Below are positions 1 to 64,000 of a DNA stretch of 64,000 nt, piece after piece; the first letter of the stretch is position 1, and each line of letters starts with the position of its first letter. Position numbers and translations under genes: made by a program. The DNA is from Planomicrobium okeanokoites (GTDB lineage Bacteria > Bacillota > Bacilli > Bacillales_A > Planococcaceae). The stretch spans positions 496,001 to 560,000 of the forward strand of contig NZ_QQRS01000002.1 in NCBI RefSeq assembly GCF_003428875.1, written 5' to 3'. Under the pieces are notes generated by a model that made no database searches, had not been told where the DNA came from, and saw only the letters and a program-made list of their open reading frames with translations.

Positions 1-195
1 CTTCACTTTCACATTGCCGGAACCGTTGCGCAGCACATGCTGGAACGCCTGGTACTCGCCGTGCAGATCGCTGACAAAATGCTCCGTCCCTTTGGGAAGA
101 TTCAGGATCGCCTCCAGATTGATGATTTCATTTGCCACTTTTTCCTCGCTGTCGTATTTCTGCGCCAATAAATCCAGGTATTTTGAATCCATCAT
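1..195 (-). CDS. fbp: fructose-1,6-bisphosphatase class III (N-terminal part)
   Basis: The first 65 residues of a protein that runs off the left edge of the window. They include [14 protein letters not shown], the metallophosphoesterase-like entry (DLHGE) of class III fructose-1,6-bisphosphatase, which hydrolyses fructose-1,6-bisphosphate to fructose-6-phosphate in gluconeogenesis. Two adjacent ATG codons (195 and 192) are possible starts; 195 lies 8 nt after AAAGGGG and is preferred. The gene is divergent from the GAF-STAS gene. Family assignment is firm although only about a tenth of the protein is visible. Confidence 0.9.
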
Positions 196-350
196 CGGAA
201 TATCCCCTTTCGAAATCCATTCGCTGTTTATTAAAAAAGAAAGCCTCACCTGTTTCAATGCTGGCCATCCAAAAAAGAAATCTCTTCTCTATCCAGTCTA
301 TAGCAGTTCGAGGGAAGGCTCTAGTATAAAGTGCGCCCTTTGCCTTGACC

Positions 351-376
351 GTTAAAACACATTTCCTATAGGGTTA
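351..376 (+). promoter_or_regulatory. SigB-like promoter of the GAF-STAS gene
   Basis: GTTAAA at 351-356 and GGGTTA at 371-376 are separated by 14 bp, resembling the general-stress sigma-B pattern GTTTAA-N12-15-GGGTAT, about 60 bp before the start codon at 437. The downstream product is related to RsbR-type stressosome proteins, which fits, but the match is imperfect. Confidence 0.4.
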
Positions 377-436
377 AAGATAGACAAATCGAAAAGTTCT
401 GCAAAGAGCCTTTGAGAATGAGGAGGAAGTCGATAC

Positions 437-1282
437 ATGCCCGAAACGAAAAGAATCTCCACTCATGAGTCATTGAAAGCAGTTTCCTATAAACTGTTTG
501 AAGTGATCAGCGATGAGCTGGAGGTAAATACTGCTTATGTTACCCAGCGAGGACCCAAAGCGATGGAAGTCATCAGCTCGTTCAATAGAGATCATTATAT
601 TATTCCTGAAGGCTATCAAGTCGATTATGACGGAACTTACTGCCGCCTGATCATCCAAAGCGACGAAGAAGCGATGCATACGAATAACCTCGGTTCATTC
701 ACCCTGACAAAAGATCTGGTAGTGACCGAGCAGCTTGAAGTCAAAGGATTTTTAGGGGTGACCCTGCGTGATTTTTATGGAAACGTATTCGGCACCTTAT
801 GTGTCATGGACAAAGAGGAAAAAGATTTCAGCGAGGATGATATCCATTTTCTGAAGAAGATGGCCGAAGTGCTTTCCTATATCATCCACCTGGATAACAC
901 GATTGCTGATATCGAATTGTTGAGCGTCCCGATCATCCCGATCAAAAAAGGGCTCGCGATTCTTTCGCTGCAAGGCAATATCAACGAAGATCGCTCCCAA
1001 AAGATTCTGGAAGATACGTTAAGCTATGCGGCCAAAAACGGCAGCCATTCTTTCATCATCGACCTGTCGCAAATCGTCCTGCTCGAAAACCGCTTTCCGG
1101 ATATTCTGAAGAACCTGGTGCTCGGTTTGAATATCATGGGCATCAAAGTCATGATGACGGGACTGCCGCCGTGGCTTGTGAAAATGCAGGAAGTCCGCGA
1201 CCATCTGACGGACCTGCAAACGGAGTATGTCATGGATATCGAATCGGCGTTGAATAGAATCGGATATACGCTGGAGAAATAA
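437..1282 (+). CDS. GAF-STAS domain protein, RsbR-like
   Basis: 281 residues. Residues about 10-150 look like a GAF sensor domain (GFLGVTLRDFYGNVFGTLCVMD is the typical central strand region); residues about 165-275 form a STAS domain (SFIIDLSQIVLLEN). This layout is that of RsbR-type co-antagonists of the sigma-B stressosome or of stand-alone sensory STAS proteins. The usual STAS phosphoacceptor surroundings (D-x-S/T-G-V) read DLSQIVLLEN here, so phosphorylation by RsbT-like kinases may be lost. RBS GAGGAGGAAG at 419-428. The gene ends in a terminator shared with convergent arsC. No rsbS/rsbT neighbour is present, so it acts alone or with partners elsewhere. Confidence 0.75.
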   Translation: MPETKRISTHESLKAVSYKLFEVISDELEVNTAYVTQRGPKAMEVISSFNRDHYIIPEGYQVDYDGTYCRLIIQSDEEAMHTNNLGSFTLTKDLVVTEQLEVKGFLGVTLRDFYGNVFGTLCVMDKEEKDFSEDDIHFLKKMAEVLSYIIHLDNTIADIELLSVPIIPIKKGLAILSLQGNINEDRSQKILEDTLSYAAKNGSHSFIIDLSQIVLLENRFPDILKNLVLGLNIMGIKVMMTGLPPWLVKMQEVRDHLTDLQTEYVMDIESALNRIGYTLEK

Positions 1283-1297
1283 AATTTTGAAATTATA

Positions 1298-1340
1298 AAA
1301 GGAAGAGCAGCTTGGTTACCCACCCAGCTGCTCTTCCTTT
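1298..1340. terminator. bidirectional intrinsic terminator
   Basis: An inverted repeat with about 17-bp arms (AAAGGAAGAGCAGCT and its complement) sits between the convergent GAF-STAS and arsC genes, with A/T runs on both sides. Confidence 0.85.
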
Positions 1341-1359
1341 ATACAGTTCTATAATGCGA

Positions 1360-1779
1360 TTACTTTTCTGTTTCAGCGAATTCGCGGATGCGGGCGCCGA
1401 TTTCGTCGCGGACATTCTGGAATACCGTCCACTTCTCTTCTTCCGTGCCTTCCGCTTTTGCCGGATCAGTAAAGCCCCAGTGATCGCGCTTCACATGCGG
1501 CGGTGTCATCGGGCATTTATCGGCCGCATCGCCGCATAAAGTGACGACGAAATCCGCGTTATTCAAGATTTCAGTATCGATGATATCTGATGTTTGCTCA
1601 GAAATATCGATATCCACTTCGTTCATCGCCTTCACCGCGTTCGGGTTCAAGCCGTGCGCTTCAATTCCCGCGCTCAGGACCTGCCATTCGTCGCCAAGAA
1701 TCTGTTTTCCCCAGCCTTCTGCCATCTGGCTGCGGCACGAGTTTCCTGTGCATAGGAAGTACAATGTTTTTTTCGTCAT
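1360..1779 (-). CDS. arsC: arsenate reductase, thioredoxin-coupled type
   Basis: 139 residues, the usual length of the low-molecular-weight-phosphatase type ArsC. The P-loop CTGNSCRS (C10, C15) is at the N-terminus and the redox pair C82/C89 lies in [11 protein letters not shown], matching the three-cysteine relay of Bacillus/Staphylococcus ArsC. It reduces arsenate to arsenite with thioredoxin. No arsR, arsB or acr3 lies next to it, so efflux must be encoded elsewhere. Shares its terminator with the convergent GAF-STAS gene. Confidence 0.93.
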
Positions 1780-1897
1780 ATAACCTACCTCTTTCCCTTT
1801 TCTCCAACTAACATATCAGCATTCACTTATATGTTCAAGAACCATGTCCAGTATCAGAAAATTTTTAAGGGAAGAAATAAAACTTCTTCGCTCCTGT

Positions 1898-2749
1898 CTA
1901 CTTATCAATGTGGCTGGTTATAAAAGATTGATAAACCTCACCGAATCGCTCCGCTTCCTCCAGGAACGGATAATGATTGCTGTCTTCGAATATTGCCAGA
2001 GTGGAGCCCGGTATCAATTCGTTCATTTCCACTGAATATTCGAGCGGGCATTGCACATCGTGCCTGCCGCACATGATCAAAGTCGGCGCAGTGATAATCC
2101 CCAGTTTTCTGGTGACATCAAACACATGCAATTCCCTGCTGAAGAAATTGAGCCGCACAGCTGACAGTTCTTTTCGGATATCTTGTGTGAAATAATCATC
2201 GTACTTATCCGGATTCGCTAAAGAGAGCTTTGTACGCTGGATTTTCAAGTTGCTCTTTTCCTCTGCCGATAACCCCGGCTGCTTCAGGTTTTCCATCAAT
2301 TCCTGCATCTTTTCAAATTGGGGATGCTGTTCGTTATAGATGCAGTCCTCTGAAAATGTCATGTACTCCCTGGCCGCTGCGCCGACGATTACATCAAAGC
2401 TGAGTTTTTCAGAAAAATAAATGCCATAGACAATGCCCAGCATGCCGCCTGTCGAATGACCGGCAAAACCCCATATATCAAATCCCAACGCTTCGCGGAT
2501 TGCTTCCAGGTCAAGAACCGTTTCAAGCAGACTGAGTTGATGCGGTTGCTCTGCTTTTGCGGAGTTTCCCGCCTCTCTCAGATTGATCAGAAACACCTGA
2601 TTCGTCTTCGTAAAAGCATCTGCAAAGAAATCGCCGGTCTCATTGAACTCGGAATAATGGTGAGTGACGCATAAAGGGTGGCCTTCACCTTTTGTAAAGA
2701 TTTCGAATTCACCGCGGGTTGTGGTGATTATATTTTGGGTCCATTTCAT
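1898..2749 (-). CDS. alpha/beta hydrolase
   Basis: 283 residues with an alpha/beta hydrolase fold. The nucleophile elbow GHSTGG puts Ser at about residue 99; the acid is probably the Asp in CGRHDVQCP and the base His is in DSNHYPFLEE near the C-terminus. The proline-iminopeptidase/esterase superfamily is likely; the substrate cannot be told. The gene lies 15 bp after a TPR gene on the same strand and probably shares a transcript with it. Confidence 0.85.
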   Translation of the reverse strand: MKWTQNIITTTRGEFEIFTKGEGHPLCVTHHYSEFNETGDFFADAFTKTNQVFLINLREAGNSAKAEQPHQLSLLETVLDLEAIREALGFDIWGFAGHSTGGMLGIVYGIYFSEKLSFDVIVGAAAREYMTFSEDCIYNEQHPQFEKMQELMENLKQPGLSAEEKSNLKIQRTKLSLANPDKYDDYFTQDIRKELSAVRLNFFSRELHVFDVTRKLGIITAPTLIMCGRHDVQCPLEYSVEMNELIPGSTLAIFEDSNHYPFLEEAERFGEVYQSFITSHIDK

Positions 2750-2764
2750 AAAAACGCTCCCTTT

Positions 2765-3253
2765 TTATATCCATGTATCATCTAATTTATCGGAGTAAAA
2801 TTCAATTGCTCTTTTATAAGCTGCAATCTCTTTATCGGCAGAGGTTTCGCTTAAGCATTTTAACAAGATTTCCATTGCTGCCTGATGTTCTTTTAAGTTA
2901 TATAAAGTCATTGCATAAAAGGTCTTCATCGCATTGTTAGCCGGAAATTTATCCAGACCTGTCAAAAAGGTTTCTTGCGATTCTTGATACCTTCCCAAAG
3001 TTCTGTATGTACTGCCCAAGCCCACTAAAGCACCTTCCAACTCTTCATCTTCCAGCCCCAGACTTATCGCTTTTTCATAATACGGAACTGCTTTCTGTTC
3101 TTCACCCAACAAGTCAAAGCTCCATGCACATTGATAATTGAGTCGGGGGTCTTCCGGATATTCTGTTACCAATTCCAACATCAGTCCATTGGACCTTTCG
3201 TGCTGGCCGCTTTTCCTCAATTCAATCGCATCAATTAATTTTTGATTCATCAC
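2765..3253 (-). CDS. tetratricopeptide repeat protein
   Basis: 162 residues made of about three to four TPR-like helical hairpins (for example AVPYYEKAISLGLEDEELEGALVGLGSTYRTLGRYQESQETFLTGLDKFPANNAM). No signal peptide, so a cytoplasmic protein-protein interaction module. Similar small TPR proteins are common in Bacillales without assigned function. It is first gene of a likely two-gene transcript with the alpha/beta hydrolase at 1898-2749. Confidence 0.8.
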   Translation of the reverse strand: MMNQKLIDAIELRKSGQHERSNGLMLELVTEYPEDPRLNYQCAWSFDLLGEEQKAVPYYEKAISLGLEDEELEGALVGLGSTYRTLGRYQESQETFLTGLDKFPANNAMKTFYAMTLYNLKEHQAAMEILLKCLSETSADKEIAAYKRAIEFYSDKLDDTWI

Positions 3254-3314
3254 TCTTCACCATTCTTTCATAATATAGCCATTTTAACATTCTTCCAAAA
3301 ACTGAAGAGGTTTA

Positions 3315-3338
3315 ATTATTCAATATTTATTGAATAAT
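3315..3338. promoter_or_regulatory. 24-bp palindromic operator candidate
   Basis: A perfect inverted repeat with 11-bp arms (ATTATTCAATA, TT centre, TATTGAATAAT). It overlaps TTGAAT (3330-3335), a possible -35 with TAGAAT (3353-3358) as -10 at 17-bp spacing. This form and place are typical of ArsR-family repressor operators, and the next gene encodes an ArsR-type HTH protein. Confidence 0.7.
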
Positions 3339-3390
3339 ATTTTCAATTAATATAGAATCAAAGGAAAATTAGCGATATGGAGGATTCTTT

Positions 3391-4434
3391 ATGAAAATAC
3401 TAAATTCCGCGCCACCATCAGAAACGATTGATTTAAACGTAGAACAATCGCCTGTCTGGGAGCTGATTCTGGGGATTGCCGGCTATACACACGAACAGCT
3501 TCGCCATACTTTCGAGTTGGACGAAGAATGGAAAGCCGGCCAGGAAACGATGCCGGTTCCATTGACTGAGTTGCTGAAGAAAATCGAACAATCGAATCTT
3601 TGGTATGGCATGCTGCTCTTGCAAAATGAATTTGCTGCGGTTTCTGTTCAGGATTTTTCGAATCAGCTGACGGGAGCTTCCTCAACGGCTCTCTATAGCC
3701 ACCTTCTTCCCTATTACGATCGCCGGCACGAATCCCTGAAAAAAGAACTAGTAACGGCTCCGGAACAAACCGTGCTGTGGGAGCAGTATGCAGGTCTCTT
3801 TGAAGGCCACGACTATTTAGAAGGGTATATTCTCGAGATCCACCAATTCTCTCAATCTGAAATAACCGAATTGATGACAAAGGTGCTCGAAGAATGGGAG
3901 AAGTGGATGACAACAAAAGAAGACTGGAACAAATGGCTGCAGGCTCTTTCATTTGAACAGAAACAGCATCGCCATCTGGACGCTACTGTCCCGACAGCTG
4001 AAATCCAGCGGGTCACAGGAGGTGTCGATTATTTGCCGGAACCTTCAATTTGGTCCGTGAAACTCGTTCCTCAGGTTTCCTACCGCCCTTGGGTGCTGAC
4101 AATTCGCACCTCTGACACCAAACTATTCTTTTACCCGTTGAAAGAAGAATATCTGCTCGAACCCGGAGTTCCGTCCAAAGAACTCGTCAGCGGCCATAAG
4201 GCTCTGGGTGATGAACTGCGGTTGAAGTTATTGTTCCAGCTTCAGAAAAGCCCTTTATCGTTGCAGGAATTGAGCGTCCAATTCAATATTTCAAAAACGA
4301 CGCTCCATCATCAGCTCACCTTATTGAAAGCCGCTAAATTCATCAGCGCTGACAAAGGTGTTTATTCCATCAACTCCGGAAAACTCGAAGATTTATCAAG
4401 CCAGCTGACCCGTTACTTGGAAATCAAGGAATGA
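3391..4434 (+). CDS. ArsR-type winged-helix regulator with long N-terminal domain
   Basis: 347 residues. The N-terminal about 260 residues have no clear motif and resemble the long sensor parts of large ArsR-like regulators; residues about 268-345 carry the winged helix (LGDELRLKLLFQL ... LSVQFNISKTTLHHQLTLLKAAKFIS), the ArsR/SmtB pattern. RBS GGAGG, 7 nt before ATG. The downstream MFS gene overlaps by 4 bp (ATGA), so the pair is translationally coupled. With the 24-bp palindrome in its promoter it is probably an autorepressor controlling the exporter. The ligand is unknown; no CxC metal site is visible. Confidence 0.8.
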   Translation: MKILNSAPPSETIDLNVEQSPVWELILGIAGYTHEQLRHTFELDEEWKAGQETMPVPLTELLKKIEQSNLWYGMLLLQNEFAAVSVQDFSNQLTGASSTALYSHLLPYYDRRHESLKKELVTAPEQTVLWEQYAGLFEGHDYLEGYILEIHQFSQSEITELMTKVLEEWEKWMTTKEDWNKWLQALSFEQKQHRHLDATVPTAEIQRVTGGVDYLPEPSIWSVKLVPQVSYRPWVLTIRTSDTKLFFYPLKEEYLLEPGVPSKELVSGHKALGDELRLKLLFQLQKSPLSLQELSVQFNISKTTLHHQLTLLKAAKFISADKGVYSINSGKLEDLSSQLTRYLEIKE

Positions 4435-5648
4435 AAAAGTATTCAAAGTCATTCAGATCGTTATGGGACGGTGAAGTCGTTTCGGAATTCGGCGGCGCTG
4501 CGGGGGCAATCGTCAATGGTTTACTCCTATATGAGTTAACGGGATCGAGAGAATGGATGGGTATTCTTTGGCTCGTCTATTTCATCCCTTCTTTGGTGCT
4601 GCAAGGCATCAGTTCCCCTTTTCTCAATCATGTCGCCAAAGAAAAGATGCTAAAAAACATTCAATTGATCCGGGCTGGCGCATACTTACTTCCTTTAACC
4701 GGATTTATCATCGGGACGAATACAGGAACCATCATCGGTTTGGTGATTCTGCAGTGCACTTTAGGATTGCTCCAGCCGATTTTTGCCAGTCTGTCATTTT
4801 CGCTATTACCTGAAATCTGTGCAGAGGAAGAATTAGCCGATGCCAACGGATTGCTGGACGCCACTCTCCGCTTGATGAGTTTTCTGGCACCCGGTGTCAC
4901 GGCACTCTTATTAATTGTGTTGCCGATGCATTGGCTCCATGGCCTATCGGCATTGCTGTTCTTCATCAGTTTCCTGGCACTTTCCCGCCTGCCGCAAACC
5001 GGCAAGCAAAAGGTTGCCGCCTGGACGAGAAAGTTCTGGTGGTCTGAAATGAAGGAGGGTTATCGGAGCTTTTTCAGTTATCCGAAACTGCTGCGCCTGA
5101 CTCTTTTGTCATCTACTGTGCAATTCGCTGTGGGTGCCACGCTGGTCTTGAGCATTCCTTTTATCCGCGGAGTATTGGAAGGAGAAGCATGGGAATATGG
5201 GGTTTTCAAAGGGGCATTCCCTATCGGTTATGTATTTGGCATGCTGCTGCTCACCAAATTGCCGAAAAGTCCACAGACTATGTACATCGGTTTGATTGGC
5301 GGCGGCCTGTCGTTTATGCTGCTGTTTTTCGTCCACTCCGTTCCGTTTGCTTGGCTTTGTGAACTGATGGGCGGCATTCTGTTTCCGCTATTCAACGCCC
5401 AAAGCGCGGCGATTTTCCAGCGCGAAGCCCCCCGAGACCGACTTGCGCAATTAAGTGCCGTCCGTCTGCTGTTCCTTCGCGCTACTATGCCCCTTGGAAT
5501 CTTGTTTGCTTCTTTACCGTTCCTAAGTTTAAATATACGATTTGTTTATGTTGGGATTGGTGCTGTGATCGTTTTTCCGGGGTTGTATTACTTGATAATT
5601 TCGTTGCAAGAGAAGAATGGTTTGATTAGATATAGACAAAAGGTGTGA
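4431..5648 (+). CDS. MFS transporter
   Basis: 405 residues with about 12 hydrophobic helices and the general pattern of major facilitator efflux proteins (MdfA/MefE-like DUF-type MFS). It starts inside the stop codon of the ArsR-type regulator gene, so expression is coupled. Likely a proton-driven exporter at the cell membrane whose substrate relieves the upstream regulator; the substrate cannot be inferred. Confidence 0.85.
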   Translation: MKKYSKSFRSLWDGEVVSEFGGAAGAIVNGLLLYELTGSREWMGILWLVYFIPSLVLQGISSPFLNHVAKEKMLKNIQLIRAGAYLLPLTGFIIGTNTGTIIGLVILQCTLGLLQPIFASLSFSLLPEICAEEELADANGLLDATLRLMSFLAPGVTALLLIVLPMHWLHGLSALLFFISFLALSRLPQTGKQKVAAWTRKFWWSEMKEGYRSFFSYPKLLRLTLLSSTVQFAVGATLVLSIPFIRGVLEGEAWEYGVFKGAFPIGYVFGMLLLTKLPKSPQTMYIGLIGGGLSFMLLFFVHSVPFAWLCELMGGILFPLFNAQSAAIFQREAPRDRLAQLSAVRLLFLRATMPLGILFASLPFLSLNIRFVYVGIGAVIVFPGLYYLIISLQEKNGLIRYRQKV

Positions 5649-5674
5649 AAGAACTTTGGTTAGATTTTCTTTTG

Positions 5675-5752
5675 ATGAAATCGATTTTCGACCCTAAAGA
5701 CGAAGTTACCTGGACCATCCAGTTAGTGGGAATTCCAAAAAGATTGGCTTAA
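5675..5752 (+). pseudogene. possible gene remnant
   Basis: A 25-codon frame (MKSIFDPKDEVTWTIQLVG...) without a good RBS. The preceding bases read FSFDEIDFRP in another frame, so the two frames join to a plausible protein string across a frameshift. This suggests decayed coding sequence rather than an expressed peptide. The parent family is not recognised. Confidence 0.25.
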
Positions 5753-5769
5753 TAAATTGGCTTAATAAA

Positions 5770-5809
5770 ATAGCTGTGGTCCTCTCTGCTAAGAAGGATT
5801 CACAGCTAT
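5770..5809. terminator. hairpin after the MFS gene
   Basis: ATAGCTGTG pairs with CACAGCTAT, with further inner pairing (TCCT/AGGA). T-rich sequence follows but the U-run is weak. Possible terminator for the ArsR/MFS operon. Confidence 0.5.
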
Positions 5810-5864
5810 CTACTTCTTTAACTGTTCACTTATCGTGTTATTACTTCAATCGTATGAATAGGCT

Positions 5865-6059
5865 TCACGGCTTCTTCTTTTCAGGCACCACTATATAAAT
5901 AATCAACACTGCTTGAACCAATATAAGAAAAGAGATGAAGATACGTGAGAAGAAACCAGCTTGAATCTGCAGTATTATATCAATTACTGCGTATATAATG
6001 GCCGCGATTGCAAGAAGCATAACAAACATAACTTTCTTTTCTTCACTGATTTTCACCAC
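5865..6059 (-). CDS. small two-helix membrane protein
   Basis: 64 residues: a short charged N-terminus (MVKISEEKK), two hydrophobic helices at about 10-32 and 37-58, and a basic tail PEKKKP. No family recognised. It lies 18 bp after the P1 peptidase gene on the same strand and may be the last gene of that transcript. AGGGGGAGGGAG-type purine stretch upstream is a good RBS. Confidence 0.55.
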   Translation of the reverse strand: MVKISEEKKVMFVMLLAIAAIIYAVIDIILQIQAGFFSRIFISFLILVQAVLIIYIVVPEKKKP

Positions 6060-6077
6060 TGAAACTCTCCCTCCCCC

Positions 6078-7142
6078 TTACACTAACGATACGTCAAACT
6101 TATCAATTAAATCCTTGAACGCCGGTCTTTTATTGCCATCACGGCCGGTTACTTCATGAGCCGTCACCAATGAATTCAAAACCGCTTCTTCCGTCGCTTC
6201 ACCTATCGCGCGGAAAGCAGTGTCCATATCTTCTTCGTGAATTTGCGGGATGGTTAGAAGCTGTTCCGGTTTTTCGTGTGGTATGCGGGCAGCGGTCGAG
6301 AAGCCGATGACGATTTCACCGCTGCCATTGGTGATGATCGAACCGGTTCTGGACAAGCCAGTAACCGCCCTTTTGAGGATCCGGTTTAATTGGCGTTCAG
6401 ATACAGGCAGGTCGGTTGCAACGATAATCATGACAGAGCCTTTATCTTCTTCCTTATAAGATTCGAGAAGAGCCTCCTTCAATTCCTGCCCGACTGCTTT
6501 GCCTTGTATAAGCAAATCACTGAGAATACCGAAATTCGACAACACGAGTACCCCGATTGTATAGTTGCCGTGGCTCATCTCCATGATCCGGGAAGCGGAA
6601 CCGATTCCGCCTTTCAGCGAGTAGCACAGCATACCGGTCCCTGCTCCGACCGCTCCTTCCGCGAAATCAGATGAAGTGTTATGGAGCGCCTCGAGAACAT
6701 GTTCCCGCTTTACAAATTTCGCGCGGATGTCATTCAGGAGCATATCATTACATTCGCCGATCACTGCGTTCACCGTTCCAGTCGTTCGTCCAATTTCAGG
6801 GTTCTGCTCCAGCATGTAATCGGTCAGCGTATCGGCAGCTGTTCCTACAGCCAGCGTATTCGTCAAAAGAATCGGCGTCTCCAAAGTGCCGAGCTCCTTC
6901 ATCTGAATCGTTCCCATCGTTTTGCCGAAACCGTTGATGACGTGGCTGGAAGCGATCAGCTTCTCTTTGAAGATGTTCCCTTGATGCGGCAGGATAGCCG
7001 TCACACCTGTTTGGCTGTCCCCTTCGCTGAGCGTCACATGCCCGACCGTTACACCTTCTACATCAGTGATGGCGTTGCACGGCCCAGTTTGTAGCTGGCC
7101 GATTTTCACTCCGTAATCGCGTATCCGTTTTTGGTTGAACAT
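6078..7142 (-). CDS. P1 family (S58) aminopeptidase
   Basis: 354 residues, close to DmpA/BapA-type self-processing peptidases. Seen: VGHVTL and TGVTAILP N-terminal strands, GAVGAGTGM, and KGSVMIIVATD, where the Gly-Ser bond is the usual autocleavage site that exposes the N-terminal Ser nucleophile. They release N-terminal residues (often D- or beta-amino acids) from small peptides. The ATG at 7142 follows AAAGGAG by 8 nt; an upstream in-frame start at 7196 would run into the lipoprotein gene and is rejected. Confidence 0.87.
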   Translation of the reverse strand: MFNQKRIRDYGVKIGQLQTGPCNAITDVEGVTVGHVTLSEGDSQTGVTAILPHQGNIFKEKLIASSHVINGFGKTMGTIQMKELGTLETPILLTNTLAVGTAADTLTDYMLEQNPEIGRTTGTVNAVIGECNDMLLNDIRAKFVKREHVLEALHNTSSDFAEGAVGAGTGMLCYSLKGGIGSASRIMEMSHGNYTIGVLVLSNFGILSDLLIQGKAVGQELKEALLESYKEEDKGSVMIIVATDLPVSERQLNRILKRAVTGLSRTGSIITNGSGEIVIGFSTAARIPHEKPEQLLTIPQIHEEDMDTAFRAIGEATEEAVLNSLVTAHEVTGRDGNKRPAFKDLIDKFDVSLV

Positions 7143-7179
7143 GTTATCGGCTCCTTTGAGTTTATTGAAATTAAGTTGC

Positions 7180-8184
7180 TTACTCTCCAAAATCACTGCC
7201 TGCCAATATTTCTTCAGCGCTCATCCCCAGCCATTCACTGATATCCATTTCAGGGTGGTTAGCCAGAAAACTCTGCATGATTTCGTGTCCGATGATGTAA
7301 TTGGCGAACGGCGGGATGCTTTTTAGGGGATTGCCGTTAAGGAAATCTTCCCAAACCTGCATATCGGCAGAATCTTTTTGATTTATGAACATGGTGCGCA
7401 CCTGTTCAGTAACCTTGCCGTCCTCATTTGAAATCCATGACAGGTTTATACTTGGATAGCTGAGCAGTGAAAAAGCCACTGCTTTCCCTTCCATCATCGT
7501 CGCTTCAAGCAATGTGGATTCAGCCGTCGAACTTTCGAAAGTTCCTTTTTCCATGTCAATCAAATGAAAATATTCATGGGCTACTGTATGCTTCAACTCT
7601 TCTGCAGCAAGACTTGAATGCACGAACAGAATCATTACTTCTTCATTCAAAGCTACTCCTCTTGCATTCAATTCCGGACTCATCCCATGGATATAAGCCG
7701 GATTTGCCGGAAAAATATGCACGGTTTTATTACCGCCAGGCAAAAGTTGCGCAGATCTTTCGAGCGACTCTTCAATTTCCGATTGGAACTCCGCTTCTTT
7801 ATCAGACAACGCTGCGAGTGCACTCTGCAGCGGTATGATGTCTTGCGGTGGAGTTAAAATCAATAGATCCATGTATTCGAGCCCTTTGCCTTCACTAAAA
7901 GCATTTTGCCGGAAGGGGTGAAAAATGGTTTGAGCATACGCATCGTCCAGTTCCTCAGGCTGCTCTTTCGCCAGTTCCACATAATCATCAAATGCGTCGT
8001 AGTAGGAAAAGATTTTGAATTGCTGGGTACCGACTTCCAGTACGGCAGGTTCCGGTTCTGGAGTTTGCTCTCCGCTTTCTTTCACTTCGTCCGTTTCAAT
8101 AGGTTCTTCTGACGAGCATCCGGAAAGAAACGCGATTAATAGGGTTGCTGCGCCAAGCTTCTTTAAATGATTTATAGTGTCCAC
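7180..8184 (-). CDS. lipoprotein with HExxH metallopeptidase motif
   Basis: 334 residues. A signal peptide with lipobox LSGC (Cys about residue 23) followed by an acidic Ser/Glu/Pro-rich linker predicts an outer-surface lipoprotein. TVAHEYFHLID holds the HExxH zinc motif, and a Glu-containing stretch about 20 residues on (STAESTLLEATMMEG) could give the third ligand, as in gluzincins. Likely a membrane-anchored zinc peptidase of unassigned family (DUF2268-like is an alternative). It lies 37 bp before the P1 peptidase gene; both could handle extracellular peptides. Confidence 0.7.
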   Translation of the reverse strand: MDTINHLKKLGAATLLIAFLSGCSSEEPIETDEVKESGEQTPEPEPAVLEVGTQQFKIFSYYDAFDDYVELAKEQPEELDDAYAQTIFHPFRQNAFSEGKGLEYMDLLILTPPQDIIPLQSALAALSDKEAEFQSEIEESLERSAQLLPGGNKTVHIFPANPAYIHGMSPELNARGVALNEEVMILFVHSSLAAEELKHTVAHEYFHLIDMEKGTFESSTAESTLLEATMMEGKAVAFSLLSYPSINLSWISNEDGKVTEQVRTMFINQKDSADMQVWEDFLNGNPLKSIPPFANYIIGHEIMQSFLANHPEMDISEWLGMSAEEILAGSDFGE

Positions 8185-8193
8185 CTCACTTCG

Positions 8194-8700
8194 TTACTGT
8201 TCAGGGAAGACCTTTACATCGAATTCATATCCTTCAAGCCATTTACCTGTCTGAGCTTCTTCTATATCAATACACATAAATAGAGAGTGGTTGAATAAAT
8301 CATAGATGTCTCCATATGCCAAGACTTCAACTTTCCCTTCGCTTTTTTCATGCGCCTTAACTAAATATCGTTGGTTTTTGTAAATATCAAAGTACTTGTC
8401 ATCCAACTTCAGCTCTTTTACCAAAACGCTCAAATCTTTTTCAGTCCTGTTTTCAATCTGCATTTCCAATGTATGAATTTTTGTAGCCTCATTTAAGTAA
8501 ACGGATGAAATCAAGAAATGATAGTCGTTTGTATTCAATAGAGGAATTTCAAGATGATGTTGATGATCATTTTCGTCTCCGACAAAGGCTTCCCATTCTT
8601 CTTGAGACCAGTCATCCATCTTGCTCGTGTCAAATACCCGCTTTCCTTCTGTCAAATCAATCGATACGAGCTTACGCTTCTCTTCATTTGAGTGAGTCAT
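8194..8700 (-). CDS. hypothetical soluble protein
   Basis: 168 residues, acidic, without signal or membrane helix. The sequence (EMQIENRTEKDLSVLVKELKL, YEFDVKVFPEQ) suggests beta-strands in an immunoglobulin-like or FxLYD-like fold, but no family is recognised. The ATG at 8700 lies 9 nt after GAAAGGA; a GTG at 8721 sits upstream of that RBS and is less likely. Placed 9 bp before the lipoprotein gene and probably cotranscribed. Confidence 0.65.
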   Translation of the reverse strand: MTHSNEEKRKLVSIDLTEGKRVFDTSKMDDWSQEEWEAFVGDENDHQHHLEIPLLNTNDYHFLISSVYLNEATKIHTLEMQIENRTEKDLSVLVKELKLDDKYFDIYKNQRYLVKAHEKSEGKVEVLAYGDIYDLFNHSLFMCIDIEEAQTGKWLEGYEFDVKVFPEQ

Positions 8701-8725
8701 GTGTCCTATTCCTTTCTCCACCAGA

Positions 8726-9274
8726 CTATTTCCCTTTCATTTCCTGACTGAATTTTATTTTGTGTTCAGCATTCCGATGACCTGAACTGCAAATCAAATC
8801 CAGAATATCTTCCTCCGTCATTTCTTCCGTCAGCATCGTTTCACCCGCTGTGCCGAGATAATCTTTTGGCCGCCACCAGGCGCGCAATGATTCTTCACCA
8901 AATGCATCTGCAAGTTCACGTGACTGATGGCGCTCGATTGTCTTATCGAGCGGCAAATCGAAGTAATACACATCGGCATTGCCCTCATAAAATCTGATCA
9001 AGTCCATCAGCATTTCACCGTAGCGTTCTTTCGTTAGAATTCCTTCCAAAATCACAAACTCACATTTGCCTTTACCGTACTCGGTGATCTGCCGGATGAG
9101 CTCCAGCGATAGGTTTCCTTTTCTGTCGCGGACGCTCAGCATGTCTCGTCTCACAACATCCTGCGACACCAAAAGCGTGCCATCCTCGAAACGGTCCTGC
9201 AGGCTTTTCGCTATTGTGGTTTTTCCGCTTCCCGAGTTTCCCCGTAAGATAATTAGCTTTGTTTTTATTGGAAT
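8726..9274 (-). CDS. P-loop kinase with probable AUU (or AUA) start
   Basis: A zeta-toxin/AAA-type small kinase. The Walker A motif GNSGSGKTT lies in frame upstream of any ATG, GTG or TTG: the first such codon (TTG at 9172) falls after the P-loop. The frame is open from a stop at 9293, and GAGAAAGG at 9279-9286 precedes ATT at 9274 (4 nt) and ATA at 9268 (10 nt). About 182 residues from 9274 (180 from 9268). Later motifs include DVVRRDML and FDLPLDKTIERHQSR. Its target may be a small molecule; it is related to uncharacterised Bacillus kinases. Annotation from 9172 would lose the ATP site. Confidence 0.7.
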   Translation of the reverse strand: MPIKTKLIILRGNSGSGKTTIAKSLQDRFEDGTLLVSQDVVRRDMLSVRDRKGNLSLELIRQITEYGKGKCEFVILEGILTKERYGEMLMDLIRFYEGNADVYYFDLPLDKTIERHQSRELADAFGEESLRAWWRPKDYLGTAGETMLTEEMTEEDILDLICSSGHRNAEHKIKFSQEMKGK

Positions 9275-9292
9275 CAGGCCTTTCTCAATATC

Positions 9293-9832
9293 TTATATAT
9301 TCACTTCTGCGACTTCTTTCGCCGTTCTTCTTCGCAGAAGTTCATCGATCACCCAAAAGATCATTGCACTGAGAACCGGGAGAATCCACAGTTCCCCTAT
9401 CAGCAGCATGCCAAATCCAAAATGCACGAATCCTGCCGCCACCATGCGATGAGGGTAACGCGCCGCTAACCAATCCGATAACAACGAAACCGGCAGGCCG
9501 TAAATAAGAAAATAAAAAAGGGTAATGGAAAAAACGAGTATACTATATCCTAAAGAGTCTCCAGATTCGATAAAAATACTAAAATTCGTTAAATCGCCAG
9601 AAAGCAGCACCGGCACAAATAGAACCAGCATCGTAAATATAATCGTCCCACTCACTGCGGCTATGAACTTTCTCCACATCCGCTCCTTTGTAAAAAATTC
9701 ATAGCGGAACGGCAGAAAAAAGAACAGCATGACGGATATAAAAATGATTTTTAGGTATGAGGGCGTTTCTGACACCATGATCAAAAATGAAAAAATAGAA
9801 AACACTGCGATTTTTAAAAGTAAGTGTTTCAC
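9293..9832 (-). CDS. polytopic membrane protein
   Basis: 179 residues, with about five to six hydrophobic helices (for example IFSFLIMV, VMLFFFLPF, GTIIFTMLVLFVPVLL, GYSILVFSITLFYFLIYGLPV, HFGFGMLLIGELWILPVLSAMIFWV). The start is GTG at 9832, 7 nt after AAAGGAG; an ATG at 9859 lacks an RBS. No family recognised. Its stop touches the leader of the downstream kinase gene. Confidence 0.65.
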   Translation of the reverse strand: MKHLLLKIAVFSIFSFLIMVSETPSYLKIIFISVMLFFFLPFRYEFFTKERMWRKFIAAVSGTIIFTMLVLFVPVLLSGDLTNFSIFIESGDSLGYSILVFSITLFYFLIYGLPVSLLSDWLAARYPHRMVAAGFVHFGFGMLLIGELWILPVLSAMIFWVIDELLRRRTAKEVAEVNI

Positions 9833-9934
9833 TCGAATTCTCCTTTTTCCTTCTATCATAACTCATTAATTCCCTTTTACTGGCTTTTAATTTACAATTA
9901 TCGCATTATTCTGTTCAAAAAAGGACTGATTTTT

Positions 9935-10474
9935 ATGAAACACGCACTAGTGATCGGTGGCACAGGAATGCTCGCCCAGACTTCTGTCTGGCTGTCGCAT
10001 AATGGATACCGCGTTTCGGCGATTGGCCGCAATCTCAGCAAAATGCAACGGCTGGTCGAACGAAATCCTGAAGGAATAAACTCGATGTTAGTCGATTATA
10101 AGGACACTGAAAAATTAGCTCAGCAGTTAGCCCAGATTCAGCAAAAGAATGGCCCAATTCAATTGGTGCTTGCTTGGATCCATTCAGATGGTCGAGATGT
10201 GATCCCTTGCTTAATCTCTTCTCTTCAGCAAGACTCCGAATGGAAATTATTCCATGTAAACGGCAGCAGCTCCAACCTGGAAGAGATAAAAGCCAAGGCT
10301 TCTGTGCCCTCACATGTCCATTATTATCAAATCCAACTCGGTTTTAAGCTGGAAAGCGGCACATCCCGCTGGCTTACAAATGATGAGATTTCGACTGGTG
10401 TCATTGAAGCGATACGGGGCGAGAAAGCGCAATACGTCGTCGGGACGCTCAGTCCTTGGGAGAGACGACCTTAA
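9935..10474 (+). CDS. small NAD(P)-binding Rossmann protein
   Basis: 179 residues starting with HALVIGGTGMLA, the GxxGxx nucleotide-binding turn of short-chain dehydrogenase-like proteins; a conserved Arg follows in AIGRNL. The protein is shorter than classical SDRs and lacks a clear YxxxK, as in the small SDR-like proteins common in Bacillales. ATG 9935 follows AAAGGA by 9 nt. Reaction unknown. Confidence 0.75.
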   Translation: MKHALVIGGTGMLAQTSVWLSHNGYRVSAIGRNLSKMQRLVERNPEGINSMLVDYKDTEKLAQQLAQIQQKNGPIQLVLAWIHSDGRDVIPCLISSLQQDSEWKLFHVNGSSSNLEEIKAKASVPSHVHYYQIQLGFKLESGTSRWLTNDEISTGVIEAIRGEKAQYVVGTLSPWERRP

Positions 10475-10488
10475 GATCTGAACGGAAA

Positions 10489-10541
10489 AACATTCGCCCC
10501 GGCGAATGTTCCTGGGATGGTTCCGCCAGGCGGAGACCATC
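10489..10541. repeat. double-hairpin intergenic element, possible copy
   Basis: Two adjacent stem-loops: AACATTCGCC/GGCGAATGTT (perfect, 2-nt loop) and GGATGGTTCCGCC/GGCGGAGACCATCC (near perfect), joined by a few bases. The same two-hairpin plan occurs at 21.06, 21.43, 50.51 and 62.55 kb, though base identity with those is low. No U-run follows, so it is not a standard terminator. Confidence 0.5.
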
Positions 10542-10633
10542 CAATCATTCTGTGTTTTTTGCATCAACAATTGATGTGAGAGATATTTGAGTGGTGATTT
10601 TAGTTAATCCCCAACTATTTGGATATCTTTTCT

Positions 10634-10687
10634 TTTTACTTTCTGATTCCAGAAAGTAAAAAAAGGACCCTTGAAGAAGGTCCTTTA
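10634..10687 (-). terminator. terminator of the GNAT gene at 10710, with second hairpin
   Basis: AAAGGACC/GGTCCTTT (10662-10687) followed on the minus strand by T7 is an intrinsic terminator. Next to it a perfect 12-bp-arm hairpin TTTTACTTTCTG-ATTC-CAGAAAGTAAAA lies at 10634-10661. Confidence 0.8.
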
Positions 10688-10709
10688 AAATACTGCAGCA
10701 TACTCTTGC

Positions 10710-11177
10710 CTAAATCCGTTTCCCCATCGCCATAGACGCCGGCTGGTAACCCAATTTCTCATAAACTCTTTGGGCCCCAGGGTTATTGCCGAAGACATTC
10801 AATCCCATAGAAGTGACGCCGGCACTTTTCGCCGCGTCCTCTAACTCCTTCAGCACGAGGCTGGCGAATCCTCTTTTTCTGAACGCTTCATGAATGAGGA
10901 TGTGGTAGATATAGGCTTTATTGCTTTCGGCTTGGATGTTATACCAGAGCACGCCGATATTCTTGTCGTCTTCAGGTGAATAAATGTTACGGATGTGCTG
11001 GTCTGCTGAGTTCTGCCTGTCCGGAAGTAAAGTGGCCATTAAAGCTTTGGACTCCCCCAAAGCTTTTTCATACGGAATCATAAAATTGTCGGATAAGTCT
11101 TTGGCGTAATCCGGAATAAAAAATTCCATGTATTGATCAAATTCTTCATCATTCATTTCTGTCAGTTGTGTTTTCAT
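10710..11177 (-). CDS. GNAT acetyltransferase
   Basis: 155 residues. The acetyl-CoA loop is RKRGFAS (motif A) and NPGAQRVYEKLGYQ is the usual motif B/C end. The N-terminal half is longer and helical. Substrate unknown. It is the last of a minus-strand row of acetyltransferase, ASCH and acetyltransferase genes (11212-12663), each with its own spacing of 13-35 bp. Confidence 0.85.
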   Translation of the reverse strand: MKTQLTEMNDEEFDQYMEFFIPDYAKDLSDNFMIPYEKALGESKALMATLLPDRQNSADQHIRNIYSPEDDKNIGVLWYNIQAESNKAYIYHILIHEAFRKRGFASLVLKELEDAAKSAGVTSMGLNVFGNNPGAQRVYEKLGYQPASMAMGKRI

Positions 11178-11211
11178 TACCGCACCCCTTTGTGTCTTTA
11201 CTTATGCCTCT

Positions 11212-11706
11212 TCATATCTCCCTTGAATACCGCAATGACACCTGCTCTTCGCCGGTATCGGTCCCTTCCGTCTTCTTCCCTTGAAGCCGAAACCCTCGTG
11301 CTTCGTAAAACGGAATGCCGAACTGATTGCCTTCTTGCACCGACACCCATTGTTCCGCTGCTCCTTGCTCTTTCTGCAATTCAGTCAACGCTTCCAGCAA
11401 CAGCCTGCCGATTCCTTTGTAGCGGTAAGTTTCCTCTACATAAAGCATGAATATCTCGCTCACTCCAGGACTGGTTAGCCCGCCGCCAATCACTCCCGCT
11501 ACGTTAGAGTCGATCAAAGCCACGTGTGTATAGGATCCGGCTTCCAGATCGCTGCGGATGCGTTCGTGGTTATACCAGAAATCCACATTTCGTTCCTGAT
11601 AAGCTTCGCTTAATTTCCCCTCAACGGTTTGCTTCCAGCCGGCCGAGCAAATCGCGGAAATTGCTTCTATATGATTTTCAGTTGGTTTGGCAATGGTTAC
11701 TTCCAT
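11212..11706 (-). CDS. GNAT acetyltransferase
   Basis: 164 residues. Motif A reads RYKGIGRLLLEAL; a C-terminal GIPFYEARGFRLQGKKTE follows. The N-terminal IRPATE-like opening (VTIAKPTENHIEAISAI) is typical of stand-alone GNATs. Substrate unknown. Member of the minus-strand row 10710-12663. Confidence 0.87.
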   Translation of the reverse strand: MEVTIAKPTENHIEAISAICSAGWKQTVEGKLSEAYQERNVDFWYNHERIRSDLEAGSYTHVALIDSNVAGVIGGGLTSPGVSEIFMLYVEETYRYKGIGRLLLEALTELQKEQGAAEQWVSVQEGNQFGIPFYEARGFRLQGKKTEGTDTGEEQVSLRYSREI

Positions 11707-11720
11707 GGTCTTCTCTCCTA

Positions 11721-12164
11721 TTATTTTGTATGGATTGTCTCAAAGCGCTCGCAGACGAGCGGCATCGATTCCGAGTATTCGAGACCGTGCGCTTCGAGTT
11801 CGTTTGTGAAGAATTTTTCGTGCGCAGACCACCAGAATTCATAATCCCCTTCGCCTTCTGCCAACGCAAATTCCACCGGCACCTCGTTCATCGGCATGAT
11901 TGAAACTTCGGTCACGCGGATGATTGCAACGGGCTCTTCTTTCGCATCCAGGACGATGTTGTATTGGCCGACTTGCGGCAAAGGCTCATTTTCAACTTCA
12001 TATAAAACATGGGCAGAGCAAGTCGCAGTTTTCTTGCCTTCGACGACCAGGTCCGCCAGCCAGTCCGCTTCCGCTCCAAATTGAAATGCTTCCACTTTCT
12101 CCGGCTTCGCTTGTCCTTGTCCCACCCAATAATTATTCCAGAATTTTTCTGTCTGTTTGTTCAT
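11721..12164 (-). CDS. ASCH domain protein
   Basis: 147 residues. KFWNNYW, GKKTATCSAHVLYEVENEPLPQVGQYNIVLDAKEEPVAIIRVTEV and FWWSAHEKFF are hallmarks of the ASCH (PUA-related) family, thought to bind RNA or nucleotides; some hydrolyse N4-acetylcytidine. The ATG at 12164 follows GAGG by 8 nt; longer in-frame starts overlap the upstream GNAT gene. Lies between two GNAT genes. Confidence 0.85.
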   Translation of the reverse strand: MNKQTEKFWNNYWVGQGQAKPEKVEAFQFGAEADWLADLVVEGKKTATCSAHVLYEVENEPLPQVGQYNIVLDAKEEPVAIIRVTEVSIMPMNEVPVEFALAEGEGDYEFWWSAHEKFFTNELEAHGLEYSESMPLVCERFETIHTK

Positions 12165-12186
12165 CAATAAAACCTCATTTCCTGAA

Positions 12187-12663
12187 TCAATTTTTGCTTG
12201 TGCAGTCATAACTCATTTTTACAAACTCAAAAACGCTGCCATTGGTAGCCTGCTGAAATCGTTCCGTTTCTTTGAAGCCGGCCTTTTCATAAACTCTAAT
12301 CGCGCGCTTGTTGAAGGCGGCTACGGATAATGTGATTTTTTGGGGATTGTAGGTGGATTTTGCATATTCCATGCCCGCTTTCAGGAATTCGTTTCCTTTT
12401 CCGCTGTCGGTCAGATCCGGTTTCATTCCCAGTCCGATGTCGATTGTGTCCTGAGCCGTTTGAATAAAACTGTAAAAGCCGACGACTCCCCCGTTTTGGA
12501 TGACGCTGTAATATGTATTGTTGCGTGCCTCCGGGTCTAAAAATTCCGCTAAATCTTCCGGATCCGCGTCCATATCATAAAAAGCATATTCCCCGCTGTA
12601 ACGCCAATTGGCGGCGATTTCTTCCGCCTGCTGCTGGGTCATTGTTTGAAAAGAGTAGTCCAA
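12187..12663 (-). CDS. GNAT acetyltransferase
   Basis: 158 residues. Opens with FQTMTQQQAEEIAANWRY and has NKRAIRVYEKAGFKETERF at the end; motif A is SGKGNEFLKAG. It closely resembles the GNAT encoded at 31728-32201 (same opening WRYxxxYxFY and same ending), so the two look like paralogues. Substrate unknown. Confidence 0.87.
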   Translation of the reverse strand: MDYSFQTMTQQQAEEIAANWRYSGEYAFYDMDADPEDLAEFLDPEARNNTYYSVIQNGGVVGFYSFIQTAQDTIDIGLGMKPDLTDSGKGNEFLKAGMEYAKSTYNPQKITLSVAAFNKRAIRVYEKAGFKETERFQQATNGSVFEFVKMSYDCTSKN

Positions 12664-12756
12664 TGCTGGTTCACCTCCAGATTCGATTTAAGTAAGAAAT
12701 AAGCTAGAATATAGATTATGCAGTACATAAAATATTATGAGAAACGAGGAGTTTCT

Positions 12757-13281
12757 ATGTTCTTTGCTCAAATGTCCGGGTTTCCGGGGTCCGGAAAGTC
12801 ATCGCTTTCCCGTGAAATCGCACAACAGCTTGGCGCGGTTATCGTTGATCACGACATCGTCAAATCTTCTTTGATGGAATCGATCGAGCACGCGCCTATC
12901 GACCCGAAGCTTGCCGGTAAAATCGCCTACAACATCGATTGGTCGTTAGTCGAATTCCACCTCTCACAAGGATTTAACGTCATTTTGGACAGCCCCTGCT
13001 TGTACGATGAACTTGTCGAAAAAGGAATTTTCCTTTGCGAAAAATATAATGCCGGTTACAAGTATGTGGAATGCTATTTGGATGATATGGACGAAATCAA
13101 CCGAAGATTAAAAACACGCAACAGAATGGTCAGCCAAATCCCGGAAATTCATTCACCGGAAGCTTTCACTTATACAATCGCCAACAGCAAAAAGCCTGTC
13201 GGACATGAAATCCTGACCGTCAATACTGCACGACCAGTTGCAGCTTATTTGCCAGAAGTCATCGATTATTTAAAGAAATAA
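12757..13281 (+). CDS. P-loop kinase (AAA family)
   Basis: 174 residues. The Walker A motif GFPGSGKSSLS sits at the N-terminus, followed by DHDIVKSSL and later LKTRNRM, the arrangement of small zeta-toxin/Udk-like kinases. Phosphoryl transfer to an unknown small molecule is inferred. The ATG at 12757 lies 5 nt after CGAGGAG; an upstream ATG at 12718 has no RBS. Confidence 0.8.
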   Translation: MFFAQMSGFPGSGKSSLSREIAQQLGAVIVDHDIVKSSLMESIEHAPIDPKLAGKIAYNIDWSLVEFHLSQGFNVILDSPCLYDELVEKGIFLCEKYNAGYKYVECYLDDMDEINRRLKTRNRMVSQIPEIHSPEAFTYTIANSKKPVGHEILTVNTARPVAAYLPEVIDYLKK

Positions 13282-13379
13282 TAGCAAAAGATAGTTTTAT
13301 TCGCATAAAAGAGACGGTATTGGCAATGAAATACGTGAAATCGTGAAAGAAAAAGGTATATTTTTGGAGTGCTGCAATT

Positions 13380-13515
13380 CTATGAGCGGTATTTTGGGTT
13401 CTATGATCACTTATTTTATTCTATGATCATTCAGCGGATTCTATGATCACTTATTTCATTCTATGATCACTCAGGGGATTCTATGATCACTTATTAGCAT
13501 TCTATGATCATTCAG
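13380..13515. repeat. phased motif array, core TTCTATGATCA
   Basis: Seven copies of CTATGA(TCA) begin at 13380, 13401, 13421, 13441, 13461, 13481 and 13502, i.e. every 20-21 bp. The filler alternates between CTTATT(T) and TTCAG/CTCAGG types, giving a 40-bp higher-order unit. It lies between the convergent kinase and phosphatase genes and extends to 32 bp from the stop of the latter. Not coding. Confidence 0.9.
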
Positions 13516-13546
13516 CCGTTTTCCACCCCGAAATTATCGTCGCTTC

Positions 13547-14221
13547 TCACGGTTTCTCCACAAAATATCTCTTCCGGCTCGGCAGCTCCAGACAATTCAG
13601 CTGGCTGCCATATGCCGCGCCGCCGTCGATGCCGATTATATTATTGCCGCCAAAATAGATGTCATTTCCGCCACCCGGCCGCAGCAGAAACGCCGGTGTG
13701 TGGCCGAATACTACCGTCTTTTCGCCTTCGTAGGCTTCATAGAACTCTTCCCGTATCCAGATCAATATATACGGATCCGTCTGCTGAACCGGTGTGCCGG
13801 GCTGAACACCCGCATGCACAAAAATAGTATCGTCTGTTTCATGGAAAAAGCCCAGCTCTCCAATAAAGGCGACGTGATTCCAAAAGATGTCTGTTTCCGG
13901 AAGTCCGGCCTCTTTGATTGACGGATCGTAGCTTTGCAGAGTTGGAATGGCGCCATTTCTCGCCCATCTCTCCAGGGCGGCGGGTTCACCTTTTGCCGCC
14001 GCCAGCATCATAGCGTCATGATTTCCGCTCAATACGATTGCACCTAACTTTTTCAACTCGATGACCCGCTCTAAAACGCCTCTTGAATCCGGACCGCGGT
14101 CCACATAATCTCCCAGTAAAATCAGCTGGTCTTCGGCAGCATCATACCCCGCCTGTTGCAGCAGCTCCTCAAAAAGTTCAAGCTCACCGTGAATGTCACT
14201 GATCACCAAAGTCCTTTTCAT
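13547..14221 (-). CDS. PPP-type metallophosphatase
   Basis: 224 residues with all phosphoprotein-phosphatase/ApaH-like motifs in order: SDIHGE, LLGDYVDRGPDS, LSGNHD, a late His (FVHAG) and VFGHTP. Candidates are protein Ser/Thr phosphatase or diadenosine tetraphosphatase of the PrpE type; the sequence alone does not decide. Manganese or iron dinuclear centre expected. Monocistronic, ending just beside the TTCTATGATCA array. Confidence 0.88.
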   Translation of the reverse strand: MKRTLVISDIHGELELFEELLQQAGYDAAEDQLILLGDYVDRGPDSRGVLERVIELKKLGAIVLSGNHDAMMLAAAKGEPAALERWARNGAIPTLQSYDPSIKEAGLPETDIFWNHVAFIGELGFFHETDDTIFVHAGVQPGTPVQQTDPYILIWIREEFYEAYEGEKTVVFGHTPAFLLRPGGGNDIYFGGNNIIGIDGGAAYGSQLNCLELPSRKRYFVEKP

Positions 14222-14275
14222 AAAAACGCACTCCCCCGCTACACCGTCTTAACTGCCGGAAACGACAGCCTTTAT

Positions 14276-14812
14276 TTAAAATGACTCTGTTCGCTTCGCA
14301 ATAATCCCTTTCACAAACGCTTCTTTATGATCCGTGTATTCTTTCATGCCTGCAGCTGCCTTTTCCAGATACGCCAATTTGACCTGTAAATATTGCGTTT
14401 TGGCTTCCACATTTGAATTCAGGTAATCCCTGAAATAGATCAAGTCATTCCATAGGTCTCCCCGATATTCGACCAAATGGATGAAGTGGGTCTTTTCCTG
14501 ATACGTATCGTCCGTAAATTTCGCCAGCACGATTTCACCCGGCCGCTCCACTTTCAATCGAAGAAAACCAGTTTGCTGAAACGCCTGCAGCAACTCTCGA
14601 TCCGCCTGATTCAAGTCGTCAACTCCAACGATTAAATCCAGAATCGGCTTTGCCGCCATCCCTTTGATCGCCGTACTGCCGATATGTTCAATCCTATTTT
14701 CATCAAGACCCGTATTTTCAACCAGCTCTTCTTGCACGCGAATAAACTCTGCAGCCCATTCAGGTGTGTAATCCACTATTTTCACTTCATTCTTTTTGAG
14801 GCCCAGCTTCAT
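14276..14812 (-). CDS. GrpB family (UPF0157) protein
   Basis: 178 residues with the family signature: VDYTPEWAAEFIRVQEEL then IEHIGSTAIKGMAAKPILDLIVGV. GrpB proteins adopt a nucleotidyltransferase-like fold; function is unknown. RBS AAAGGGGGAG. Lies among acetyltransferase and phosphatase genes of the accessory belt. Confidence 0.9.
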   Translation of the reverse strand: MKLGLKKNEVKIVDYTPEWAAEFIRVQEELVENTGLDENRIEHIGSTAIKGMAAKPILDLIVGVDDLNQADRELLQAFQQTGFLRLKVERPGEIVLAKFTDDTYQEKTHFIHLVEYRGDLWNDLIYFRDYLNSNVEAKTQYLQVKLAYLEKAAAGMKEYTDHKEAFVKGIIAKRTESF

Positions 14813-14833
14813 TGAACTCCCCCTTTATAACAA

Positions 14834-15304
14834 TCAACCCAATAATTTCACGAAGTGGCTGCGTTCCGAATCTTTCCAGTCCACTCCATAGCCCATCTTC
14901 TTATAAAATTCGATCGCGCTATGCCATTCGTTGTTCGTCTCGAGGACCAGTTTTTTATATCCTTGCTGCCTAGCTGTTTCCTCCAGCTTTCGCAGCATCG
15001 ATTCGGCCAGGCCGTCGCGTCTATGGGATTTCTTCACAGACATCCGCTGGATTCTTCCGGCAGTTTCGCTTTCTTTGGTTAACGCTCCTGTGCAGACGAC
15101 TTTATTATCCTCCAGACCAACCAGGAATACATCGCCATTCCGGCTGTAGTTTCGGATGATGTTCCGCAGGTCCGGATTGAAGGAATGATCCAAAAACCCG
15201 AAACGCTCTTCCAGTCCGTCGAGGATCAATTGCCTCGCCGCCTCTTCGTATTGTTCAGTTATGAGCACGATTTGCATGGATTGCTGAAGATTGTTGATGT
15301 TCAT
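14834..15304 (-). CDS. GNAT acetyltransferase
   Basis: 156 residues. Motif A RRDGLAESMLRKLEE and C-terminal HSAIEFYKKMGYGV identify the fold. Probably cotranscribed with the GrpB gene 21 bp downstream. Substrate unknown. Confidence 0.87.
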   Translation of the reverse strand: MNINNLQQSMQIVLITEQYEEAARQLILDGLEERFGFLDHSFNPDLRNIIRNYSRNGDVFLVGLEDNKVVCTGALTKESETAGRIQRMSVKKSHRRDGLAESMLRKLEETARQQGYKKLVLETNNEWHSAIEFYKKMGYGVDWKDSERSHFVKLLG

Positions 15305-15558
15305 TTCTCTATTCCTCCAGATCTCTTTTCATTCGCATAATATTTCCGTTCAACAGATCTGCTTCAAGTCTTCCCAATCAACTCAAAAAAATCTTATTAT
15401 TAATAATATTAGCATTAATTTCCATCAGAATAAAAAGAACTTTATTATAGAAGTAGTTATTTAAAGTCTATGAAAAGAAGGGAATAAATTCCTGAATCCC
15501 GAATACCTTCACTAGCAAGCAATCACGTAATTACAGCCGACAGAGGAGGAAGTTGAAT

Positions 15559-15999
15559 ATGACTGGGAAATACCACAAAGTGCAGGACGTACTGGACACT
15601 TACAAATCAGCCATCTACGAACAGGATGCAGACAAATTTCTGACCATCTACAATCCGGATATCCATATTTTCGACAGCTGGAATCACTGGGAGAGCAAGG
15701 GGATTGCGGCATGGAAAGAGAATGTGGCGGAGTGGTTCAATGGATTGGACAATGAGAATATTTTGCTCGAAGTGGATTTTAATGATGTGGTAATCGCAGA
15801 AGATGAAAAAGCGGCATTCGTGCATTGTGCGATCACTTTTGCTGCACGGGATGAAGATTCAAGTGAGACATTGCGTGAAATGACCAACCGGTTCACATTC
15901 GGCTTGAAAAAGGACAGCGATTCCTGGAGCATCGCCCATGAGCATTCATCGCTGCCCATCGATATGGATACTGGAAAAGGGATTTTCGACGCGAAGTAA
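15559..15999 (+). CDS. SnoaL-like / NTF2-fold protein
   Basis: 146 residues. VLDTYKSAIYEQDADKFLTIYNPDIHIFDSW is the entry helix and first strand of the DUF4440/SnoaL-like cone fold; WSIAHEHSSLPID is the typical ending. Such proteins are small-molecule binding or isomerase-like; no specific substrate is visible. ATG 15559 lies 9 nt after AGGAGG; the TTG at 15553 is too close to the RBS. Confidence 0.85.
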   Translation: MTGKYHKVQDVLDTYKSAIYEQDADKFLTIYNPDIHIFDSWNHWESKGIAAWKENVAEWFNGLDNENILLEVDFNDVVIAEDEKAAFVHCAITFAARDEDSSETLREMTNRFTFGLKKDSDSWSIAHEHSSLPIDMDTGKGIFDAK

Positions 16000-16037
16000 A
16001 AATAACAGGGATTGCTGCGGCAATCCCTGTTATTTTT
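15998..16037. terminator. bidirectional terminator
   Basis: AAAATAACAGGGATTG pairs perfectly with CAATCCCTGTTATTTT around a 6-7 nt loop, between the convergent SnoaL-like gene and the membrane protein gene at 16030. Confidence 0.9.
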
Positions 16038-16560
16038 CTGTTTCTCCAAGTTCCCATTTATTCTTATCCAATTTTTGTTTTTCTTTCCACGCCTGCATGA
16101 CATTCTTGTGGTAGTCTTTCGGATTTTCAATCAGGATCCAGTCGATTGAATGACCAGGGGTCGGCATCCACTTTTTTCTTCTTTCCCTTATCTTTTCATG
16201 GTGTGTGTAATGCGGGTAGATGACAGTGGATTTGGAAAACCAGATATAATAACTCCTAAAAAATCGAATGTCTTCTATTTCATCCCAGTAAACTTTATTG
16301 CCTTGCAAATCGATGACGATGCCTTCTTCATCCCAGTAAAAAGTCTTTCCGGCTTTTCTTTTTCTCCAGAGATAGATGGGATACGCTATAAAGGGAGTGG
16401 GAAATACAAGGGTTAATCCGATAGCTTTAATCGTTTGCCACGCGCTTTCTTGAACTGCTTCTGCTATAGCCAGAATACCGATTAGCAAAATTAACAGCCC
16501 TGATGCCAGAAAAATTCCCATCGGCAATAAGGATAACTGATATTCTTTTCCTCGACTCAA
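16030..16560 (-). CDS. membrane protein with PH-like tail
   Basis: 176 residues. Two hydrophobic helices at about 12-35 and 45-65 are followed by FYWDEEGIVIDLQGNKVYWDEIEDIRFF, which resembles the bacterial PH-like domains of small membrane proteins. Function unknown. The 3' end overlaps the shared terminator. Confidence 0.65.
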   Translation of the reverse strand: MSRGKEYQLSLLPMGIFLASGLLILLIGILAIAEAVQESAWQTIKAIGLTLVFPTPFIAYPIYLWRKRKAGKTFYWDEEGIVIDLQGNKVYWDEIEDIRFFRSYYIWFSKSTVIYPHYTHHEKIRERRKKWMPTPGHSIDWILIENPKDYHKNVMQAWKEKQKLDKNKWELGETEK

Positions 16561-16593
16561 AAAGAACCCTCCTCTTCATATATAGGCAGTCGT

Positions 16594-17088
16594 TCACTCC
16601 ACATCCAGCGCAACCACGTAGCTCGCCTGCCCCTGCTCCCAATGCGCAAAAATCTCGAAAAGCGTCGGACCTTCATGCTCCGACAGCTCGAATGGAACGG
16701 GATAGGCAGTGCGGTTGCCCGCTTCGTCCCAGACAAATAGTTGATAGGACAACGGCCGTTCGCCGAACTCCAGGGCGACATCCGCATGGCGGTCAACTTT
16801 CCGGGCGTTGTCCGTGCTTATCATTTCATGCGGTGGAATCGATTCTGCTTCGATCCCCGACATCGACTTCTCTTCCGAATCGTAATAGCTCCAGCTGTAG
16901 CTTCCCCGGTATGTCTGGATGGTTTCGTCACCGATTTTCAGTTCAAGAGCCGGTGGTGTTTGGGATTGTGAATGGATGGGCTCCGACTGATCGGCCAGGT
17001 CGCCTGCTTGCTCGTCAGCCGTTCCGCAGCCATAAAGCAGCAGGGCCGCGACAATAAACGCCACAATAATTATAAACTTCTCCCCCAT
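16594..17088 (-). CDS. lipoprotein of unknown function
   Basis: 164 residues. A signal peptide ends in LLLYGC, a lipobox with Cys near residue 21; an acidic linker follows. The mature part (LELKIGDETIQTYRGSYSWSY ... YVVALDVE) looks beta-rich. It resembles other short Bacillales lipoproteins with a YSW motif and no known function. Confidence 0.7.
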   Translation of the reverse strand: MGEKFIIIVAFIVAALLLYGCGTADEQAGDLADQSEPIHSQSQTPPALELKIGDETIQTYRGSYSWSYYDSEEKSMSGIEAESIPPHEMISTDNARKVDRHADVALEFGERPLSYQLFVWDEAGNRTAYPVPFELSEHEGPTLFEIFAHWEQGQASYVVALDVE

Positions 17089-17126
17089 CTCATCAGCCCC
17101 TTTATACCAGTAGTCGACTCATCAGC

Positions 17127-17645
17127 TCATAAAGTTTCAGCCCACCGCCCACGATTAATCTCCATAAGCCATTTCCGCTCTCCATCGATTTGCTTCACCT
17201 TTTGAAAGCCGCATTTTTCGTAACAGCGGATGGCACGCGGATTGGTCAATTCAGGATCGACCGTGACAGCGTCCGCTTCTTTTTCCTTAAAAATAAAGCT
17301 TAGAAATTCAGTCACCATTTGCGTGCCGTACCCTTTGCCGAAAAGTTCCGGTTCACCGATAAACTGGTCGATGCCGTAAATAGTTTCTTCCATAGAATAG
17401 CCATAGCTTTTATAATCTTCATCCGTTAACCTGCAGCATTGCATGAACGCGAACGGCTTGCCTGCCGTTTCGGCGATATAAGGTTCAACCGCTACTGACC
17501 CGTCAATCCGGGGGCCATACTTTTCACGGAGCTGCCCGGCGCTCGGCGGGGCAGCTGGATCTCCGAAAAACTCAAGGACTTCCTTTGTATTGAGCCATTT
17601 CGTCATCAACTCTAAATCGCCATGGCTCATTCTGCGTATTTTCAA
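17127..17645 (-). CDS. AAC(6')-like GNAT acetyltransferase
   Basis: 172 residues. GIDQFIGEPELFGKGYGTQMV and TNPRAIRCYEKCGFQKV match the aminoglycoside 6'-N-acetyltransferase branch (AAC(6')-Ib-like) of GNATs. TTG at 17645 after GGGGGAGAGG is the likely start; a longer frame overlaps the upstream gene. It follows a nucleotidyltransferase gene by 13 bp. Similar chromosomal genes usually have unproven drug activity, so resistance should not be assumed. Confidence 0.8.
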   Translation of the reverse strand: MKIRRMSHGDLELMTKWLNTKEVLEFFGDPAAPPSAGQLREKYGPRIDGSVAVEPYIAETAGKPFAFMQCCRLTDEDYKSYGYSMEETIYGIDQFIGEPELFGKGYGTQMVTEFLSFIFKEKEADAVTVDPELTNPRAIRCYEKCGFQKVKQIDGERKWLMEINRGRWAETL

Positions 17646-17658
17646 ATCCTCTCCCCCT

Positions 17659-18495
17659 CTACAGCACCAAGCCAAGTGCCCGTCTAACCACTTTGCTGTT
17701 ATTGTCTGTGCCGGCCTGCTCGCTCAATGTTTTATTGAGCCGGATGAATTCCGTCGATATGCTCTCGAGCGCCATCAATACACTGCCCGGGTCACGGTCC
17801 GCTTCCCAGCCGGCCAAGCGCTGCAGCTGCTCTTCACTCAGACGGCTTCTTGAGCCTTCGATTTTTGACCATACCTGGTAAGGGCTGTCGAGATGCCGAT
17901 CCATTTCCATATACCAGCCGTATGCCGTAAGCCAGCGTACGCTGTCGAGATTGGCAAGCGCGTAATAGGGTTCGCCTCTCATGGCCGCACGGTAGGTTTC
18001 ATGGATGAATGCCAGTATTTTCGTACGCCAGAATTCCACTTCCGCGGGCGTGATTTTATAGATGGCTTCTTCCGACAGCTGACAAATCGGTTCAAGCAAG
18101 CCGTGAGGATCATAAAGGATTTTCATGCCCTTCATCCAAATAGATGGCGTGATATCATCGGCGGTATGGTACCAGGAATCGACTTTGATGAAGCAGTCGA
18201 AATGGCTGACTATCACCGGCGACGCCGCAATTCCTTCATAGAACAGTACATTGCCCCACTTCCCCGCGCGTCCGAATTTATCGGCAATAAAACCTTCCAG
18301 CTTTTCAGGTTTCACGATGGTGTGGAGATCAATGTCCGAATAGCTGTCGGCATTCCCTTTCGCGAGGGAGCCAGCCAGATAAACTGCCAGCACATCTGAG
18401 TCCTGTTCGAGATCATTTCGAATCCGGTCCAGCAACCGGTTCCTGGCTTCGGGTAATTGACTGTCACGCTGCAAATGTTTTTCTTCTATTTTCAT
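17659..18495 (-). CDS. nucleotidyltransferase, aminoglycoside adenylyltransferase-like
   Basis: 278 residues. YLAGSLAKGNADSYSDIDLHTIV is the NTase signature GSxxxG...DxD, and the helical C-terminal half (residues about 130-260) resembles the DUF4111/ANT-type substrate-binding domain. Likely AMP transfer to a small hydroxylated molecule. Next gene on the same strand is the AAC(6')-like acetyltransferase. Confidence 0.8.
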   Translation of the reverse strand: MKIEEKHLQRDSQLPEARNRLLDRIRNDLEQDSDVLAVYLAGSLAKGNADSYSDIDLHTIVKPEKLEGFIADKFGRAGKWGNVLFYEGIAASPVIVSHFDCFIKVDSWYHTADDITPSIWMKGMKILYDPHGLLEPICQLSEEAIYKITPAEVEFWRTKILAFIHETYRAAMRGEPYYALANLDSVRWLTAYGWYMEMDRHLDSPYQVWSKIEGSRSRLSEEQLQRLAGWEADRDPGSVLMALESISTEFIRLNKTLSEQAGTDNNSKVVRRALGLVL

Positions 18496-18609
18496 CCCTT
18501 TCTCCTCCTGCCATTTCTGCCTGTATCCATATCATTCCATTCGCATTACTCATAAGCAACATTTTTTGGTACAAAAGAAGGAGATTTACAGAAGAAAAGA
18601 GAAGATATA

Positions 18610-18637
18610 AAAAAAGCCGTCCTTTTTAGGACAGCTT
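18610..18637 (-). terminator. terminator of the DUF3934-like gene
   Basis: AAGCTGTCC/GGACGGCTT stem (one mismatch) followed by T7 on the minus strand. Confidence 0.8.
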
Positions 18638-18650
18638 CAGTGTATTTCAA

Positions 18651-18839
18651 TTAACCGTCAATCCAGCCAGGTTCATCAGCGTTCGCTTTTTCGCCTGATT
18701 TATTGTCCGTGGATTTCTTGTTGTTTTTGCTTGTGTACGGCTTAAAACTCTTGGCTTTATTGGATCCCGCTTTCCAGCGGTTCCAGCCTTTCTTGCCGGT
18801 TCCTTGGCCAGTGCCGCTTTTTTTCTTTTCTTTTGCCAT
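18651..18839 (-). CDS. DUF3934-like small basic protein
   Basis: 62 residues, Lys/Gly-rich. AKEKKKSGTGQGTGKKGWNRWKAG recalls the DUF3934 family of Bacillales, whose function is unknown; the charge suggests nucleic-acid or ribosome contact. The ATG at 18839 lies 8 nt after GGAG. A TG-extended TATAAT at 18865-18870 gives a short leader. Confidence 0.7.
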   Translation of the reverse strand: MAKEKKKSGTGQGTGKKGWNRWKAGSNKAKSFKPYTSKNNKKSTDNKSGEKANADEPGWIDG

Positions 18840-18864
18840 TTCCATCACTCCATTACTATCTTGC

Positions 18865-18870
18865 ATTATA
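18865..18870 (-). promoter_or_regulatory. extended -10 of the DUF3934-like gene
   Basis: TGTTATAAT on the minus strand, about 25 bp before the start codon. No good -35, as allowed for extended -10 promoters. Confidence 0.55.
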
Positions 18871-18889
18871 ACACGGAGGGAGCACCTTT

Positions 18890-19365
18890 AGCACACCCTC
18901 TAATCCATGCAGCGCCAGAAACTTCAGGTGATCCTACCCTAACTTCCAAGATTCATTATCCCCAGATAAGTTTCACTCCTGTCTTTATTGACGAATACAA
19001 AACTGTCCTACTCTTTTTTTATTACTGTTTTATTTCAATAAAACGCAAGCAGATTTACCTACTCTTTTTACCAATTCTCTTTTAAGGCGCTGGTGGGCAG
19101 CCAAATTCCACCGGAATCCTCTTTATCTGGCTGCGTGTTCGGCATTGATCATTTATTTGGAATTAAACAGCAAACCCTTGTTATTACTGCATAAACTGAA
19201 GCTATTTATCAGATTTTTCACCAATCTAACGAGAATAAGGACCTTTTGGCACAGGCATTCCAGATTTTATTTCGTGTAAAGGTTAATGAGTATCTTAATA
19301 CCTATAAAAATCACCAAAAGAGCGTCGAAAATGATATACAACTGTAACATAAAAGAGGTTTAGAG
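18890..19365. other. intergenic stretch between divergent genes
   Basis: About 475 bp with no gene that I can support. It holds a loose hairpin (GGCAGCCA ... TGGCTGC near 19095-19135) and is AT-rich toward the right. Nothing else is recognised. Confidence 0.5.
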
Positions 19366-19367
19366 CT

Positions 19368-19375
19368 GTTATAAT
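19368..19375 (+). promoter_or_regulatory. extended -10 upstream of the M23 gene
   Basis: TGTTATAAT with TATAAT at 19370-19375, about 110 bp before the TTG start. A TTGACA at 19424-19429 could serve a second promoter but its -10 (ATAGAA) is poor. Confidence 0.5.
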
Positions 19376-19484
19376 GAACGTGCTGCAATTATAAGGCACC
19401 GAATTTTTATCCAACAAAACTATTTGACAGTATATATATAGAAACGATAGAAAGAGACCGTAAATTCGAAAGGGGAAAAACAAC

Positions 19485-20981
19485 TTGAACTTGAAGTCGA
19501 AATGGATGTTGTCTGGGGTTTCATCATTATTAGCTATCTCGCTTTTATTGCCGACTGCCGATGTCAATGCCAATACATTAAACAAACTTGAACAGCAACA
19601 ACAGGAAGCCGAGCAGAAAAAAGCTGAATTGAACTCAGGCATCAAAGAAAAAGACAAAGAAATCAAAGTTACCAAATCAACATTGGAAACAATCCTTGGG
19701 AAAATCCAGGAATTGAACAATAAAGTCGAGGAAACTGAAGGCAAGATCAACAGTGTCCAAGCCGATATCGATACAACTAAAGCTGAAATCGAAGAATTGA
19801 GAGCTTCAATCGAAGAATTGAAGATCAAAATCGAAGAACGCACTGCATTGTTGCAGGAACGCGCACGCGCAATCCAATTGAGCGGCGGATCTGTTGACTA
19901 CATAGACGTCCTTCTTGGCGCCAACAGCTTTGTTGACTTCATCGACCGTTTCTCTGCCGTCAGCACATTGATCGACGCAGACCGCGAAATCATGCGTGAA
20001 CAGGCAGCAGATAAAGAATTGCTGGCAGAACAGAAAGCTTCTGTCGAGTCAAAACTTGCGCAGCAGGAAGCTCGCAACGCTGAGCTGAAAAGCTTGAAGT
20101 CTGATCTGGACAGCCAGAAAAAACAACAGGGCGTTCTTGCTGAAGAGTTGAAAGCAGAACAGAAACGACTTGAAAGCGAAAAAGGCGAAATGACTGAAGA
20201 ATACGCGGACGTTATCGAAGTCAGCGCAGAATTGGAAAACCAAATTGCGGCAGAGCAAGCTCGTCTTGCTGAATTGGCACGCAAAGCTGAAGAAGAGCGC
20301 CAGGCTAAATTAGCAGCTGAGCGCGCGGCGGCTGAAAAAGCGGCGGCTGAACGTGCAGCAGCTGAAAAAGCGGCAGCCGAGAAAGCAGCGGCAGAACGTG
20401 CTGCGGCTGAAAGAGCAGCAGAAGAACGTGCGGCAGCTGAACGCGCAGCAGCGAAAAACGAAGCTGAGCGCCAGGCAGCCAACGAACGCGAAGCAGCAGC
20501 TAAGCGTGAAGCGGCAGAGAAAGAAAAAGTAAGTGCACCTGCACCAGTCGTTTCAGCTCCAACTGAAGCAGTAAGCTCAGGATTCATCCGTCCAGCATCA
20601 GGCCGCATCTCATCACCATTCGGCTACCGTACAATTTTCGGAGCTAGAGAGTTCCATTACGGTATTGATATTGCCAACGGTACTGGAACAACTATCAGTG
20701 CAGCAGCATCTGGTTATGTAACTTATGCAGGATCTATGGGATCTTACGGTAATGTTGTCATGATGACGCATTCCATCAACGGTAAAACACACGCAACAGT
20801 ATACGCTCACTTGAATTCAATTTCTGTTGGGCAAGGCCAATTCGTTTCCCAGGGCGGCCGCATCGGCGCAATGGGCAGCACAGGACGCTCAAGCGGTCCT
20901 CACCTTCACTTTGAAGTACACGTAGGCCCATGGAACGGCGCGCGCACAAACGCAGTCAACCCATTAAACTACTTTAACTGA
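19485..20981 (+). CDS. M23 murein hydrolase with coiled coil
   Basis: 498 residues. Signal peptide to about residue 31 (cleavage near VNA-N), a long coiled coil (about 35-260), a low-complexity Ala/Glu/Arg stretch (AAAEKAAAERAAAE, about 265-345), then a LytM/M23 domain with HYGIDIA and HLHFEVH zinc motifs. It should cut peptidoglycan cross-links or activate an amidase, as EnvC-like proteins do. TTG start, 9 nt after AAAGGGG. The Ala-rich linker uses near-repeat codons (GCxGCxGAA) and may vary in length between strains. Confidence 0.9.
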   Translation: MNLKSKWMLSGVSSLLAISLLLPTADVNANTLNKLEQQQQEAEQKKAELNSGIKEKDKEIKVTKSTLETILGKIQELNNKVEETEGKINSVQADIDTTKAEIEELRASIEELKIKIEERTALLQERARAIQLSGGSVDYIDVLLGANSFVDFIDRFSAVSTLIDADREIMREQAADKELLAEQKASVESKLAQQEARNAELKSLKSDLDSQKKQQGVLAEELKAEQKRLESEKGEMTEEYADVIEVSAELENQIAAEQARLAELARKAEEERQAKLAAERAAAEKAAAERAAAEKAAAEKAAAERAAAERAAEERAAAERAAAKNEAERQAANEREAAAKREAAEKEKVSAPAPVVSAPTEAVSSGFIRPASGRISSPFGYRTIFGAREFHYGIDIANGTGTTISAAASGYVTYAGSMGSYGNVVMMTHSINGKTHATVYAHLNSISVGQGQFVSQGGRIGAMGSTGRSSGPHLHFEVHVGPWNGARTNAVNPLNYFN

Positions 20982-20994
20982 TCATAAATGAGCA

Positions 20995-21028
20995 AGAGCA
21001 AGCACCTTTGGGTGTTTGCTCTTTTTTG
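20995..21028 (+). terminator. terminator of the M23 gene
   Basis: AGAGCAAGCACC/GGTGTTTGCTCT stem followed by T6. Confidence 0.9.
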
Positions 21029-21054
21029 TTTGGGAGGATGATTTGGTTGGGGGA

Positions 21055-21115
21055 GGTTTCGCCTCCGCGAATCCTTCCTTTAAGGGATTGGGATGAGGTT
21101 TGGCGGCGACAAGAA
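21055..21115. repeat. double-hairpin intergenic element, degenerate copy
   Basis: GGTTTCGC-CTCC-GCGAATCC followed by TTCCTTTAAGGGATTGG, which is shared exactly with the copy at 21.43 kb, then a decayed second stem (TTTGGCGGCGACAA). Confidence 0.65.
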
Positions 21116-21123
21116 AGTATCAT

Positions 21124-21200
21124 TTTTGGCATACAAATATTTAGTTGAGCATAACCGGTGCTTTGCCGCGCACAAACCCGGCTCTCCCGCCCACAAAACT
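21124..21200. repeat. phased motif array, degenerate, core CCGCNCACAAA
   Basis: Cores at about 21125, 21145, 21166 and 21187 (the last two read CCGCGCACAAA and CCGCCCACAAA; the first two are decayed). Spacing 20-21 bp. Confidence 0.6.
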
Positions 21201-21425
21201 TTTCAAAAGAGTAATTTCCTCTTTACCCATCAAAATATTCTCATCTAGCAGACGTCCTTACCTCAAATTCAGCCTTTAGAAATAAAATCAGCTTAAACAT
21301 TACTATTCTCATGAATTTCCCTTCTATAGTAGATGGCAATTAGTCGAATCCGAGAAAAACCTAATTGCTCTTCTTATCCCAACTTCTTAAGGGCGAGATT
21401 TTCTTTGCCCCATAAGTCCTTTTAG
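21201..21425. other. intergenic stretch without recognised content
   Basis: AT-rich sequence between two repeat clusters. No supported gene, RNA or repeat. Confidence 0.4.
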
Positions 21426-21433
21426 ATGAAAAA

Positions 21434-21500
21434 GGCTTCGCGGACGCGAAGCCTTCCTTTAAGGGATTGGAGTTTTTCGCGCGGCGAAAAACATCCGCTG
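21434..21500. repeat. double-hairpin intergenic element, best copy
   Basis: Stem 1 GGCTTCGC-GGAC-GCGAAGCC (21434-21453), linker TTCCTTTAAGGGATTGGA, stem 2 GTTTTTCGC-GCG-GCGAAAAAC (21472-21492), then ATCCGCT. Stem 2 and the following ATCCGCT are repeated at 62.59 kb with a different loop. Confidence 0.8.
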
Positions 21501-21557
21501 TTGTTCTTGGGTTTTGGGTGTGGCGGATCTGGAATTTTAGAGTATCTGAAATTCGGA

Positions 21558-21690
21558 GCACATATAATTGGTGAAAATCTCGTAAAATTAGCACTGCGCA
21601 CATATTTTCCTGCCACCGCACATAAAACTTCTTTTCCGCACACAAATGTTCCTCACCGCACATAAAATCGGCTCACCGCACATAACTGCC
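21558..21690. repeat. phased motif array, core CCGCACATAA
   Basis: GCACATA/GCACACA cores start at 21558, 21598, 21618, 21638, 21658 and 21678: exactly 20 bp apart, with one decayed unit at about 21578. The filler between cores differs. Located between the convergent M23 gene and the oxidase operon. Confidence 0.9.
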
Positions 21691-21784
21691 AAGATGCAGC
21701 AAGATTCCTCTTCCCTCAGGCTATTCTTCTATAAAAACCCGTATCTTTTACCCGAATTTCCGTTAAAAACCAAAACCACACACC

Positions 21785-21815
21785 AAAAAGCCAGCTGTCC
21801 GCAGACAGCTGGCTC
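21785..21815 (-). terminator. terminator of the cytochrome ba3 operon
   Basis: AGCCAGCTGTC-TGCG-GACAGCTGGCT followed by T5 on the minus strand, 21 bp after the last small ORF of the operon. Confidence 0.9.
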
Positions 21816-21835
21816 TTTAACTCCACTATTTCTCT

Positions 21836-21922
21836 TTATTCCTCGTCAGAAACGCTTGTTTCGACCAATATAGCTGTGAAGAGAATGAAAATCAGCATCA
21901 TGGAAATGACCATTGTGAACAT
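21836..21922 (-). CDS. 28-residue membrane peptide of the ba3 oxidase operon
   Basis: A short frame MFTMVISMMLIFILFTAILV followed by ETSVSDEE: one hydrophobic helix and an acidic tail. TAGGAG, whose first three bases are the stop codon of cbaB, is its RBS, 10 nt before ATG, so translation should be coupled. It ends 21 bp before the operon terminator. It may be a small accessory subunit of the oxidase, by analogy with single-helix subunits in other haem-copper oxidases; I know no family for it. Confidence 0.7.
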   Translation of the reverse strand: MFTMVISMMLIFILFTAILVETSVSDEE

Positions 21923-21935
21923 AATTATTCAACTC

Positions 21936-23588
21936 CTACCAAGTTTTGAATCCTTCTGAACCAGGTGGTGCATGCATGATCATGGAAGAAAGCGGGATCG
22001 CGTAGGCGATGATGATTAAAGCAAAAGCGATGCCGATCCAGATCCACCAGTTTTCAAGCCATTTCGGTGTATTTGTCTTGTCGCTTTCGGCCATCGGGAA
22101 TTCGACCTGGTCTTCCACTTTCAATGCTTTCGGTGACAGGAACATCGACATGACGACGATGTAGATCAGGATCATGGCGGACAGGAACAGGATGCTTCCT
22201 CCGACTGCCATTGTTACATGGCTAGTGAGGATGCCATCGAACCATTCCAGTGCGCTCGGGTGATTATTGTAATTCGAGAAAGCCGTCCGGCGCGGAGCAC
22301 CGAGCAAGCCCAGAATATGCTGGGAAGTCGACATGAGCAGCATGCCGATTGACCAGGTGATGATCTGGACGAATGCCAGCTTCTGCATGGCTTTAGTGAA
22401 TTTACGGCCAGTCAAGTACGGGATGAGCCAGAATGTGAGACCCATGAATGTCATCGCGACCGGTGTACCGACCGTGATATGGAAATGCCCGACAATCCAA
22501 AGCGTGTTATGGACAACTTCGTTCAATTGGAAACTTGCGTTGATGATACCGCCTGCTCCGCCGGGAATGAAGAATGCCATGGCGATGAAGATCGATGTGA
22601 AGCGAACGTCTTTCCAAGGCAATTTCTTGAACCAGCCGAACAGGCCGGTTGCACCTTTTTTGCGTCCTGAAATTTCAAAGTTCGCGAACATTGTGAAGGC
22701 TGTCATAAGTGATGGGATAATAACCATGAACGTTAAGACGACCTGCAGGAATTTCCAGAAGTTCGAGATGCCCGGTTCTGTTAATTGATGGTGGAAACCG
22801 ACCGGAATCGAGAACAGGATGAATAGTACAAATGCCAGACGGGCTAACGAGTCACTGAAAACTTTGACGCCCAGGATTTTCGGTACGATTACATACCAGG
22901 CAATGTATGCCGGCAATAACCAGAAATATACGAGTGGATGTCCGAAATACCAGAACAACGACCGGCTTAATTCGACATTGATCGTATCTGTCCAGCCGAA
23001 AGCCCAAGGAATGTATTGGAACAGCACGGTTGCAACAACACCCAGACAAGCGATCAGCCATAGTACGATGGTTGTGACTGTCATGAATGCGAATAACGGG
23101 CTCAATTGGCCTTTATTATTTTTGCGCCATACGCGGTAATGGCCGATCAGCGCGAAACTGGAGATCCAAGTGCCGACTACGAACAGCGCCAGGCCGACGT
23201 AGTACCAGCCGCTTGCTTTCAGCGGTGCGTAGAAAGTGTACAGAACCGATGCTTCACCAGCGACGATCATGACAGTCGCCATGACTGTACCGATCAGCGT
23301 CACCCAAAAACCGATCCAGGAAACGAGTCTTACTTTCGGCCCGAATGTGCCGAGGCTCTTGCTCATGCCGGTAACAAAGAATGCAAAGATGAAGAACGTT
23401 GTATAAATAAGTGCGAGCAGCACACCGTGTGCCGTTAGAATTTGATAATAATCAAGCCATGCGGGCAAATCGAGTTTATCGTTGCGGATGAAGACTTGCA
23501 GCAGTCCCATCAGTGTTCCAATCAGGAAGGCGATGTAGGCAACGCCGATATACCATAATGCTAATTTGCGATCTTGCAGAGCGATCAT
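21936..23588 (-). CDS. cbaB: cytochrome c oxidase subunit I, ba3 type
   Basis: 550 residues, about 13 transmembrane helices. Metal ligands are visible: H54 in LTAHGVLL (low-spin haem), GHPLVYFWLLP (CuB His and cross-linked Tyr), GFHHQL (CuB) and GHFHITVGT (both haems). The B-type pattern (YFGHPLVYFWLLPAYIAWY, no Glu of A-type enzymes) places it with Thermus ba3-like enzymes, which reduce oxygen with high affinity and pump protons. Preceded by cbaA with a 2-bp gap. The operon is probably oxygen-controlled through the FNR-type box at 24274. Confidence 0.93.
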   Translation of the reverse strand: MIALQDRKLALWYIGVAYIAFLIGTLMGLLQVFIRNDKLDLPAWLDYYQILTAHGVLLALIYTTFFIFAFFVTGMSKSLGTFGPKVRLVSWIGFWVTLIGTVMATVMIVAGEASVLYTFYAPLKASGWYYVGLALFVVGTWISSFALIGHYRVWRKNNKGQLSPLFAFMTVTTIVLWLIACLGVVATVLFQYIPWAFGWTDTINVELSRSLFWYFGHPLVYFWLLPAYIAWYVIVPKILGVKVFSDSLARLAFVLFILFSIPVGFHHQLTEPGISNFWKFLQVVLTFMVIIPSLMTAFTMFANFEISGRKKGATGLFGWFKKLPWKDVRFTSIFIAMAFFIPGGAGGIINASFQLNEVVHNTLWIVGHFHITVGTPVAMTFMGLTFWLIPYLTGRKFTKAMQKLAFVQIITWSIGMLLMSTSQHILGLLGAPRRTAFSNYNNHPSALEWFDGILTSHVTMAVGGSILFLSAMILIYIVVMSMFLSPKALKVEDQVEFPMAESDKTNTPKWLENWWIWIGIAFALIIIAYAIPLSSMIMHAPPGSEGFKTW

Positions 23589-23590
23589 GC

Positions 23591-24058
23591 TTAGTACACC
23601 TCAATTTCTGTAAACATAAAATGGTGGCCCGTTCCGCAGTATTCATTGCAGAGAATTAAATACTTGCCGGGTTTATCGAAAGTATAGGCACGTGTCGTAA
23701 TCTGGCCCGGAACGACCATCATATTCACTTTTGTGTCGTCGATCGTGAAACTGTGGACGACGTCCTTGCTTGTCACTTTAAAAATGATTTCTTTGCCTGC
23801 CGGCACGCGCAATTCCGGTGCCGTGTAGCTGAACGCACTGGCGACAATCGCCACCTGATACGTGTCATCATCGATTTGGGTAACACCCGGATTATCGAAT
23901 GGTGCTGTTTGATCGACTTTCTTCGGGTCGATCGTATCCATCCCGCCTGACGGATGATGGTCTTGCGAAAATGCCGTAACGCCTACAATGCTTAAGAATA
24001 CAATTAAAGATATAATTCCAAAAACCAGCCAAATCTTTTCAAATTTATGCAAATGCAT
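23591..24058 (-). CDS. cbaA: cytochrome c oxidase subunit II, ba3 type
   Basis: 155 residues. One N-terminal helix (about 10-32) anchors a cupredoxin domain. The CuA site is seen in CNEYCGTGHHFM with an upstream His in DVVHSFTIDD. It accepts electrons from cytochrome c and passes them to subunit I. Short for a subunit II, as in ba3 enzymes with a single helix, where the missing helix is supplied by subunit IIa encoded just upstream. Confidence 0.93.
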   Translation of the reverse strand: MHLHKFEKIWLVFGIISLIVFLSIVGVTAFSQDHHPSGGMDTIDPKKVDQTAPFDNPGVTQIDDDTYQVAIVASAFSYTAPELRVPAGKEIIFKVTSKDVVHSFTIDDTKVNMMVVPGQITTRAYTFDKPGKYLILCNEYCGTGHHFMFTEIEVY

Positions 24059-24086
24059 TAAAAATTTCTCCCCTCTGCTTCTTTCT

Positions 24087-24209
24087 CTATCTGCTTATAT
24101 ACATCATATAAACTACAACCCACATCACGACGATGATGACACCCACAACCATTACACTGGCAAGCGTCCCTCGCAGATCCATTCCATCATGCTCATTATT
24201 TTTGCTCAT
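24087..24209 (-). CDS. cbaD: cytochrome c oxidase subunit IIa
   Basis: A 40-residue frame, MSKNNEHDGMDLRGTLASVM then a hydrophobic run ending in VYMMYISR. One helix, short polar N-terminus, directly before cbaA: this is the pattern of subunit 2A of ba3 oxidases, which fills the place of the missing first helix of subunit II. RBS AGAGGTG lies 7 nt before ATG. First gene of the operon. Confidence 0.85.
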   Translation of the reverse strand: MSKNNEHDGMDLRGTLASVMVVGVIIVVMWVVVYMMYISR

Positions 24210-24273
24210 CTATTTTCACCTCTTACGTCATTCGTTCTATATTGTCAGCTTATGCTTTTCTGTTCCGTTGCAT

Positions 24274-24289
24274 TGTGATAAATATCACA
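24274..24289 (-). promoter_or_regulatory. FNR/ArcR-type box before the ba3 operon
   Basis: TGTGATAAATATCACA, a TGTGA-N6-TCACA palindrome as recognised by Bacillus Fnr and related Crp-family proteins. Its centre is about 41 bp from a plausible start of transcription with CATAAG (24249-24254) as -10, the place of a class II activator. A Rex site is a less likely reading. Confidence 0.75.
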
Positions 24290-24373
24290 CCTGGACAAGT
24301 TTTTAGTGAAGTTGTCAATTTTCGGACAAAAAATGACGAAGAGTCCCATCGGCAGCCTGCCGATGTACCTGAA

Positions 24374-24467
24374 CGCACGCAAATTGCTTTTTATCGCACG
24401 CATTTTGATTTAATCGCACGCAAACCATTCTTTATCGCACGCATCCTGATTTAATCGCACGCAATAA
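24374..24467. repeat. phased motif array, core ATCGCACGCA
   Basis: CGCACG cores start at 24374, 24395, 24415, 24436 and 24456 (21, 20, 21, 20 bp). A decayed sixth CCGCA follows near 24475. It lies between fnr and the promoter of the oxidase operon, both on the minus strand. Confidence 0.9.
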
Positions 24468-24513
24468 AATTTTTCCGCAAAAAAAGAAGCCTCCCCGTCT
24501 CCGGTTCGGCTTC

Positions 24514-25215
24514 CTAATCGATTTTGCATAAATAAATCGGGCATTCTTCACAATTGATCTCGTCTTTCAGTCTGGGAATCTGGTGGATGACGAGTTTGCC
24601 GTCTTTCATGGAAACGACGCCATCTTTTTTCAGATCACTCAGCATCCGGTTCACCACTTCGCGCGTCATGCCGCAGAAATTGGCCAGCTCTTGATTGGTC
24701 AGCACCATATCGATGAGGACCCCTTCAGGATGGCTTACGCCGTAGCTGTTGCTGAGGCGGATCAGTGTCGAGTACAGCGCACCCTTTTTGCCATGCAGCA
24801 AAAGATCGCGGAATTTCGTCTGAGTCTTTTGCTGATCCATACCGGTCCAGCGCATAAATGCCATGGCCAGTTCCTGATCCCGCTGCAATGCTTCTTCCAG
24901 ATCTTCAATCGTGATCTTTAGGCATTCGGTATCTTCAACCGCTTTGGCATCCAGCCGGTACTTGGAAGGTCCTGAGAACACCGTGATTTCACCGACCATC
25001 TGATCAACTCCGCAAATCTTCAAAGTCAGCTCCCGGCCTTCAGGCGTCACCTTTCCGATTTGGACTTTCCCCGCCTTCACCAGGTAGATGCCTCTGATCG
25101 GATCGCCTTCCCGGAACAGGTAGCTTCCTTTGGAATATTTTCTGCTGGTGTGGCGGATGGCGCCATTTCCCAGCAACGCTTCATGTATTCCGATTTCCGT
25201 ATTTTTTTTATTCAA
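24514..25215 (-). CDS. fnr: Fnr-type oxygen-sensing regulator
   Basis: 233 residues. An N-terminal cyclic-nucleotide-type beta barrel (about 20-135), dimer helix, and Crp-type HTH (LTNQELANFCGMTREVVNRMLSDLKKDGVV). The C-terminal CEECPIYLC is the CxxCxxxxC cluster that, in Bacillus subtilis Fnr, binds a [4Fe-4S] centre. It is expected to bind TGTGA-N6-TCACA when oxygen is scarce; such a box precedes the ba3 oxidase operon next door. Followed by an AT-rich array rather than a clear terminator. Confidence 0.92.
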   Translation of the reverse strand: MNKKNTEIGIHEALLGNGAIRHTSRKYSKGSYLFREGDPIRGIYLVKAGKVQIGKVTPEGRELTLKICGVDQMVGEITVFSGPSKYRLDAKAVEDTECLKITIEDLEEALQRDQELAMAFMRWTGMDQQKTQTKFRDLLLHGKKGALYSTLIRLSNSYGVSHPEGVLIDMVLTNQELANFCGMTREVVNRMLSDLKKDGVVSMKDGKLVIHQIPRLKDEINCEECPIYLCKID

Positions 25216-25414
25216 ATTGCTCCAACTTTCCTTGAATATCTTAGGTTAAGAATATCATATTAACAGTTTTTTGACGTAAATTTTTTGTATTTATTTCCTA
25301 TTAAAATGAAAACCTTCTGCTGCATCAAATATAACTATTTATCATGAAAAAGAAGGAAGATTGAAATGAGATAGAGAATTGGTTAAAGACAAGAGGTTTA
25401 AGGAGGAGATTGGA

Positions 25415-25888
25415 ATGACTCTTAAATATTCTCATATACTGGTAGCTTTAGACGGCTCACGGCAAGCGGAATGGGCGTATAAAAAAGCGGTAGACATCGC
25501 TTTGCGCAATAACGCTGTGCTGAATCTGGTCAATATTATCGACAACCGTTCTTTTGGTATGGTGGAAGCGTATGACAAAAATAGTGCAAAACGCGCGAAA
25601 ATTGAAGCTCGGGATCTCTTGGCGAAGCACAAACAGGAAGCTGAAGCAGCAGGCGTTGAAACCGTGAATGTCATCGTCGAATATGGAGTCACCAAATCCG
25701 TCATTCCGAAAGAAATAGCTGAACGGACCGGCGCCGACCTGATCATCTGCGGTGCAACGGGACTGACAGGTGCGGAACGGATCATCATGGGCAGCATTTC
25801 CCAAAGCATAGTACGTTTTGCGAAATGTGACGTCCTTGTTGTCCGGACTGAAGAGGACGCCGCGAGGCAAGAGCAGCTCAGCGAATAA
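25415..25888 (+). CDS. universal stress protein UspA family
   Basis: 157 residues. ILVALDGSRQAEWAYKKAVDIA opens the fold and GATGLTGAERIIMGSISQSIVRFAKCDVLVVR holds the ATP-binding GxxGx9GSxS motif, so an ATP-binding member. RBS AGGAGG 8 nt before the ATG at 25415; a GTG further upstream lacks an RBS. Divergent from fnr, so it may share anaerobic or stress control, although no second FNR box is seen. Confidence 0.9.
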   Translation: MTLKYSHILVALDGSRQAEWAYKKAVDIALRNNAVLNLVNIIDNRSFGMVEAYDKNSAKRAKIEARDLLAKHKQEAEAAGVETVNVIVEYGVTKSVIPKEIAERTGADLIICGATGLTGAERIIMGSISQSIVRFAKCDVLVVRTEEDAARQEQLSE

Positions 25889-25914
25889 ATCTCTGAATAT
25901 CTTCTACACCCCGG

Positions 25915-25945
25915 CCGTTTCCTGCCATGCAGGAGACGGTTTTTT
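25915..25945 (+). terminator. terminator of the uspA-type gene
   Basis: CCGTTTCCTGC/GCAGGAGACGG stem with T6. Confidence 0.85.
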
Positions 25946-26236
25946 CGATTCCGGCTTACCTCATTCTATTCTTGGCATGACTTAAGAACCTATTTTTTAT
26001 ATTTAGGTTTGATTGGATACTGAAATTGGAAATAGAAGTACAGGAGTCGGAAAACAATTAGCGTTTCTGCTTATTTTGTCTATTCATGTTTAGCAAATAT
26101 AAAATATAATATCAGCGAACTTCGGACAGGATGACACAGACAATTGTGCTGCTGACAACGCCGGAAAGGATCATTGGATTCTTTTTTGGCGTTTTTTAGT
26201 GAGTTTTATTGGATAAAAAAGGAAGGAGAGAGTATT

Positions 26237-26644
26237 ATGAACCGTTTACAGGAAACAGCGGATGAAGTCGCCGCCTTGCTTGATGCAGAGGTTGAAGTTT
26301 TAGGGGAGACATGTGTTGTCAAGAAGAAAAGACGGTTGAATATCCACACGGACCAGAATAATTTCTCTTGTATCTTGGAGCTGGATATTTCCTTTAAGAA
26401 CTTGAAAGATAATGGCCACGCTTTGAATATAGCGGAAATCCTTCTATTGCCGGAAGAATTGCCAGCCTTTACAGCGGCTTGGTCCGATTTTTATATACCG
26501 CTTCCCGTCAATTTTAAGCAGCGTTGCGAAACCAATCCCAATATCGTTTGTTTGCATTTGGAATCCATGGAATGCCCGAAAGATTTTGCGATGCGCCTGG
26601 CAGCCTGTTTAAAAGCGCTTGAGCCTCTTGAATCCGTAAGCTGA
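26237..26644 (+). CDS. hypothetical protein
   Basis: 135 residues, soluble, mildly acidic, with four Cys. No recognised domain: RLNIHTDQNNFSCILELDISFKNLKDNG and FKQRCETNPNIVCLHLESME suggest an alpha/beta fold. ATG 26237 lies 7-8 nt after GGAAGGAGAG; an upstream start at 26174 is not supported. Ends in a terminator shared with convergent panB. Confidence 0.65.
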   Translation: MNRLQETADEVAALLDAEVEVLGETCVVKKKRRLNIHTDQNNFSCILELDISFKNLKDNGHALNIAEILLLPEELPAFTAAWSDFYIPLPVNFKQRCETNPNIVCLHLESMECPKDFAMRLAACLKALEPLESVS

Positions 26645-26683
26645 CGCTGGAACTTTCAAGCATGACAATATAAATTAGATAAA

Positions 26684-26716
26684 AAATCCGGATCCCATTT
26701 ACAGGGATTCGGATTT
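26684..26716. terminator. bidirectional terminator
   Basis: AAATCCGGATCCC/GGGATTCGGATTT stem with A and T runs on both sides, between the hypothetical gene and panB. Confidence 0.85.
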
Positions 26717-26724
26717 ATTTATGT

Positions 26725-27564
26725 TCAGGCTTTGCCGCCATATAATTGCTGAAGTTCCTCTTCTTTCATCGTGAACCGGTGCTCTTCTGCAGGGAAAGCA
26801 CCAGACTTCACTTCACTGACATAGGTGCTCAATCCAGCTTTCATGACGTCCCCTGCTTCCGCATAGGAACGGACAAATTTCGGCAGATGATGCGAACCGT
26901 ATTTAACAGTGTCGTGGTAAACGAGCACTTGACCGTCCGTCTCGCTGCCGGCGCCGATACCGATGACCGGAATCGATACGGCTTCCGTCACTTCTTTGGC
27001 CAATTGATACGGAATGCATTCCAGTACCAGCATGAACGCGCCGGCCGCTTGACATGCCTTCGCGTCTTCAATCAGTTTTTTGGCCGCGTCAGCCGTCTTG
27101 CCCTGCACTTTAAAGCCACCGAGCACCCCCGCCGTCTGCGGTAATAAACCCAGATGCGCCACAACTGGGATACCGGTTCGTGTCAGCAGTCTGATGACAT
27201 CAGTCACTTCATCCGCCCCCTCAAGCTTCAAAGCCTCCGCACCTGTTTCCTGAAAAATACGGACGGCATTCTGCAAAGTGCGGTCAATATCCCCATGGAA
27301 TGAAGCGAACGGCATGTCGACCACTAGAAATGTGTCCTGCGCTCCGCGGCGTGCCGCTTTGCCGTGATGGATCATATCTTCGATTGTCACTTTGACTGTG
27401 GAATCATAGCCGAGAACGACCATTCCGAGTGAATCTCCGACCAGGATAATATCCACACCCGCTTCTTCCGCGATTTTAGCGGAAGGGTAATCATAAGCCG
27501 TCAACATGGCGATTTTCTCGCCTTCTTTTTTCATCTTCGTAAATACAGCTGTGTTCTTCATCAT
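26725..27564 (-). CDS. panB: 3-methyl-2-oxobutanoate hydroxymethyltransferase
   Basis: 279 residues, full length. Key stretches are [47 protein letters not shown] and KLEGA; the Mg-binding Asp residues are in the first and second. It transfers a one-carbon unit from methylene-tetrahydrofolate to ketoisovalerate in pantothenate and CoA synthesis. In many Bacilli it heads panBCD, but a terminator follows and panC/panD are not here. An attenuator-type leader precedes it. Confidence 0.95.
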
Positions 27565-27596
27565 TTTTTCTCTCCTTTTCAGGAAGAAAACCGGAC

Positions 27597-27742
27597 ATAA
27601 AAAGCCTTCTGTTCCAAATTGGACAGAAGGACAGGATTTTCATCGGCTGGTTTCCTCCGTCCCTGTCATTGATTGATCAAGGCAGAATGTTTTATAGTTT
27701 GCGATCGTTTTGCCGGTGCAGTTCCATTCGGATACCGCCCTC
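27597..27742 (-). promoter_or_regulatory. panB leader with attenuator, pan-motif candidate
   Basis: A leader of about 178 nt. A conserved-looking hairpin (27631-27666: ACAGG/CCTGT arms enclosing GGAGGAAACCAGCCGATGAAA) is followed by a strong terminator CCTTCTGTCC/GGAACAGAAGG plus U-run at 27598-27630. The arm GGACAG can pair with either partner, so a switch is possible. An RNA element called the pan motif is known upstream of panB in Bacillales; I cannot confirm the match. Confidence 0.6.
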
Positions 27743-27748
27743 ACTCAC

Positions 27749-27778
27749 ACTATAGCAGAAGCTGTAATAGTCTGACAA
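27749..27778 (-). promoter_or_regulatory. panB promoter
   Basis: TTGTCA (27773-27778), 18-bp spacer, TGC-TATAGT (27749-27754) on the minus strand: a good SigA promoter with extended -10. Confidence 0.75.
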
Positions 27779-27901
27779 TATTTCCCGCTTTATAAGAAAA
27801 TGAAATCCATATGGACACACTTTCATTTCCAAGCAAATTTGATTAAACTTTTTCATATACCCTGTATAGTATACGATAGCTACTATTTTTCGGAGGTTCT
27901 T

Positions 27902-28561
27902 ATGGCCATCATCAGTAAATTAACCATCATTCTAATCATTGCAATCAGCTTTGCCCTTGCATTTCTGGCTTTTTACCTGCTGAGTAATTTGCCAAAAGAA
28001 CAGCGAAAACAGCAAATCAGTGAAATCACTTCGCAGCTGATCAACTTCGTGCTGTTCCTGTGGCTCGCAAAAATTTTATTGAATTTGCCTTTATTTGTCC
28101 AGGACCCGCTTGCAGTCCTTGCCTATCCAAGCAATTCGGAAGCTTTTTATCTGGCTGCGCTTTTTACTGGCATCTTGATCTATGTTAAAGCCAAACAGGG
28201 TAAACTAGCCGGTGGACGGCTGGCCCATACGTTTCTGCAGATTTTTTTGGCTGCCTCGTTTGTCTATGAATTCATCCAGTTGGCTTGGCGTGAAAACCCT
28301 TTTTCACTCCCTTATCTGGTGGTCTTCGGCCTTTTACTGGCGTTGTTCCATGGCTTGCAGGGACGGATGGATCCGCTGAATCAAATCAGCATCGTGCTGG
28401 CGGCCGCAGCAGCCGGCTTCTTTACCATTCATTTCATGCTGCCGTATCTATCCGTTTTTGGTTATATTGTAGAACCCTGGTTCCTGGCATTGTTTCTTGC
28501 CGCATGTTTCGGATTGCTAGTCACTGGGTCATCAGACCGGCCCGATCCCGATTTAAATTAA
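27902..28561 (+). CDS. polytopic membrane protein upstream of a TlpA-like gene
   Basis: 219 residues with about six hydrophobic helices (for example LTIILIIAISFALAFLAFYLL, ITSQLINFVLFLWLAKILL, SLPYLVVFGLLLALF). No motif recognised. It is 16 bp before a membrane-anchored thioredoxin-like gene and likely in one operon with it; proteins in this position are often electron carriers (CcdA/ScsB-like) but no Cys pair is seen, so that role is not supported. ATG after CGGAGG. Confidence 0.7.
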   Translation: MAIISKLTIILIIAISFALAFLAFYLLSNLPKEQRKQQISEITSQLINFVLFLWLAKILLNLPLFVQDPLAVLAYPSNSEAFYLAALFTGILIYVKAKQGKLAGGRLAHTFLQIFLAASFVYEFIQLAWRENPFSLPYLVVFGLLLALFHGLQGRMDPLNQISIVLAAAAAGFFTIHFMLPYLSVFGYIVEPWFLALFLAACFGLLVTGSSDRPDPDLN

Positions 28562-28577
28562 ATTTTGGAGGCTTCTT

Positions 28578-29138
28578 ATGAAAAAAATTATATTCTTTCT
28601 TATCATCGGCGCCATGCTGTCATGGGCCATCTACGATTTCACCATGACCGGCACTGATTCCGCCAATCAGCCAAATGACGTTGCATCTTCCGCTGCTTCC
28701 GGCGAATCTGCTGACACAGGTCTCGCTGTCGGTAAGACTGCACCAGATTTCACACTTGAAACTCTCAGTAGTGAACAAGCAAGGCTTTCGGATTTCCGGG
28801 GCAAACCGGTCTTCGTTAATTTCTGGGCTACCTGGTGCCCGCCATGCCGCGCTGAAATGCCGGACATGCAGAAACTCTATGACAATGAAGACCTCGAAAT
28901 CCTCGCCGTCAACTTGACCGATACGGAAAAAAGTGAAGATGGCGTAGCCAAATTCGTCGAAGAAATGGGCTTAACTTTCCCGGTTCTGATGGATCCGAAA
29001 GGTGATATTTCTTCCGCCTACAATGTCAAAGCTTACCCTACGTCATACATGATTGATGCAGAAGGAAAAATCAGTTATATTGCTTATGGTGCCATGAATT
29101 ATAATACGATGGTACAGGAGTATGAGAAAATGAAATGA
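28578..29138 (+). CDS. TlpA/ResA-type thiol-disulfide oxidoreductase
   Basis: 186 residues. Membrane anchor at about 4-20, Ser/Ala-rich linker, then a thioredoxin fold with WCPPC at 86-90 in FWATWCPPCRAEMP and cis-Pro in AYPTSYMID. It acts outside the membrane, probably reducing or exchanging protein disulfides (ResA reduces apocytochrome c). Downstream partner of the membrane protein at 27902. Confidence 0.9.
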   Translation: MKKIIFFLIIGAMLSWAIYDFTMTGTDSANQPNDVASSAASGESADTGLAVGKTAPDFTLETLSSEQARLSDFRGKPVFVNFWATWCPPCRAEMPDMQKLYDNEDLEILAVNLTDTEKSEDGVAKFVEEMGLTFPVLMDPKGDISSAYNVKAYPTSYMIDAEGKISYIAYGAMNYNTMVQEYEKMK

Positions 29139-29213
29139 GTTTTGGCACGGAGAGTATTTCCCGGGAAATATTATGATTATTGAAGCTCAGATCAGATAAA
29201 AGGGGTTAATTAA

Positions 29214-29630
29214 ATGTTTGCAGTAAACGTGGAGGGCGCCATTCACCGGAATGGCAAATGGCTGTTGATCCGCAGAAGTGAAAAAGAGGAACATGCCGGA
29301 GGCAGTTTGTCACTGGTGGGTGGACAATGTGATATCGAAGGCTTTTCCTCTGATATTCTCGAAAGAACCCTTGAACGGGAAATATTCGAAGAAGTCGGCT
29401 GTGAAGTTTCTGGCCTTAACTATGTAAACAGTTCTTCATTTGTGACGGATTCAGGAGTGAACGTAATCGATATCGTCTTTATATGCCATCACCGGACTGG
29501 CGAGCCTTTTGCCAAAAGTGCGGATGAAGTCGATGAGGTTTTGTGGATGACGACTAATGAAATTCTGGTGCATGAAGAGCTGCCCGATTACTTGAAAGTG
29601 AATATCCGTTTGGCGGATAAGATGCTGTAA
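29214..29630 (+). CDS. Nudix hydrolase
   Basis: 138 residues. The Nudix box is present: GGQ...LERTLEREIFEEVG, with an insertion (CDIEGFSSDI) before RE..EE.G compared with the strict GX5EX7REUXEEXGU pattern. A pyrophosphohydrolase for a nucleoside diphosphate derivative is expected. Substrate unknown. Confidence 0.85.
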   Translation: MFAVNVEGAIHRNGKWLLIRRSEKEEHAGGSLSLVGGQCDIEGFSSDILERTLEREIFEEVGCEVSGLNYVNSSSFVTDSGVNVIDIVFICHHRTGEPFAKSADEVDEVLWMTTNEILVHEELPDYLKVNIRLADKML

Positions 29631-29674
29631 AGGATGTCGCAGGGTGAGTAATTGCTTTATATAACATCACGTTT

Positions 29675-29726
29675 TCGACATTGATGAAGTGTTTATCGAT
29701 GTTCAGGAAATTATATCGGCGTTCAG
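29675..29726. repeat. phased motif array, three units, core TCGAYGTTCA
   Basis: TCGACATTGA, TCGATGTTCA and TCGGCGTTCA start at 29675, 29696 and 29716 (21 and 20 bp apart). Short, but the spacing fits the other arrays of the window. Lies between convergent genes. Confidence 0.6.
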
Positions 29727-29751
29727 CCTATTTCAGCTGGTTAAGACAGAG

Positions 29752-29787
29752 AAAAAGGCGAAGCCATCGTTTTGGCTCCGCCTTTTC
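29752..29787 (-). terminator. terminator of the GNAT gene at 29789
   Basis: AAAAGGCGAAGCC/GGCTCCGCCTTTT stem on either strand with T/A runs. Confidence 0.8.
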
Positions 29788-29788
29788 T

Positions 29789-30328
29789 TTACGCACGTTC
29801 AGTTATTTTCCGCCATTCGTCTTCGAGTATTCCCATCTCCCAAAGGCTCCAGTAGTCATCGCCAAATTTCTGGTGATCGCGCATCAAGCCTTCTTTTTGG
29901 AAACCGGCTTTTTCATAGCAGGCGATGGCCGCTTTATTGAAATCAAAGACACCCAGTGTGACCCGGTGCAAGTTAAGCTCATCAAAAGCGATTTTCAGCA
30001 CTTGCTGGATCATCTGACAGCAAAAGCCTTTGCCTTTTGTGTTCGGATCGCCCAAAATGACGCGGCCAATACGCGCAGATCGATTATTCCGGTCGATCCG
30101 GGACAAGGAAACATGGCCGACCAGTTTTTGTGTCTCCTCTTCAATCACACTGTAGATATAGGAAGTTGAATCTTTCTTATTCGCGTCTTTCAAATATTCC
30201 TTCAATTGAAACTCATTCAAAGGATAGACGAAGCTTGGTCCCGCCCATTGCAGCATGAACTCCGCTGTCTCCACCCAGTCCGTCAATTGCTTGAAGTCCT
30301 TCTTTTCAAAATAACGTAACGTAATCAT
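29789..30328 (-). CDS. GNAT acetyltransferase, RimJ/RimL type
   Basis: 179 residues. ITLRYFEKKDFKQLTDW opening, motif A NTKGKGFCCQMIQQVL, and VFDFNKAAIACYEKAGFQKEG. This branch acetylates N-termini of ribosomal proteins or small molecules. Stand-alone gene. Confidence 0.87.
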   Translation of the reverse strand: MITLRYFEKKDFKQLTDWVETAEFMLQWAGPSFVYPLNEFQLKEYLKDANKKDSTSYIYSVIEEETQKLVGHVSLSRIDRNNRSARIGRVILGDPNTKGKGFCCQMIQQVLKIAFDELNLHRVTLGVFDFNKAAIACYEKAGFQKEGLMRDHQKFGDDYWSLWEMGILEDEWRKITERA

Positions 30329-30417
30329 CGAGGTCCACTTCCTCTTCAGTAATTTCAGCTCTTCATAGGTAGTCTACACTACACCATTACGCTTTAAAAT
30401 TGAATTCCTAAGTTTCT

Positions 30418-30657
30418 TTACATTTTAAACTCAGCCGCATTTTCTTTCCTGTTCCGTTCTTCCAGGTATTCATCAAGAACTGATCTTCCGGGTTTCTTGC
30501 CGATCATGATCTTATGGATTTCATTCAGCAGCATAAGTCCTCTGATCAGAAGACCTAATACAATTCCGAACGCCAGAAGCCCCCCGACAAATGGTCCGAA
30601 GAATAATAAAAAATAGCCGAGAATCGTGCTTAACAATATAGCTATGAACAATTTCAT
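30418..30657 (-). CDS. small membrane protein
   Basis: 79 residues. Two hydrophobic helices, about 2-20 and 22-45 (FFGPFVGGLLAFGIVLGLLIRGLMLL), and a charged tail LDEYLEERNRKENAAEFKM. ATG 30657 lies 6 nt after AGGGGG. No family recognised. Confidence 0.6.
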   Translation of the reverse strand: MKLFIAILLSTILGYFLLFFGPFVGGLLAFGIVLGLLIRGLMLLNEIHKIMIGKKPGRSVLDEYLEERNRKENAAEFKM

Positions 30658-30712
30658 TGTCATCCCCCTGATTTTCTCTATTTCCAACACTACTTTAACG
30701 TAATAGTTAGAT

Positions 30713-31231
30713 TTACCGGTGCTTCATTTCCCGTTTTAGCATACGAATCTGTCCTCTATGGCTGATTTCATCTTCAAGTACATGGAACCAAAGATAATAA
30801 TTATTGTAAGAGACGCCATTCGGCCACGTATTTTCTTCGAACAGCCACGCTTCGTCTTTCGTCTTCAGCTGTTTCAAAGTTTCTTTCCGGACTTCCGCCA
30901 GTTCCTCAAGATAAAATTCGAGAGGACGATCTTTGATATCGCGTCTCCCTTCATCTCCAAGGTCGACTGCAGATCCCCAGTACGCCATCTCCTCTTCAGT
31001 AAAATCCCGCTTCTCGAACGATATCACCTGATGCACTTTTTCTATTGCGGCGATGTGCAGCAGCAACGCACCAATCGAATTGCTGTGGCGTGTTTTTAAA
31101 TGATCCAGTTGCTGCTGGGTCATTCCGCCGATTTCCCAAAGGGTGACAGCACGCGCATGTTCCAGCATCGACACCAGCTCACCGATTTTATCCGGATAGC
31201 CTTTTGACGCTTTAATGACATAATCGATCAT
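30713..31231 (-). CDS. DinB family protein
   Basis: 172 residues. The four-helix metal-binding fold is supported by His residues in NSIGALLLHIAAIEKVH and WFHVLEDEISHRGQIRML, the usual three-His site of DinB/DUF664 proteins. Some members are thiol transferases (bacillithiol S-transferase, BstA); others are unknown. Abuts the upstream GNAT gene with no gap (31231/31232), so they are cotranscribed. Confidence 0.87.
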   Translation of the reverse strand: MIDYVIKASKGYPDKIGELVSMLEHARAVTLWEIGGMTQQQLDHLKTRHSNSIGALLLHIAAIEKVHQVISFEKRDFTEEEMAYWGSAVDLGDEGRRDIKDRPLEFYLEELAEVRKETLKQLKTKDEAWLFEENTWPNGVSYNNYYLWFHVLEDEISHRGQIRMLKREMKHR

Positions 31232-31708
31232 CTAATTCATCTCCTTTTTGTAATAAACCAATGTGGCTCTGTCATTGATTTTCCGTTCCTTGGCTGTACG
31301 CTGATATCCCAGTTTTTCATACAAATGGCAATTACCCGCTTCTTCAGCGAGCGTCGACAGTTCCCAAATTTTATCGTCTGCGAACTGCTCTTCCGCCATC
31401 GTCATGGCAGTTTGCGCAATGCCTTTTCCTTGGTGGGCTGTGCCAATAAATATTGGACTGATCCACAGGCTTCCCTGTTTTTCTTTGCGCACAATATGAA
31501 TGGCGCCGGCCAGTTCGTTCTCAGCCAAAATCATGTAATAACGACTGTCAGGATTTTTGATGCGGCTGACCGTTTTTTCCAGCGGTTCTGTCGCAGGGCT
31601 CGTGCCGTAATCCCTGTATTTTTTCAGCAACGGCGCAAATGCTTCCAGCTGCATTCTGTGTATCGCCTCAGCGTCGAATTCGGCTGCCTCCCGCAATGTA
31701 ATTCTCAT
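31232..31708 (-). CDS. GNAT acetyltransferase
   Basis: 158 residues. Motif A AHQGKGIAQTAM and ending CHLYEKLGYQ. ITLREAAEFDAEAIHRMQLEAF opening. Operon with the DinB gene downstream and GNAT upstream. Substrate unknown. Confidence 0.87.
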   Translation of the reverse strand: MRITLREAAEFDAEAIHRMQLEAFAPLLKKYRDYGTSPATEPLEKTVSRIKNPDSRYYMILAENELAGAIHIVRKEKQGSLWISPIFIGTAHQGKGIAQTAMTMAEEQFADDKIWELSTLAEEAGNCHLYEKLGYQRTAKERKINDRATLVYYKKEMN

Positions 31709-31727
31709 CTATCCCGCCTCATTTGCT

Positions 31728-32201
31728 TCAGTCTTTTTCCACCATCGTCAGAAACACCGCAAAGTCCGTCTTAAATTCAGCCTCTTTTTTGAATCCGAAC
31801 TTTTCGTAAAGGCGGATGGCGCGTTTATTGAATGTGGCCACTGTCAGCCGCAATGGCCTGCCAGGCTGCTGTTGGAGAATCTCCTGCTTTATATAAGCGA
31901 AAAATTCGCTGCCCAAGCCGTGCCCCGTCTCCGCCGGCTTCATGCCAAGGCCGAAATCGATGCAGCCATCAGGATAAACACCAATTATCCGGCCGGCCGG
32001 CACTTGCGCGGAATTGCCGGTACAATAAAATCCGAAGAGTTCCCCTTTTTCATTGCGGACCGCCCAGTATGTACCATCCATGATTTCACTCATCGATTCG
32101 TCGTTCACACTATTATTATAAAAATCATAAGGATAGGAATAGCGCCAGTTCAGAATTTCCGCGGCGATACTTTTTGTCATTGGTTCTGATGTGAATTTCA
32201 T
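31728..32201 (-). CDS. GNAT acetyltransferase
   Basis: 157 residues. Opens SIAAEILNWRYSYPYDFYN and ends NKRAIRLYEKFGFKKEAEF; motif A HGLGSEFFAYI. A paralogue of the protein at 12187-12663 by its opening and ending. First of the row with the GNAT and DinB genes. Confidence 0.87.
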   Translation of the reverse strand: MKFTSEPMTKSIAAEILNWRYSYPYDFYNNSVNDESMSEIMDGTYWAVRNEKGELFGFYCTGNSAQVPAGRIIGVYPDGCIDFGLGMKPAETGHGLGSEFFAYIKQEILQQQPGRPLRLTVATFNKRAIRLYEKFGFKKEAEFKTDFAVFLTMVEKD

Positions 32202-32220
32202 GAATGCACCTTCTTTTAGA

Positions 32221-33534
32221 TTACTGCTCGAGTAAAAGCAGTCTATGCTCTTTTGTTTTCTTGATCAATTCGAATCGATCCTGTTCAAGAAGCAGCGTTA
32301 TCCGTTTAGCCTCAGCCCATGCAATCCGGTAAAATTCTTCTGTAATAACCCCATCTGCAAGAGCCGCTTCCAGTTCTTCGGCATCTTTATGGATAATGTC
32401 TCCATCAGGTAGAACGACTATATCCAGATACAGATCGTCCATCCAGGGACGGCCATTTTCATTGCCATTTTCCAGACAAATATCGATATACCATTGGACA
32501 ATATTGTCCATGTCATCAAATACCGTCGTCAGCGAAAAACGCTCATTTTCCGGAAAATGCTGAAGCCAGCTATACCCATCGGCTACCACACACACTTTAC
32601 TGCTCGGATAGTTAAATATCGCTGGGGCTGAAACTTGGTTCATTGTCAGCAGTGTAACATCGCCGGCAAAGCTGCCATCTTCTATTTTCATTTGTTTAAA
32701 ATCCCTTTTTATCAATCTGTTCCAGCCTGAACGATCACCATATTTCCTTTTTAACTTTCTTTTGTCTTCTTTATTCAGGAAGGTAAAAAGTGCTGGAACC
32801 CTGTTTTGAAAAAACCGGTAATGGTGTTCATTTCCTTCAAGCACTTGGAATGAAGCGTGCGGGATTTTCCGTTGTACGATTTCCTGGATCGATTTGTTGG
32901 AAGCCAGAAATTCCGTGCTTATAAAACTGCCAGTACCTGCCTCTTCAGTTCCGCAGTCCATATAAAAACTGTCAATACCGGTTAAATCCGCTGATTCCAA
33001 AAGATTCTCCATTTCTTCCTGATTCGCGTAAAAAGCGCTTGATAAGATAATCAGATCTTTAAAAACATGTGGATACTTACAGGCAATATAAAGACTGATC
33101 TGCCCTCCCATTGAAATACCTGCCATTGCTGACCGATTTTTCTGCGTGCGGTATTTATAGTCAATCAACGGTTTTAGTTCTTCCACTACAAAGCTGCTGT
33201 ATAAACCCCCTTTGCCGCCAAACGACAGCGATTCATCGGCCAATAATTTACGGCTGTACTCGTTATTCGGCCAAGGACAATACTCGTCTTTTCGCTCGGG
33301 ACTATTTTGATCGATGGCAACCACAATAATTTCCAGATCATTGCTATCCAAATATTTCTCCAGTTGAAGTGAGGACCCGCCAATAGCATCTTCGTCATTG
33401 AAAACATTCTGGCCGTCATGCATATACAGGACCGGGTAGCTTTTCTGCTCATGCTGATAAGCCGGTGGCGTATACACCCGGATGAGTCGTTCATTCTTCA
33501 GTTTTTCTGAATAAATCGGAAACACCTCAAGCAT
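32221..33534 (-). CDS. esterase fused to a DUF402 domain
   Basis: 437 residues. Residues about 1-250 are an esterase-D-type alpha/beta hydrolase (YPVLYMHDGQNVF, GISMGGQISLY with the nucleophile Ser, EGNEHHYRF with the catalytic His). Residues about 270-437 are a DUF402 domain (FSLTTVFDDMDNIVQWYIDIC and WMDDLYLDIVVLPDGDI, Asp-rich metal site), known from nucleoside di/triphosphatases such as YtqA-like proteins. A two-enzyme fusion, about the sum of both families; joint function unknown. Confidence 0.8.
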   Translation of the reverse strand: MLEVFPIYSEKLKNERLIRVYTPPAYQHEQKSYPVLYMHDGQNVFNDEDAIGGSSLQLEKYLDSNDLEIIVVAIDQNSPERKDEYCPWPNNEYSRKLLADESLSFGGKGGLYSSFVVEELKPLIDYKYRTQKNRSAMAGISMGGQISLYIACKYPHVFKDLIILSSAFYANQEEMENLLESADLTGIDSFYMDCGTEEAGTGSFISTEFLASNKSIQEIVQRKIPHASFQVLEGNEHHYRFFQNRVPALFTFLNKEDKRKLKRKYGDRSGWNRLIKRDFKQMKIEDGSFAGDVTLLTMNQVSAPAIFNYPSSKVCVVADGYSWLQHFPENERFSLTTVFDDMDNIVQWYIDICLENGNENGRPWMDDLYLDIVVLPDGDIIHKDAEELEAALADGVITEEFYRIAWAEAKRITLLLEQDRFELIKKTKEHRLLLLEQ

Positions 33535-33581
33535 AGCTCGTCTTCCTTTCGTGTTAGCCGGAGTTTTTTGGGTTAACTATC

Positions 33582-34271
33582 TTATTCATCGCCTAAATAT
33601 CGAGTTTCCAGCTCCTCCTCTTTCCCTGGCGACACAAAATACGCTTTCGCTTCTGGCCGGGAGCTGACAATCCTCTTTATTTCTCCGTTGACGTAATGAA
33701 TGGCCGCTCCGTCATCTGCGGCAATTCCCGGCTGCAATGTGCCGTCGTCCACCAGCTTCCGGTAAGTCGGCCGTCTTTCGGCTTCGCCGTCGTAATGCGG
33801 ACAGTTGCTGCCACTCAGGAAACCGAGCGCTTTCAGCGGCTCCAGCTTATCACCATAGGAATCGGTCACGCCTTCCTCGAACCAGCAGATCGATCCCGCG
33901 CTGATGCCGGCCAAGACGATTCCCTGATCCAGCGCTTTGAGCATGATTTCATCCAGCCCCCATTCCCTCCAGAGGGCCAGCAGATTTTTCGTGCTGCCTC
34001 CGCCTACATATATGATGTCCTTATCCAGCACATAACTTTCCAGGTCCCTGACCGGCGGCTTAAATAAAGACAGATGGCTCGTCTCGCAATTTTCCCCATT
34101 GAAGAAGTTATAGAAATTCTGGATCATGTTTTCATTGTCGCCAGCGGCCGTGCCGACATAACAGATTTTCGGCCTGTCTTTTCCGACCTGCTTCAAGATA
34201 TAACGGTCAAGCAACGGATTTTCCGGTTCCATCAGGAAACCGCCTCCGCCCATTGCGATAATTTGTTTCAT
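33582..34271 (-). CDS. peptidase E (S51 family)
   Basis: 229 residues. GGGSTKNLLALWREWGL and GISAGSICWFE carry the catalytic Ser in the elbow of S51 dipeptidase E/cyanophycinase-like enzymes; NCPHYD may provide the His. It cleaves N-terminal Asp-X dipeptides in E. coli. Cytoplasmic. Confidence 0.88.
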   Translation of the reverse strand: MKQIIAMGGGGFLMEPENPLLDRYILKQVGKDRPKICYVGTAAGDNENMIQNFYNFFNGENCETSHLSLFKPPVRDLESYVLDKDIIYVGGGSTKNLLALWREWGLDEIMLKALDQGIVLAGISAGSICWFEEGVTDSYGDKLEPLKALGFLSGSNCPHYDGEAERRPTYRKLVDDGTLQPGIAADDGAAIHYVNGEIKRIVSSRPEAKAYFVSPGKEEELETRYLGDE

Positions 34272-34320
34272 AAGTGTTCGCTCCTTCGTTTTCAGTCGGG
34301 TTTTCTATTGAGTTTTTGCG

Positions 34321-34352
34321 AGTTGGGCGTATTTGAACAAGAGTTGGGCGTA
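34321..34352. repeat. two-unit phased motif, AGTTGGGCGTA
   Basis: AGTTGGGCGTA at 34321-34331 and 34342-34352, 21 bp apart, in the divergent region of the peptidase E and membrane protein genes. Possibly the shortest member of the array class. Confidence 0.4.
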
Positions 34353-34568
34353 AACTGAAAATGCCTGGCAGCTGCAGTTCATCGATTGAGCGGATCGCTT
34401 TGTATAGGTAAATATTACCGTTCAAACCGCCTCATTACAATGCAATTCGGAACATTTTGATTTGTTTGCCATAACGTACCCCTATTTTCTGGCAGATGAG
34501 GTAAAATGGTTTTATTAAAGATTTTATTCCAATTGCTGATTCTAAAAATGGTTTTAGGAGGAATGCGG

Positions 34569-34880
34569 GTGGATGTGGATACGGTTTTGAATTTATATAT
34601 TTTCTTCCTAGCCGCTGCAGCTGTCCTGTGTATGGTGATCGCCTGGTTTGTCACTCGGATTTCCGAGAATCTTTTGATCGGTTTTGTCAGCATTTTCATC
34701 GCCAGCCTGCTCAGTTTGATGCTGATCTTCGGCTGGTTCCAGTCCATGACTATGGATGCCGCGGAAGACAACATCCACTGGATTTTCAGCTATGGCCTGG
34801 TGCTTCTGCTTTATCCGGTCTACCTGTTCATGAATTGGTTCATCTTAAAAAGAGCCCGGGGTGTCCGGGCAGAAGATTAG
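34569..34880 (+). CDS. small polytopic membrane protein
   Basis: 103 residues with three hydrophobic helices (LYIFFLAAAAVLCMVIAWFV, LLIGFVSIFIASLLSLMLIFGW, WIFSYGLVLLLYPVYLFMNWFI). GTG 34569 lies 7 nt after AGGAGG; the ATG at 34563 is only 1 nt from that RBS. No family recognised. Ends in a strong terminator. Confidence 0.6.
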   Translation: MDVDTVLNLYIFFLAAAAVLCMVIAWFVTRISENLLIGFVSIFIASLLSLMLIFGWFQSMTMDAAEDNIHWIFSYGLVLLLYPVYLFMNWFILKRARGVRAED

Positions 34881-34883
34881 CCC

Positions 34884-34910
34884 TCCCGGTTTCGATACCG
34901 GGATTTTTTT
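34884..34910 (+). terminator. terminator
   Basis: TCCCGGT/ACCGGGA stem with T7 after the small membrane protein gene. Confidence 0.9.
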
Positions 34911-34935
34911 ATGCGAATAAAATATTTTATTTCAT

Positions 34936-34963
34936 ATGAACTTTTTCGGCACTGCCGTGTCTA
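34936..34963 (+). promoter_or_regulatory. ECF-type promoter of the sigma operon
   Basis: ATGAAC, 16 bp, TGTCTA: close to the ECF pattern TGAAAC-N16-CGTCTA. It precedes an ECF sigma gene and suggests autoregulation. Confidence 0.55.
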
Positions 34964-34995
34964 ATGTGTAACCGGAAAGAAATGGGGTGTGGGTT

Positions 34996-35514
34996 GTGGA
35001 CGATATTGAAGTCGCCCGAAAAGCGATAAAAGGTGATGAAGAAGCATTCGTCACGTTGATGCAAATACATAAAGAAGCCTTATTGCGGACAGCTTTGGCT
35101 TTCCTGAAAAACGAGCACGATGCGCTGGAAGCATTGCAGGAGACGACTTATCGTGCATTCAAGAAAATCGGCACTTTAAAAGAACCTGCTTATGCCAAGA
35201 CCTGGCTCATCCGCATTACAATCAACTATTGCCAGGATCAATTAAAGAAAGACAAACGTTACGTCAGAGATGGAAAATCAGCGGATTCCGCTGTATCTGA
35301 CAACCTGACGCAGCTGGAATTGCAGGAAGCTTTAAGCATCTTGTCGGCCGATGAGCAGCAATTGATCTATATGAAGTATTTTCAGGATGTCAAAATCAAA
35401 GACATCGCTGCCCTCGAGAAAATCCCGGAAGGCACCGTGAAATCACGATTGCATAAAACATTGCGGACACTGCGCAGCCATTTCGAAGGCAAAGGAGAGA
35501 TGGACCATGTATGA
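34996..35514 (+). CDS. ECF sigma factor
   Basis: 172 residues. Region 2 (AFVTLMQIHKEALLRTALAFLKNEHDALEALQETTYRAFKKI) and region 4 (LSADEQQLIYMKYFQDVKIKDIAALEKIPEGTVKSRLHKTLRTL) are intact. GTG at 34996 is the likely start; GTG 34987 is an alternative. It overlaps the next gene, a DUF4179 membrane protein, by 8 bp, the usual sigma/anti-sigma pair of Bacillales. Confidence 0.92.
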   Translation: MDDIEVARKAIKGDEEAFVTLMQIHKEALLRTALAFLKNEHDALEALQETTYRAFKKIGTLKEPAYAKTWLIRITINYCQDQLKKDKRYVRDGKSADSAVSDNLTQLELQEALSILSADEQQLIYMKYFQDVKIKDIAALEKIPEGTVKSRLHKTLRTLRSHFEGKGEMDHV

Positions 35515-36838
35515 AAAAGAGGAACAGAAATTGACTGGTTTCAAAGATCGCCTTGAACAGGTCGCTCTTCCTTTGGAAGCGGCGGATGGCGCAATCATGC
35601 AGGGACTGGAACGGGCGAAACGTGAAAAGCTGCAAGCGCGGGCCAAGCGCAAGCGGACCCTTTGGAGTTTGGCGGCTGCGGCGTTGATTATACTGACCTT
35701 GGTGACGACGATCCGCGTGTCCCCCGCTTTTGCCAATGCGGTGGCCTCGATTCCGGGTATGGAGGAATTTGTGGAATTGATCCAGAATGATAAAGGATTA
35801 CAAGGCGTATTTGAAAACGAATATTACCAGCCGATCGGCGAGTCGCAAACGATTGGCAACGCGACTTTGACGATTGACGGAGTTATTTTGGATGAGTCGG
35901 GGATGAATATTTTTTATACGATTGAGTCGGCTGTGGAGATGGGGGATATTGTGATCGAAGGGCCTGCTTTAGAAAATCAGCAGGATGTGCCGCCATCCAG
36001 TATTTCTTATAATCATCCAATCACTCAGGAAGATTCACCGAGGAGATATTCCGATATTTTGGGCTTCACTTTCCAGGACCCGGTCAAATTTGAAGATTTA
36101 AATTTCACCTTGGAGTTGCCGATAATATTGGATGGCACTAAGTTCGATTTTTCTGTGCCTTTTACAATTCCGGAAAACGTGAAGCCTAGTATCGTTTATG
36201 AGATGAATGAGGAAGTTGAAGTTGAAGGGCAGAAATTCACCGTAAAAGACGTTACGATCCACCCGCTGCGTATTGGTGTTCGAATTTCATTCGATTCAAA
36301 AAATACGATGAAAGTTCTTCAATTTGAAGATATGCGCCTGGAAGATCAGAATGGCGAAGTCTGGGGATCAATTATGAATGGGATTTCTTCCCGCGGCGAA
36401 GATGAAAATGGTGATTACGTTTATTTCCTTCAAAGCAATTATTTCGAAACTCCCGAAGAGCTTTATTTGCGGATCAATAAAATGCAGGCAGTCGACAAAG
36501 AAAACGCTTCTCTTGTCATTGATACGGAAAAAGGTTCATTGATCAATACTCCGAAGGATGACAATCTGGAGATGGTCCACTCAAGCCGTGACGGATTTGA
36601 ATTAACCTTAAAGACTCCGCTTGAAGAAGAATTCAATTTTGGACTCGGAGCAGGACTAACCGATGCAAATGGAAAGAAAGTGGATGTTGCGTCGGAAGGA
36701 ATGGGGTTCAAGGAAGACAATATTCGCTCCTGGACAGTCGATATCAATGACGATGGCTATATCAACCCCGTCAAAATGGAATTGTTCGCCTACCCCAACT
36801 ACATCAACGGAGACGTTAAAATTGAACTGAAAAAATGA
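35507..36838 (+). CDS. DUF4179 anti-sigma factor
   Basis: 443 residues. The cytoplasmic N-terminus (about 1-48) should bind the sigma factor; one helix at about 49-70 (LWSLAAAALIILTLVTTI); then the DUF4179 extracellular domain (VSPAFANAVASIPGMEEFVELI) and a beta-rich C-terminal part (DUF5643-like). It holds the ECF sigma factor at the membrane until a surface signal arrives. Starts inside the sigma gene. Confidence 0.88.
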   Translation: MYEKEEQKLTGFKDRLEQVALPLEAADGAIMQGLERAKREKLQARAKRKRTLWSLAAAALIILTLVTTIRVSPAFANAVASIPGMEEFVELIQNDKGLQGVFENEYYQPIGESQTIGNATLTIDGVILDESGMNIFYTIESAVEMGDIVIEGPALENQQDVPPSSISYNHPITQEDSPRRYSDILGFTFQDPVKFEDLNFTLELPIILDGTKFDFSVPFTIPENVKPSIVYEMNEEVEVEGQKFTVKDVTIHPLRIGVRISFDSKNTMKVLQFEDMRLEDQNGEVWGSIMNGISSRGEDENGDYVYFLQSNYFETPEELYLRINKMQAVDKENASLVIDTEKGSLINTPKDDNLEMVHSSRDGFELTLKTPLEEEFNFGLGAGLTDANGKKVDVASEGMGFKEDNIRSWTVDINDDGYINPVKMELFAYPNYINGDVKIELKK

Positions 36839-36853
36839 CAAGCGTACACTAAA

Positions 36854-36888
36854 GGGCAGGAACCTTCTTAAGGTTCTTGCCTGTTTTA
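36854..36888 (+). terminator. terminator of the sigma operon
   Basis: GGCAGGAACCTT/AAGGTTCTTGCC stem followed by TGTTTTATTT. Confidence 0.85.
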
Positions 36889-36940
36889 TTTCAATGAAAG
36901 GCAATTCGTATGCAATATATGGAAATGGAGTGAATCGAAG

Positions 36941-37672
36941 ATGAGCAAAACAGCAATCATCACCGGGGCCAGCAGCGGCATCGGACAAGCAGCAGCAAAA
37001 GAGTTGGCGAATAAAGGATTTTCCGTCATGCTGGCGGCGCGGCGCGAAGAACGCCTCGTGGAATTGAAGAAGGAAATCGAAGACGCCGGCGGACGCGCGG
37101 CTTATAAAGTGACGGACGTTACGTCAGCCGAAGAAATGAAAGCGTTGGCCGAAGCGACTATCGAGCAGTTCGGACAAATCGACGTTCTGCTGAACAACGC
37201 GGGCTTGATGCCTTTATCATTCATGAATAAATTGAAGATTGACGAGTGGGACCGCATGGTCGACGTCAATATCAAAGGTGTGCTTTACGGTATCGCAGCC
37301 GTCCTGCCGCATATGGAAGAGCGTAAGGAGGGCCACATCATCAATGTTTCTTCCGTGGCGGGACATGATGTCACAAAAGGCAGTGCAGTTTATAGCGGCA
37401 CGAAATTTGCCGTGCGCGCAATTACGGAAGGATTGCGCCAGGAGTTGGATCCTGCGATGAACATCCGTGCGACAATCGTGTCACCGGGTGCCGTTGCGAC
37501 GGAACTTACGGAAACAATTACGGACAAGGATATCTTGTCGGCCTTTTCGAATGGCCCGTCCATGGAATTCCTGCAGGCGGAAGACATCGCGCGCGCGATC
37601 GGGTATGCCGTTGAGCAGCCGGCGCATGTCGATGTGAATGAAATATTGATCCGTCCTAGACAACAGAAATAA
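36941..37672 (+). CDS. short-chain dehydrogenase/reductase
   Basis: 243 residues, classical SDR. TGASSGIG (cofactor), NNAG, Ser in INVSSVAG, YSGTKFA as YxxxK. The ARRxERL after the second strand favours NADP(H). Close to the YdfG/serine 3-dehydrogenase-like branch. Substrate unknown. Followed by a terminator and the repeat arrays at 37.7 kb. Confidence 0.92.
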   Translation: MSKTAIITGASSGIGQAAAKELANKGFSVMLAARREERLVELKKEIEDAGGRAAYKVTDVTSAEEMKALAEATIEQFGQIDVLLNNAGLMPLSFMNKLKIDEWDRMVDVNIKGVLYGIAAVLPHMEERKEGHIINVSSVAGHDVTKGSAVYSGTKFAVRAITEGLRQELDPAMNIRATIVSPGAVATELTETITDKDILSAFSNGPSMEFLQAEDIARAIGYAVEQPAHVDVNEILIRPRQQK

Positions 37673-37683
37673 TTTGTGGCAAT

Positions 37684-37716
37684 CCCCCTGGAAATTCTGT
37701 TTCCAGGGGGATTTTT
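37684..37716 (+). terminator. terminator of the SDR gene
   Basis: CCCCCTGGAA/TTCCAGGGGG stem with T5. The same stem with another loop recurs at 37833-37866. Confidence 0.9.
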
Positions 37717-37720
37717 GCTG

Positions 37721-37830
37721 AACGCCGATAAAACTTTTTAATCGCTCGCATTTTCGATTAATCGCCCGCAAATAATTTTAATCGCCCGCATTTTTGTCTA
37801 ACCGCCCGCAAAAATTTTTAACCGCCCGCA
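37721..37830. repeat. phased motif array, core ATCGCCCGCA
   Basis: Units start at 37721 (AACGCCGATA), 37741, 37761, 37781, 37801 and 37821: exact 20-bp period over six units. Cores read ATCGCTCGCA, ATCGCCCGCA or ACCGCCCGCA; the filler is T/A-rich and variable. Confidence 0.95.
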
Positions 37831-37831
37831 A

Positions 37832-37866
37832 GCCCCCTGGAATTTTGGATTCCAGGGGGCTTTTTC
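37832..37866 (+). terminator. second copy of the SDR terminator
   Basis: CCCCCTGGAA/TTCCAGGGGG stem with T5, 149 bp after the first copy. It stands between two motif arrays, with no gene to terminate, so it looks like a duplicated module. Confidence 0.8.
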
Positions 37867-37870
37867 GCGG

Positions 37871-38022
37871 AACGCGCATAAGTGATGGCTAATCGAGCGT
37901 ATTTTTTTCTAATCGCGCATAAAATTTTTTAATCGCGCGTATTTTCTCTTAATCGCGCATATCTTCTTCTAATCGCACGCAAGCTGGTCTTAATCGCACG
38001 CATTTCATTCTAATCGCACGCA
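37871..38022. repeat. phased motif array, cores ATCGCGCATA and ATCGCACGCA
   Basis: Units start at 37871, 37892, 37912, 37932, 37952, 37972, 37993 and 38013 (20 or 21 bp). The core shifts from AACGCGCATA through ATCGCGCATA/ATCGCGCGTA to ATCGCACGCA across the array. Confidence 0.95.
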
Positions 38023-38093
38023 AACCGCCGTTCCCCGATTAAACCATCTCTTCAACCCACACATCCCCTCTCCAAAAATCCCAAAAACTTCAA

Positions 38094-38133
38094 AAACCAA
38101 AAAGGAAGCTTTTCGCTGCGCGAAAAGCCTCCC
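38094..38133 (-). terminator. terminator of the DUF4064 gene
   Basis: GGAGGCTTTTCGC-GCA-GCGAAAAGCTTCC on the minus strand with a T-rich tail. The loop-closing TTTTCGC/GCGAAAA is the same as in stem 2 of the double-hairpin elements. Confidence 0.8.
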
Positions 38134-38147
38134 ATTTCAATTCCGAA

Positions 38148-38573
38148 TTACATTTCCAACGTCGTTTTCGGTTTGCGCACAAGGCACATGATGCCGGCTA
38201 CCAGATAGAAAATACCGGCAATGACGCCGACGCCTGTTGTAACGAACGAGACTATAACTGCAGTGGCGATGAAGATGATGCCGGCGATGACCGGCTTACT
38301 GTTGCCTTTCAGCAAGACCATTGCAATGATTCCGAGAACGATTGCGCCGATGGCTGATGCCAGAAGCACCCATCCGCCTGCACCCATCAAGTCAATCATT
38401 GCATCGAACTCATCCATTGTCAGATCCGTCGTCGGGTCGCCTGTCCCCGTCATCGTTTCTTCCATTAGTTCTCGATTGTTCTGCATCCAGAGCATGAATC
38501 CTCCAATTGCCGCCATAAATGCATAACCTAACGCTCCAATAATTCCTAATACGATTTCTGCTGTACGTTTCAT
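38148..38573 (-). CDS. DUF4064 membrane protein
   Basis: 141 residues. TAEIVLGIIGALGYAFMAAIGGFML opening, an acidic extracellular loop (MDEFDAMIDLMG), then three helices ending in LVRKPK. Matches the four-helix DUF4064 family of Firmicutes, function unknown. Lies 38 bp after the ABC permease gene on the same strand. RBS AGGAGG. Confidence 0.8.
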   Translation of the reverse strand: MKRTAEIVLGIIGALGYAFMAAIGGFMLWMQNNRELMEETMTGTGDPTTDLTMDEFDAMIDLMGAGGWVLLASAIGAIVLGIIAMVLLKGNSKPVIAGIIFIATAVIVSFVTTGVGVIAGIFYLVAGIMCLVRKPKTTLEM

Positions 38574-38611
38574 TATTTATTCCTCCTAAATGTTTTATTC
38601 AAAGTTAAGCT

Positions 38612-39568
38612 TTAATTTCCTGCTACGTCCCGTTTCGTAAAGGCTGCCCACGCTGCGCCCATGAAGATGGCGAAGTAGACCAGCAGCACGATGATCGAGA
38701 AGGTCATCGACATTCCAGAAATCATCGGTTCCGTACCGTTTGTGTATTGTTGCAGGTTGGTGTTGGCGAACAGGATGAATTTCGACCATTCGTATTGCGA
38801 CAGGAACGCGACAATCGTGTTGCCCGCCATCATCAGGAAGATCGCCAGGCCGATTGCCATGCCGCTGCTTCTGAAGATAGCCGAAATCATGAAGGCGAAA
38901 GTCGCCATCATCACCAGTGTGACGATGCTGAAGCCGTAAGATTTCGCGATTTCACCCAATACATCATTATATGCGTAGCCTGGCATCATGTCCTGCACGA
39001 TCATCGGATTCAAGCCGTTCAATCCGAATAATACTGCGCCGACTAACCAGGATGCCAACAGCAGGAATATGAGCAATGTCAAAGCGAATATCAATACGGA
39101 CACGTATTTGGACAATAAAATCTTCGTCCGCGAAATCGGGCGGATCAGCAGTAATTTGATGGTGCCCCATTTAAATTCGTTTGAAATGATGCCCGCTGCC
39201 ACGATAATCGTGAACAGGCTGATGACCGAAGTGAGGAAACTGTTTTCAAGCACATATTCCCAGCCGTCATAAGGCTGCGGCTTGATGTTATTTTCGAGAT
39301 GGTAATTGTTTTCGGCAATAATCATGTCATTCATGAAGCCGCCGAATTCTTCATCCGCCATTTCAGCAGTCAGCTGCGCATTTTCTTCCTGCAATTCCGT
39401 TTGCCAGCCATCCCCGTACTCTTTGAAATCCGACTCGGTTCCGAAAAATTTTGTAATAAGTCCTCCGCCGATGGCAATCACGAGGAGCACCGCAAACATG
39501 ACCCACGTACCTTTTTTCGCGTACAGTTTGATCTGTTCATTCCAGATCAGCTTCATGAAATTATTCAA
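38612..39568 (-). CDS. ABC-2 type permease
   Basis: About 318 residues. One helix near the N-terminus (WVMFAVLLVIAIGGGLI), a large extracellular loop (about 40-115), then five helices, the ABC-2 exporter layout (NatB/YhcI-like). TTG 39568 is 7 nt after GGAGAG and overlaps the stop of the ATPase gene; ATG 39556 is an alternative with worse spacing. Works with the ATPase at 39561-40481 to export an unknown substrate. Confidence 0.87.
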   Translation of the reverse strand: MNNFMKLIWNEQIKLYAKKGTWVMFAVLLVIAIGGGLITKFFGTESDFKEYGDGWQTELQEENAQLTAEMADEEFGGFMNDMIIAENNYHLENNIKPQPYDGWEYVLENSFLTSVISLFTIIVAAGIISNEFKWGTIKLLLIRPISRTKILLSKYVSVLIFALTLLIFLLLASWLVGAVLFGLNGLNPMIVQDMMPGYAYNDVLGEIAKSYGFSIVTLVMMATFAFMISAIFRSSGMAIGLAIFLMMAGNTIVAFLSQYEWSKFILFANTNLQQYTNGTEPMISGMSMTFSIIVLLVYFAIFMGAAWAAFTKRDVAGN

Positions 39569-40481
39569 TCGTATTCTCTCCAATCAGGTCAAAGAATTTA
39601 TCTTCCAGCGTTGCCTGAAGGACACGGACGCCGTAAATGCTGATGCCCAGCTCCATCAGGTTTTTCAGGATGTGCGGAATCTCTTCCCGTTTGACCGACA
39701 TGGAAAGTTCCTTGCTGCCGACACCGACTTCATTGGCCAGATGGCCGTCCAGGTAGGTTTTGGCCGTATCCATCGGTTCGACTTCGATGTACACTTCTTT
39801 CAGCGCTTCCTCGTTCTCGACCGCTCTGACCTCTTTGATGGCGATCAATTCGCCGTTTTTGATGACGCCGATCCGGTCGCACATCAATTCGATTTCCGTC
39901 AGTAAGTGGCTGGATACGATAACCGCCACATTCTCTTTTTCCGCAAGATTGCGTATGTATTTCCGGATTTCACGGATTCCTGATGGATCCAGCCCATTTG
40001 TCGGCTCATCCAGTATCAAAATCGACGGTCCATGCAATAAAGCCTGAGCGATTCCAAGACGCTGGCGCATACCAAGTGAGTAACGCCCCGCTTTTTCGTG
40101 TATCGCCTTTTCCAGTCCAACCAGAGAAACCACTTCTTTGATCCGCTCATCTGTGACGCCTTCAACCATCCGCGCATATTGCTTCAGATTCTTCCAGCCG
40201 CTCAGGAATGGATACATCTCCGGATTTTCAACGATAGCGCCGACATGCTGGATCGCTCCTTTGAAATCGGTTTTGATGCTTTTGCCTTCAATCAGGACAT
40301 CGCCTTCTGTGATGTCGATGAGTCCAACCATCATCCGGATCGTTGTCGTCTTCCCTGCACCGTTCGGCCCTAAAAACCCGAACACTTCGCCTGCCCTGAT
40401 ATCAAAATCCAGTCCTTTGATAATCGGCTTGCTGCCAATCGTCTTTTTTAAATTCACTAATTGCATTGCCGGCTTCGACAT
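39561..40481 (-). CDS. ABC exporter ATPase
   Basis: 306 residues. Walker A GPNGAGKTT, signature YSLGMRQRLGIAQ, Walker B ILILDEPTNGLD, switch His in SSHLL. A C-terminal extension (about 220-306) is typical for NatA/BcrA-type ATPases. ATG 40481 follows CGGAGG. Pairs with the ABC-2 permease downstream (overlapping genes). Confidence 0.93.
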   Translation of the reverse strand: MSKPAMQLVNLKKTIGSKPIIKGLDFDIRAGEVFGFLGPNGAGKTTTIRMMVGLIDITEGDVLIEGKSIKTDFKGAIQHVGAIVENPEMYPFLSGWKNLKQYARMVEGVTDERIKEVVSLVGLEKAIHEKAGRYSLGMRQRLGIAQALLHGPSILILDEPTNGLDPSGIREIRKYIRNLAEKENVAVIVSSHLLTEIELMCDRIGVIKNGELIAIKEVRAVENEEALKEVYIEVEPMDTAKTYLDGHLANEVGVGSKELSMSVKREEIPHILKNLMELGISIYGVRVLQATLEDKFFDLIGENTIE

Positions 40482-40620
40482 GATGTGCACCTCCGTATTT
40501 TACTTTCCACTCTTTTCTACGAACCAACAGGAAGAAAGTTCCCATAAATGGTAATTCTCCTAAAAATTATTGGATACAGAAAATTTAAGGTGGTGAAAAT
40601 AGGTTGATACAGAAATTCAA

Positions 40621-40657
40621 AAAAAGTACGTCTCCCTCACTGAAGACGTACTTTTTT
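40621..40657 (-). terminator. terminator of the HIT gene operon
   Basis: AAAAAGTACGTCT/AGACGTACTTTTTT stem, T-runs on both strands. Confidence 0.85.
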
Positions 40658-40679
40658 GCGGCATTGCTTATTACGTTAA

Positions 40680-41090
40680 TTAACTCTGATGCTGCGGACG
40701 CTTGTTTTCCGGCTTTTTGATCCAGTGGCGCAAGCCTTTTCCGGCATACGGTTCATCGTTGTAACGCGGGATGATATGGAAATGGCTGTGCAGAATTGAT
40801 TGATTCGACGCTTCGCCGACATTCCAGCCGAGCGTGAAGCCGTCAGGCGAATATTCCTGCTTCAGATATTCCTGCGCCTGCTGCATCAATTCGTAAGTGT
40901 CATTCCATTCTTCCTTCGTCAATTCAAATGTGTTCACGCGGTGGGTTTTGGGAATGATGATGCCGGATCCTTCCAACACACCTTGATGACGGTCATGCTG
41001 CAAAAAGTAGCATGTATCATTTTCAAGGATGATATGCTGTTCCGGGTCATCCGCGAAATTACAGTATGGGCAATCCTCTTTATAAGTCAT
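40680..41090 (-). CDS. HIT family protein
   Basis: 136 residues. SILHSHFHIIPR is the HxHxH histidine triad; CPYCNF near the N-terminus is a zinc-type pair as in many HIT proteins. A nucleotidyl hydrolase or transferase (for example of dinucleoside polyphosphates). Last of a likely operon with the phosphoesterase at 41102. Confidence 0.9.
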   Translation of the reverse strand: MTYKEDCPYCNFADDPEQHIILENDTCYFLQHDRHQGVLEGSGIIIPKTHRVNTFELTKEEWNDTYELMQQAQEYLKQEYSPDGFTLGWNVGEASNQSILHSHFHIIPRYNDEPYAGKGLRHWIKKPENKRPQHQS

Positions 41091-41101
41091 TGTTTTCTCC
41101 C

Positions 41102-41863
41102 CTATCTCTTTTTCAATGAAGCATTTGCCTGGCCGCCGTGGAATATGCGCAGAATGAAATCACGCTCCGGCACCTGCAGTTTGTCATATGCCTCAAGAAA
41201 CTTTTTATTGTCATAGGCAGCCGATTTTATTTCCACTTCAAAGCCCTCTTCTTTCGCTTCGATGATGGCATACGGTGCTTCCGGTTTATCGTTGCAGCCG
41301 AGAGCACCGGGGTTCAGGTAAATCGTCCGGTCGTTATGAAAAAAATGCTGCGGATGGTGATGGCCGAAGCAAATGAGACTTTCATCGTGGCCGCTGAACA
41401 TTTTTTCAGCGTTGCCAAGATTCGGCTCGACGATCTGTGAGAACGGATCCTCGCTGATCGGCATTGCCGTTTTACGGTTTTCCATATGATAATGTGTGAA
41501 AAGCACACGATGTCCGCTGAATTCTTCACGGATGACGCGCGGCAATTGCTCAAGCTTCCCGATAAACTTGGCGTCCATATTATCCGCAATCCATTGATGG
41601 TGGGCAAGGACGTGGAGATGGCTTCTTGGATATTCGCGTCCTGCTGCGAGCGCCAGAACAGCTTCATCGTGGTTGCCGGTGAGCATCGATACGTCGTTCC
41701 GGCCAAACAGGATACCCAGCACTTCACCCGTTTCGTGACCGATCGCAATCATATCGCCCAGACAATAAATATGGCTGACATCACCGGCAGCGTCGATTTC
41801 AGCAAGCACCGCTTCCAAAGCGCCGGCGTTGCCGTGGACATCCGTTATCACTGCAAATTTCAT
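41102..41863 (-). CDS. metallophosphoesterase, YfcE-like
   Basis: 253 residues. ITDVHGNAGAL, LGDMIAIGHET, LTGNHDEAVL, FTHYH and FGHHHPQHF give the dinuclear metal site of calcineurin-type phosphoesterases. NPGALGCNDKPEAPYAI is typical of the YfcE/MJ0936 branch (phosphodiesterases). 11 bp upstream of the HIT gene. Confidence 0.9.
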   Translation of the reverse strand: MKFAVITDVHGNAGALEAVLAEIDAAGDVSHIYCLGDMIAIGHETGEVLGILFGRNDVSMLTGNHDEAVLALAAGREYPRSHLHVLAHHQWIADNMDAKFIGKLEQLPRVIREEFSGHRVLFTHYHMENRKTAMPISEDPFSQIVEPNLGNAEKMFSGHDESLICFGHHHPQHFFHNDRTIYLNPGALGCNDKPEAPYAIIEAKEEGFEVEIKSAAYDNKKFLEAYDKLQVPERDFILRIFHGGQANASLKKR

Positions 41864-41899
41864 GGCTGGATTCCTCCATTTTTCATTTCTTCCCTGCTG

Positions 41900-42544
41900 T
41901 TACGAAACATCCGTGTTTGCTTTTGACAGAATGATGACGCCCCCACAATGCGACACGGGGTGAAATTCACTGTGGCAGATGTGACTGATCGATGCTTTAA
42001 ACTCGTCGTAGGCAAAGTAGAACTCATCCTCGTCCCAGTAAGAAATACTGTTCAATCGGCATTGCGCCAGATCTTTGCGTGTACGGAACGCGATATCGCC
42101 GATATAGATCTTGCCATCCGGCTTCAAGCGCGCCAGCAAGGTTTCGATAAATACCGTTTTCTCTGCATCCGTCAGATGGTGCAGCGCATACGTGCTGACG
42201 ATCGTATCATAAAGGCTGCTGGCAATCGGTTCCGGCAGACCTTCAGTGATGTCCGCTTGCAGGAGACGTGCTTTCGGCATCTTCTGCTGCGCGATGGCGA
42301 TCATTTCCTCCGAAAAATCGATGCCGTCGATATGGTGGCCATTTTCGCATAGTTTTGCCGCTAATATACCTGTTCCGAATCCGATGTCCAGCACATGCGA
42401 TTGTTCTTTCTGCATAGCTTCATTGAAAATCAAATTCAATATTTCCTTATATCCTGCAAACGGATATTCGTTGTTTTCTTCGCTCAATTGAACGGTGCGG
42501 TCGTAATCGTTTGCCCACAAATCAAAGCCTTGCTTATTTAACAT
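41900..42544 (-). CDS. class I SAM-dependent methyltransferase
   Basis: 214 residues. Motif I VLDIGFGTGILAAKL, acidic post-I IDGIDFSEEM, and YALHHLTDAEK. A methyltransferase of the YrrT/UbiE-like kind; substrate unknown. 36 bp upstream of the phosphoesterase gene and probably in one transcript with it. Confidence 0.9.
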   Translation of the reverse strand: MLNKQGFDLWANDYDRTVQLSEENNEYPFAGYKEILNLIFNEAMQKEQSHVLDIGFGTGILAAKLCENGHHIDGIDFSEEMIAIAQQKMPKARLLQADITEGLPEPIASSLYDTIVSTYALHHLTDAEKTVFIETLLARLKPDGKIYIGDIAFRTRKDLAQCRLNSISYWDEDEFYFAYDEFKASISHICHSEFHPVSHCGGVIILSKANTDVS

Positions 42545-42714
42545 ATATGTATTCCTCCGTTGATCTTGATTACCTAAATTTTAACATAAATCGGGTGGGA
42601 CAGTTACATGCACAGTTCAGACACTATTCATTAAAAAAGCCCTCTCACTAAAAGGAGACTTCCCTGTTTTGTCGAAATAATTACAGAACCCTGTTAGAGA
42701 AAGGTGCGACTGCA

Positions 42715-43140
42715 ATGGGAACCTGGTATGGTGCTGCTGGAATCTGCATAAATGAATCGTCCCAATTATTGATGGTTCTGGAAGGCGAAACTGTTGAAAC
42801 CCAAAAATGGTCCATTCCCACAGGCGGCCTCGAAAAAGGAGAAACTTTCGAGCAATGCGTGCTCCGGGAAATTGAAGAGGAAACCGGCTTTACAGCGGAA
42901 ATCCTGATGAAACTTAAAGTGAAGAAAGGTGTATATGAACATCTTAATATTGCCTATGAAGTTCATTATTTTGCCGTCAACATTATCGGAGGCGAAGCTA
43001 AAATTCAAGATCCCGACGAGTCGATACTTGATATCGCCTGGAAGCCGGCTGAAGAATTGCGTATGTTGCCATTTTCCTATCCGGAAGACCGCGAGGAGCT
43101 GTTGTCATTTTTAGCGGCACCGGAAACGTTCTCTACATAA
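42715..43140 (+). CDS. Nudix hydrolase
   Basis: 141 residues. The full box GGLEKGETFEQCVLREIEEETGF is present, with KWSIPTGG before it, so a catalytically competent Nudix pyrophosphohydrolase. The overall look (GAAGICINESSQLLMVLEG) fits the ADP-ribose/NTP-type family. Ends in a terminator shared with the convergent metalloprotease gene. Confidence 0.9.
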   Translation: MGTWYGAAGICINESSQLLMVLEGETVETQKWSIPTGGLEKGETFEQCVLREIEEETGFTAEILMKLKVKKGVYEHLNIAYEVHYFAVNIIGGEAKIQDPDESILDIAWKPAEELRMLPFSYPEDREELLSFLAAPETFST

Positions 43141-43147
43141 CAAGAGT

Positions 43148-43180
43148 AAATATGCGGGTGACTTTCACCCGCACATTTAC
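43148..43180. terminator. bidirectional terminator
   Basis: TGCGGGTGA-CTT-TCACCCGCA with AAATA/ATTTA flanks, between convergent genes. Confidence 0.85.
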
Positions 43181-43189
43181 ATCGCCACA

Positions 43190-44032
43190 CTATCCCTCCA
43201 ACCACTCCTCAGCAGATTCCAGAAACCCTTCCTCTCCCCAGTCGAGTATCGCCTTCAGTTCACCGATCTCTTCAATTTTGCTTTGAAAGAAATTATTTCC
43301 CAGGAAATATGCGAGCCGATCATAGCCGAAACGCTTGCCGCCGTTGATGGAGAACCATTCCTTGAATAGCTCCGCCGAATCGAGTGTCCGGTAATCTTCC
43401 GCGAATGCCCGTTTTATTTCAGCGGTATTTTGGACCGCAAAATCCAGCCATTCGCCGCCTTCGCTGTCGAATGAATAATAGACGGCCGCATCCAGACCGG
43501 CTGCAGTCTTTCTCGAAAAATGCGTAGCCGCGCCTTCCTGATAAATCCAAGTCAGCGGGTGGGTCCAGTCAACCCGGCTCCAATCGATATCTGCCCTGTC
43601 AGAAATGATGTGATGTGCCGCATGGCCGAACTCATGCGCGGCGATAACCCGCAAATGGTCCGGCTCCGGCGACAGTTTTTCAAGCGCGAAGCTGATATCC
43701 GGGATCAATGCCCGGTATGTATAGGCATTCGAGCCAAAACCTCCGACAAGCAGATTCACATCGACCGGAAACGTGATGCCGTAAAGCCGTTCGTAGGCTG
43801 TAGCGGTTTCTTCTATTAAGGCAGGCAGCCTCCACCGGGCGGCTTCGATTCCCTCCATCGCTTTTGGGTATTTGCGGATCGACTGCAGATGGCGTTCTTC
43901 TGTGTCCTTGCAATGATAAGCGAAATATTCGGCGAAAATTTCCGGATATTCGTTATAATAACTTCTTAAAAATGCAGTGGTGCCCTCGTAATTCTTCAAA
44001 AAATAACCTGCTGTGTCGACGATTTTCACCAT
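43190..44032 (-). CDS. gluzincin-type metalloprotease
   Basis: 280 residues. VIAAHEFGHAAHH holds HExxH and WIYQEGAATHFS, about 35 residues on, supplies the third Glu ligand, as in gluzincins and DUF2268-like proteases. No signal peptide, so cytoplasmic. The C-terminal half (LAYFLGNNFFQSKIEEIGELKAI) resembles Bacillus proteins annotated as putative aminopeptidases. Substrate unknown. Confidence 0.8.
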   Translation of the reverse strand: MVKIVDTAGYFLKNYEGTTAFLRSYYNEYPEIFAEYFAYHCKDTEERHLQSIRKYPKAMEGIEAARWRLPALIEETATAYERLYGITFPVDVNLLVGGFGSNAYTYRALIPDISFALEKLSPEPDHLRVIAAHEFGHAAHHIISDRADIDWSRVDWTHPLTWIYQEGAATHFSRKTAAGLDAAVYYSFDSEGGEWLDFAVQNTAEIKRAFAEDYRTLDSAELFKEWFSINGGKRFGYDRLAYFLGNNFFQSKIEEIGELKAILDWGEEGFLESAEEWLEG

Positions 44033-44050
44033 TCGATCGCCCGCCTTGTC

Positions 44051-44533
44051 CTATAATTTTCTGATCGACTCCTTCAACGCCTCTTCCTGAACGCCGTCCC
44101 ATCGCTTATGCACTTCAAATGTGCCATCTTCAAAAAATAATGGAAAGCGCTCACGGAACCATCCTTGCATCGGCAGCTTCAGCGCTTCTGCCACTGGCAC
44201 CCACATCAACTTTCCTTCCGGCGGATTTTCCAGCAGCTCGCCTTCAAATTCCACTGCTATGTAATTGAACACCATATAACGTGAACCCTCACTGAGGTCA
44301 GTGAATTCATCCAATCCTTTATAAATCAGCCTGGTGACAGTCAATCCCGTTTCTTCTTTCACTTCACGGATGGCGCCTTCGGCAATCGACTCCGGAAAAT
44401 CCACTTTTCCGCCGGCTCCGATATAACCCGGAAACCCTTTTTCCGGCGGCCGCTCAATCAGCAGCACCTTATCGCCGTCGAGTACAAGACACATCGTCAT
44501 CAAAGTTATGTTGGAGCCATCAGCCATTGCCAT
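44051..44533 (-). CDS. Nudix hydrolase, MutT type
   Basis: 160 residues. Box GGKVDFPESIAEGAIREVKEETGL after GFPGYIGAG, and LLIERPPEKG. It fits the 8-oxo-dGTP diphosphatase-like branch (DUF4743-free MutT). The start overlaps the end of the upstream GNAT gene by 14 bp; an ATG two codons on (44527) is an alternative. Confidence 0.88.
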   Translation of the reverse strand: MAMADGSNITLMTMCLVLDGDKVLLIERPPEKGFPGYIGAGGKVDFPESIAEGAIREVKEETGLTVTRLIYKGLDEFTDLSEGSRYMVFNYIAVEFEGELLENPPEGKLMWVPVAEALKLPMQGWFRERFPLFFEDGTFEVHKRWDGVQEEALKESIRKL

Positions 44534-45083
44534 TCACCCGCAACGCCTTCCATTCCGGTTCAAGCAGCGAAAAAATCAGCGCGTCGTGCGAGGTTCCCCG
44601 CTGGAATAAATAACCGCGCAATACCCCTTCCTGCTTGAACCCCAGTTTTTTCAGCATGGTGTTTGAAGCATCGTTCGCAGGATATGTGACCGCACCCATC
44701 CGGTAGAGCCCCAATTCTTCGAACGAATAACGGAGTACTTCAAGCACGGCTTCTTTCGCCAGCCCCCTGCGCCAGAAATCCGGATGCAATTCATAGCCGA
44801 TCTCCGATTTCTTTGCTCCCGGATTTAAATTATTCAGCCCGATTGTGCCGATAAACTCACCGGTCTCTTTCAGTTCCAGCCCCCAGCGATAACTGCGCTG
44901 AGCTTCGAAGCCGACTTGAAACGCCGACACCATTTTTTCAGCAATGTGGCGGTCTTGAAGACTGTCCATTCCGTAATACTCCGTTACTTCGTCTTTGGAT
45001 AAGATGCCGAACAGCGCATCGATATGCTCGGGACCAATTTGAACCAAACGAAGCCTTGGTGTTTCCAATACAGGAAATTTCAT
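44520..45083 (-). CDS. GNAT acetyltransferase, RimJ type
   Basis: 187 residues. LETPRLRLVQIGPEHIDALF opening and motif A FWRRGLAKEAVLEVL; YPANDASNTMLKKLGFKQEG. ATG 45083 is 7 nt after AAGGAGG and overlaps the stop of the next upstream GNAT gene as ATGA, so the two are translationally coupled. Confidence 0.9.
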   Translation of the reverse strand: MKFPVLETPRLRLVQIGPEHIDALFGILSKDEVTEYYGMDSLQDRHIAEKMVSAFQVGFEAQRSYRWGLELKETGEFIGTIGLNNLNPGAKKSEIGYELHPDFWRRGLAKEAVLEVLRYSFEELGLYRMGAVTYPANDASNTMLKKLGFKQEGVLRGYLFQRGTSHDALIFSLLEPEWKALRVNGNG

Positions 45084-45598
45084 TTCCATTCCTCCTTGTG
45101 GATTGCATATACATAAGCGGCTCTGCCGGATATCAGACTCTCTTTCTCCAGCTTCATGCCGCAATTTTCAGCAACCCGCTGCGATGCTTTATTGTCAGGA
45201 TGGATCAATGACACAGCACGTTTTTTGCCGAGTTCACCGAAAGCATAATCCCGCAGGGTCTTTGCCGCTTCAGTCGCGTAGCCTTGTGACCAGTAATCCT
45301 TAGCAACCCAGTAGCCGATTTCCCATTCATCGGCGCCGTCCACTTTTTGCGGGACGAGTCCGGCATGGCCCACAGGCTCCCCGTCGCTCCTCCGCTCCAG
45401 CAATAACAGCCCTGTTGCCGGATCATCCTTATACCCCTGATAAACCCAGTAAAGAAAACGCAGCGCTCCGTCCCTATCCCGCGTTTCGCCGTTTCCGACA
45501 TATTTCACCATTTCGGGATCCGCTGCCATGCCATGCAAAAAAGCGAAGTCTCCATCCACATAACGGCGAAGAACTAAACGTTCCGATTCGATTTTCAT
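45080..45598 (-). CDS. GNAT acetyltransferase, RimJ type
   Basis: 172 residues. IESERLVLRRYVDGDFAFL opening, motif A YWSQGYATEAAKTL, ending PDNKASQRVAENCGMKLE. Coupled by ATGA overlap to the next GNAT gene. ATG 45598 follows AGAGGTGG. Substrate unknown. Confidence 0.9.
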   Translation of the reverse strand: MKIESERLVLRRYVDGDFAFLHGMAADPEMVKYVGNGETRDRDGALRFLYWVYQGYKDDPATGLLLLERRSDGEPVGHAGLVPQKVDGADEWEIGYWVAKDYWSQGYATEAAKTLRDYAFGELGKKRAVSLIHPDNKASQRVAENCGMKLEKESLISGRAAYVYAIHKEEWK

Positions 45599-45610
45599 AA
45601 CTTCCACCTC

Positions 45611-46186
45611 TTAATGCCGCTTTATTCCTGCATCCACTTCCACTTTCAGCCATTTTTCTGTCCACTTCTTGGATTCGACCCGTTGATGATAAATCTCCAT
45701 CAATCGCTCGTCTTTTTCAAAAGCCGGAGTCGGACAAACTTTCATGCGAATTAAATCATCCATACCGTGCGGCGCCGTCAATTCAAACTCGCCATGCTCA
45801 TCCAGCTTCGCTCCTAACGCAGTCGCCGTTTCCGGGAATTGCGAAATGGCGTCGACTGCGGACCGGTAAGGCGGCAAAGCATTGGCTTCGTGCATTCGTG
45901 CCTGATTCTTTACCGACCACGGCAAGCCCGGCATCAGCCGGCCCAACTGACTTTCGTAGTCTTTCTCCAGCTCTTCGTCCAAAGCATTTTCATCAAAATA
46001 AATGACGTCGATGTCGCCCAAAGGAGTTCTATCCGCATAACCGTGAAGACGATCCCAAACTTTGGAACGCACAAAGCCGGCGCACACCCACCAATCCGGC
46101 AATTGCAGCGACTCTGCTGTACGCAGCACTTCCATCATCCATCCGTCTTTTTCAATGAGATTCAAAACGTCTTCTTTCGTTTTCAT
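45611..46186 (-). CDS. nucleotidyltransferase-like protein (DUF925 type)
   Basis: 191 residues. WWVCAGFVRSKVWDRLHGYADRTPLGDIDVIYFD has the G-x-x-R ... DIDV layout of the NTP_transf_6 (DUF925) family; YESQLGRLMPGLPWSVKNQARMH is the family's second signature. Function unknown, perhaps nucleotidylation of a small molecule. Sits in the GNAT cluster 44520-46761, 12 bp before the next GNAT gene. Confidence 0.87.
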   Translation of the reverse strand: MKTKEDVLNLIEKDGWMMEVLRTAESLQLPDWWVCAGFVRSKVWDRLHGYADRTPLGDIDVIYFDENALDEELEKDYESQLGRLMPGLPWSVKNQARMHEANALPPYRSAVDAISQFPETATALGAKLDEHGEFELTAPHGMDDLIRMKVCPTPAFEKDERLMEIYHQRVESKKWTEKWLKVEVDAGIKRH

Positions 46187-46221
46187 CCCGCATCTCCCGC
46201 TCCATCAATAGTTCCACTTCT

Positions 46222-46761
46222 TTATTCGTCTTCCGGATTGATGATTGCCATGACCACGTGATCTTGCCACTGGCCATTGATCTGCACATTTTTACGGGCA
46301 AGTCCTTCCCGTTCGAACCCAGCCTTTTCAAGCGCGCGGATTGACGGGGCATTATGGGGCATGACACCGGCTTCAATCCGGTGAAGTCCAAGTTCCTGGA
46401 AAGCGTAATCCGCAGCGAGCCGGATCGCTTCTGTCGCATAGCCTCTGCCATTAAATTTCTTGTCGACTACATAACCGATCATACTGCTTTGCAGCGGTCC
46501 GCGGAAAATCCGGAAAAGGTTGATCGAGCCCACCAATCGGCCGGTTTCATTCTCCACAATCGCAAAATTATACTCCCGGCCAGCTTCGCGGTTCTCCGTG
46601 CTTTGTTCGATCACTTCTTTTTGCATCAATAAAGTATAGAAATCTTCGCCGGTAATGACGGAGAATTCTTTGAAGAACTCTTTGTTGTCCAGTTCCATCT
46701 GTAATTTCGCTTCCGCGTCGTCCAGCGTCAAAAAACGGATATGAACTTTTTCTCCCCGCAT
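46222..46761 (-). CDS. GNAT acetyltransferase, RimJ/RimL type
   Basis: 179 residues. VHIRFLTLDDAEAKLQ opening, motif A FNGRGYATEAIRLA, ending HNAPSIRALEKAGFEREG. Resembles YdaF/YjcK ribosomal N-acetyltransferase-like proteins. First of a minus-strand row of four genes. Confidence 0.9.
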   Translation of the reverse strand: MRGEKVHIRFLTLDDAEAKLQMELDNKEFFKEFSVITGEDFYTLLMQKEVIEQSTENREAGREYNFAIVENETGRLVGSINLFRIFRGPLQSSMIGYVVDKKFNGRGYATEAIRLAADYAFQELGLHRIEAGVMPHNAPSIRALEKAGFEREGLARKNVQINGQWQDHVVMAIINPEDE

Positions 46762-46819
46762 CGTACCGTCTCCTCTTCCTTGTCCATCCGGACAAAATCA
46801 TGCTAAAAGAACAAAAAGA

Positions 46820-46835
46820 TGTTCCACGTGAAACA
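46820..46835. promoter_or_regulatory. parS site (ParB/Spo0J binding)
   Basis: TGTTCCACGTGAAACA agrees at every position with the parS consensus TGTTNCACGTGAAACA of Bacillus Spo0J, including the central CACGTG. It lies in the 80-bp gap between two GNAT genes. Such a 16-bp match is unlikely by chance. Confidence 0.88.
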
Positions 46836-46841
46836 TTTCAG

Positions 46842-47267
46842 TTATTCCTCATACGTTTTTCGGAATCCATAAAAAGCACGGAACTTTTTTGTTTCATAAT
46901 ACGTTCTTGATGTGCTGCTGGCGAGCAATTCCATCCGTGTTCCAGGATGTAAATCATGGACATGCTGCATTAACTTCCCGCCAATTCCAGTGCCCCGCCT
47001 GCTTTTCTCTATAATTAATTCGCAGACATATAGTGTCACTGCTCCGTCCGTCAGCGCGCGCAGACAGCCGACCAATTGGCCATCCTGCTCCGCCACTACG
47101 GCCAGATTCGACCCTTGCCATGCCGCTTTGGTCTGTACATGATTCGCCACCAGATTGCTCCAGCCTTCCTGTTCATTCAGCTGATGAATTGCCGGAAAAT
47201 CCGTTACTTCATATGGACGGATTATCAGCTCCTGCTGTTCCTGCATGATGTGATTCCCGCCTTTCAT
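46842..47267 (-). CDS. GNAT acetyltransferase
   Basis: 141 residues. IIRPYEVTDFPAIHQL opening, motif A RRGTGIGGKLMQHV, ending SRTYYETKKFRAFYGFRK. Its ATG (47267) overlaps the stop of the upstream small membrane protein gene (ATGA), with GAAGG as RBS. A second ATG at 47246 is possible. Last gene of the operon from 48229. Confidence 0.85.
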   Translation of the reverse strand: MKGGNHIMQEQQELIIRPYEVTDFPAIHQLNEQEGWSNLVANHVQTKAAWQGSNLAVVAEQDGQLVGCLRALTDGAVTLYVCELIIEKSRRGTGIGGKLMQHVHDLHPGTRMELLASSTSRTYYETKKFRAFYGFRKTYEE

Positions 47268-47479
47268 AACTTGCCTTCTTTAATCCAACTCCGTATCCGG
47301 AAACTGCCGCCCACTGTCACAAGCCCCAGCATTAACGCCAGCATGATATAGATGATAAATTGGTTTATTTCCTGCAGTCCTTCAGCGTTTAGACTAATGA
47401 ATACCAGCAAACCGATCAGTAAAAAATACATCAGCACATTCGGCAGGATCCACCCCAGTCTCATCGTTTTATTTTTCAT
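47264..47479 (-). CDS. small membrane protein
   Basis: 71 residues. Two hydrophobic helices (WILPNVLMYFLLIGLLVFISL and FIIYIMLALMLGLVTVGGSF), basic tail. ATG 47479 is 9 nt after AAAGGA. No family recognised. Third gene of a four-gene operon with overlapping or near-touching frames. Confidence 0.6.
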   Translation of the reverse strand: MKNKTMRLGWILPNVLMYFLLIGLLVFISLNAEGLQEINQFIIYIMLALMLGLVTVGGSFRIRSWIKEGKL

Positions 47480-47496
47480 CAAAATTCATCCTTTGC

Positions 47497-47940
47497 TTAA
47501 AATAATGGAATATCTGGGAACATGAAACCGGCGAAACTTAGGATAAGCAGGATGATCAAAGGAAATTCAAGAAGTGTGAAAATGTACTCCCTCGGATTTT
47601 CTGCGTATTTCCGTTCCATATACGCTTTGTAGAGAGTGACGATCAACGCCGCGACGACAGAGGCGTAGATCGGATACAGCGCACCATGTTCATATCCATA
47701 GATTAATGCAGCAACCATCCCCACAGTCCCGGCTATATTCAAGTAGAACTCCACTTTCTCATGCCTGGCATTCACATAATTCGTTTTGAATATATTCCGT
47801 TTCTCGACACCCAACACTTTCTTCAGGAACAGATTGACGAGAAACAGGATTGCAACCATACCCAATAGAAATAAAACAAATTTCCACTCAAAGTCCAAAG
47901 GCAGCCATGTACGGGAGTAGTCCGGATGATCATCAAACAT
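47497..47940 (-). CDS. membrane protein
   Basis: 147 residues. After MFDDHPDYSRTWLP come about four helices (WKFVLFLLGMVAILFLVNLFL, LNIAGTVGMVAALIYGY, YASVVAALIVTLYKA, FPLIILLILSFAGFMF). The middle resembles DUF4181-type membrane proteins (KRNIFKTNYVNARHEKVEF). ATG 47940 is 6 nt after GAGGAAG and overlaps the upstream gene by 8 bp. Confidence 0.65.
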   Translation of the reverse strand: MFDDHPDYSRTWLPLDFEWKFVLFLLGMVAILFLVNLFLKKVLGVEKRNIFKTNYVNARHEKVEFYLNIAGTVGMVAALIYGYEHGALYPIYASVVAALIVTLYKAYMERKYAENPREYIFTLLEFPLIILLILSFAGFMFPDIPLF

Positions 47941-48229
47941 GCAATTCTTCCTCGGCTTCCGGCTTGGATCTGAGTAATAGAACAAATGACAGGACGCAGG
48001 TCATCAATAAGCCGAAGCCCATAAGAATGCCGCCCAGGATAAGAAATTGGTTGATGCCGGCTTCGTAGCTCATATTGTATTGAGCTGTATCCATCATACC
48101 GTCATTACGGTTAATTTCGGCAGAAGCGAGTGACTGCCCCCTGGAGCCGCTGTTGAAGATCATGAGCAAGCCGATGATGATGCTGATACCAGAAATTGCA
48201 TAAGCGAAAGTAAGATAGTTCTTATTCAT
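47933..48229 (-). CDS. small membrane protein
   Basis: 98 residues with two helices (FAYAISGISIIIGLLMIF and FLILGGILMGFGLLMTCVLSFVLLL) separated by a polar loop. First gene of the small operon ending at 46842. No family recognised. Confidence 0.6.
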   Translation of the reverse strand: MNKNYLTFAYAISGISIIIGLLMIFNSGSRGQSLASAEINRNDGMMDTAQYNMSYEAGINQFLILGGILMGFGLLMTCVLSFVLLLRSKPEAEEELHV

Positions 48230-48252
48230 CTAAATCATCCTCTCCATCGATA

Positions 48253-49908
48253 TCAGCCGCTGAATTCAGCTGCAGCCCGTCCTGCGACTCTGCCGGAAAA
48301 CAGGCAGCCTCCAAGGAATGTCCCTTCGAGCGAACGGTAGCCGTGCACTCCACCGCCGCCAAAACCGGCGACTTCTCCCGCGGCGTATAATCCCGGAATG
48401 GGCTGGCCGGCGTCATTCAGGACGCGTGAGCTTAAGTCCGTCTGCAGGCCGCCGAGCGTTTTGCGGCTGACGATATTCAAGCGCACTGCGATGAGGGGAC
48501 CGTTTTTTGGATCCAATATTTTATGCGGCGCAGCGACGCGGATCAAACGGTCGCCCCTGTAATTCCGGGCTCCGCGCATCGCTGTCACCTGCAGATCTTT
48601 TGTAAATGTATTGTCCAGCTGGCGGTCACGCGCAGCAATTTGCCGTTCGATTTCTTTCAGATCGATCAGGTTTTCGCCGGTCAGCTCGTTCATCCCGGAC
48701 ACCAGATCGGGCAGATTATCCGCGACAATAAAATCTTCGCCTTTATCCATGAAAGCCTGGACCGGCGCTGTTGCGCCTTTTTTTACCCGGGAAAGCACCT
48801 GCGGGATACTTTTGCCGGTCAAATCCGGATTCTGCTCAGAGCCCGACAGCGCAAATTCCTTCTCGATTATTTTTTGCGTCAGGATAAACCAGGAATAGCT
48901 ATAGCCTGTTTTTTGTATGGTTTCGAGCGTCCCCAGCGTATCGAAGCCTGGGAAGTTCGGCGCCGGGAAGCGTTTGCCGGTTGCATCGAACCACAGTGAA
49001 GACGGTCCCGGCAGAATGCGGATGCCGTGGCGCTTCCACACCGGGCTCCAGTTTTTGATGCCTTCCGTGTAATGCCACATGCGGTCGCGGTTAACGAGGC
49101 GACCGCCTGCCTGCTCCGTAATCGCGAGCATCCGGCCATCGACATGTTCCGGCACACCGGATAACATGTCCTGCGGCGCTTCGCCGAGCCGCTCCGGCCA
49201 ATTTTTGCGGATCAATTCGTGATTGCCGCCGATGCCGCCGCTTGTGACGATTACCGCTTTGGCGTTATATGTAAAGTCTCCGATTTTATTGCGTGAACTT
49301 ACTTCTCCCCTTGCCACGTTGCTCGGTTCCAGAATCGATCCATGGATACCGGTGACGGCACCGCCTTGGGTCAATAAGCCGTCCACTTGATGGCGCGGCC
49401 GGTATTCGACGAGTCCGTTTTTCATATGTTCCCGGACGCGGCGTTCGAATGGCGCGACAATTCCTGGACCCGTGCCCCACACGATATGGAACCGCGGCAC
49501 CGAATTGCCGTGGCCTTCGGCGAGATAGCCGCCTCGCTCGGCCCAGCCGACGACAGGGAAGAATTTCACACCCATTTTGGCAAGCCATTCCCGTTTTTCA
49601 CCAGCTGCGAAATCGACATACGCTTTCGCCCATTTCAATCCCCAATAATCTTCATCGCCTGTCCGGTCAAAGCCTGCCGCGCCAAGCCAGTCCTGCCACG
49701 CCAGCTCTTTCGAATCTTTGATTCCCATACGCCGCTGTTCCGGCGAGTCGATCAGGAATAATCCCCCAAATGACCACCAGGCCTGTCCGCCGAAAGACGC
49801 TTCCGGTTCCTGGTCCACCAATAAAACTTTCCTGCCGGCATCCGCCAACTCCGCTGTTGCCGTCAATCCCGCCAACCCGGCCCCCACTACGATCACATCA
49901 AACTCCAT
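48253..49908 (-). CDS. FAD-binding dehydrogenase, ketosteroid-dehydrogenase-like
   Basis: 551 residues. VVGAGLAGLTATAELADAGRKVLLVDQE is the FAD Rossmann motif; GGQAWWSFGGLFL and the C-terminal GLYAAGEVAGFGGGGVHGYRSLEGTFLGGCLFSGRVAG place it in the fumarate reductase/3-ketosteroid dehydrogenase superfamily, in the branch annotated as FAD-binding dehydrogenase in Bacilli and Actinobacteria. Soluble flavoprotein; substrate not known. Monocistronic or first of a transcript with the small membrane proteins (23-bp gap). Confidence 0.88.
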   Translation of the reverse strand: MEFDVIVVGAGLAGLTATAELADAGRKVLLVDQEPEASFGGQAWWSFGGLFLIDSPEQRRMGIKDSKELAWQDWLGAAGFDRTGDEDYWGLKWAKAYVDFAAGEKREWLAKMGVKFFPVVGWAERGGYLAEGHGNSVPRFHIVWGTGPGIVAPFERRVREHMKNGLVEYRPRHQVDGLLTQGGAVTGIHGSILEPSNVARGEVSSRNKIGDFTYNAKAVIVTSGGIGGNHELIRKNWPERLGEAPQDMLSGVPEHVDGRMLAITEQAGGRLVNRDRMWHYTEGIKNWSPVWKRHGIRILPGPSSLWFDATGKRFPAPNFPGFDTLGTLETIQKTGYSYSWFILTQKIIEKEFALSGSEQNPDLTGKSIPQVLSRVKKGATAPVQAFMDKGEDFIVADNLPDLVSGMNELTGENLIDLKEIERQIAARDRQLDNTFTKDLQVTAMRGARNYRGDRLIRVAAPHKILDPKNGPLIAVRLNIVSRKTLGGLQTDLSSRVLNDAGQPIPGLYAAGEVAGFGGGGVHGYRSLEGTFLGGCLFSGRVAGRAAAEFSG

Positions 49909-50080
49909 CCACGCTTCCCCCTTGGTGATGCTGTTTCTGCTAATATCGTATCATTTTGAGCTGGTAAATTATAGTTAATAATTTTTGTTTTCTGACAATA
50001 AAGGTGGTGGTGAGTCTGGAAATATTAGCTAATATTATTTTAAAAAGAAGCTGTATCGGTTTCATTGAGGAGAATTTCTG
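49909..50080. other. intergenic stretch upstream of the flavin dehydrogenase
   Basis: Contains the promoter region of the minus-strand dehydrogenase and AT-rich sequence. No gene supported. Confidence 0.4.
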
Positions 50081-50083
50081 CTG

Positions 50084-50174
50084 AACGCCCGTAAAGCACT
50101 CTGGAACGCCCGCAAAATTTTTTAATCGCCCGCAAATCCATTTAATCGCCCGTATAATTATTTTATCGCCCGCA
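50084..50174. repeat. phased motif array, core ATCGCCCGCA
   Basis: Units AACGCCCGTA, AACGCCCGCA, ATCGCCCGCA, ATCGCCCGTA, ATCGCCCGCA start at 50084, 50105, 50125, 50145 and 50165 (21, then 20 bp). Same core as the array at 37.7 kb, and again the first units read GAACGCC. Confidence 0.95.
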
Positions 50175-50374
50175 AATTCATTGGACTAAGAATTTTTCGA
50201 ATTCTAAATAATATAAAGAAAGTATTCCCAGCGAAGCACTCTAATTCCCTACTATAACTTGGTCTACTTTTAATAATTCTTCGCTGGCGCAAAAGTTAAC
50301 ATGCTAAGTCCGGAAATTTTATCCATAATAAATTTTTAAAAACCTATAACCTTTTTTAAGCAATAATTCTTCTA

Positions 50375-50404
50375 AACGCGCATAAAACTCTCTAATCGCG
50401 CATA
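50375..50404. repeat. two-unit phased motif, core ATCGCGCATA
   Basis: AACGCGCATA at 50375-50384 and ATCGCGCATA at 50395-50404, 20 bp apart; same words as the array at 37.9 kb. The 200 bp before it (50175-50374) show nothing else. Confidence 0.7.
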
Positions 50405-50510
50405 AGTCACAATTTCCACAGAAAATGTAAAAGAGGAAAAATAAAGAAAATATTTCCAGCTGGCGTTTCAAATCTATCCCCCTTCTACCAAAACCCCCTT
50501 AATATGAAAA

Positions 50511-50577
50511 AACCTCCGCTCCCGCGAAGGTTCCCACAACACTGGAAGTTTTCTGGCCTGCGAAAAACTTCCACTCT
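50511..50577. repeat. double-hairpin intergenic element
   Basis: Stem 1 AACCTCCGC-TCCC-GCGAAGGTT, linker CCCACAACACTGGA, stem 2 GGAAGTTTTC...GCGAAAAACTTCC, then ACTCTCCA. Same plan and partly the same words as the copies at 21.43 and 62.55 kb. Confidence 0.7.
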
Positions 50578-50620
50578 CCATCTTATCCGTATACACCTTT
50601 CCCTATGTGAATTGCCACAT

Positions 50621-50662
50621 AAAAAAATCCGGCACCCCATCCATTGGGGGCACCGGATTTTA
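50621..50662 (-). terminator. terminator of gntK
   Basis: AAAATCCGG.ACCCC/GGGG..CCGGATTTT stem with T7 on the minus strand, just after the stop of gntK. Confidence 0.8.
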
Positions 50663-50668
50663 TTCGCA

Positions 50669-52213
50669 TCAGCCCAGGTGCTTACGCTGGAAGTCGGCGA
50701 TGCTTGCATATTCGTCTGTTAACAGGCGTGACAGCCGGATGAAAATCGGCAGCAGTTCCTTGTAGATTTCGGTGCAGTCCGGATCCGGTTCGTGGGTATG
50801 CGTGTGGCCGATCATGTCACCGACGATGCTGAAGTCGTCGATTTCACCGAGCGCATACATGCCGAGAACGACGGCGCCGAGGCAAGAGCTTTCGAAGCTT
50901 TCCGGAACGGTGACGGGCTGGCCAAAGATATCGGCCATCAGCTGGCGCCACATTTCCGAACGGGCAAAGCCGCCGGACGCTTTGATCAGCGTCGGTTCGC
51001 CGGTCAATTCCTCGACCGCGAGCAGAACGGTATACAGGTTATAGACGATGCCTTCGAGCACGGCACGGATCATATGCTGCTTTTCGTGATGGATGCTCAG
51101 GCCGAAAAACGAGCCGCGGGCATTGGAATCCCACAGCGGCGCGCGTTCACCCGTCAAATATGGGTGAAACAGCAGACCGTCGGATCCCGGATTGACGGTT
51201 GAAGCGATGCGCGTCAATACGTCGTACGGATCGATGCACAGTCGTTTGGCCGTTTCGACTTCCGCCGCGGCGAATTCGTCGCGCAGCCAACGGAGAATGA
51301 TGCCGCCGTTATTGACCGCTCCCCCGATGACCCAGTGGTCGGCGGTGAGCGCGTAACAGAACGTCCGCCCTTTCGGATCGGTTTTCGGCACCGGAGAAAC
51401 GGTGCGCACAGCGCCGCTTGTGCCGATCGTGACAGCGACGACACCCGGATCGATGGCGCCGACCCCAAGATTGGCGAGTACGCCGTCACTTGCGCCGATA
51501 ATGAACGGCACGTCTTTAGGAATTCCCATGAAAGCAGCATATTCTGACGCTAAGCCGCTCAAGGGGTGCGTCGTCGGCACCGGTTTCGGCAACTGGCCGG
51601 CATAGATTCCGGCAACTTCAAGCGCACCGCTGTCCCAATCGAGGTTCTCGAGATTGAACAGGCCGGTCGCTGAAGCGATGGAATGGTCGACGACGTATTC
51701 CCCGAATAATTTATGGAACACGAAGCTCTTGATGTCTGCGAACATCGCCGTTTGACCAAAAATCTCCGGCTTATCTTCTTTCAGCCAGACGATTTTGGAT
51801 AACGGCGACATGGCATGGATCGGTGTGCCGGTGCGCAGGTAAATTGAATGGCCGTCCATTTCTTCCTTGATGCGGGTGGCGTGTTTGGCAGCACGCGAAT
51901 CCGCCCAGGTGATGCTTTCCGTCAATAATTGATCCTTCGCGCCGACCGCAATCAGGCTGTGCATCGCCGAACTGAACGATACCAATTTCAGCGTTTCCGG
52001 GTCGATGGCGCTTTTGCGGATCGTTTCCCGCACTGTGCCGAGAACCGCGCGGAAAATCTCTTCCGGATCCTGTTCCGCTGTCAGCGGCGTCGGCGTGTGT
52101 AGCGGATAGAAAATCGTCTCCGTCGCCAGCACCTGCCCGGCTTTATCGAACAGAACGGCTTTCGTCGAAGTCGTCCCGATGTCCACTCCAAGATAATGTG
52201 ATGGTTCAGCCAT
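50669..52213 (-). CDS. gntK: gluconokinase (FGGY family)
   Basis: 514 residues. LGVDIGTTSTKAVLFDKAGQ is the N-terminal ATP-binding motif; AVTIGTSGAVRTV and GASDGVLANLGVG follow, and the C-terminal FGGY signature is seen in ASGGFARSEMWRQLMADIFGQPV. It phosphorylates gluconate to 6-phosphogluconate. Lies downstream of gnd, with an unusual 417-bp structured gap. No gluconate permease gene is next to it. Confidence 0.93.
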   Translation of the reverse strand: MAEPSHYLGVDIGTTSTKAVLFDKAGQVLATETIFYPLHTPTPLTAEQDPEEIFRAVLGTVRETIRKSAIDPETLKLVSFSSAMHSLIAVGAKDQLLTESITWADSRAAKHATRIKEEMDGHSIYLRTGTPIHAMSPLSKIVWLKEDKPEIFGQTAMFADIKSFVFHKLFGEYVVDHSIASATGLFNLENLDWDSGALEVAGIYAGQLPKPVPTTHPLSGLASEYAAFMGIPKDVPFIIGASDGVLANLGVGAIDPGVVAVTIGTSGAVRTVSPVPKTDPKGRTFCYALTADHWVIGGAVNNGGIILRWLRDEFAAAEVETAKRLCIDPYDVLTRIASTVNPGSDGLLFHPYLTGERAPLWDSNARGSFFGLSIHHEKQHMIRAVLEGIVYNLYTVLLAVEELTGEPTLIKASGGFARSEMWRQLMADIFGQPVTVPESFESSCLGAVVLGMYALGEIDDFSIVGDMIGHTHTHEPDPDCTEIYKELLPIFIRLSRLLTDEYASIADFQRKHLG

Positions 52214-52315
52214 TGGAACCCTCCTCTTCTGATACTCAAATTATACGCGAATAAAATATGGGTTGCCGGTCTAACTGTTTTAAAATATAAAGGTTAAGAC
52301 AATAAATCAAGTAGA

Positions 52316-52479
52316 CGATATTCCGCAAAACAGCTTCGCGTTCCTGGGGGCTCGCACTGAGCTAACTCGGACTCGGTCCCCTTCGTCCGAGTGGATCTCA
52401 GCACTTCGCTCGAAACGGAGTTGGAAAGCCAACTCCGTTTCTGTTCCCCTGGGAGTCTTCGCTGTTTTGCTCCATATCT
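52316..52479. repeat. structured intergenic element with terminal inverted repeats
   Basis: Ends are ATATTCCGCAAAACAGC and GCTGTTTTGCTCCATAT: inverted repeats with a perfect 10-bp inner part. Inside are two hairpins, CTGAG..ACTCGGAC/GTCCGAGT..CTCAG and AAACGGAGTTGG-AAAG-CCAACTCCGTTT (perfect). The same ends, in opposite order, bound an element at 56151-56269. Confidence 0.8.
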
Positions 52480-52630
52480 CCAGAGATTTCTCTCAGCGCC
52501 GGCGCGCCTATGGAGCAGGCGAATGCCGACGGAGCAAAGACGAGTGCTCTTCTCGGCTTATTGCGGGAGCTTTGTCCTAAGCGACGAAGCGGAATTTTAA
52601 ACTGATACTTTAATTCAGTTTATATATCCT
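52480..52630. other. GC-rich intergenic stretch between gnd and gntK
   Basis: Contains GGAGCAGGCGAATGCCGACGGAGCAAAGACGAG and short words also seen in the 56.15 kb element (GGAGCAAA, GCTTCG/CGAAGC). No gene supported; it looks like repeat-derived sequence. Confidence 0.4.
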
Positions 52631-53515
52631 TTATTTCTTAACCACAGCATGTCCGCCAAATTCGTTGCGCAGGGCTGCGACGACTTTGCCTGTGAAGGTG
52701 TCGTCCTCCTGTGAACGGTGACGCATCATCAATGACATGGTGATGACCGGTGCTGCGACTTGCAGATCGAGTGCCGTTTCGACGGTCCACTGGCCTTCGC
52801 CGGATGAGTTCATGACGCCTCGGATGCCGTCGAGGTTGGCGTCTTTTGAAAACGCGTTTTGTGTGAGGCCCATCAGGTATGAGCTGATGATGGAACCGTT
52901 GTCCCACACGCCTGCCACTTCTTCATAATTGTAATCGAACTGGCTTTTACTGAGGATATCGAAGCCTTCCGCAATCGCCTGCATCATGCCGTATTCGATG
53001 CCGTTGTGGATCATTTTCAGGAAATGGCCGCTGCCGGCTTTGCCTGTGTACAGGTAGCCGTTTTCAACAGAGATGTCCTTAAATACCTGTTCGATATCCT
53101 TGAATTTCTGTTCGTCGCCGCCAATCATCGAGCAGATGCCGTGGCGCGCGCCTTCTGTGCCGCCGCTCGTGCCGCAATCGAAGAAATAAATTCCGTGCTC
53201 CTGCAGCATTGCTGCGCGGCGCAGCGTATCTTTATAATTCGAGTTGCCGCCGTCGATCAATGTATCGCCTTTTTCGAGTAAAGGCAGCAGTTCGCCGATC
53301 ACTGTTTCCGTGATTTCGCCCGCCGGCACCATCAGCCAGATCGTACGCGGTGCTTTCAAGCTGCCTACCATTTCTTCTATAGAAGAAACCCGCTTGAAGC
53401 TATCCTCTTCAACTGTGGCAAAATTATCGTATCCGACCACTTGATGTCCGTGGTCCGCTAAGTTCAAGGCCAGGTTCAAGCCCATTTTTCCTAATCCAAT
53501 CAAACCAATTTCCAT
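52631..53515 (-). CDS. gnd: 6-phosphogluconate dehydrogenase, short type
   Basis: 294 residues. IGLIGLGKMGLNLALNL binds the cofactor; DGGNSNYKDT, SGGTEGARHG and NSSGEGQWTVETALD are substrate and catalytic stretches. At about 300 residues it belongs to the short YqeC/GndA-like, often NAD-preferring, branch that decarboxylates 6-phosphogluconate to ribulose-5-phosphate. Paired with gntK and a divergent RpiR-type regulator as a gluconate module. Confidence 0.92.
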   Translation of the reverse strand: MEIGLIGLGKMGLNLALNLADHGHQVVGYDNFATVEEDSFKRVSSIEEMVGSLKAPRTIWLMVPAGEITETVIGELLPLLEKGDTLIDGGNSNYKDTLRRAAMLQEHGIYFFDCGTSGGTEGARHGICSMIGGDEQKFKDIEQVFKDISVENGYLYTGKAGSGHFLKMIHNGIEYGMMQAIAEGFDILSKSQFDYNYEEVAGVWDNGSIISSYLMGLTQNAFSKDANLDGIRGVMNSSGEGQWTVETALDLQVAAPVITMSLMMRHRSQEDDTFTGKVVAALRNEFGGHAVVKK

Positions 53516-53576
53516 TTCAATCGCCCCTTTGGGAATTTTTTTCCGTAGTGGTTTTATTATATCAAATTTTTTTCCT

Positions 53577-53600
53577 TACACAAGGGAAGTGTAGTATAAT
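53577..53600 (+). promoter_or_regulatory. RpiR gene promoter with inverted repeat
   Basis: TATAAT at 53595-53600 serves the regulator gene. Just before it TACAC-N7-GTGTA (53577-53593) forms an inverted repeat that could be the operator of the divergent gnd/rpiR region. Confidence 0.5.
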
Positions 53601-53637
53601 GTCAGTACGAAACGTGTCAGAAATGAGGAATTCACTT

Positions 53638-54489
53638 ATGAAAGAACAAAAGTTTGCGCAGGCGGCCATACGGGGCAATTATTCACAGTTCAGCGACAAA
53701 GAAAAGAAAATCGCTGATTTTGTATTAAATGATCCGCGCAATATCATCCATTTGACGATCAATCAAATAGCAGACGAATTAAACATCGCGGAGTCCACCA
53801 TCTTCCGCTTCTGCCAGCGCATCGGCTTTAAAGGTTTTCAGGCCTTTAAAATCTCCTTGGCTTCCGAAGTGGTGACGCCGCTTAAAGATATCCACGAGCA
53901 GATCGAAGAAGGCGATGAAGTGAAAACGGTCGCTGAAAAAGTGTTCCGGTCCAATATCAAGACATTGGAAGCGACGCTGCAGATTGTGGACGGCGAAACA
54001 ATCGAGCAAGCCGTCACGACGATCATGAACGCCCGCAAAGTCGAATTTTTCGGCAATGGCGGTTCTGCCAGCGTTGCGATGGACGGCTACCATAAATTCA
54101 TTCGCCTCGGCTTGCCGGTGGCCATGAATCTTGATGCCCATGTCCAGGTGATGTCCGCATCCCAGATGAATGAGCAGGATGCCACCATTGTCATTTCCCA
54201 TTCCGGCTCGACGACCGATATTTTGGATGTGCTGCGTGTGCTGAAAAATAAAGGCGTCACCATCATCTGCCTGACAAACTTCGCGAAGTCCCCGTTGACG
54301 AAGGAATCGGATATTTGCCTTTACACGGTTTCTGAGGAAACCGATTTCCGCTCGGAAGCCTTGTCTTCCCGCATCGCGCAGCTGAGTCTGATCGATGCGC
54401 TGTACACCAACCTGATGATTAAGCGCGGCGATGACGGCAAACAATCGCTTCAGGATATGCGCGAAGCAATGTCGCATAAACGTTTATAG
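53638..54489 (+). CDS. MurR/RpiR-family transcriptional regulator
   Basis: 283 residues. N-terminal HTH_6 (about 15-85: FSDKEKKIADFVLNDP ... IADELNIAESTIFRFCQRIGFKGFQAFK) and a SIS domain (about 120-265: FFGNGGSASVAMDGYHKF, ISHSGSTTDILDVL) that binds a sugar phosphate. The divergent gnd and gntK genes suggest control by 6-phosphogluconate. ATG 53638 is 9 nt after GAGG. Confidence 0.93.
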   Translation: MKEQKFAQAAIRGNYSQFSDKEKKIADFVLNDPRNIIHLTINQIADELNIAESTIFRFCQRIGFKGFQAFKISLASEVVTPLKDIHEQIEEGDEVKTVAEKVFRSNIKTLEATLQIVDGETIEQAVTTIMNARKVEFFGNGGSASVAMDGYHKFIRLGLPVAMNLDAHVQVMSASQMNEQDATIVISHSGSTTDILDVLRVLKNKGVTIICLTNFAKSPLTKESDICLYTVSEETDFRSEALSSRIAQLSLIDALYTNLMIKRGDDGKQSLQDMREAMSHKRL

Positions 54490-54490
54490 G

Positions 54491-54530
54491 AAAACAGACC
54501 TGCCGTTGGATGGCAGGTCTGTTTTTTTTA
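54491..54530 (+). terminator. terminator of the RpiR gene
   Basis: ACAGACCTGCC/GGCAGGTCTGT stem with T8. Confidence 0.9.
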
Positions 54531-54533
54531 CGA

Positions 54534-55766
54534 TCATACGGCGGTTTCGCTCTCTGTTTTATTCGCAGCGGGCTGCTCCTTGCTGACCAAAATGGCCAGA
54601 CCGCTGCTGACGCCGAGTATCAGCAGGGAGCCGGTGATGATGACCGGGCGGATGGCCAGCAATTCAGCAGCCACGGCAAAGCAAAGTGTCAGCGGGATGA
54701 CGAGGATCGCTTCAGCCATGCCGTAGATGCTGCCGATCCGGCCCATCATGGCAACGGGAATGTTTTCCTGATAGAAGGTTTGGAAACCGGTATTGGCGAA
54801 TGCGAGCGCAAACGCCAGGACAAAGAAGCCGATTGCGGCGCCTGTGAAATCCTCAGAAAAAGCATAGATGAGATAACCGGCTGATACGATTATCGCGCCC
54901 CCTCCCATCAGGAAAGAAACTGTCAGCCGATTGCCGAGCCCAGCGGCGACGAGCGATCCGGCAGCAATCCCGGCACCGGCGACACTGACGAGAAAGCCGT
55001 ATTGCTGTTCGCTCAAGCCAAGCACCAGAATCGAAAAAGAAGCTTCCAGTGAATCGAGTGCAGTTGCCAACACCGTCACCGCGCTGAAAGTCAGATAGAC
55101 TAGCGCTATATAACGGTTCCGCCTGCTGAAAGCGAGCACCGCAGCCAAATCGCGGCGAACCAGTTTCAGATTCAATGGCTCTTCGGCGCTGCCGGTTTTA
55201 TTGCCATCGAGGTTCGGCAGAATGGCGGTCAGCATAGCCGCAAGAAATAAAGCTGCGGCGTTGGTATAAAGGGCAAAGTCCGCACTGCCGACGGCTAGCA
55301 AGGTGCCGGCGACAGCTGGACCCAGCAGGAAAGCGCCGGAACCGACAAGGCTCCGAAAAGCGTTAAAGCGCTGACGCTGCGAAGGTTTCAGCAGCAGGGT
55401 CACATAAGCCATCGACGTCGGCGCGAACATGGAGCCGGCGATGCCGAGCACAAAAACGGCGGCATAGATGGATGCCAGCGAATCGAACAGCGGCAGCAGC
55501 AGAATGAGCGCTGCCCGTGCCAGGTCGAGCCCGATCAGCAGCTTGCGCTTGTTCAGCCGGTCGATCAGACTGCCCGCCCACATATTCGTGAAAATCGCGG
55601 CGAGCGGCACGGTCATATAGAGGCCGGCAACCGCCAATGCTGAATTATCTGCCATCGCCAGCACTTTGAGATTCAAGGCGATGAGGTAAATCCATGCCCC
55701 GATATTCGAAATGCCGACTGCCGCCAATAAAATCAGCGGATCTTTCCAATCAAATAATTTCGTCAT
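54534..55766 (-). CDS. MFS transporter under T-box control
   Basis: 410 residues with about 12 helices; ADNSALAVAGLYMTVPLAAIFTNMWAGSLIDRLNKRKLLIGLDLAR is the helix 2-3 loop motif of drug/H+ antiporter-like MFS proteins. A complete T-box leader precedes it, and its RBS GGAGG is part of the terminator hairpin, so expression should respond to an uncharged tRNA. It may import or export an amino acid or peptide-like product rather than a drug. ATG 55766 follows the U-run directly. Confidence 0.85.
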   Translation of the reverse strand: MTKLFDWKDPLILLAAVGISNIGAWIYLIALNLKVLAMADNSALAVAGLYMTVPLAAIFTNMWAGSLIDRLNKRKLLIGLDLARAALILLLPLFDSLASIYAAVFVLGIAGSMFAPTSMAYVTLLLKPSQRQRFNAFRSLVGSGAFLLGPAVAGTLLAVGSADFALYTNAAALFLAAMLTAILPNLDGNKTGSAEEPLNLKLVRRDLAAVLAFSRRNRYIALVYLTFSAVTVLATALDSLEASFSILVLGLSEQQYGFLVSVAGAGIAAGSLVAAGLGNRLTVSFLMGGGAIIVSAGYLIYAFSEDFTGAAIGFFVLAFALAFANTGFQTFYQENIPVAMMGRIGSIYGMAEAILVIPLTLCFAVAAELLAIRPVIITGSLLILGVSSGLAILVSKEQPAANKTESETAV

Positions 55767-55769
55767 AAA

Positions 55770-56045
55770 AAAACCGCCTCCAAGACAATTCGTCTTGGAG
55801 GCGGTTCGGGTTCGCGGTGCCACTCCAGTTCACCGGCATGTCGCCATGCCAGTCTCATTAAGTACGGCAGGACGCGCCTGCTTATACTTTTGCCCGGTAA
55901 CAGGAGCTCCTGTCGCGCCACCCCCATTCGCTGGTTCCGGCGCGCTGCTCAGAGTTTTGTTTCAGCCGTCCGCCTCTCCCCTTTTCCAGCTGCCAGGGGT
56001 CTCTTGTGAAAGGTTGGGATCTGCCTACTCTTCTCTTCTTCGCAT
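55770..56045 (-). promoter_or_regulatory. T-box riboswitch
   Basis: On the minus strand: AAGAGTAG with the AGTA loop-E strand, an AAGAGACC bulge, the distal loop GGCAGCTGGAAAAGG, the opposing CTGAAACAAAACTC strand, then GGAGTGGCACCGCGAACC (the T-box sequence, 55811-55829) and a perfect terminator CCGCCTCCAAGAC/GTCTTGGAGGCGG with T7 (55772-55806). The specifier after GAA could be ACA (Thr); this reading is weak. The terminator 3' arm also carries the SD GGAGG. Confidence 0.9.
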
Positions 56046-56150
56046 TTGGTTTTCAATAGGATAACATTGGGCACTAATAGTGTATAGGGTAAATTTTTGA
56101 TAAAAAAATACACACTTATCTACAGTTTTTGTTTTGAGTGAAGTTTCTAT

Positions 56151-56269
56151 AGATATGGAGCAAAAGAGCGGAAGTAAAGCGTGCTCCTGCATCGCTGCGC
56201 TGCTTCGTCGCAAAGACTTAGCCTTGCAAGCTTCGGCTAATGTCTTCGGAGCAGTTTTGCGGAATATCG
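56151..56269. repeat. intergenic element with terminal inverted repeats, second copy
   Basis: Runs from AGATATGGAGCAAAAG to GTTTTGCGGAATATCG, the same ends as the element at 52316-52479 but reversed. The interior is shorter and differs (several GCTTCG/CGAAGC-type stems). Lies between the T-box leader and the symporter gene. Confidence 0.75.
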
Positions 56270-56395
56270 TTTAGTAAAACCATCCTTTTGAGCAACGGCT
56301 TTGACAGCTGCCCGCCCTTCATCTACTGTAATGGGTAATTCCAAGTAATTTTGTACGGATTAAACTATATTTCAATAATTTGAAGGAGGTAGCAT

Positions 56396-57625
56396 ATGAA
56401 AGCCATTTGGAGAAAATATACAGATACATCTTTAATAGTTAAAATCACCATCGCCCTGATCCTTGGAGTGATCGTCGGGCTGCTGTTCGGGGAAGACGCT
56501 GCGGTGCTGGCGCCGCTCGGCGATCTGCTGCTGAATTTATTGACGTTCCTGATCATTCCATTGATCTTGTTCACCTTGATGGTCGGCGTCAATCAGAGCC
56601 GTCTCGGTGACCTCGGCCGCATGGGCGGAAAGGTATTTCTCTATTATGTTTTAAGTTCGGCGTTCGCCATCATCGTCGGGTTGACCGTCGCAACCCTGTT
56701 CCAGCCCGGCACCGGCATGACGCTGCCAGCCGATGAAACTTTTGAAACCCCTGAAAATCCCGGTGTCATCAATGTACTGCTGAATATCGTACCATCGAAT
56801 ATCTTTACTGCGTTCACTGAAATGAATCTGCTCGGCATCATCTTCACGGCATTCGCGTTCGGGTTGGCGATCGCCTATATGCGCAGCTCAGCGGAATTCG
56901 GGGAGCTTGGGGAGCATCTTTATAAAACCGTCAACGGTCTGAATGAGGCGACCATCGTCGTCCTGAAAGTGATTCTGCAATATGTGCCGATCGGCGTTTT
57001 CGCCATCATGGCGGAAGTGGTCGGCAGCCAGGGGCTTGATACGCTGCTGTCACTCGGTGAAATGGTGCTCGTGCTGTATGTCGCCATCGCCGTGCAGATT
57101 GTGCTCTATACCCTTCTGTTGATTTTGATGAAAATAAAACCGGGCATCTTCTTCCGCCATGCGCGAACGCCGATTCTGACAGCGTTCGTTACACAAAGCA
57201 GCTCCGGCACTTTGCCGTTGACACTTGAAGCAGCACGCGGTCTTGGCTTATCGAAAAGTTTGTACGGCTTCAGCCTGCCGCTCGGTGCTACCATCAATAT
57301 GGATGGAGCCGCCATCCGAATCGCCGTATCCGCCGCTTTTGCCGCCAATTTGACAGGCAATCCCTTATCCTTGCCGGATATGCTGATGGTGGTGCTCGTC
57401 GGTACGCTCGCTTCTGTCGGTACAGCCGGTGTGCCAGGAGCCGGAATCGTCATGATCGCCACCGTCTTCGCGCAGCTCGGACTGCCGATGGAAGCTGTCG
57501 CATTGCTGACAGCGATTGACGCACTTGTCGGCATGGGCGCAACGATGCTGAACGTAACCGGTGACCTTGTCGGCACGACTGTCATCGATAAAACCGAAAA
57601 GAAACGGCAGGCTGCAAAAGCGTAA
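56396..57625 (+). CDS. dicarboxylate/amino acid:cation symporter
   Basis: 409 residues, eight helices plus two re-entrant hairpins. TQSSSGTLPLTLEAARGLGLSK is the serine-rich hairpin (HP1), NMDGAAIRIAVSA the unwound TM7 motif, and GVPGAGIVMIA the HP2 region of the DAACS family (GltP/GltT/DctA). It takes up glutamate, aspartate or C4-dicarboxylates with Na+ or H+. RBS GAAGGAGG. Ends in a terminator that begins inside the coding sequence. Confidence 0.92.
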   Translation: MKAIWRKYTDTSLIVKITIALILGVIVGLLFGEDAAVLAPLGDLLLNLLTFLIIPLILFTLMVGVNQSRLGDLGRMGGKVFLYYVLSSAFAIIVGLTVATLFQPGTGMTLPADETFETPENPGVINVLLNIVPSNIFTAFTEMNLLGIIFTAFAFGLAIAYMRSSAEFGELGEHLYKTVNGLNEATIVVLKVILQYVPIGVFAIMAEVVGSQGLDTLLSLGEMVLVLYVAIAVQIVLYTLLLILMKIKPGIFFRHARTPILTAFVTQSSSGTLPLTLEAARGLGLSKSLYGFSLPLGATINMDGAAIRIAVSAAFAANLTGNPLSLPDMLMVVLVGTLASVGTAGVPGAGIVMIATVFAQLGLPMEAVALLTAIDALVGMGATMLNVTGDLVGTTVIDKTEKKRQAAKA

Positions 57626-57643
57626 CGCAGCTGCCGTTTTTTT
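57604..57643 (+). terminator. terminator overlapping the symporter stop codon
   Basis: ACGGCAGGCTGC/GCAGCTGCCGT around the stop codon (57623-57625), then T7. Confidence 0.85.
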
Positions 57644-57701
57644 ATTGGAACAGCGGGTATATTAAAAGACAAGTTATTTACGATTGGGAGGTGTTCATCC
57701 G

Positions 57702-58541
57702 ATGAAAAATTTGGCATCCGCCAGCACATTGCATAATGCCGTCGAAATGCCCTGGTTCGGCCTCGGCGTATCCGGGCTGAAGGACGGCGACGAGACCGCC
57801 GATTGCGTGCGGACAGCAATTGTCAACGGTTACCGAAGCATCGATACGGCCGCCATGTATGGCAATGAAGCCGGTGTCGGCCGGGGAGTCCGCGAAGCAC
57901 TCGAAGAAACCGGCCTGTCACGTGAAGATATCTTTATCACATCGAAAGTATGGAATTCCGATCTCGGCTACGATTCTGTGCTGTCCGCATATGAAGCGAG
58001 CCTGGAGAAGCTGGGACTCGATTATCTCGATCTATATTTGATCCATTGGCCGGTGGAAGGAAAGTATAAAGATGCTTGGCGCGCGCTTGAAAAATTGTAT
58101 AAAGACGGCCGCGTCAAAGCGATCGGCGTCTGTAATTTCCAGATCCATCACCTGGAGAATGTATTGAAGGATGTCGATATCGTACCGATGGTCAATCAAG
58201 TCGAGTATCACCCGCTGCTGACACAGGAAGAACTTCATAAATTCTGTAAAGCCCGCAATATTCAATTGGAAGCCTGGTCGCCGCTCATGCAAGGCAAGCT
58301 GCTCGACCATCCTGTCCTCGAGGAAATTGCGATGAAGAACGAAAAAACGCCGGCACAAGTTATCCTGCGCTGGGACCTCCAAAACGGCGTCGTCACCATT
58401 CCGAAATCTTCAAAAGAACCGCGCATCATCCAGAACGGCCAAATATTCGATTTCGAGCTGACCGACGAAGACATGGAACGCATTTCCGCGCTCAATGAAA
58501 ACCGCCGCGTCGGTCCGGACCCGGATAATTTCGATTTTTGA
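57702..58541 (+). CDS. aldo/keto reductase
   Basis: 279 residues. The catalytic tetrad is in DTAAMYGNE (Asp, Tyr), FITSKVWN (Lys) and LIHWP (His); IPKSSKEPRI is the NADPH phosphate site. Belongs to the AKR5 group (YvgN/YtbE-like), reducing glyoxal, methylglyoxal or other carbonyls. RBS GGGAGGTG, 8 nt before the ATG at 57702. Confidence 0.93.
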   Translation: MKNLASASTLHNAVEMPWFGLGVSGLKDGDETADCVRTAIVNGYRSIDTAAMYGNEAGVGRGVREALEETGLSREDIFITSKVWNSDLGYDSVLSAYEASLEKLGLDYLDLYLIHWPVEGKYKDAWRALEKLYKDGRVKAIGVCNFQIHHLENVLKDVDIVPMVNQVEYHPLLTQEELHKFCKARNIQLEAWSPLMQGKLLDHPVLEEIAMKNEKTPAQVILRWDLQNGVVTIPKSSKEPRIIQNGQIFDFELTDEDMERISALNENRRVGPDPDNFDF

Positions 58542-58553
58542 TTTTATGATGCG

Positions 58554-58604
58554 AAAAGCCATCTTTCTTGCACCGCTTGCCGGTGAGAAAGATGGCTTTT
58601 TTTT
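58554..58604 (+). terminator. terminator of the aldo/keto reductase gene
   Basis: AAAAGCCATCTTTCT/AGAAAGATGGCTTTT long stem with T8; a small inner CACCG/CGGTG stem. Confidence 0.9.
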
Positions 58605-58609
58605 GTTGG

Positions 58610-58700
58610 GGTGCGGGTTGAATCGGTTGGGGTGCGGGTTGAATCGGTTGGGGTGCGGAAATCGGCTTGCGAGGTGCGGTTATCTTCATTTGAGGTGCGG
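58610..58700. repeat. phased motif array, core GGTGCGG
   Basis: GGTGCGG starts at 58610, 58631, 58652, 58673 and 58694: exact 21-bp period. Filler is GTTGAATCGGTTGG in the first units and varies later. Confidence 0.95.
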
Positions 58701-58770
58701 TCGGCAATTATTCAAAGCTATAATACAAAAAAGCGACCATTAAGTTGAAATATTTTCCAATATTTTATTT

Positions 58771-58845
58771 TTAGTTGCGCGATTTCGTCATTTAGTTGCG
58801 GTTAGATTCAATTTAGTTGCGCTTAAACTTGATTTAGTTGCGGTT
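58771..58845. repeat. phased motif array, core TTAGTTGCG
   Basis: TTAGTTGCG starts at 58771, 58792, 58813 and 58834: exact 21-bp period; the words alternate TTAGTTGCGCGATT / TTAGTTGCGGTTAGA. Together with the GGTGCGG array and the link GGCAATTATTCAAAGCT it forms a composite that is repeated at 62.23-62.52 kb. Confidence 0.95.
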
Positions 58846-58886
58846 AGAAAATATTCAAAGACATTTTCGTTTTTATTCCATAGTGG

Positions 58887-59603
58887 TCAGCCCAAATTAT
58901 CCACCAACAAATACACACCCGTAAACAGCAGAATCGCATAAGTGACATAGCGGAAAGTGCGCTGGTCGATCCGGTGGAACAGCCGCTGACCGAGATACAG
59001 GCCGAGCAGCACAATAGGGATGGCCATCGCGCTGGAGATCCAGACGGTGCGGTGCGTGCCCGTAAAAATAATCTGGAGCACCAGGCTGACCGAATAAATG
59101 AACAGATAAAATGCGAGCGTGGTTCCCCGAAGCTTTTCCTTCAGGGTATCGGTTCCCGAGAAATACAGCAAAAGCGGCGGCCCCGGCATGCCGATGCTGG
59201 TCGTCAGGCTACCCGACAAGCCGCCAAACAGGAAATCGCGACCCGCCGTCCGCCTGATGCGCAGGGATAAAATCAGCAAAACAGTCAGCAGCAGAATGAC
59301 CAAACTGATGCCCAGTTTCAGCTTCTGCATATCGGCAACCACAAAAACAGCGATGCCAATCGGCATGCCCGCGATGCTGCCGATGATCAGCCTTTTCAAA
59401 ATATCGAAATCAATGTCTTTGCGAATTTTCGAAATCAGCGCTGAGGAAATGATCAGCGACAGCACAAGATTTATTTGGATGGCGTCACTGACGTCGAAAA
59501 GAAGCAACAGAAAAGGTGTCGCCAGAATCGAGAATCCGAAACCGGTGCTGGTCTGGAGTACGGATGCCGTCAGGATAATCGCGATGAACAGGAAGACTTC
59601 CAC
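58887..59603 (-). CDS. TauE/SafE family membrane permease
   Basis: 238 residues, about eight helices. LQTSTGFGFSILATPFLLLLF near the N-terminus and GGLSGSLTTSIGMPGPPLLLYFSG in the second repeat are the paired motifs of the TauE/SafE (DUF81) family, thought to move sulfite, sulfonates or other anions. Substrate unknown. Confidence 0.88.
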   Translation of the reverse strand: MEVFLFIAIILTASVLQTSTGFGFSILATPFLLLLFDVSDAIQINLVLSLIISSALISKIRKDIDFDILKRLIIGSIAGMPIGIAVFVVADMQKLKLGISLVILLLTVLLILSLRIRRTAGRDFLFGGLSGSLTTSIGMPGPPLLLYFSGTDTLKEKLRGTTLAFYLFIYSVSLVLQIIFTGTHRTVWISSAMAIPIVLLGLYLGQRLFHRIDQRTFRYVTYAILLFTGVYLLVDNLG

Positions 59604-59650
59604 AAAAGCACCCGCCTTACAATGAGATTGACTACGATTTTACCACACGC

Positions 59651-60220
59651 TTACCGCGAATAAAATTCATCCTTCAGAACCGCATACATCGCCAGATCGA
59701 CAAATTCCCCTTTGATGATCATGTGTTTGCGCAATACACCTTCACGAATCATGCCAAGTTTTTCGGCGACGCGCTGTGATTGTGTATTGTCCAGCATAAT
59801 CGGCGCTTCTACTTTGATGAGATCCATTTCCTTGAAGCCGAAATCGATCAGCGTTTCCGCAGCTTCAAGCATCAGTCCTTGCCCCCAATAATGATGGGAC
59901 AGTGTATAGCCGACTTCCGCCCGCTGCCGTTTCTGCAGCCAGCTGACGAAATCGATGGTTCCGATCATCTTGTTTTCGCTCTTCAACTCGATGGCCCAGG
60001 TCAACTTTTTATTGTCTTCATAGCCTTGGCGAATAAAGTTGATAAACTCTCTCGTATCGTCAGTTGTTTGGTGTGCCTGCCACGGCATGAAACGCGATAC
60101 GGCGGGCTCGGATGCGTATTCGAACATGTCATCTGCATCCGTCATTTCGAGTTTGCGCAATAGTAATCTCTCGCTTTCAATAGTCGGTAATTTTTCGTAA
60201 ATCATGGTTTTTTCATTCAT
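59651..60220 (-). CDS. GNAT acetyltransferase, RimJ type
   Basis: 189 residues. IESERLLLRKLEMTDADDMFEYASEPAVSRFMPW opening, motif A YWGQGLMLEAAETL, MLDNTQSQRVAEKLGMIREG. RBS AGGGGG. Ends 47 bp from the start of the TauE gene on the same strand. Confidence 0.9.
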   Translation of the reverse strand: MNEKTMIYEKLPTIESERLLLRKLEMTDADDMFEYASEPAVSRFMPWQAHQTTDDTREFINFIRQGYEDNKKLTWAIELKSENKMIGTIDFVSWLQKRQRAEVGYTLSHHYWGQGLMLEAAETLIDFGFKEMDLIKVEAPIMLDNTQSQRVAEKLGMIREGVLRKHMIIKGEFVDLAMYAVLKDEFYSR

Positions 60221-60310
60221 CCGGATTCCCCCTGTTTGATATTAGCGAGTGCGTCAGTTCCAAAATTGGTTTATTCTATATAGTAGAAATCGTCAAAGGA
60301 GTTGGATCGG

Positions 60311-60907
60311 ATGACCACAATCGGCATCGTCAGACACGGCATTACAGAATGGAACGTACTCGGGATTGCGCAGGGCAACAGCAATATTCCGCTGAATAAA
60401 ACCGGGCGTGAACAGGCCATCGCGTTATCCGAACGGCTGGCAGCCGAAGAGGAATGGGACCTGATCATCACCAGTGATTTGGAACGGGCCAAGGAAACCG
60501 CTGAAATCATTGGCGCAAAAATCGGACTTTCCGTCAGCCGTTTTGATGCGCGGCTGCGCGAAATGAGCGGCGGCGAAATCGAAGGCACGACCGAAGATGA
60601 CCGCATTGCCAAATGGGGAGCCGACTGGCGCTCGCTCGACCTCGGGATGGAAACACGTGAAACGGTGGCCGAACGCGGTGCCGCTGCCTTGCAGGACATC
60701 GTGAAAGATTATCCGGGCAAACGTGTCCTTGTCGTCAGCCACGGCGGCTTGATCGGGTTGACGCTCCAATCATTATTGCCGGAGCAATTCACGAAGACCC
60801 TGCTCGATAATACCTCGATCACTATTTTGAAAAATGCTGAGGATGCGTGGCAATGCCCGCTCTATAACTGCACCCGTCACTTGGACGGCAAAGTCTTCGC
60901 ACAATAA
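60311..60907 (+). CDS. histidine phosphatase (phosphoglycerate mutase family)
   Basis: 198 residues. IGIVRHGITEWN gives the phosphorylated His (RHG), TSDLERAKETAE the second site, REMSGGEIEG and VVSHGGLIG the last His. The fold covers PhoE-like phosphatases and cofactor-dependent mutases; the length fits a phosphatase. ATG 60311 is 9 nt after AAGGAG. The 3' end overlaps the convergent GNAT gene by 31 bp. Confidence 0.9.
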   Translation: MTTIGIVRHGITEWNVLGIAQGNSNIPLNKTGREQAIALSERLAAEEEWDLIITSDLERAKETAEIIGAKIGLSVSRFDARLREMSGGEIEGTTEDDRIAKWGADWRSLDLGMETRETVAERGAAALQDIVKDYPGKRVLVVSHGGLIGLTLQSLLPEQFTKTLLDNTSITILKNAEDAWQCPLYNCTRHLDGKVFAQ

Positions 60908-61284
60908 AATCGTTCACGGCCTGGGTATTTTTCGCCCAGGCTTTTTATATTGAAGCCGATTTTCCGGTAGAAACCGACGGCATCCACATCTGTTTCAGCA
61001 AAGATTTCCTGGACCTCGTGACGTTTGGTGACTTCTTCAATCATCCGGGAACCGATTCCGCTGCTGCGGCAATCGACGCCAACTGCAATATGGCGAATCT
61101 CACAGCGCGAAGGGCCTTTCAAGTCGATGCCAATAAACGCCGCTTCACCCATTAGATATAAATTTCGATTCGGATCCTCAATATACCGGGCATATTCCGC
61201 TTCCACCTGCTTCTCCGCCATCGCAGAAGCCATCAATTTCTTGAGCTCCAGGCTGGGTTTGGGTGCTGCAGCTTTACTCAACAC
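60877..61284 (-). CDS. GNAT acetyltransferase
   Basis: 135 residues. Motif A CRSSGIGSRMIEEV and DAVGFYRKIGFNIKSLGEKYPGRERF. Starts inside the PP2C-like gene (11-bp overlap), so translation is coupled. Its last 31 bp are shared with the convergent phosphatase gene. Substrate unknown. Confidence 0.85.
   Translation of the reverse strand: MLSKAAAPKPSLELKKLMASAMAEKQVEAEYARYIEDPNRNLYLMGEAAFIGIDLKGPSRCEIRHIAVGVDCRSSGIGSRMIEEVTKRHEVQEIFAETDVDAVGFYRKIGFNIKSLGEKYPGRERFYCAKTLPSK
60919..60948 (+). terminator. terminator of the histidine phosphatase gene
   Basis: GCCTGGG/CCCAGGC stem with T5. It lies inside the 3' coding part of the convergent GNAT gene. Confidence 0.8.
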
Positions 61285-62110
61285 CCCAACTATCCTCTTT
61301 CGTCACAGTTTGCTGATTGCTGGCGTATAGCGGTTTTTCTGCAACATCCACTGTCCAGGTGACTAACGTGACACTGTCTCGCACCCCTTGTTGCTGAACG
61401 GTTTCAAGCAAGTTCCGGATGCCAGTTTCTTCATTTATTTCATCAAACTGATCGTAGATAATTGCCGGTTCCTTATAAGGTTCGCCCGGACATTCCGTCA
61501 GGCCATCTGTCGCCAATAAGATCTGGTTCCGCCCTTGCCGCAATTCACGCAAGCCGCTGCTGAAGCTCGGCACTGCCTGGGCAAAGCTGTTATTGCGTCC
61601 GATCCACTCGTAAAAATGACGCTGATTCAGCTGATATTGTCCCATTGCCGCAAGTTCTGGATGAAATAGATAGAGCAGGCAATCGCCGACCGAAAACCAA
61701 TACAAGTGCTTGCCTTTGCGGATCGTGATCAAACACGCGGTTTCACCCTGTATCTCCCGGCACGTCGCGAGGAAATCCTTTTGCCGAAAAATCCGCAGCA
61801 GCAAAGCCTCGAGACTCTGAAAAAATTCAAAGCTGACGTCCATGGACAAGAACGATCTGATCTCTTCCTGATGCGCGAGGAATTGCTCCATCACCACTTC
61901 GGCGCTTTCCGCCGTATCATGTGCATCCATGATCATCGCCAATTCCCAGTCCTCTTCCGGATTCGCCCAAGCCAGACAAGCATCCTCGTTCTTCGTCTGC
62001 CCCGCTGCCGAATTGCCGCCAAACCGCCCGATCGCCATCTTCTGCATCTTCCATATATCCGGCCGATCCACAAAATGCTCCTCGCTGCCTACCCAGTCAA
62101 ACTCCTCCAT
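61274..62110 (-). CDS. PP2C-like protein phosphatase
   Basis: 278 residues. GGNSAAGQTKNEDACLAW, MIMDAHDTAES, GDCLLYLF and LLATDGLTE correspond to PP2C metal motifs, but DGHGG reads DAHDT and the protein diverges much from Ser/Thr phosphatases such as PrpC, so activity is uncertain. ATG 62110 is preferred over GTG 62119 (too close to the RBS). Coupled to the downstream GNAT gene. Confidence 0.75.
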   Translation of the reverse strand: MEEFDWVGSEEHFVDRPDIWKMQKMAIGRFGGNSAAGQTKNEDACLAWANPEEDWELAMIMDAHDTAESAEVVMEQFLAHQEEIRSFLSMDVSFEFFQSLEALLLRIFRQKDFLATCREIQGETACLITIRKGKHLYWFSVGDCLLYLFHPELAAMGQYQLNQRHFYEWIGRNNSFAQAVPSFSSGLRELRQGRNQILLATDGLTECPGEPYKEPAIIYDQFDEINEETGIRNLLETVQQQGVRDSVTLVTWTVDVAEKPLYASNQQTVTKEDSWGVE

Positions 62111-62230
62111 CAACCCCACATCCTCTTTTTAATATTCTTACAATTATAGAACATCTGCCAGCGACTGGAAAACTTTTTCGGGATTTATGTGAATAAAATC
62201 GGTGGGGATGTGGCTGGTTTGTGATTGGGA

Positions 62231-62384
62231 TGCGGGTTGATTGGCTTGGGGTGCGGCTTGGATCGTGTGAGGTGCGGGTTGAACCGTTTGGGGTGCGGCT
62301 TGACTCAGTTGGGGTGCGGTTATTCCCTTTTGAGGTGCGGAAATTAGCTTGCGAGGTGCGGTTTTCTCCATCTGGGGTGCGGTC
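62231..62384. repeat. phased motif array, core GGTGCGG
   Basis: TGCGG cores start at 62231, 62252, 62273, 62294, 62315, 62336, 62357 and 62378: eight units at exactly 21 bp. All but the first read GGTGCGG or AGGTGCGG; filler differs between units (GTTGATTGGCTTGG, CTTGGATCGTGTGA and others). Confidence 0.97.
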
Positions 62385-62453
62385 AGCAACTATTCAAAGC
62401 TGGAATGTTAAAAAGAGAATTACAACTTGAAATATTTAACAAATTATTTATTC

Positions 62454-62520
62454 TAGTTGCGCGATTTCACAATTTAGTTGCGGTTAGATTCAATTTAGTT
62501 GCGCTTAAACTTAGTTGCGG
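62454..62520. repeat. phased motif array, core TTAGTTGCG
   Basis: TAGTTGCG starts at 62454, 62475, 62496 and 62512 (21, 21, 16). The words match the array at 58.77 kb nearly base for base; the last step lost 5 bp (GATTT). Confidence 0.93.
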
Positions 62521-62554
62521 TCCCCTAACCAACCCCAACCCCTATTTTGAAAAA

Positions 62555-62617
62555 GCCGCCACTGCCGCGGCAGCTTCCCAAAGACTGGAGTTTTTCGCAC
62601 CGCGAAAAACATCCGCT
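62555..62617. repeat. double-hairpin intergenic element
   Basis: Stem 1 GCCGC...GCGGC, linker TTCCCAAAGACTGGA, stem 2 GTTTTTCGC-ACC-GCGAAAAAC (62590-62610), then ATCCGCT as at 21.49 kb. Confidence 0.8.
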
Positions 62618-62649
62618 CCACGCTTTTGAACTCGACTCCATCTTCAAAG

Positions 62650-62680
62650 AAAAAAAGACGGCCCCAGAGGCCGCCTCCCT
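62650..62680 (-). terminator. terminator of the ferredoxin-NADP reductase gene
   Basis: GGCGGCCTCTGGGGCCGTC stem followed by T7 on the minus strand. Confidence 0.85.
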
Positions 62681-63729
62681 TAACTCATCATCTGTTTGAC
62701 CAATTCTTTGTTGCGCTTCTTGAAGATTTCATTGTGCGACGAGACCATGGCGATTTTATTGGCGTCGGGCTGGATGTAGCTTTTCGCCTGGTTGACGGCG
62801 TTGGCTGCGTCCTGGAATGTGCCGGCGATGAGATTGAGTTTGCCGGGATGCTGGAGGATATCGCCGGCGGCAAAGAGGCCATCGACCGATGATTCGCTTT
62901 TAGGCGTTCCCGCAATATAGTAATCATCCGCAATCTCAATATCCAAAGGGCTGTTGCCGAGCAAGCTGATGTCGCGCTCATAGCCGTGGTTGATAATGAC
63001 TTCATCTATAGGAAGCAGGATTTTCTCCGCAGTTACCCGATTGGTCAACTCAACGAGCTCGATGGCATCGCGGCTGTCTGAAGCGATCAACCGGCTGATG
63101 GATGTATTCAAATAACACACGACAGAACTCCCGTGCAATTGGCTGACCTGGGCTTCGTGCCCTGCCAGCGCATCTTTCCGGTAGCTGACGAATACTTTGT
63201 CGGCAATCGGCTCGAGCTCATTGGCCCAGTCGATGGCCGAGTTGCCGCCTCCTGAAATGAGGACGGTCTTCCCTTTGAAACGTTCGAGCGATTTGACGGT
63301 GTAATTAAGATTGGATACTTCAAAGCGCTCGGCGCCTTCAATCTCCAGTTTCTGCGGATTGAGGATGCCGCCGCCGACTGCGACGATCACCGTTTTGGAG
63401 AAATGGATCTGGCCGGACGAGCCTTCCAGCCTGAACAAGCCATCCTCCTGTTTCTCAATGCTTTGGACTTTCTCATTGAGAACCACTTCCGGGTTGAATG
63501 TCAGTCCCTGCGCCACCAATTGGTCGATCAGCTTAGCACCCGGCATCGGCGGCTGACCGCCCACATCCCAGATCATCTTCTCGGGATAAACGTGGATTTT
63601 CCCGCCCAGGCGCGGCTGGAACTCGATGATTTTCGTTTTCATTTCCCGAAGGCCGCTGTAGAAAGCTGAATATAATCCTGCTGGGCCTCCGCCGATAATG
63701 GTGACGTCAAAAACTTCTATTTCATTCAT
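62680..63729 (-). CDS. ferredoxin--NADP(+) reductase, YumC type
   Basis: 349 residues. VTIIGGGPAGLYSAFYSGLREMKTKIIE binds FAD; VLISGGGNSAIDWANEL binds NADPH; no CxxC, which separates it from thioredoxin reductase. GLFAAGDILQHPGKLNLIAGTFQDA is the C-terminal FAD contact. This is the thioredoxin-reductase-like FNR of Bacillus (YumC), reducing ferredoxin or flavodoxin. ATG 63729 is 9 nt after AAAGG. Divergent from the Fur-controlled ABC gene, which may link it to iron supply. Confidence 0.92.
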   Translation of the reverse strand: MNEIEVFDVTIIGGGPAGLYSAFYSGLREMKTKIIEFQPRLGGKIHVYPEKMIWDVGGQPPMPGAKLIDQLVAQGLTFNPEVVLNEKVQSIEKQEDGLFRLEGSSGQIHFSKTVIVAVGGGILNPQKLEIEGAERFEVSNLNYTVKSLERFKGKTVLISGGGNSAIDWANELEPIADKVFVSYRKDALAGHEAQVSQLHGSSVVCYLNTSISRLIASDSRDAIELVELTNRVTAEKILLPIDEVIINHGYERDISLLGNSPLDIEIADDYYIAGTPKSESSVDGLFAAGDILQHPGKLNLIAGTFQDAANAVNQAKSYIQPDANKIAMVSSHNEIFKKRNKELVKQMMS

Positions 63730-63759
63730 TAGAATCATCCTTTTCTCTTAAGTTGACCG

Positions 63760-63788
63760 TTGACAATGACATGCATCCGCCTTATAGT
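63760..63788 (+). promoter_or_regulatory. SigA promoter of the ABC ATPase gene
   Basis: TTGACA (63760-63765), 17 bp, TATAGT (63783-63788). Confidence 0.9.
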
Positions 63789-63800
63789 ATTGATTGTACT

Positions 63801-63819
63801 GAAAATGATAATCGTTATC
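63801..63819 (+). promoter_or_regulatory. Fur box
   Basis: GAAAATGATAATCGTTATC, 17 of 19 positions as in the classical GATAATGATAATCATTATC. It lies just downstream of the -10, where a repressor blocks transcription under iron-replete conditions. Confidence 0.9.
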
Positions 63820-63861
63820 AATTAGTTTCTCATTTAATTTTCAAATAGGAGGTTTTACTAT

Positions 63862-64000
63862 ATGGTTCGCCTGTTCGCTGAGCATCTGGATATCAGCTAT
63901 GGAGACCGTGCGATCGTAAAAGATTTATCGCTGTCCATCCCCGATAAGAAAATCACCACCATCATCGGCTCGAATGGCTGCGGCAAATCCACTTTACTAA
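63862..64000 (+). CDS. iron-siderophore ABC transporter ATPase (N-terminal part)
   Basis: The first 46 residues of an ABC ATPase cut by the right edge. LSISYGDRAIVKDLSL-like opening and Walker A GSNGCGKST match FhuC/YusV-type ATPases of ferric siderophore uptake. RBS AGGAGG at 63847. The Fur box upstream supports a role in iron uptake. Confidence 0.88.
   Translation, partial: MVRLFAEHLDISYGDRAIVKDLSLSIPDKKITTIIGSNGCGKSTLL

Follow-up and report, generated by a model that had tools for sequence, protein, structure and literature searches.

Array A, the phased repeat at 62229-62382 of the window (the whole stretch of 64,000 nucleotides analysed here), is one member of a genome-wide class of phased intergenic arrays with units of 20 or 21 bp. 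These arrays favour convergent gene ends, lie mostly beyond terminators and in many cases are linked to a hairpin with a covarying stem. Comparison of related genomes indicates that the length of the arrays and their cores are probably under selection. The class of 20-21-nt repeats is already known; the covarying hairpin linked to the arrays is new here.

Array A carries TGCGG on the plus strand at 62231, 62252, 62273, 62294, 62315, 62336, 62357 and 62378, every step being 21 bp. The sequence-only reading had described eight GGTGCGG units: the eight cores and the exact 21-bp steps stand, but only seven of the eight read GGTGCGG, the first unit being GATGCGG, and the core coordinates it gave are right for TGCGG, whereas GGTGCGG begins two bases before. 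The array is not a chance feature: a search of the 3.30-Mb genome for GGTGCGG-N14-GGTGCGG gives 26 hits, 13 in each orientation, and a search for the reversed pattern gives none. It is located between called genes, in the following setting:

61274..62119, minus strand: PP2C-type phosphatase gene, downstream of the element
62229..62382, plus strand: A-type array of 8 units, core TTTG(A/G)GGTGCGG, period 21 exact, first core GATGCGG
62383..62453, unstranded: spacer between arrays A and B (locus alignment, pair-gap count)
62454..62520, plus strand: B-type array of four TAGTTGCG units, steps 21, 21 and 16
62547..62576, minus strand: terminator-like hairpin with T-run, between the linked hairpin and the B array (by eye)
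62592..62608, unstranded: linked hairpin TTTTCGC-ACC-GCGAAAA
62648..62679, minus strand: intrinsic terminator of the oxidoreductase gene, upstream of the hairpin and arrays on the minus strand (by eye)
62680..63738, minus strand: pyridine nucleotide-disulphide oxidoreductase gene, 3' end towards the element

Read along the minus strand, the oxidoreductase gene is followed by its terminator, the linked hairpin, the second terminator-like hairpin, arrays B and A with the spacer between them, and the PP2C gene. The terminator-like hairpin at 62547..62576 is present in all five aligned genomes, and the TTTAGTTGCG array that adjoins A (62454-62520) contains one slip, the 16-bp step.

A strict scan of the window finds nine intergenic arrays with a period of 20 or 21 bp, the home pair included, and a tenth array at contig position 515767 that is coding. 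The remaining intergenic arrays, together with two further linked hairpins, are:

13399..13491, plus strand: TTCTATGATCACT array, 20 bp (strict scan)
21474..21490, unstranded: linked hairpin TTTTCGC-GCG-GCGAAAA (palindrome search)
21597..21682, minus strand: TTTATGTGCG array, 20 bp (strict scan)
37738..37830, plus strand: TTAATCGCCCGCA array, 20 bp (strict scan)
37890..37976, plus strand: TTAATCGCGCATA array, 20 bp (strict scan)
38110..38126, unstranded: linked hairpin TTTTCGC-TGC-GCGAAAA (palindrome search)
50107..50172, plus strand: TTAATCGCCCGCA array, 20 bp (strict scan)
58605..58700, plus strand: second A-type array, 21 bp, between convergent genes (strict scan)
58770..58842, plus strand: second B-type array, 21 bp (strict scan)

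The window also contains a CGCACGCAAA repeat at 24374-24464, missed by the strict scan, whose 20-bp unit has indels and which looks like a decayed array; a repeat of 15, 30 and 45 bp at 20312-20479, with units such as AGCAGCTGAACGAGC, that is probably a coding Ala/Glu-rich stretch; and, at 27653-27741 on the minus strand, the Rfam pan motif (RF01749, 60.9 bits), the sole Rfam match of the window at the gathering threshold.

Under a criterion of exact phase (one 6-mer in three units, or one 5-mer in four, all at a single step), 440,726 bp of the same genome contain arrays at 20 and 21 bp and hardly any at other periods, except for the multiples at 40-42. The count by period covers nine segments and 1.64 Mb (641 kb from this genome, 320 kb each from G007, G026 and G142, and 40 kb from G005), the five source genomes being close Planococcus-like relatives. 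Intergenic DNA in these segments holds 57 arrays with a period of 20 and 94 with a period of 21, and no other period from 12 to 31 has more than two; the called genes hold none at period 20 and eight at period 21; the array densities are not genome averages, because the segments were partly picked around GGTGCGG hits.

The cores can be classified into some 14 families across the five genomes, compiled by eye, most of which have a consensus made of TTTR and a variable GC-rich half; 130 of the 151 intergenic arrays fall into one of these families and 21 are unassigned. Core logos, drawn from units selected by an exact anchor, display a short sequence that is conserved in all units of an array. 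Nine of the 14 cores have no isolated copy outside arrays in the 641 kb of this genome, and the other five have between one and six, all but one in coding DNA. Where two or more assigned arrays share an intergenic region, they point in the same direction in 23 of 23 regions. With orthologous loci counted separately, such pairs include: A followed by B in 10 of 10 cases, with a gap of 68-73 bp in nine and of 52 bp in one; C followed by C in eight cases, with gaps of 94-103 bp; and five more pairs of other kinds. The sequence of the A-to-B spacers (62383-62453 and its sisters) diverges while their length is held in those nine pairs. The T-first direction of the cores opposes the leading strand in 36 of the 46 arrays assigned in this genome; for convergent regions of the five species the figure is 44 of 52. 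We do not use these counts as evidence, as T-first direction and leading strand were set by hand for each segment and loci are shared between species. The orientation of GGTGCGG places in single-contig relatives (for instance, G014) is mixed as judged by eye.

The home intergenic region is also found in G007, G005, G026 and G142, with closely conserved flanks. Degenerate copies included, A-type units number eight in this genome, five in G007, five in G005, nine in G026 and two in G142, and all of their steps are 21 bp, so the expectation that unit number changes in whole 21-bp steps is borne out at this locus; an extra CCGCACC in G142, 28 bp beyond the last A unit, aligns as flank. The 16-bp step of the B array is there because five bases were lost in this genome, and G026 has no exact copy of the B core. 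Taken together, the changes at the home locus suggest that whole-unit change is the rule and that a slip is possible. The same regularity is displayed by the spacings of 17 exact cores at any distance up to 45 bp, of which 365 of 369 are 20, 21, 40, 41 or 42, the exceptions being 16, 19, 19 and 28, with 22 absent; phase-breaking indels as common as phase-keeping ones, the pattern that would speak against selection on spacing, are not seen.

Selection on spacing had been proposed from the exact phasing of array A, and the fillers support it. Across 137 core-to-core matches of at least 65% identity between orthologous regions, the fillers contain 361 substitutions in 1818 sites and only one length change (20 to 21). 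Array-free regions of at least 70% identity, treated with the same aligner, gave 837 gap events for 4323 substitutions (a ratio of 0.194), which predicts about 70 length changes. In a milder control, which takes 14-column windows of similar identity, 408 of the 2189 windows contain a gap, and about 25 length changes are predicted. Family-defined cores differ at 213 of 3787 sites (5.6%) and fillers at 569 of 2617 (22%), in counts that pool ten overlapping species pairs with shared lineages; the filler thus differs about four times as often as the core across species pairs, as had been anticipated, although the arrays were first found by the exact-phase scan, and detection that favours intact cores in one species may halve the apparent core rate, leaving the indel result unaffected. 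For intergenic DNA free of arrays, the number of differing sites is 8135 of 55053, or 4323 of 34855 in better-aligned regions (12-15%). Defining the cores from one of the compared species, which is biased, or family-wide gives nearly the same core and filler figures. Gap lengths in whole-region alignments peak at 21 and 42 and are otherwise noisy, and orthologous arrays are sometimes lost or gained. That orthologous loci have retained both core and phase suggests that the copies themselves are under selection.

With genes called by an in-house script, the share of intergenic regions of at least 100 bp that carry an array is 44 of 119 where the flanking genes converge, 61 of 478 where they are codirectional and 14 of 197 where they diverge (convergent versus the rest, Fisher p 5e-11, uncorrected for shared ancestry among the five genomes). 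A rough terminator finder places an intrinsic terminator before the array at 111 of the 149 gene ends that face one, only after it at 16, and nowhere at 22; in array-free regions, a terminator lies within 200 bp of 299 of 557 gene ends, a window that differs from the one used in the array count. Since 38 of the 149 gene ends have no terminator before the array, some arrays may be transcribed.

Words enriched in the array flanks led to the palindrome TTTTCGC-N2..6-GCGAAAA. This hairpin occurs in 58 of 119 array-bearing intergenic regions versus 12 of 863 array-free ones (60 bp or more; 1.4%), or in 54 of 105 versus 10 of 278 when regions of 250-1000 bp only are considered, and inside a called gene once. 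The whole genome contains 32 copies of it and none of the reversed pattern; 31 of the 32 are near a strict array and the remaining one is near an array of mixed spacing. The 15 copies in the sampled segments are 94-282 bp from an array midpoint. The linkage was tested on the 17 copies outside these segments. In 16 cases a strict array is no more than 350 bp away; beside the remaining copy (C23:109573), GGACAGTATT units can be made out by eye, with steps that mix 20 and 21 bp. Side and distance of the hairpin vary by core family. Among 101 distinct hairpins the stem covaries and the loop, of 2-4 nt, is free in sequence: the pair outside the searched stem is C-G in 53, T-A in 35, G-C in nine and A-T in three, with one unpaired; and the second pair out is G-C in 90 and C-G in seven, with one unpaired. 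The hairpin could form as cruciform DNA, as single-stranded DNA or as RNA.

Copy numbers of the hairpin are highest in this genus (69 in G142, 46 in G007, 35 in G005, 26 in G026 and 25 in G084, besides the 32 here). G153, from another genus, has 15, and at least one copy is found in 63 of 121 family genomes. In G153, a 20/21-bp array accompanies three of eight hairpin stretches and the other five have no strict array, and one stretch of G015 contains three hairpins and no strict array. The exact hairpin is missing from 61 of 119 array regions, about half of them; hairpin and array are therefore linked, yet the array can stand alone. In G142:C1:341000-368000 (L307, L308), dense hairpins and ATATCCGCCGATGAG-type arrays extend over 27 kb, partly as copies about 190 bp apart.

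Our best explanation, to which we give roughly an even chance of being correct, is that the array lines up repeated binding sites along one face of the helix for a candidate sequence-specific DNA-binding protein, within a probable boundary element made of a hairpin plus an array. Each unit of 20-21 bp would consist of neutral filler and a core of 10-13 bp, in which an AT-rich TTTR half is joined to a GC-rich half that is specific to the family. A spacing of two turns would bring all cores to the same face of the helix, where bound proteins would touch and assemble cooperatively; the filler would be free to mutate and would rarely change in length because loss of phase would break the assembly. 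The array would then be one half of an element located between transcription units, most likely a boundary that acts as a roadblock to read-through transcription or as a topological insulator, which is the simplest fit to the convergent gene ends. It is from the two-turn steps, the constrained cores, the free filler, the lack of single cores and the position beyond terminators that we infer proteins along one DNA face. Several findings argue against this explanation: some 14 cores would need many readers, or one of odd specificity; some arrays may be transcribed, given the 38 gene ends that have no terminator ahead of the array; 61 of the 119 array regions have no exact hairpin, and G015 and G153 have hairpins without a strict array; the Peribacillus-type arrays inspected appear by eye to lie upstream of a gene, without this hairpin; and arrays at orthologous loci are in some cases gained or lost. 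A more specific version, in which dozens of boundary elements carry some 14 'address' cores, each with its own candidate protein that polymerises along the helix face at two-turn steps, is rather improbable.

The dispersal of the arrays could also be that of a non-autonomous mobile element, with iteron-like cores for a trans-acting replication or transposition protein, the hairpin as a processing structure, and every core family following its own protein. The whole composite of array, spacer, hairpin and terminator is copied at two G142 loci, hairpins and arrays are clustered and partly tandem over the 27 kb of that genome, and a 478-bp stretch of hairpin and array in G007 is absent from G026 between closely similar flanks; this stretch has GGCTGG at both edges and may be a gain or a loss. 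However, cores and phase kept at orthologous loci are unexpected of relics, loops that are short and free in sequence hold no nick motif, no constant target duplication is evident, and the genome lacks both families searched, the Y1 transposase (PF01797) and the TnpB-like domain (PF07282). We regard a mobile element as unlikely. It accounts for dispersal better than for conservation, and the two explanations can be combined in an old mobile unit that turned boundary. It is harder still to see the arrays and the hairpin as an RNA element, transcribed as a small RNA or acting within read-through RNA as a signal for protein loading or termination. Stem pairing kept by compensatory changes around a free loop would suit RNA, as would the terminator found after the hairpin in several composites, one of them between divergent genes; the 52-nt repeats of B. 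coagulans are transcribed, according to the available parts of PMC8161180 and PMC8625621. Against this, most arrays are beyond the terminators of the genes that face them, exact steps of 20-21 bp with 22 absent fit the DNA helix better than a flexible RNA, the sole Rfam match of the window is away from the arrays, and the home-locus arrays come after, not before, the terminator-like hairpin.

A neutral satellite, in which units multiply by slippage or unequal exchange and the period is inherited without selection, would explain why unit number varies between close species and why neighbouring loci can have near-identical arrays. It predicts uniform divergence, whereas core and filler differ at 5.6% and 22% of sites (the detection bias lowers the core figure at most by about half); length changes are 25 to 70 times rarer than expected, many unrelated cores share nothing except the period, and the hairpin linkage does not follow from it. 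We hold it to be quite improbable. Poorest of all are the chances of a decoy that titrates a transcription factor, or of a coding repeat. Decoy sites were rejected, as nine of the 14 cores have no isolated operator-like copies in the 641 kb. Coding is suggested by 21 bp being seven codons and by both strands being open across array A, but the 81-aa frame over the array has no Pfam match, and no steady repeat can be encoded at a period of 20 bp, which is that of 57 of the 151 intergenic arrays.

REP/BIME elements are palindromic intergenic hairpins with compensated stems and many copies. The linked hairpin is like them in its many intergenic copies and its covarying stem; unlike them, it has a phased array as its partner, is accompanied by no Y1/RAYT transposase, and reaches a high copy number only in some relatives. 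RAYT-driven REP was rejected, with no PF01797 match in the genome and the control found in five of 14 genomes. Plasmid iterons and the 20-bp parC repeats of pSK41 bound by ParR are direct repeats near two helix turns that are bound cooperatively on one face, and iterons beside a hairpin mark rolling-circle origins. The arrays described here differ from these in being chromosomal, with many loci per genome and some 14 cores, and in having a phosphatase and an oxidoreductase as flanking genes at the home locus; the likeness to a rolling-circle origin does not extend to a conserved nick motif in the hairpin loop. The TTTR of the cores resembles the TAM/PAM of RNA-guided TnpB/Cas12f. RNA-guided target sites were rejected, as PF07282 has no match in the genome, with the control found in six of 14 genomes. 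A phage feature was rejected as well: triple GGTGCGG is found in 57 viral-contig stretches (one match in 56, two in one), presumably by chance in GC-rich DNA. Pairs of TTTATCAGCG occur in one viral-contig stretch.

Arrays of this kind are also found beyond the genus. Pairs of TTTRTNNGCG at 20/21 bp occur in 31 of 121 family genomes, at up to 144 places per genome, and the reversed control in 17 of 121, mostly at few places; three of these, with 25 and 6, 11 and 19, and 17 and 1, are read as carrying putative arrays of the reversed shape. Arrays of other genera have TTTATCAGCG, TTTATTTGCG and TTTATCCGCG in common with those of this genome. In a set of 80 named Bacillales loci, 20/21-bp arrays with other cores are found in Peribacillus, Fictibacillus, Neobacillus and others; the exact hairpin is absent from seven such loci (up to 450 bp on each side), and the arrays of Peribacillus-type loci appear, as judged by eye, to lie upstream of a gene. 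A Peribacillus-type CACGAGTAAA array with alternating fillers has a similar place in L103, L106, L107, L111, L119 and L123, and a different 9-bp hairpin, ATTCCACTT..AAGTGGAAT, precedes the array by about 120 bp in three Peribacillus-type loci examined.

The home array belongs to the class of 20-21-nt constant-size repeats described by Subirana & Messeguer (2021, PMC8161180). As given in the available part of that paper, Bacillus repeats of 20-21 nt and 52 nt have a constant length and a variable sequence, 20-21 nt corresponds to two helix turns, and a polymerising protein or small RNAs are suggested; prokaryotic satellites have also been surveyed (PMC6749651, available part). In keeping with the class as it is described there, with at least four regular units of 20-21 nt, array A has eight units with all steps at 21; it is non-coding (between genes, no Pfam match, and with 20-bp sisters that cannot be steadily coded); several families of equal length occur per genome; and every unit holds a short signal. 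Some repeats of the class have 40-41 nt, according to the same part, and multiples at 40-42 occur here too, whereas the families there are species-specific, B. simplex and B. muralis excepted, and some cores here recur across genera. PMC8161180, in the text available, uses none of the terms palindrome, hairpin, terminator, inverted repeat or convergent, and no report of phase selection measured against substitutions, of convergent position or of a hairpin link was found in print (subscription journals were mostly outside the search).

As published, the class is one of constant length, with no common sequence and no function; for one group of bacteria, the present data indicate selection on length and core, locate the arrays relative to genes and tie many of them to a covarying hairpin, which makes the function of 20-21-nt repeats testable. 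Were the reading of the cores as addresses true, the arrays would form a bacterial system of insulators whose addresses can evolve, and the so far unexplained 20-21-nt repeats of Firmicutes would have a function.
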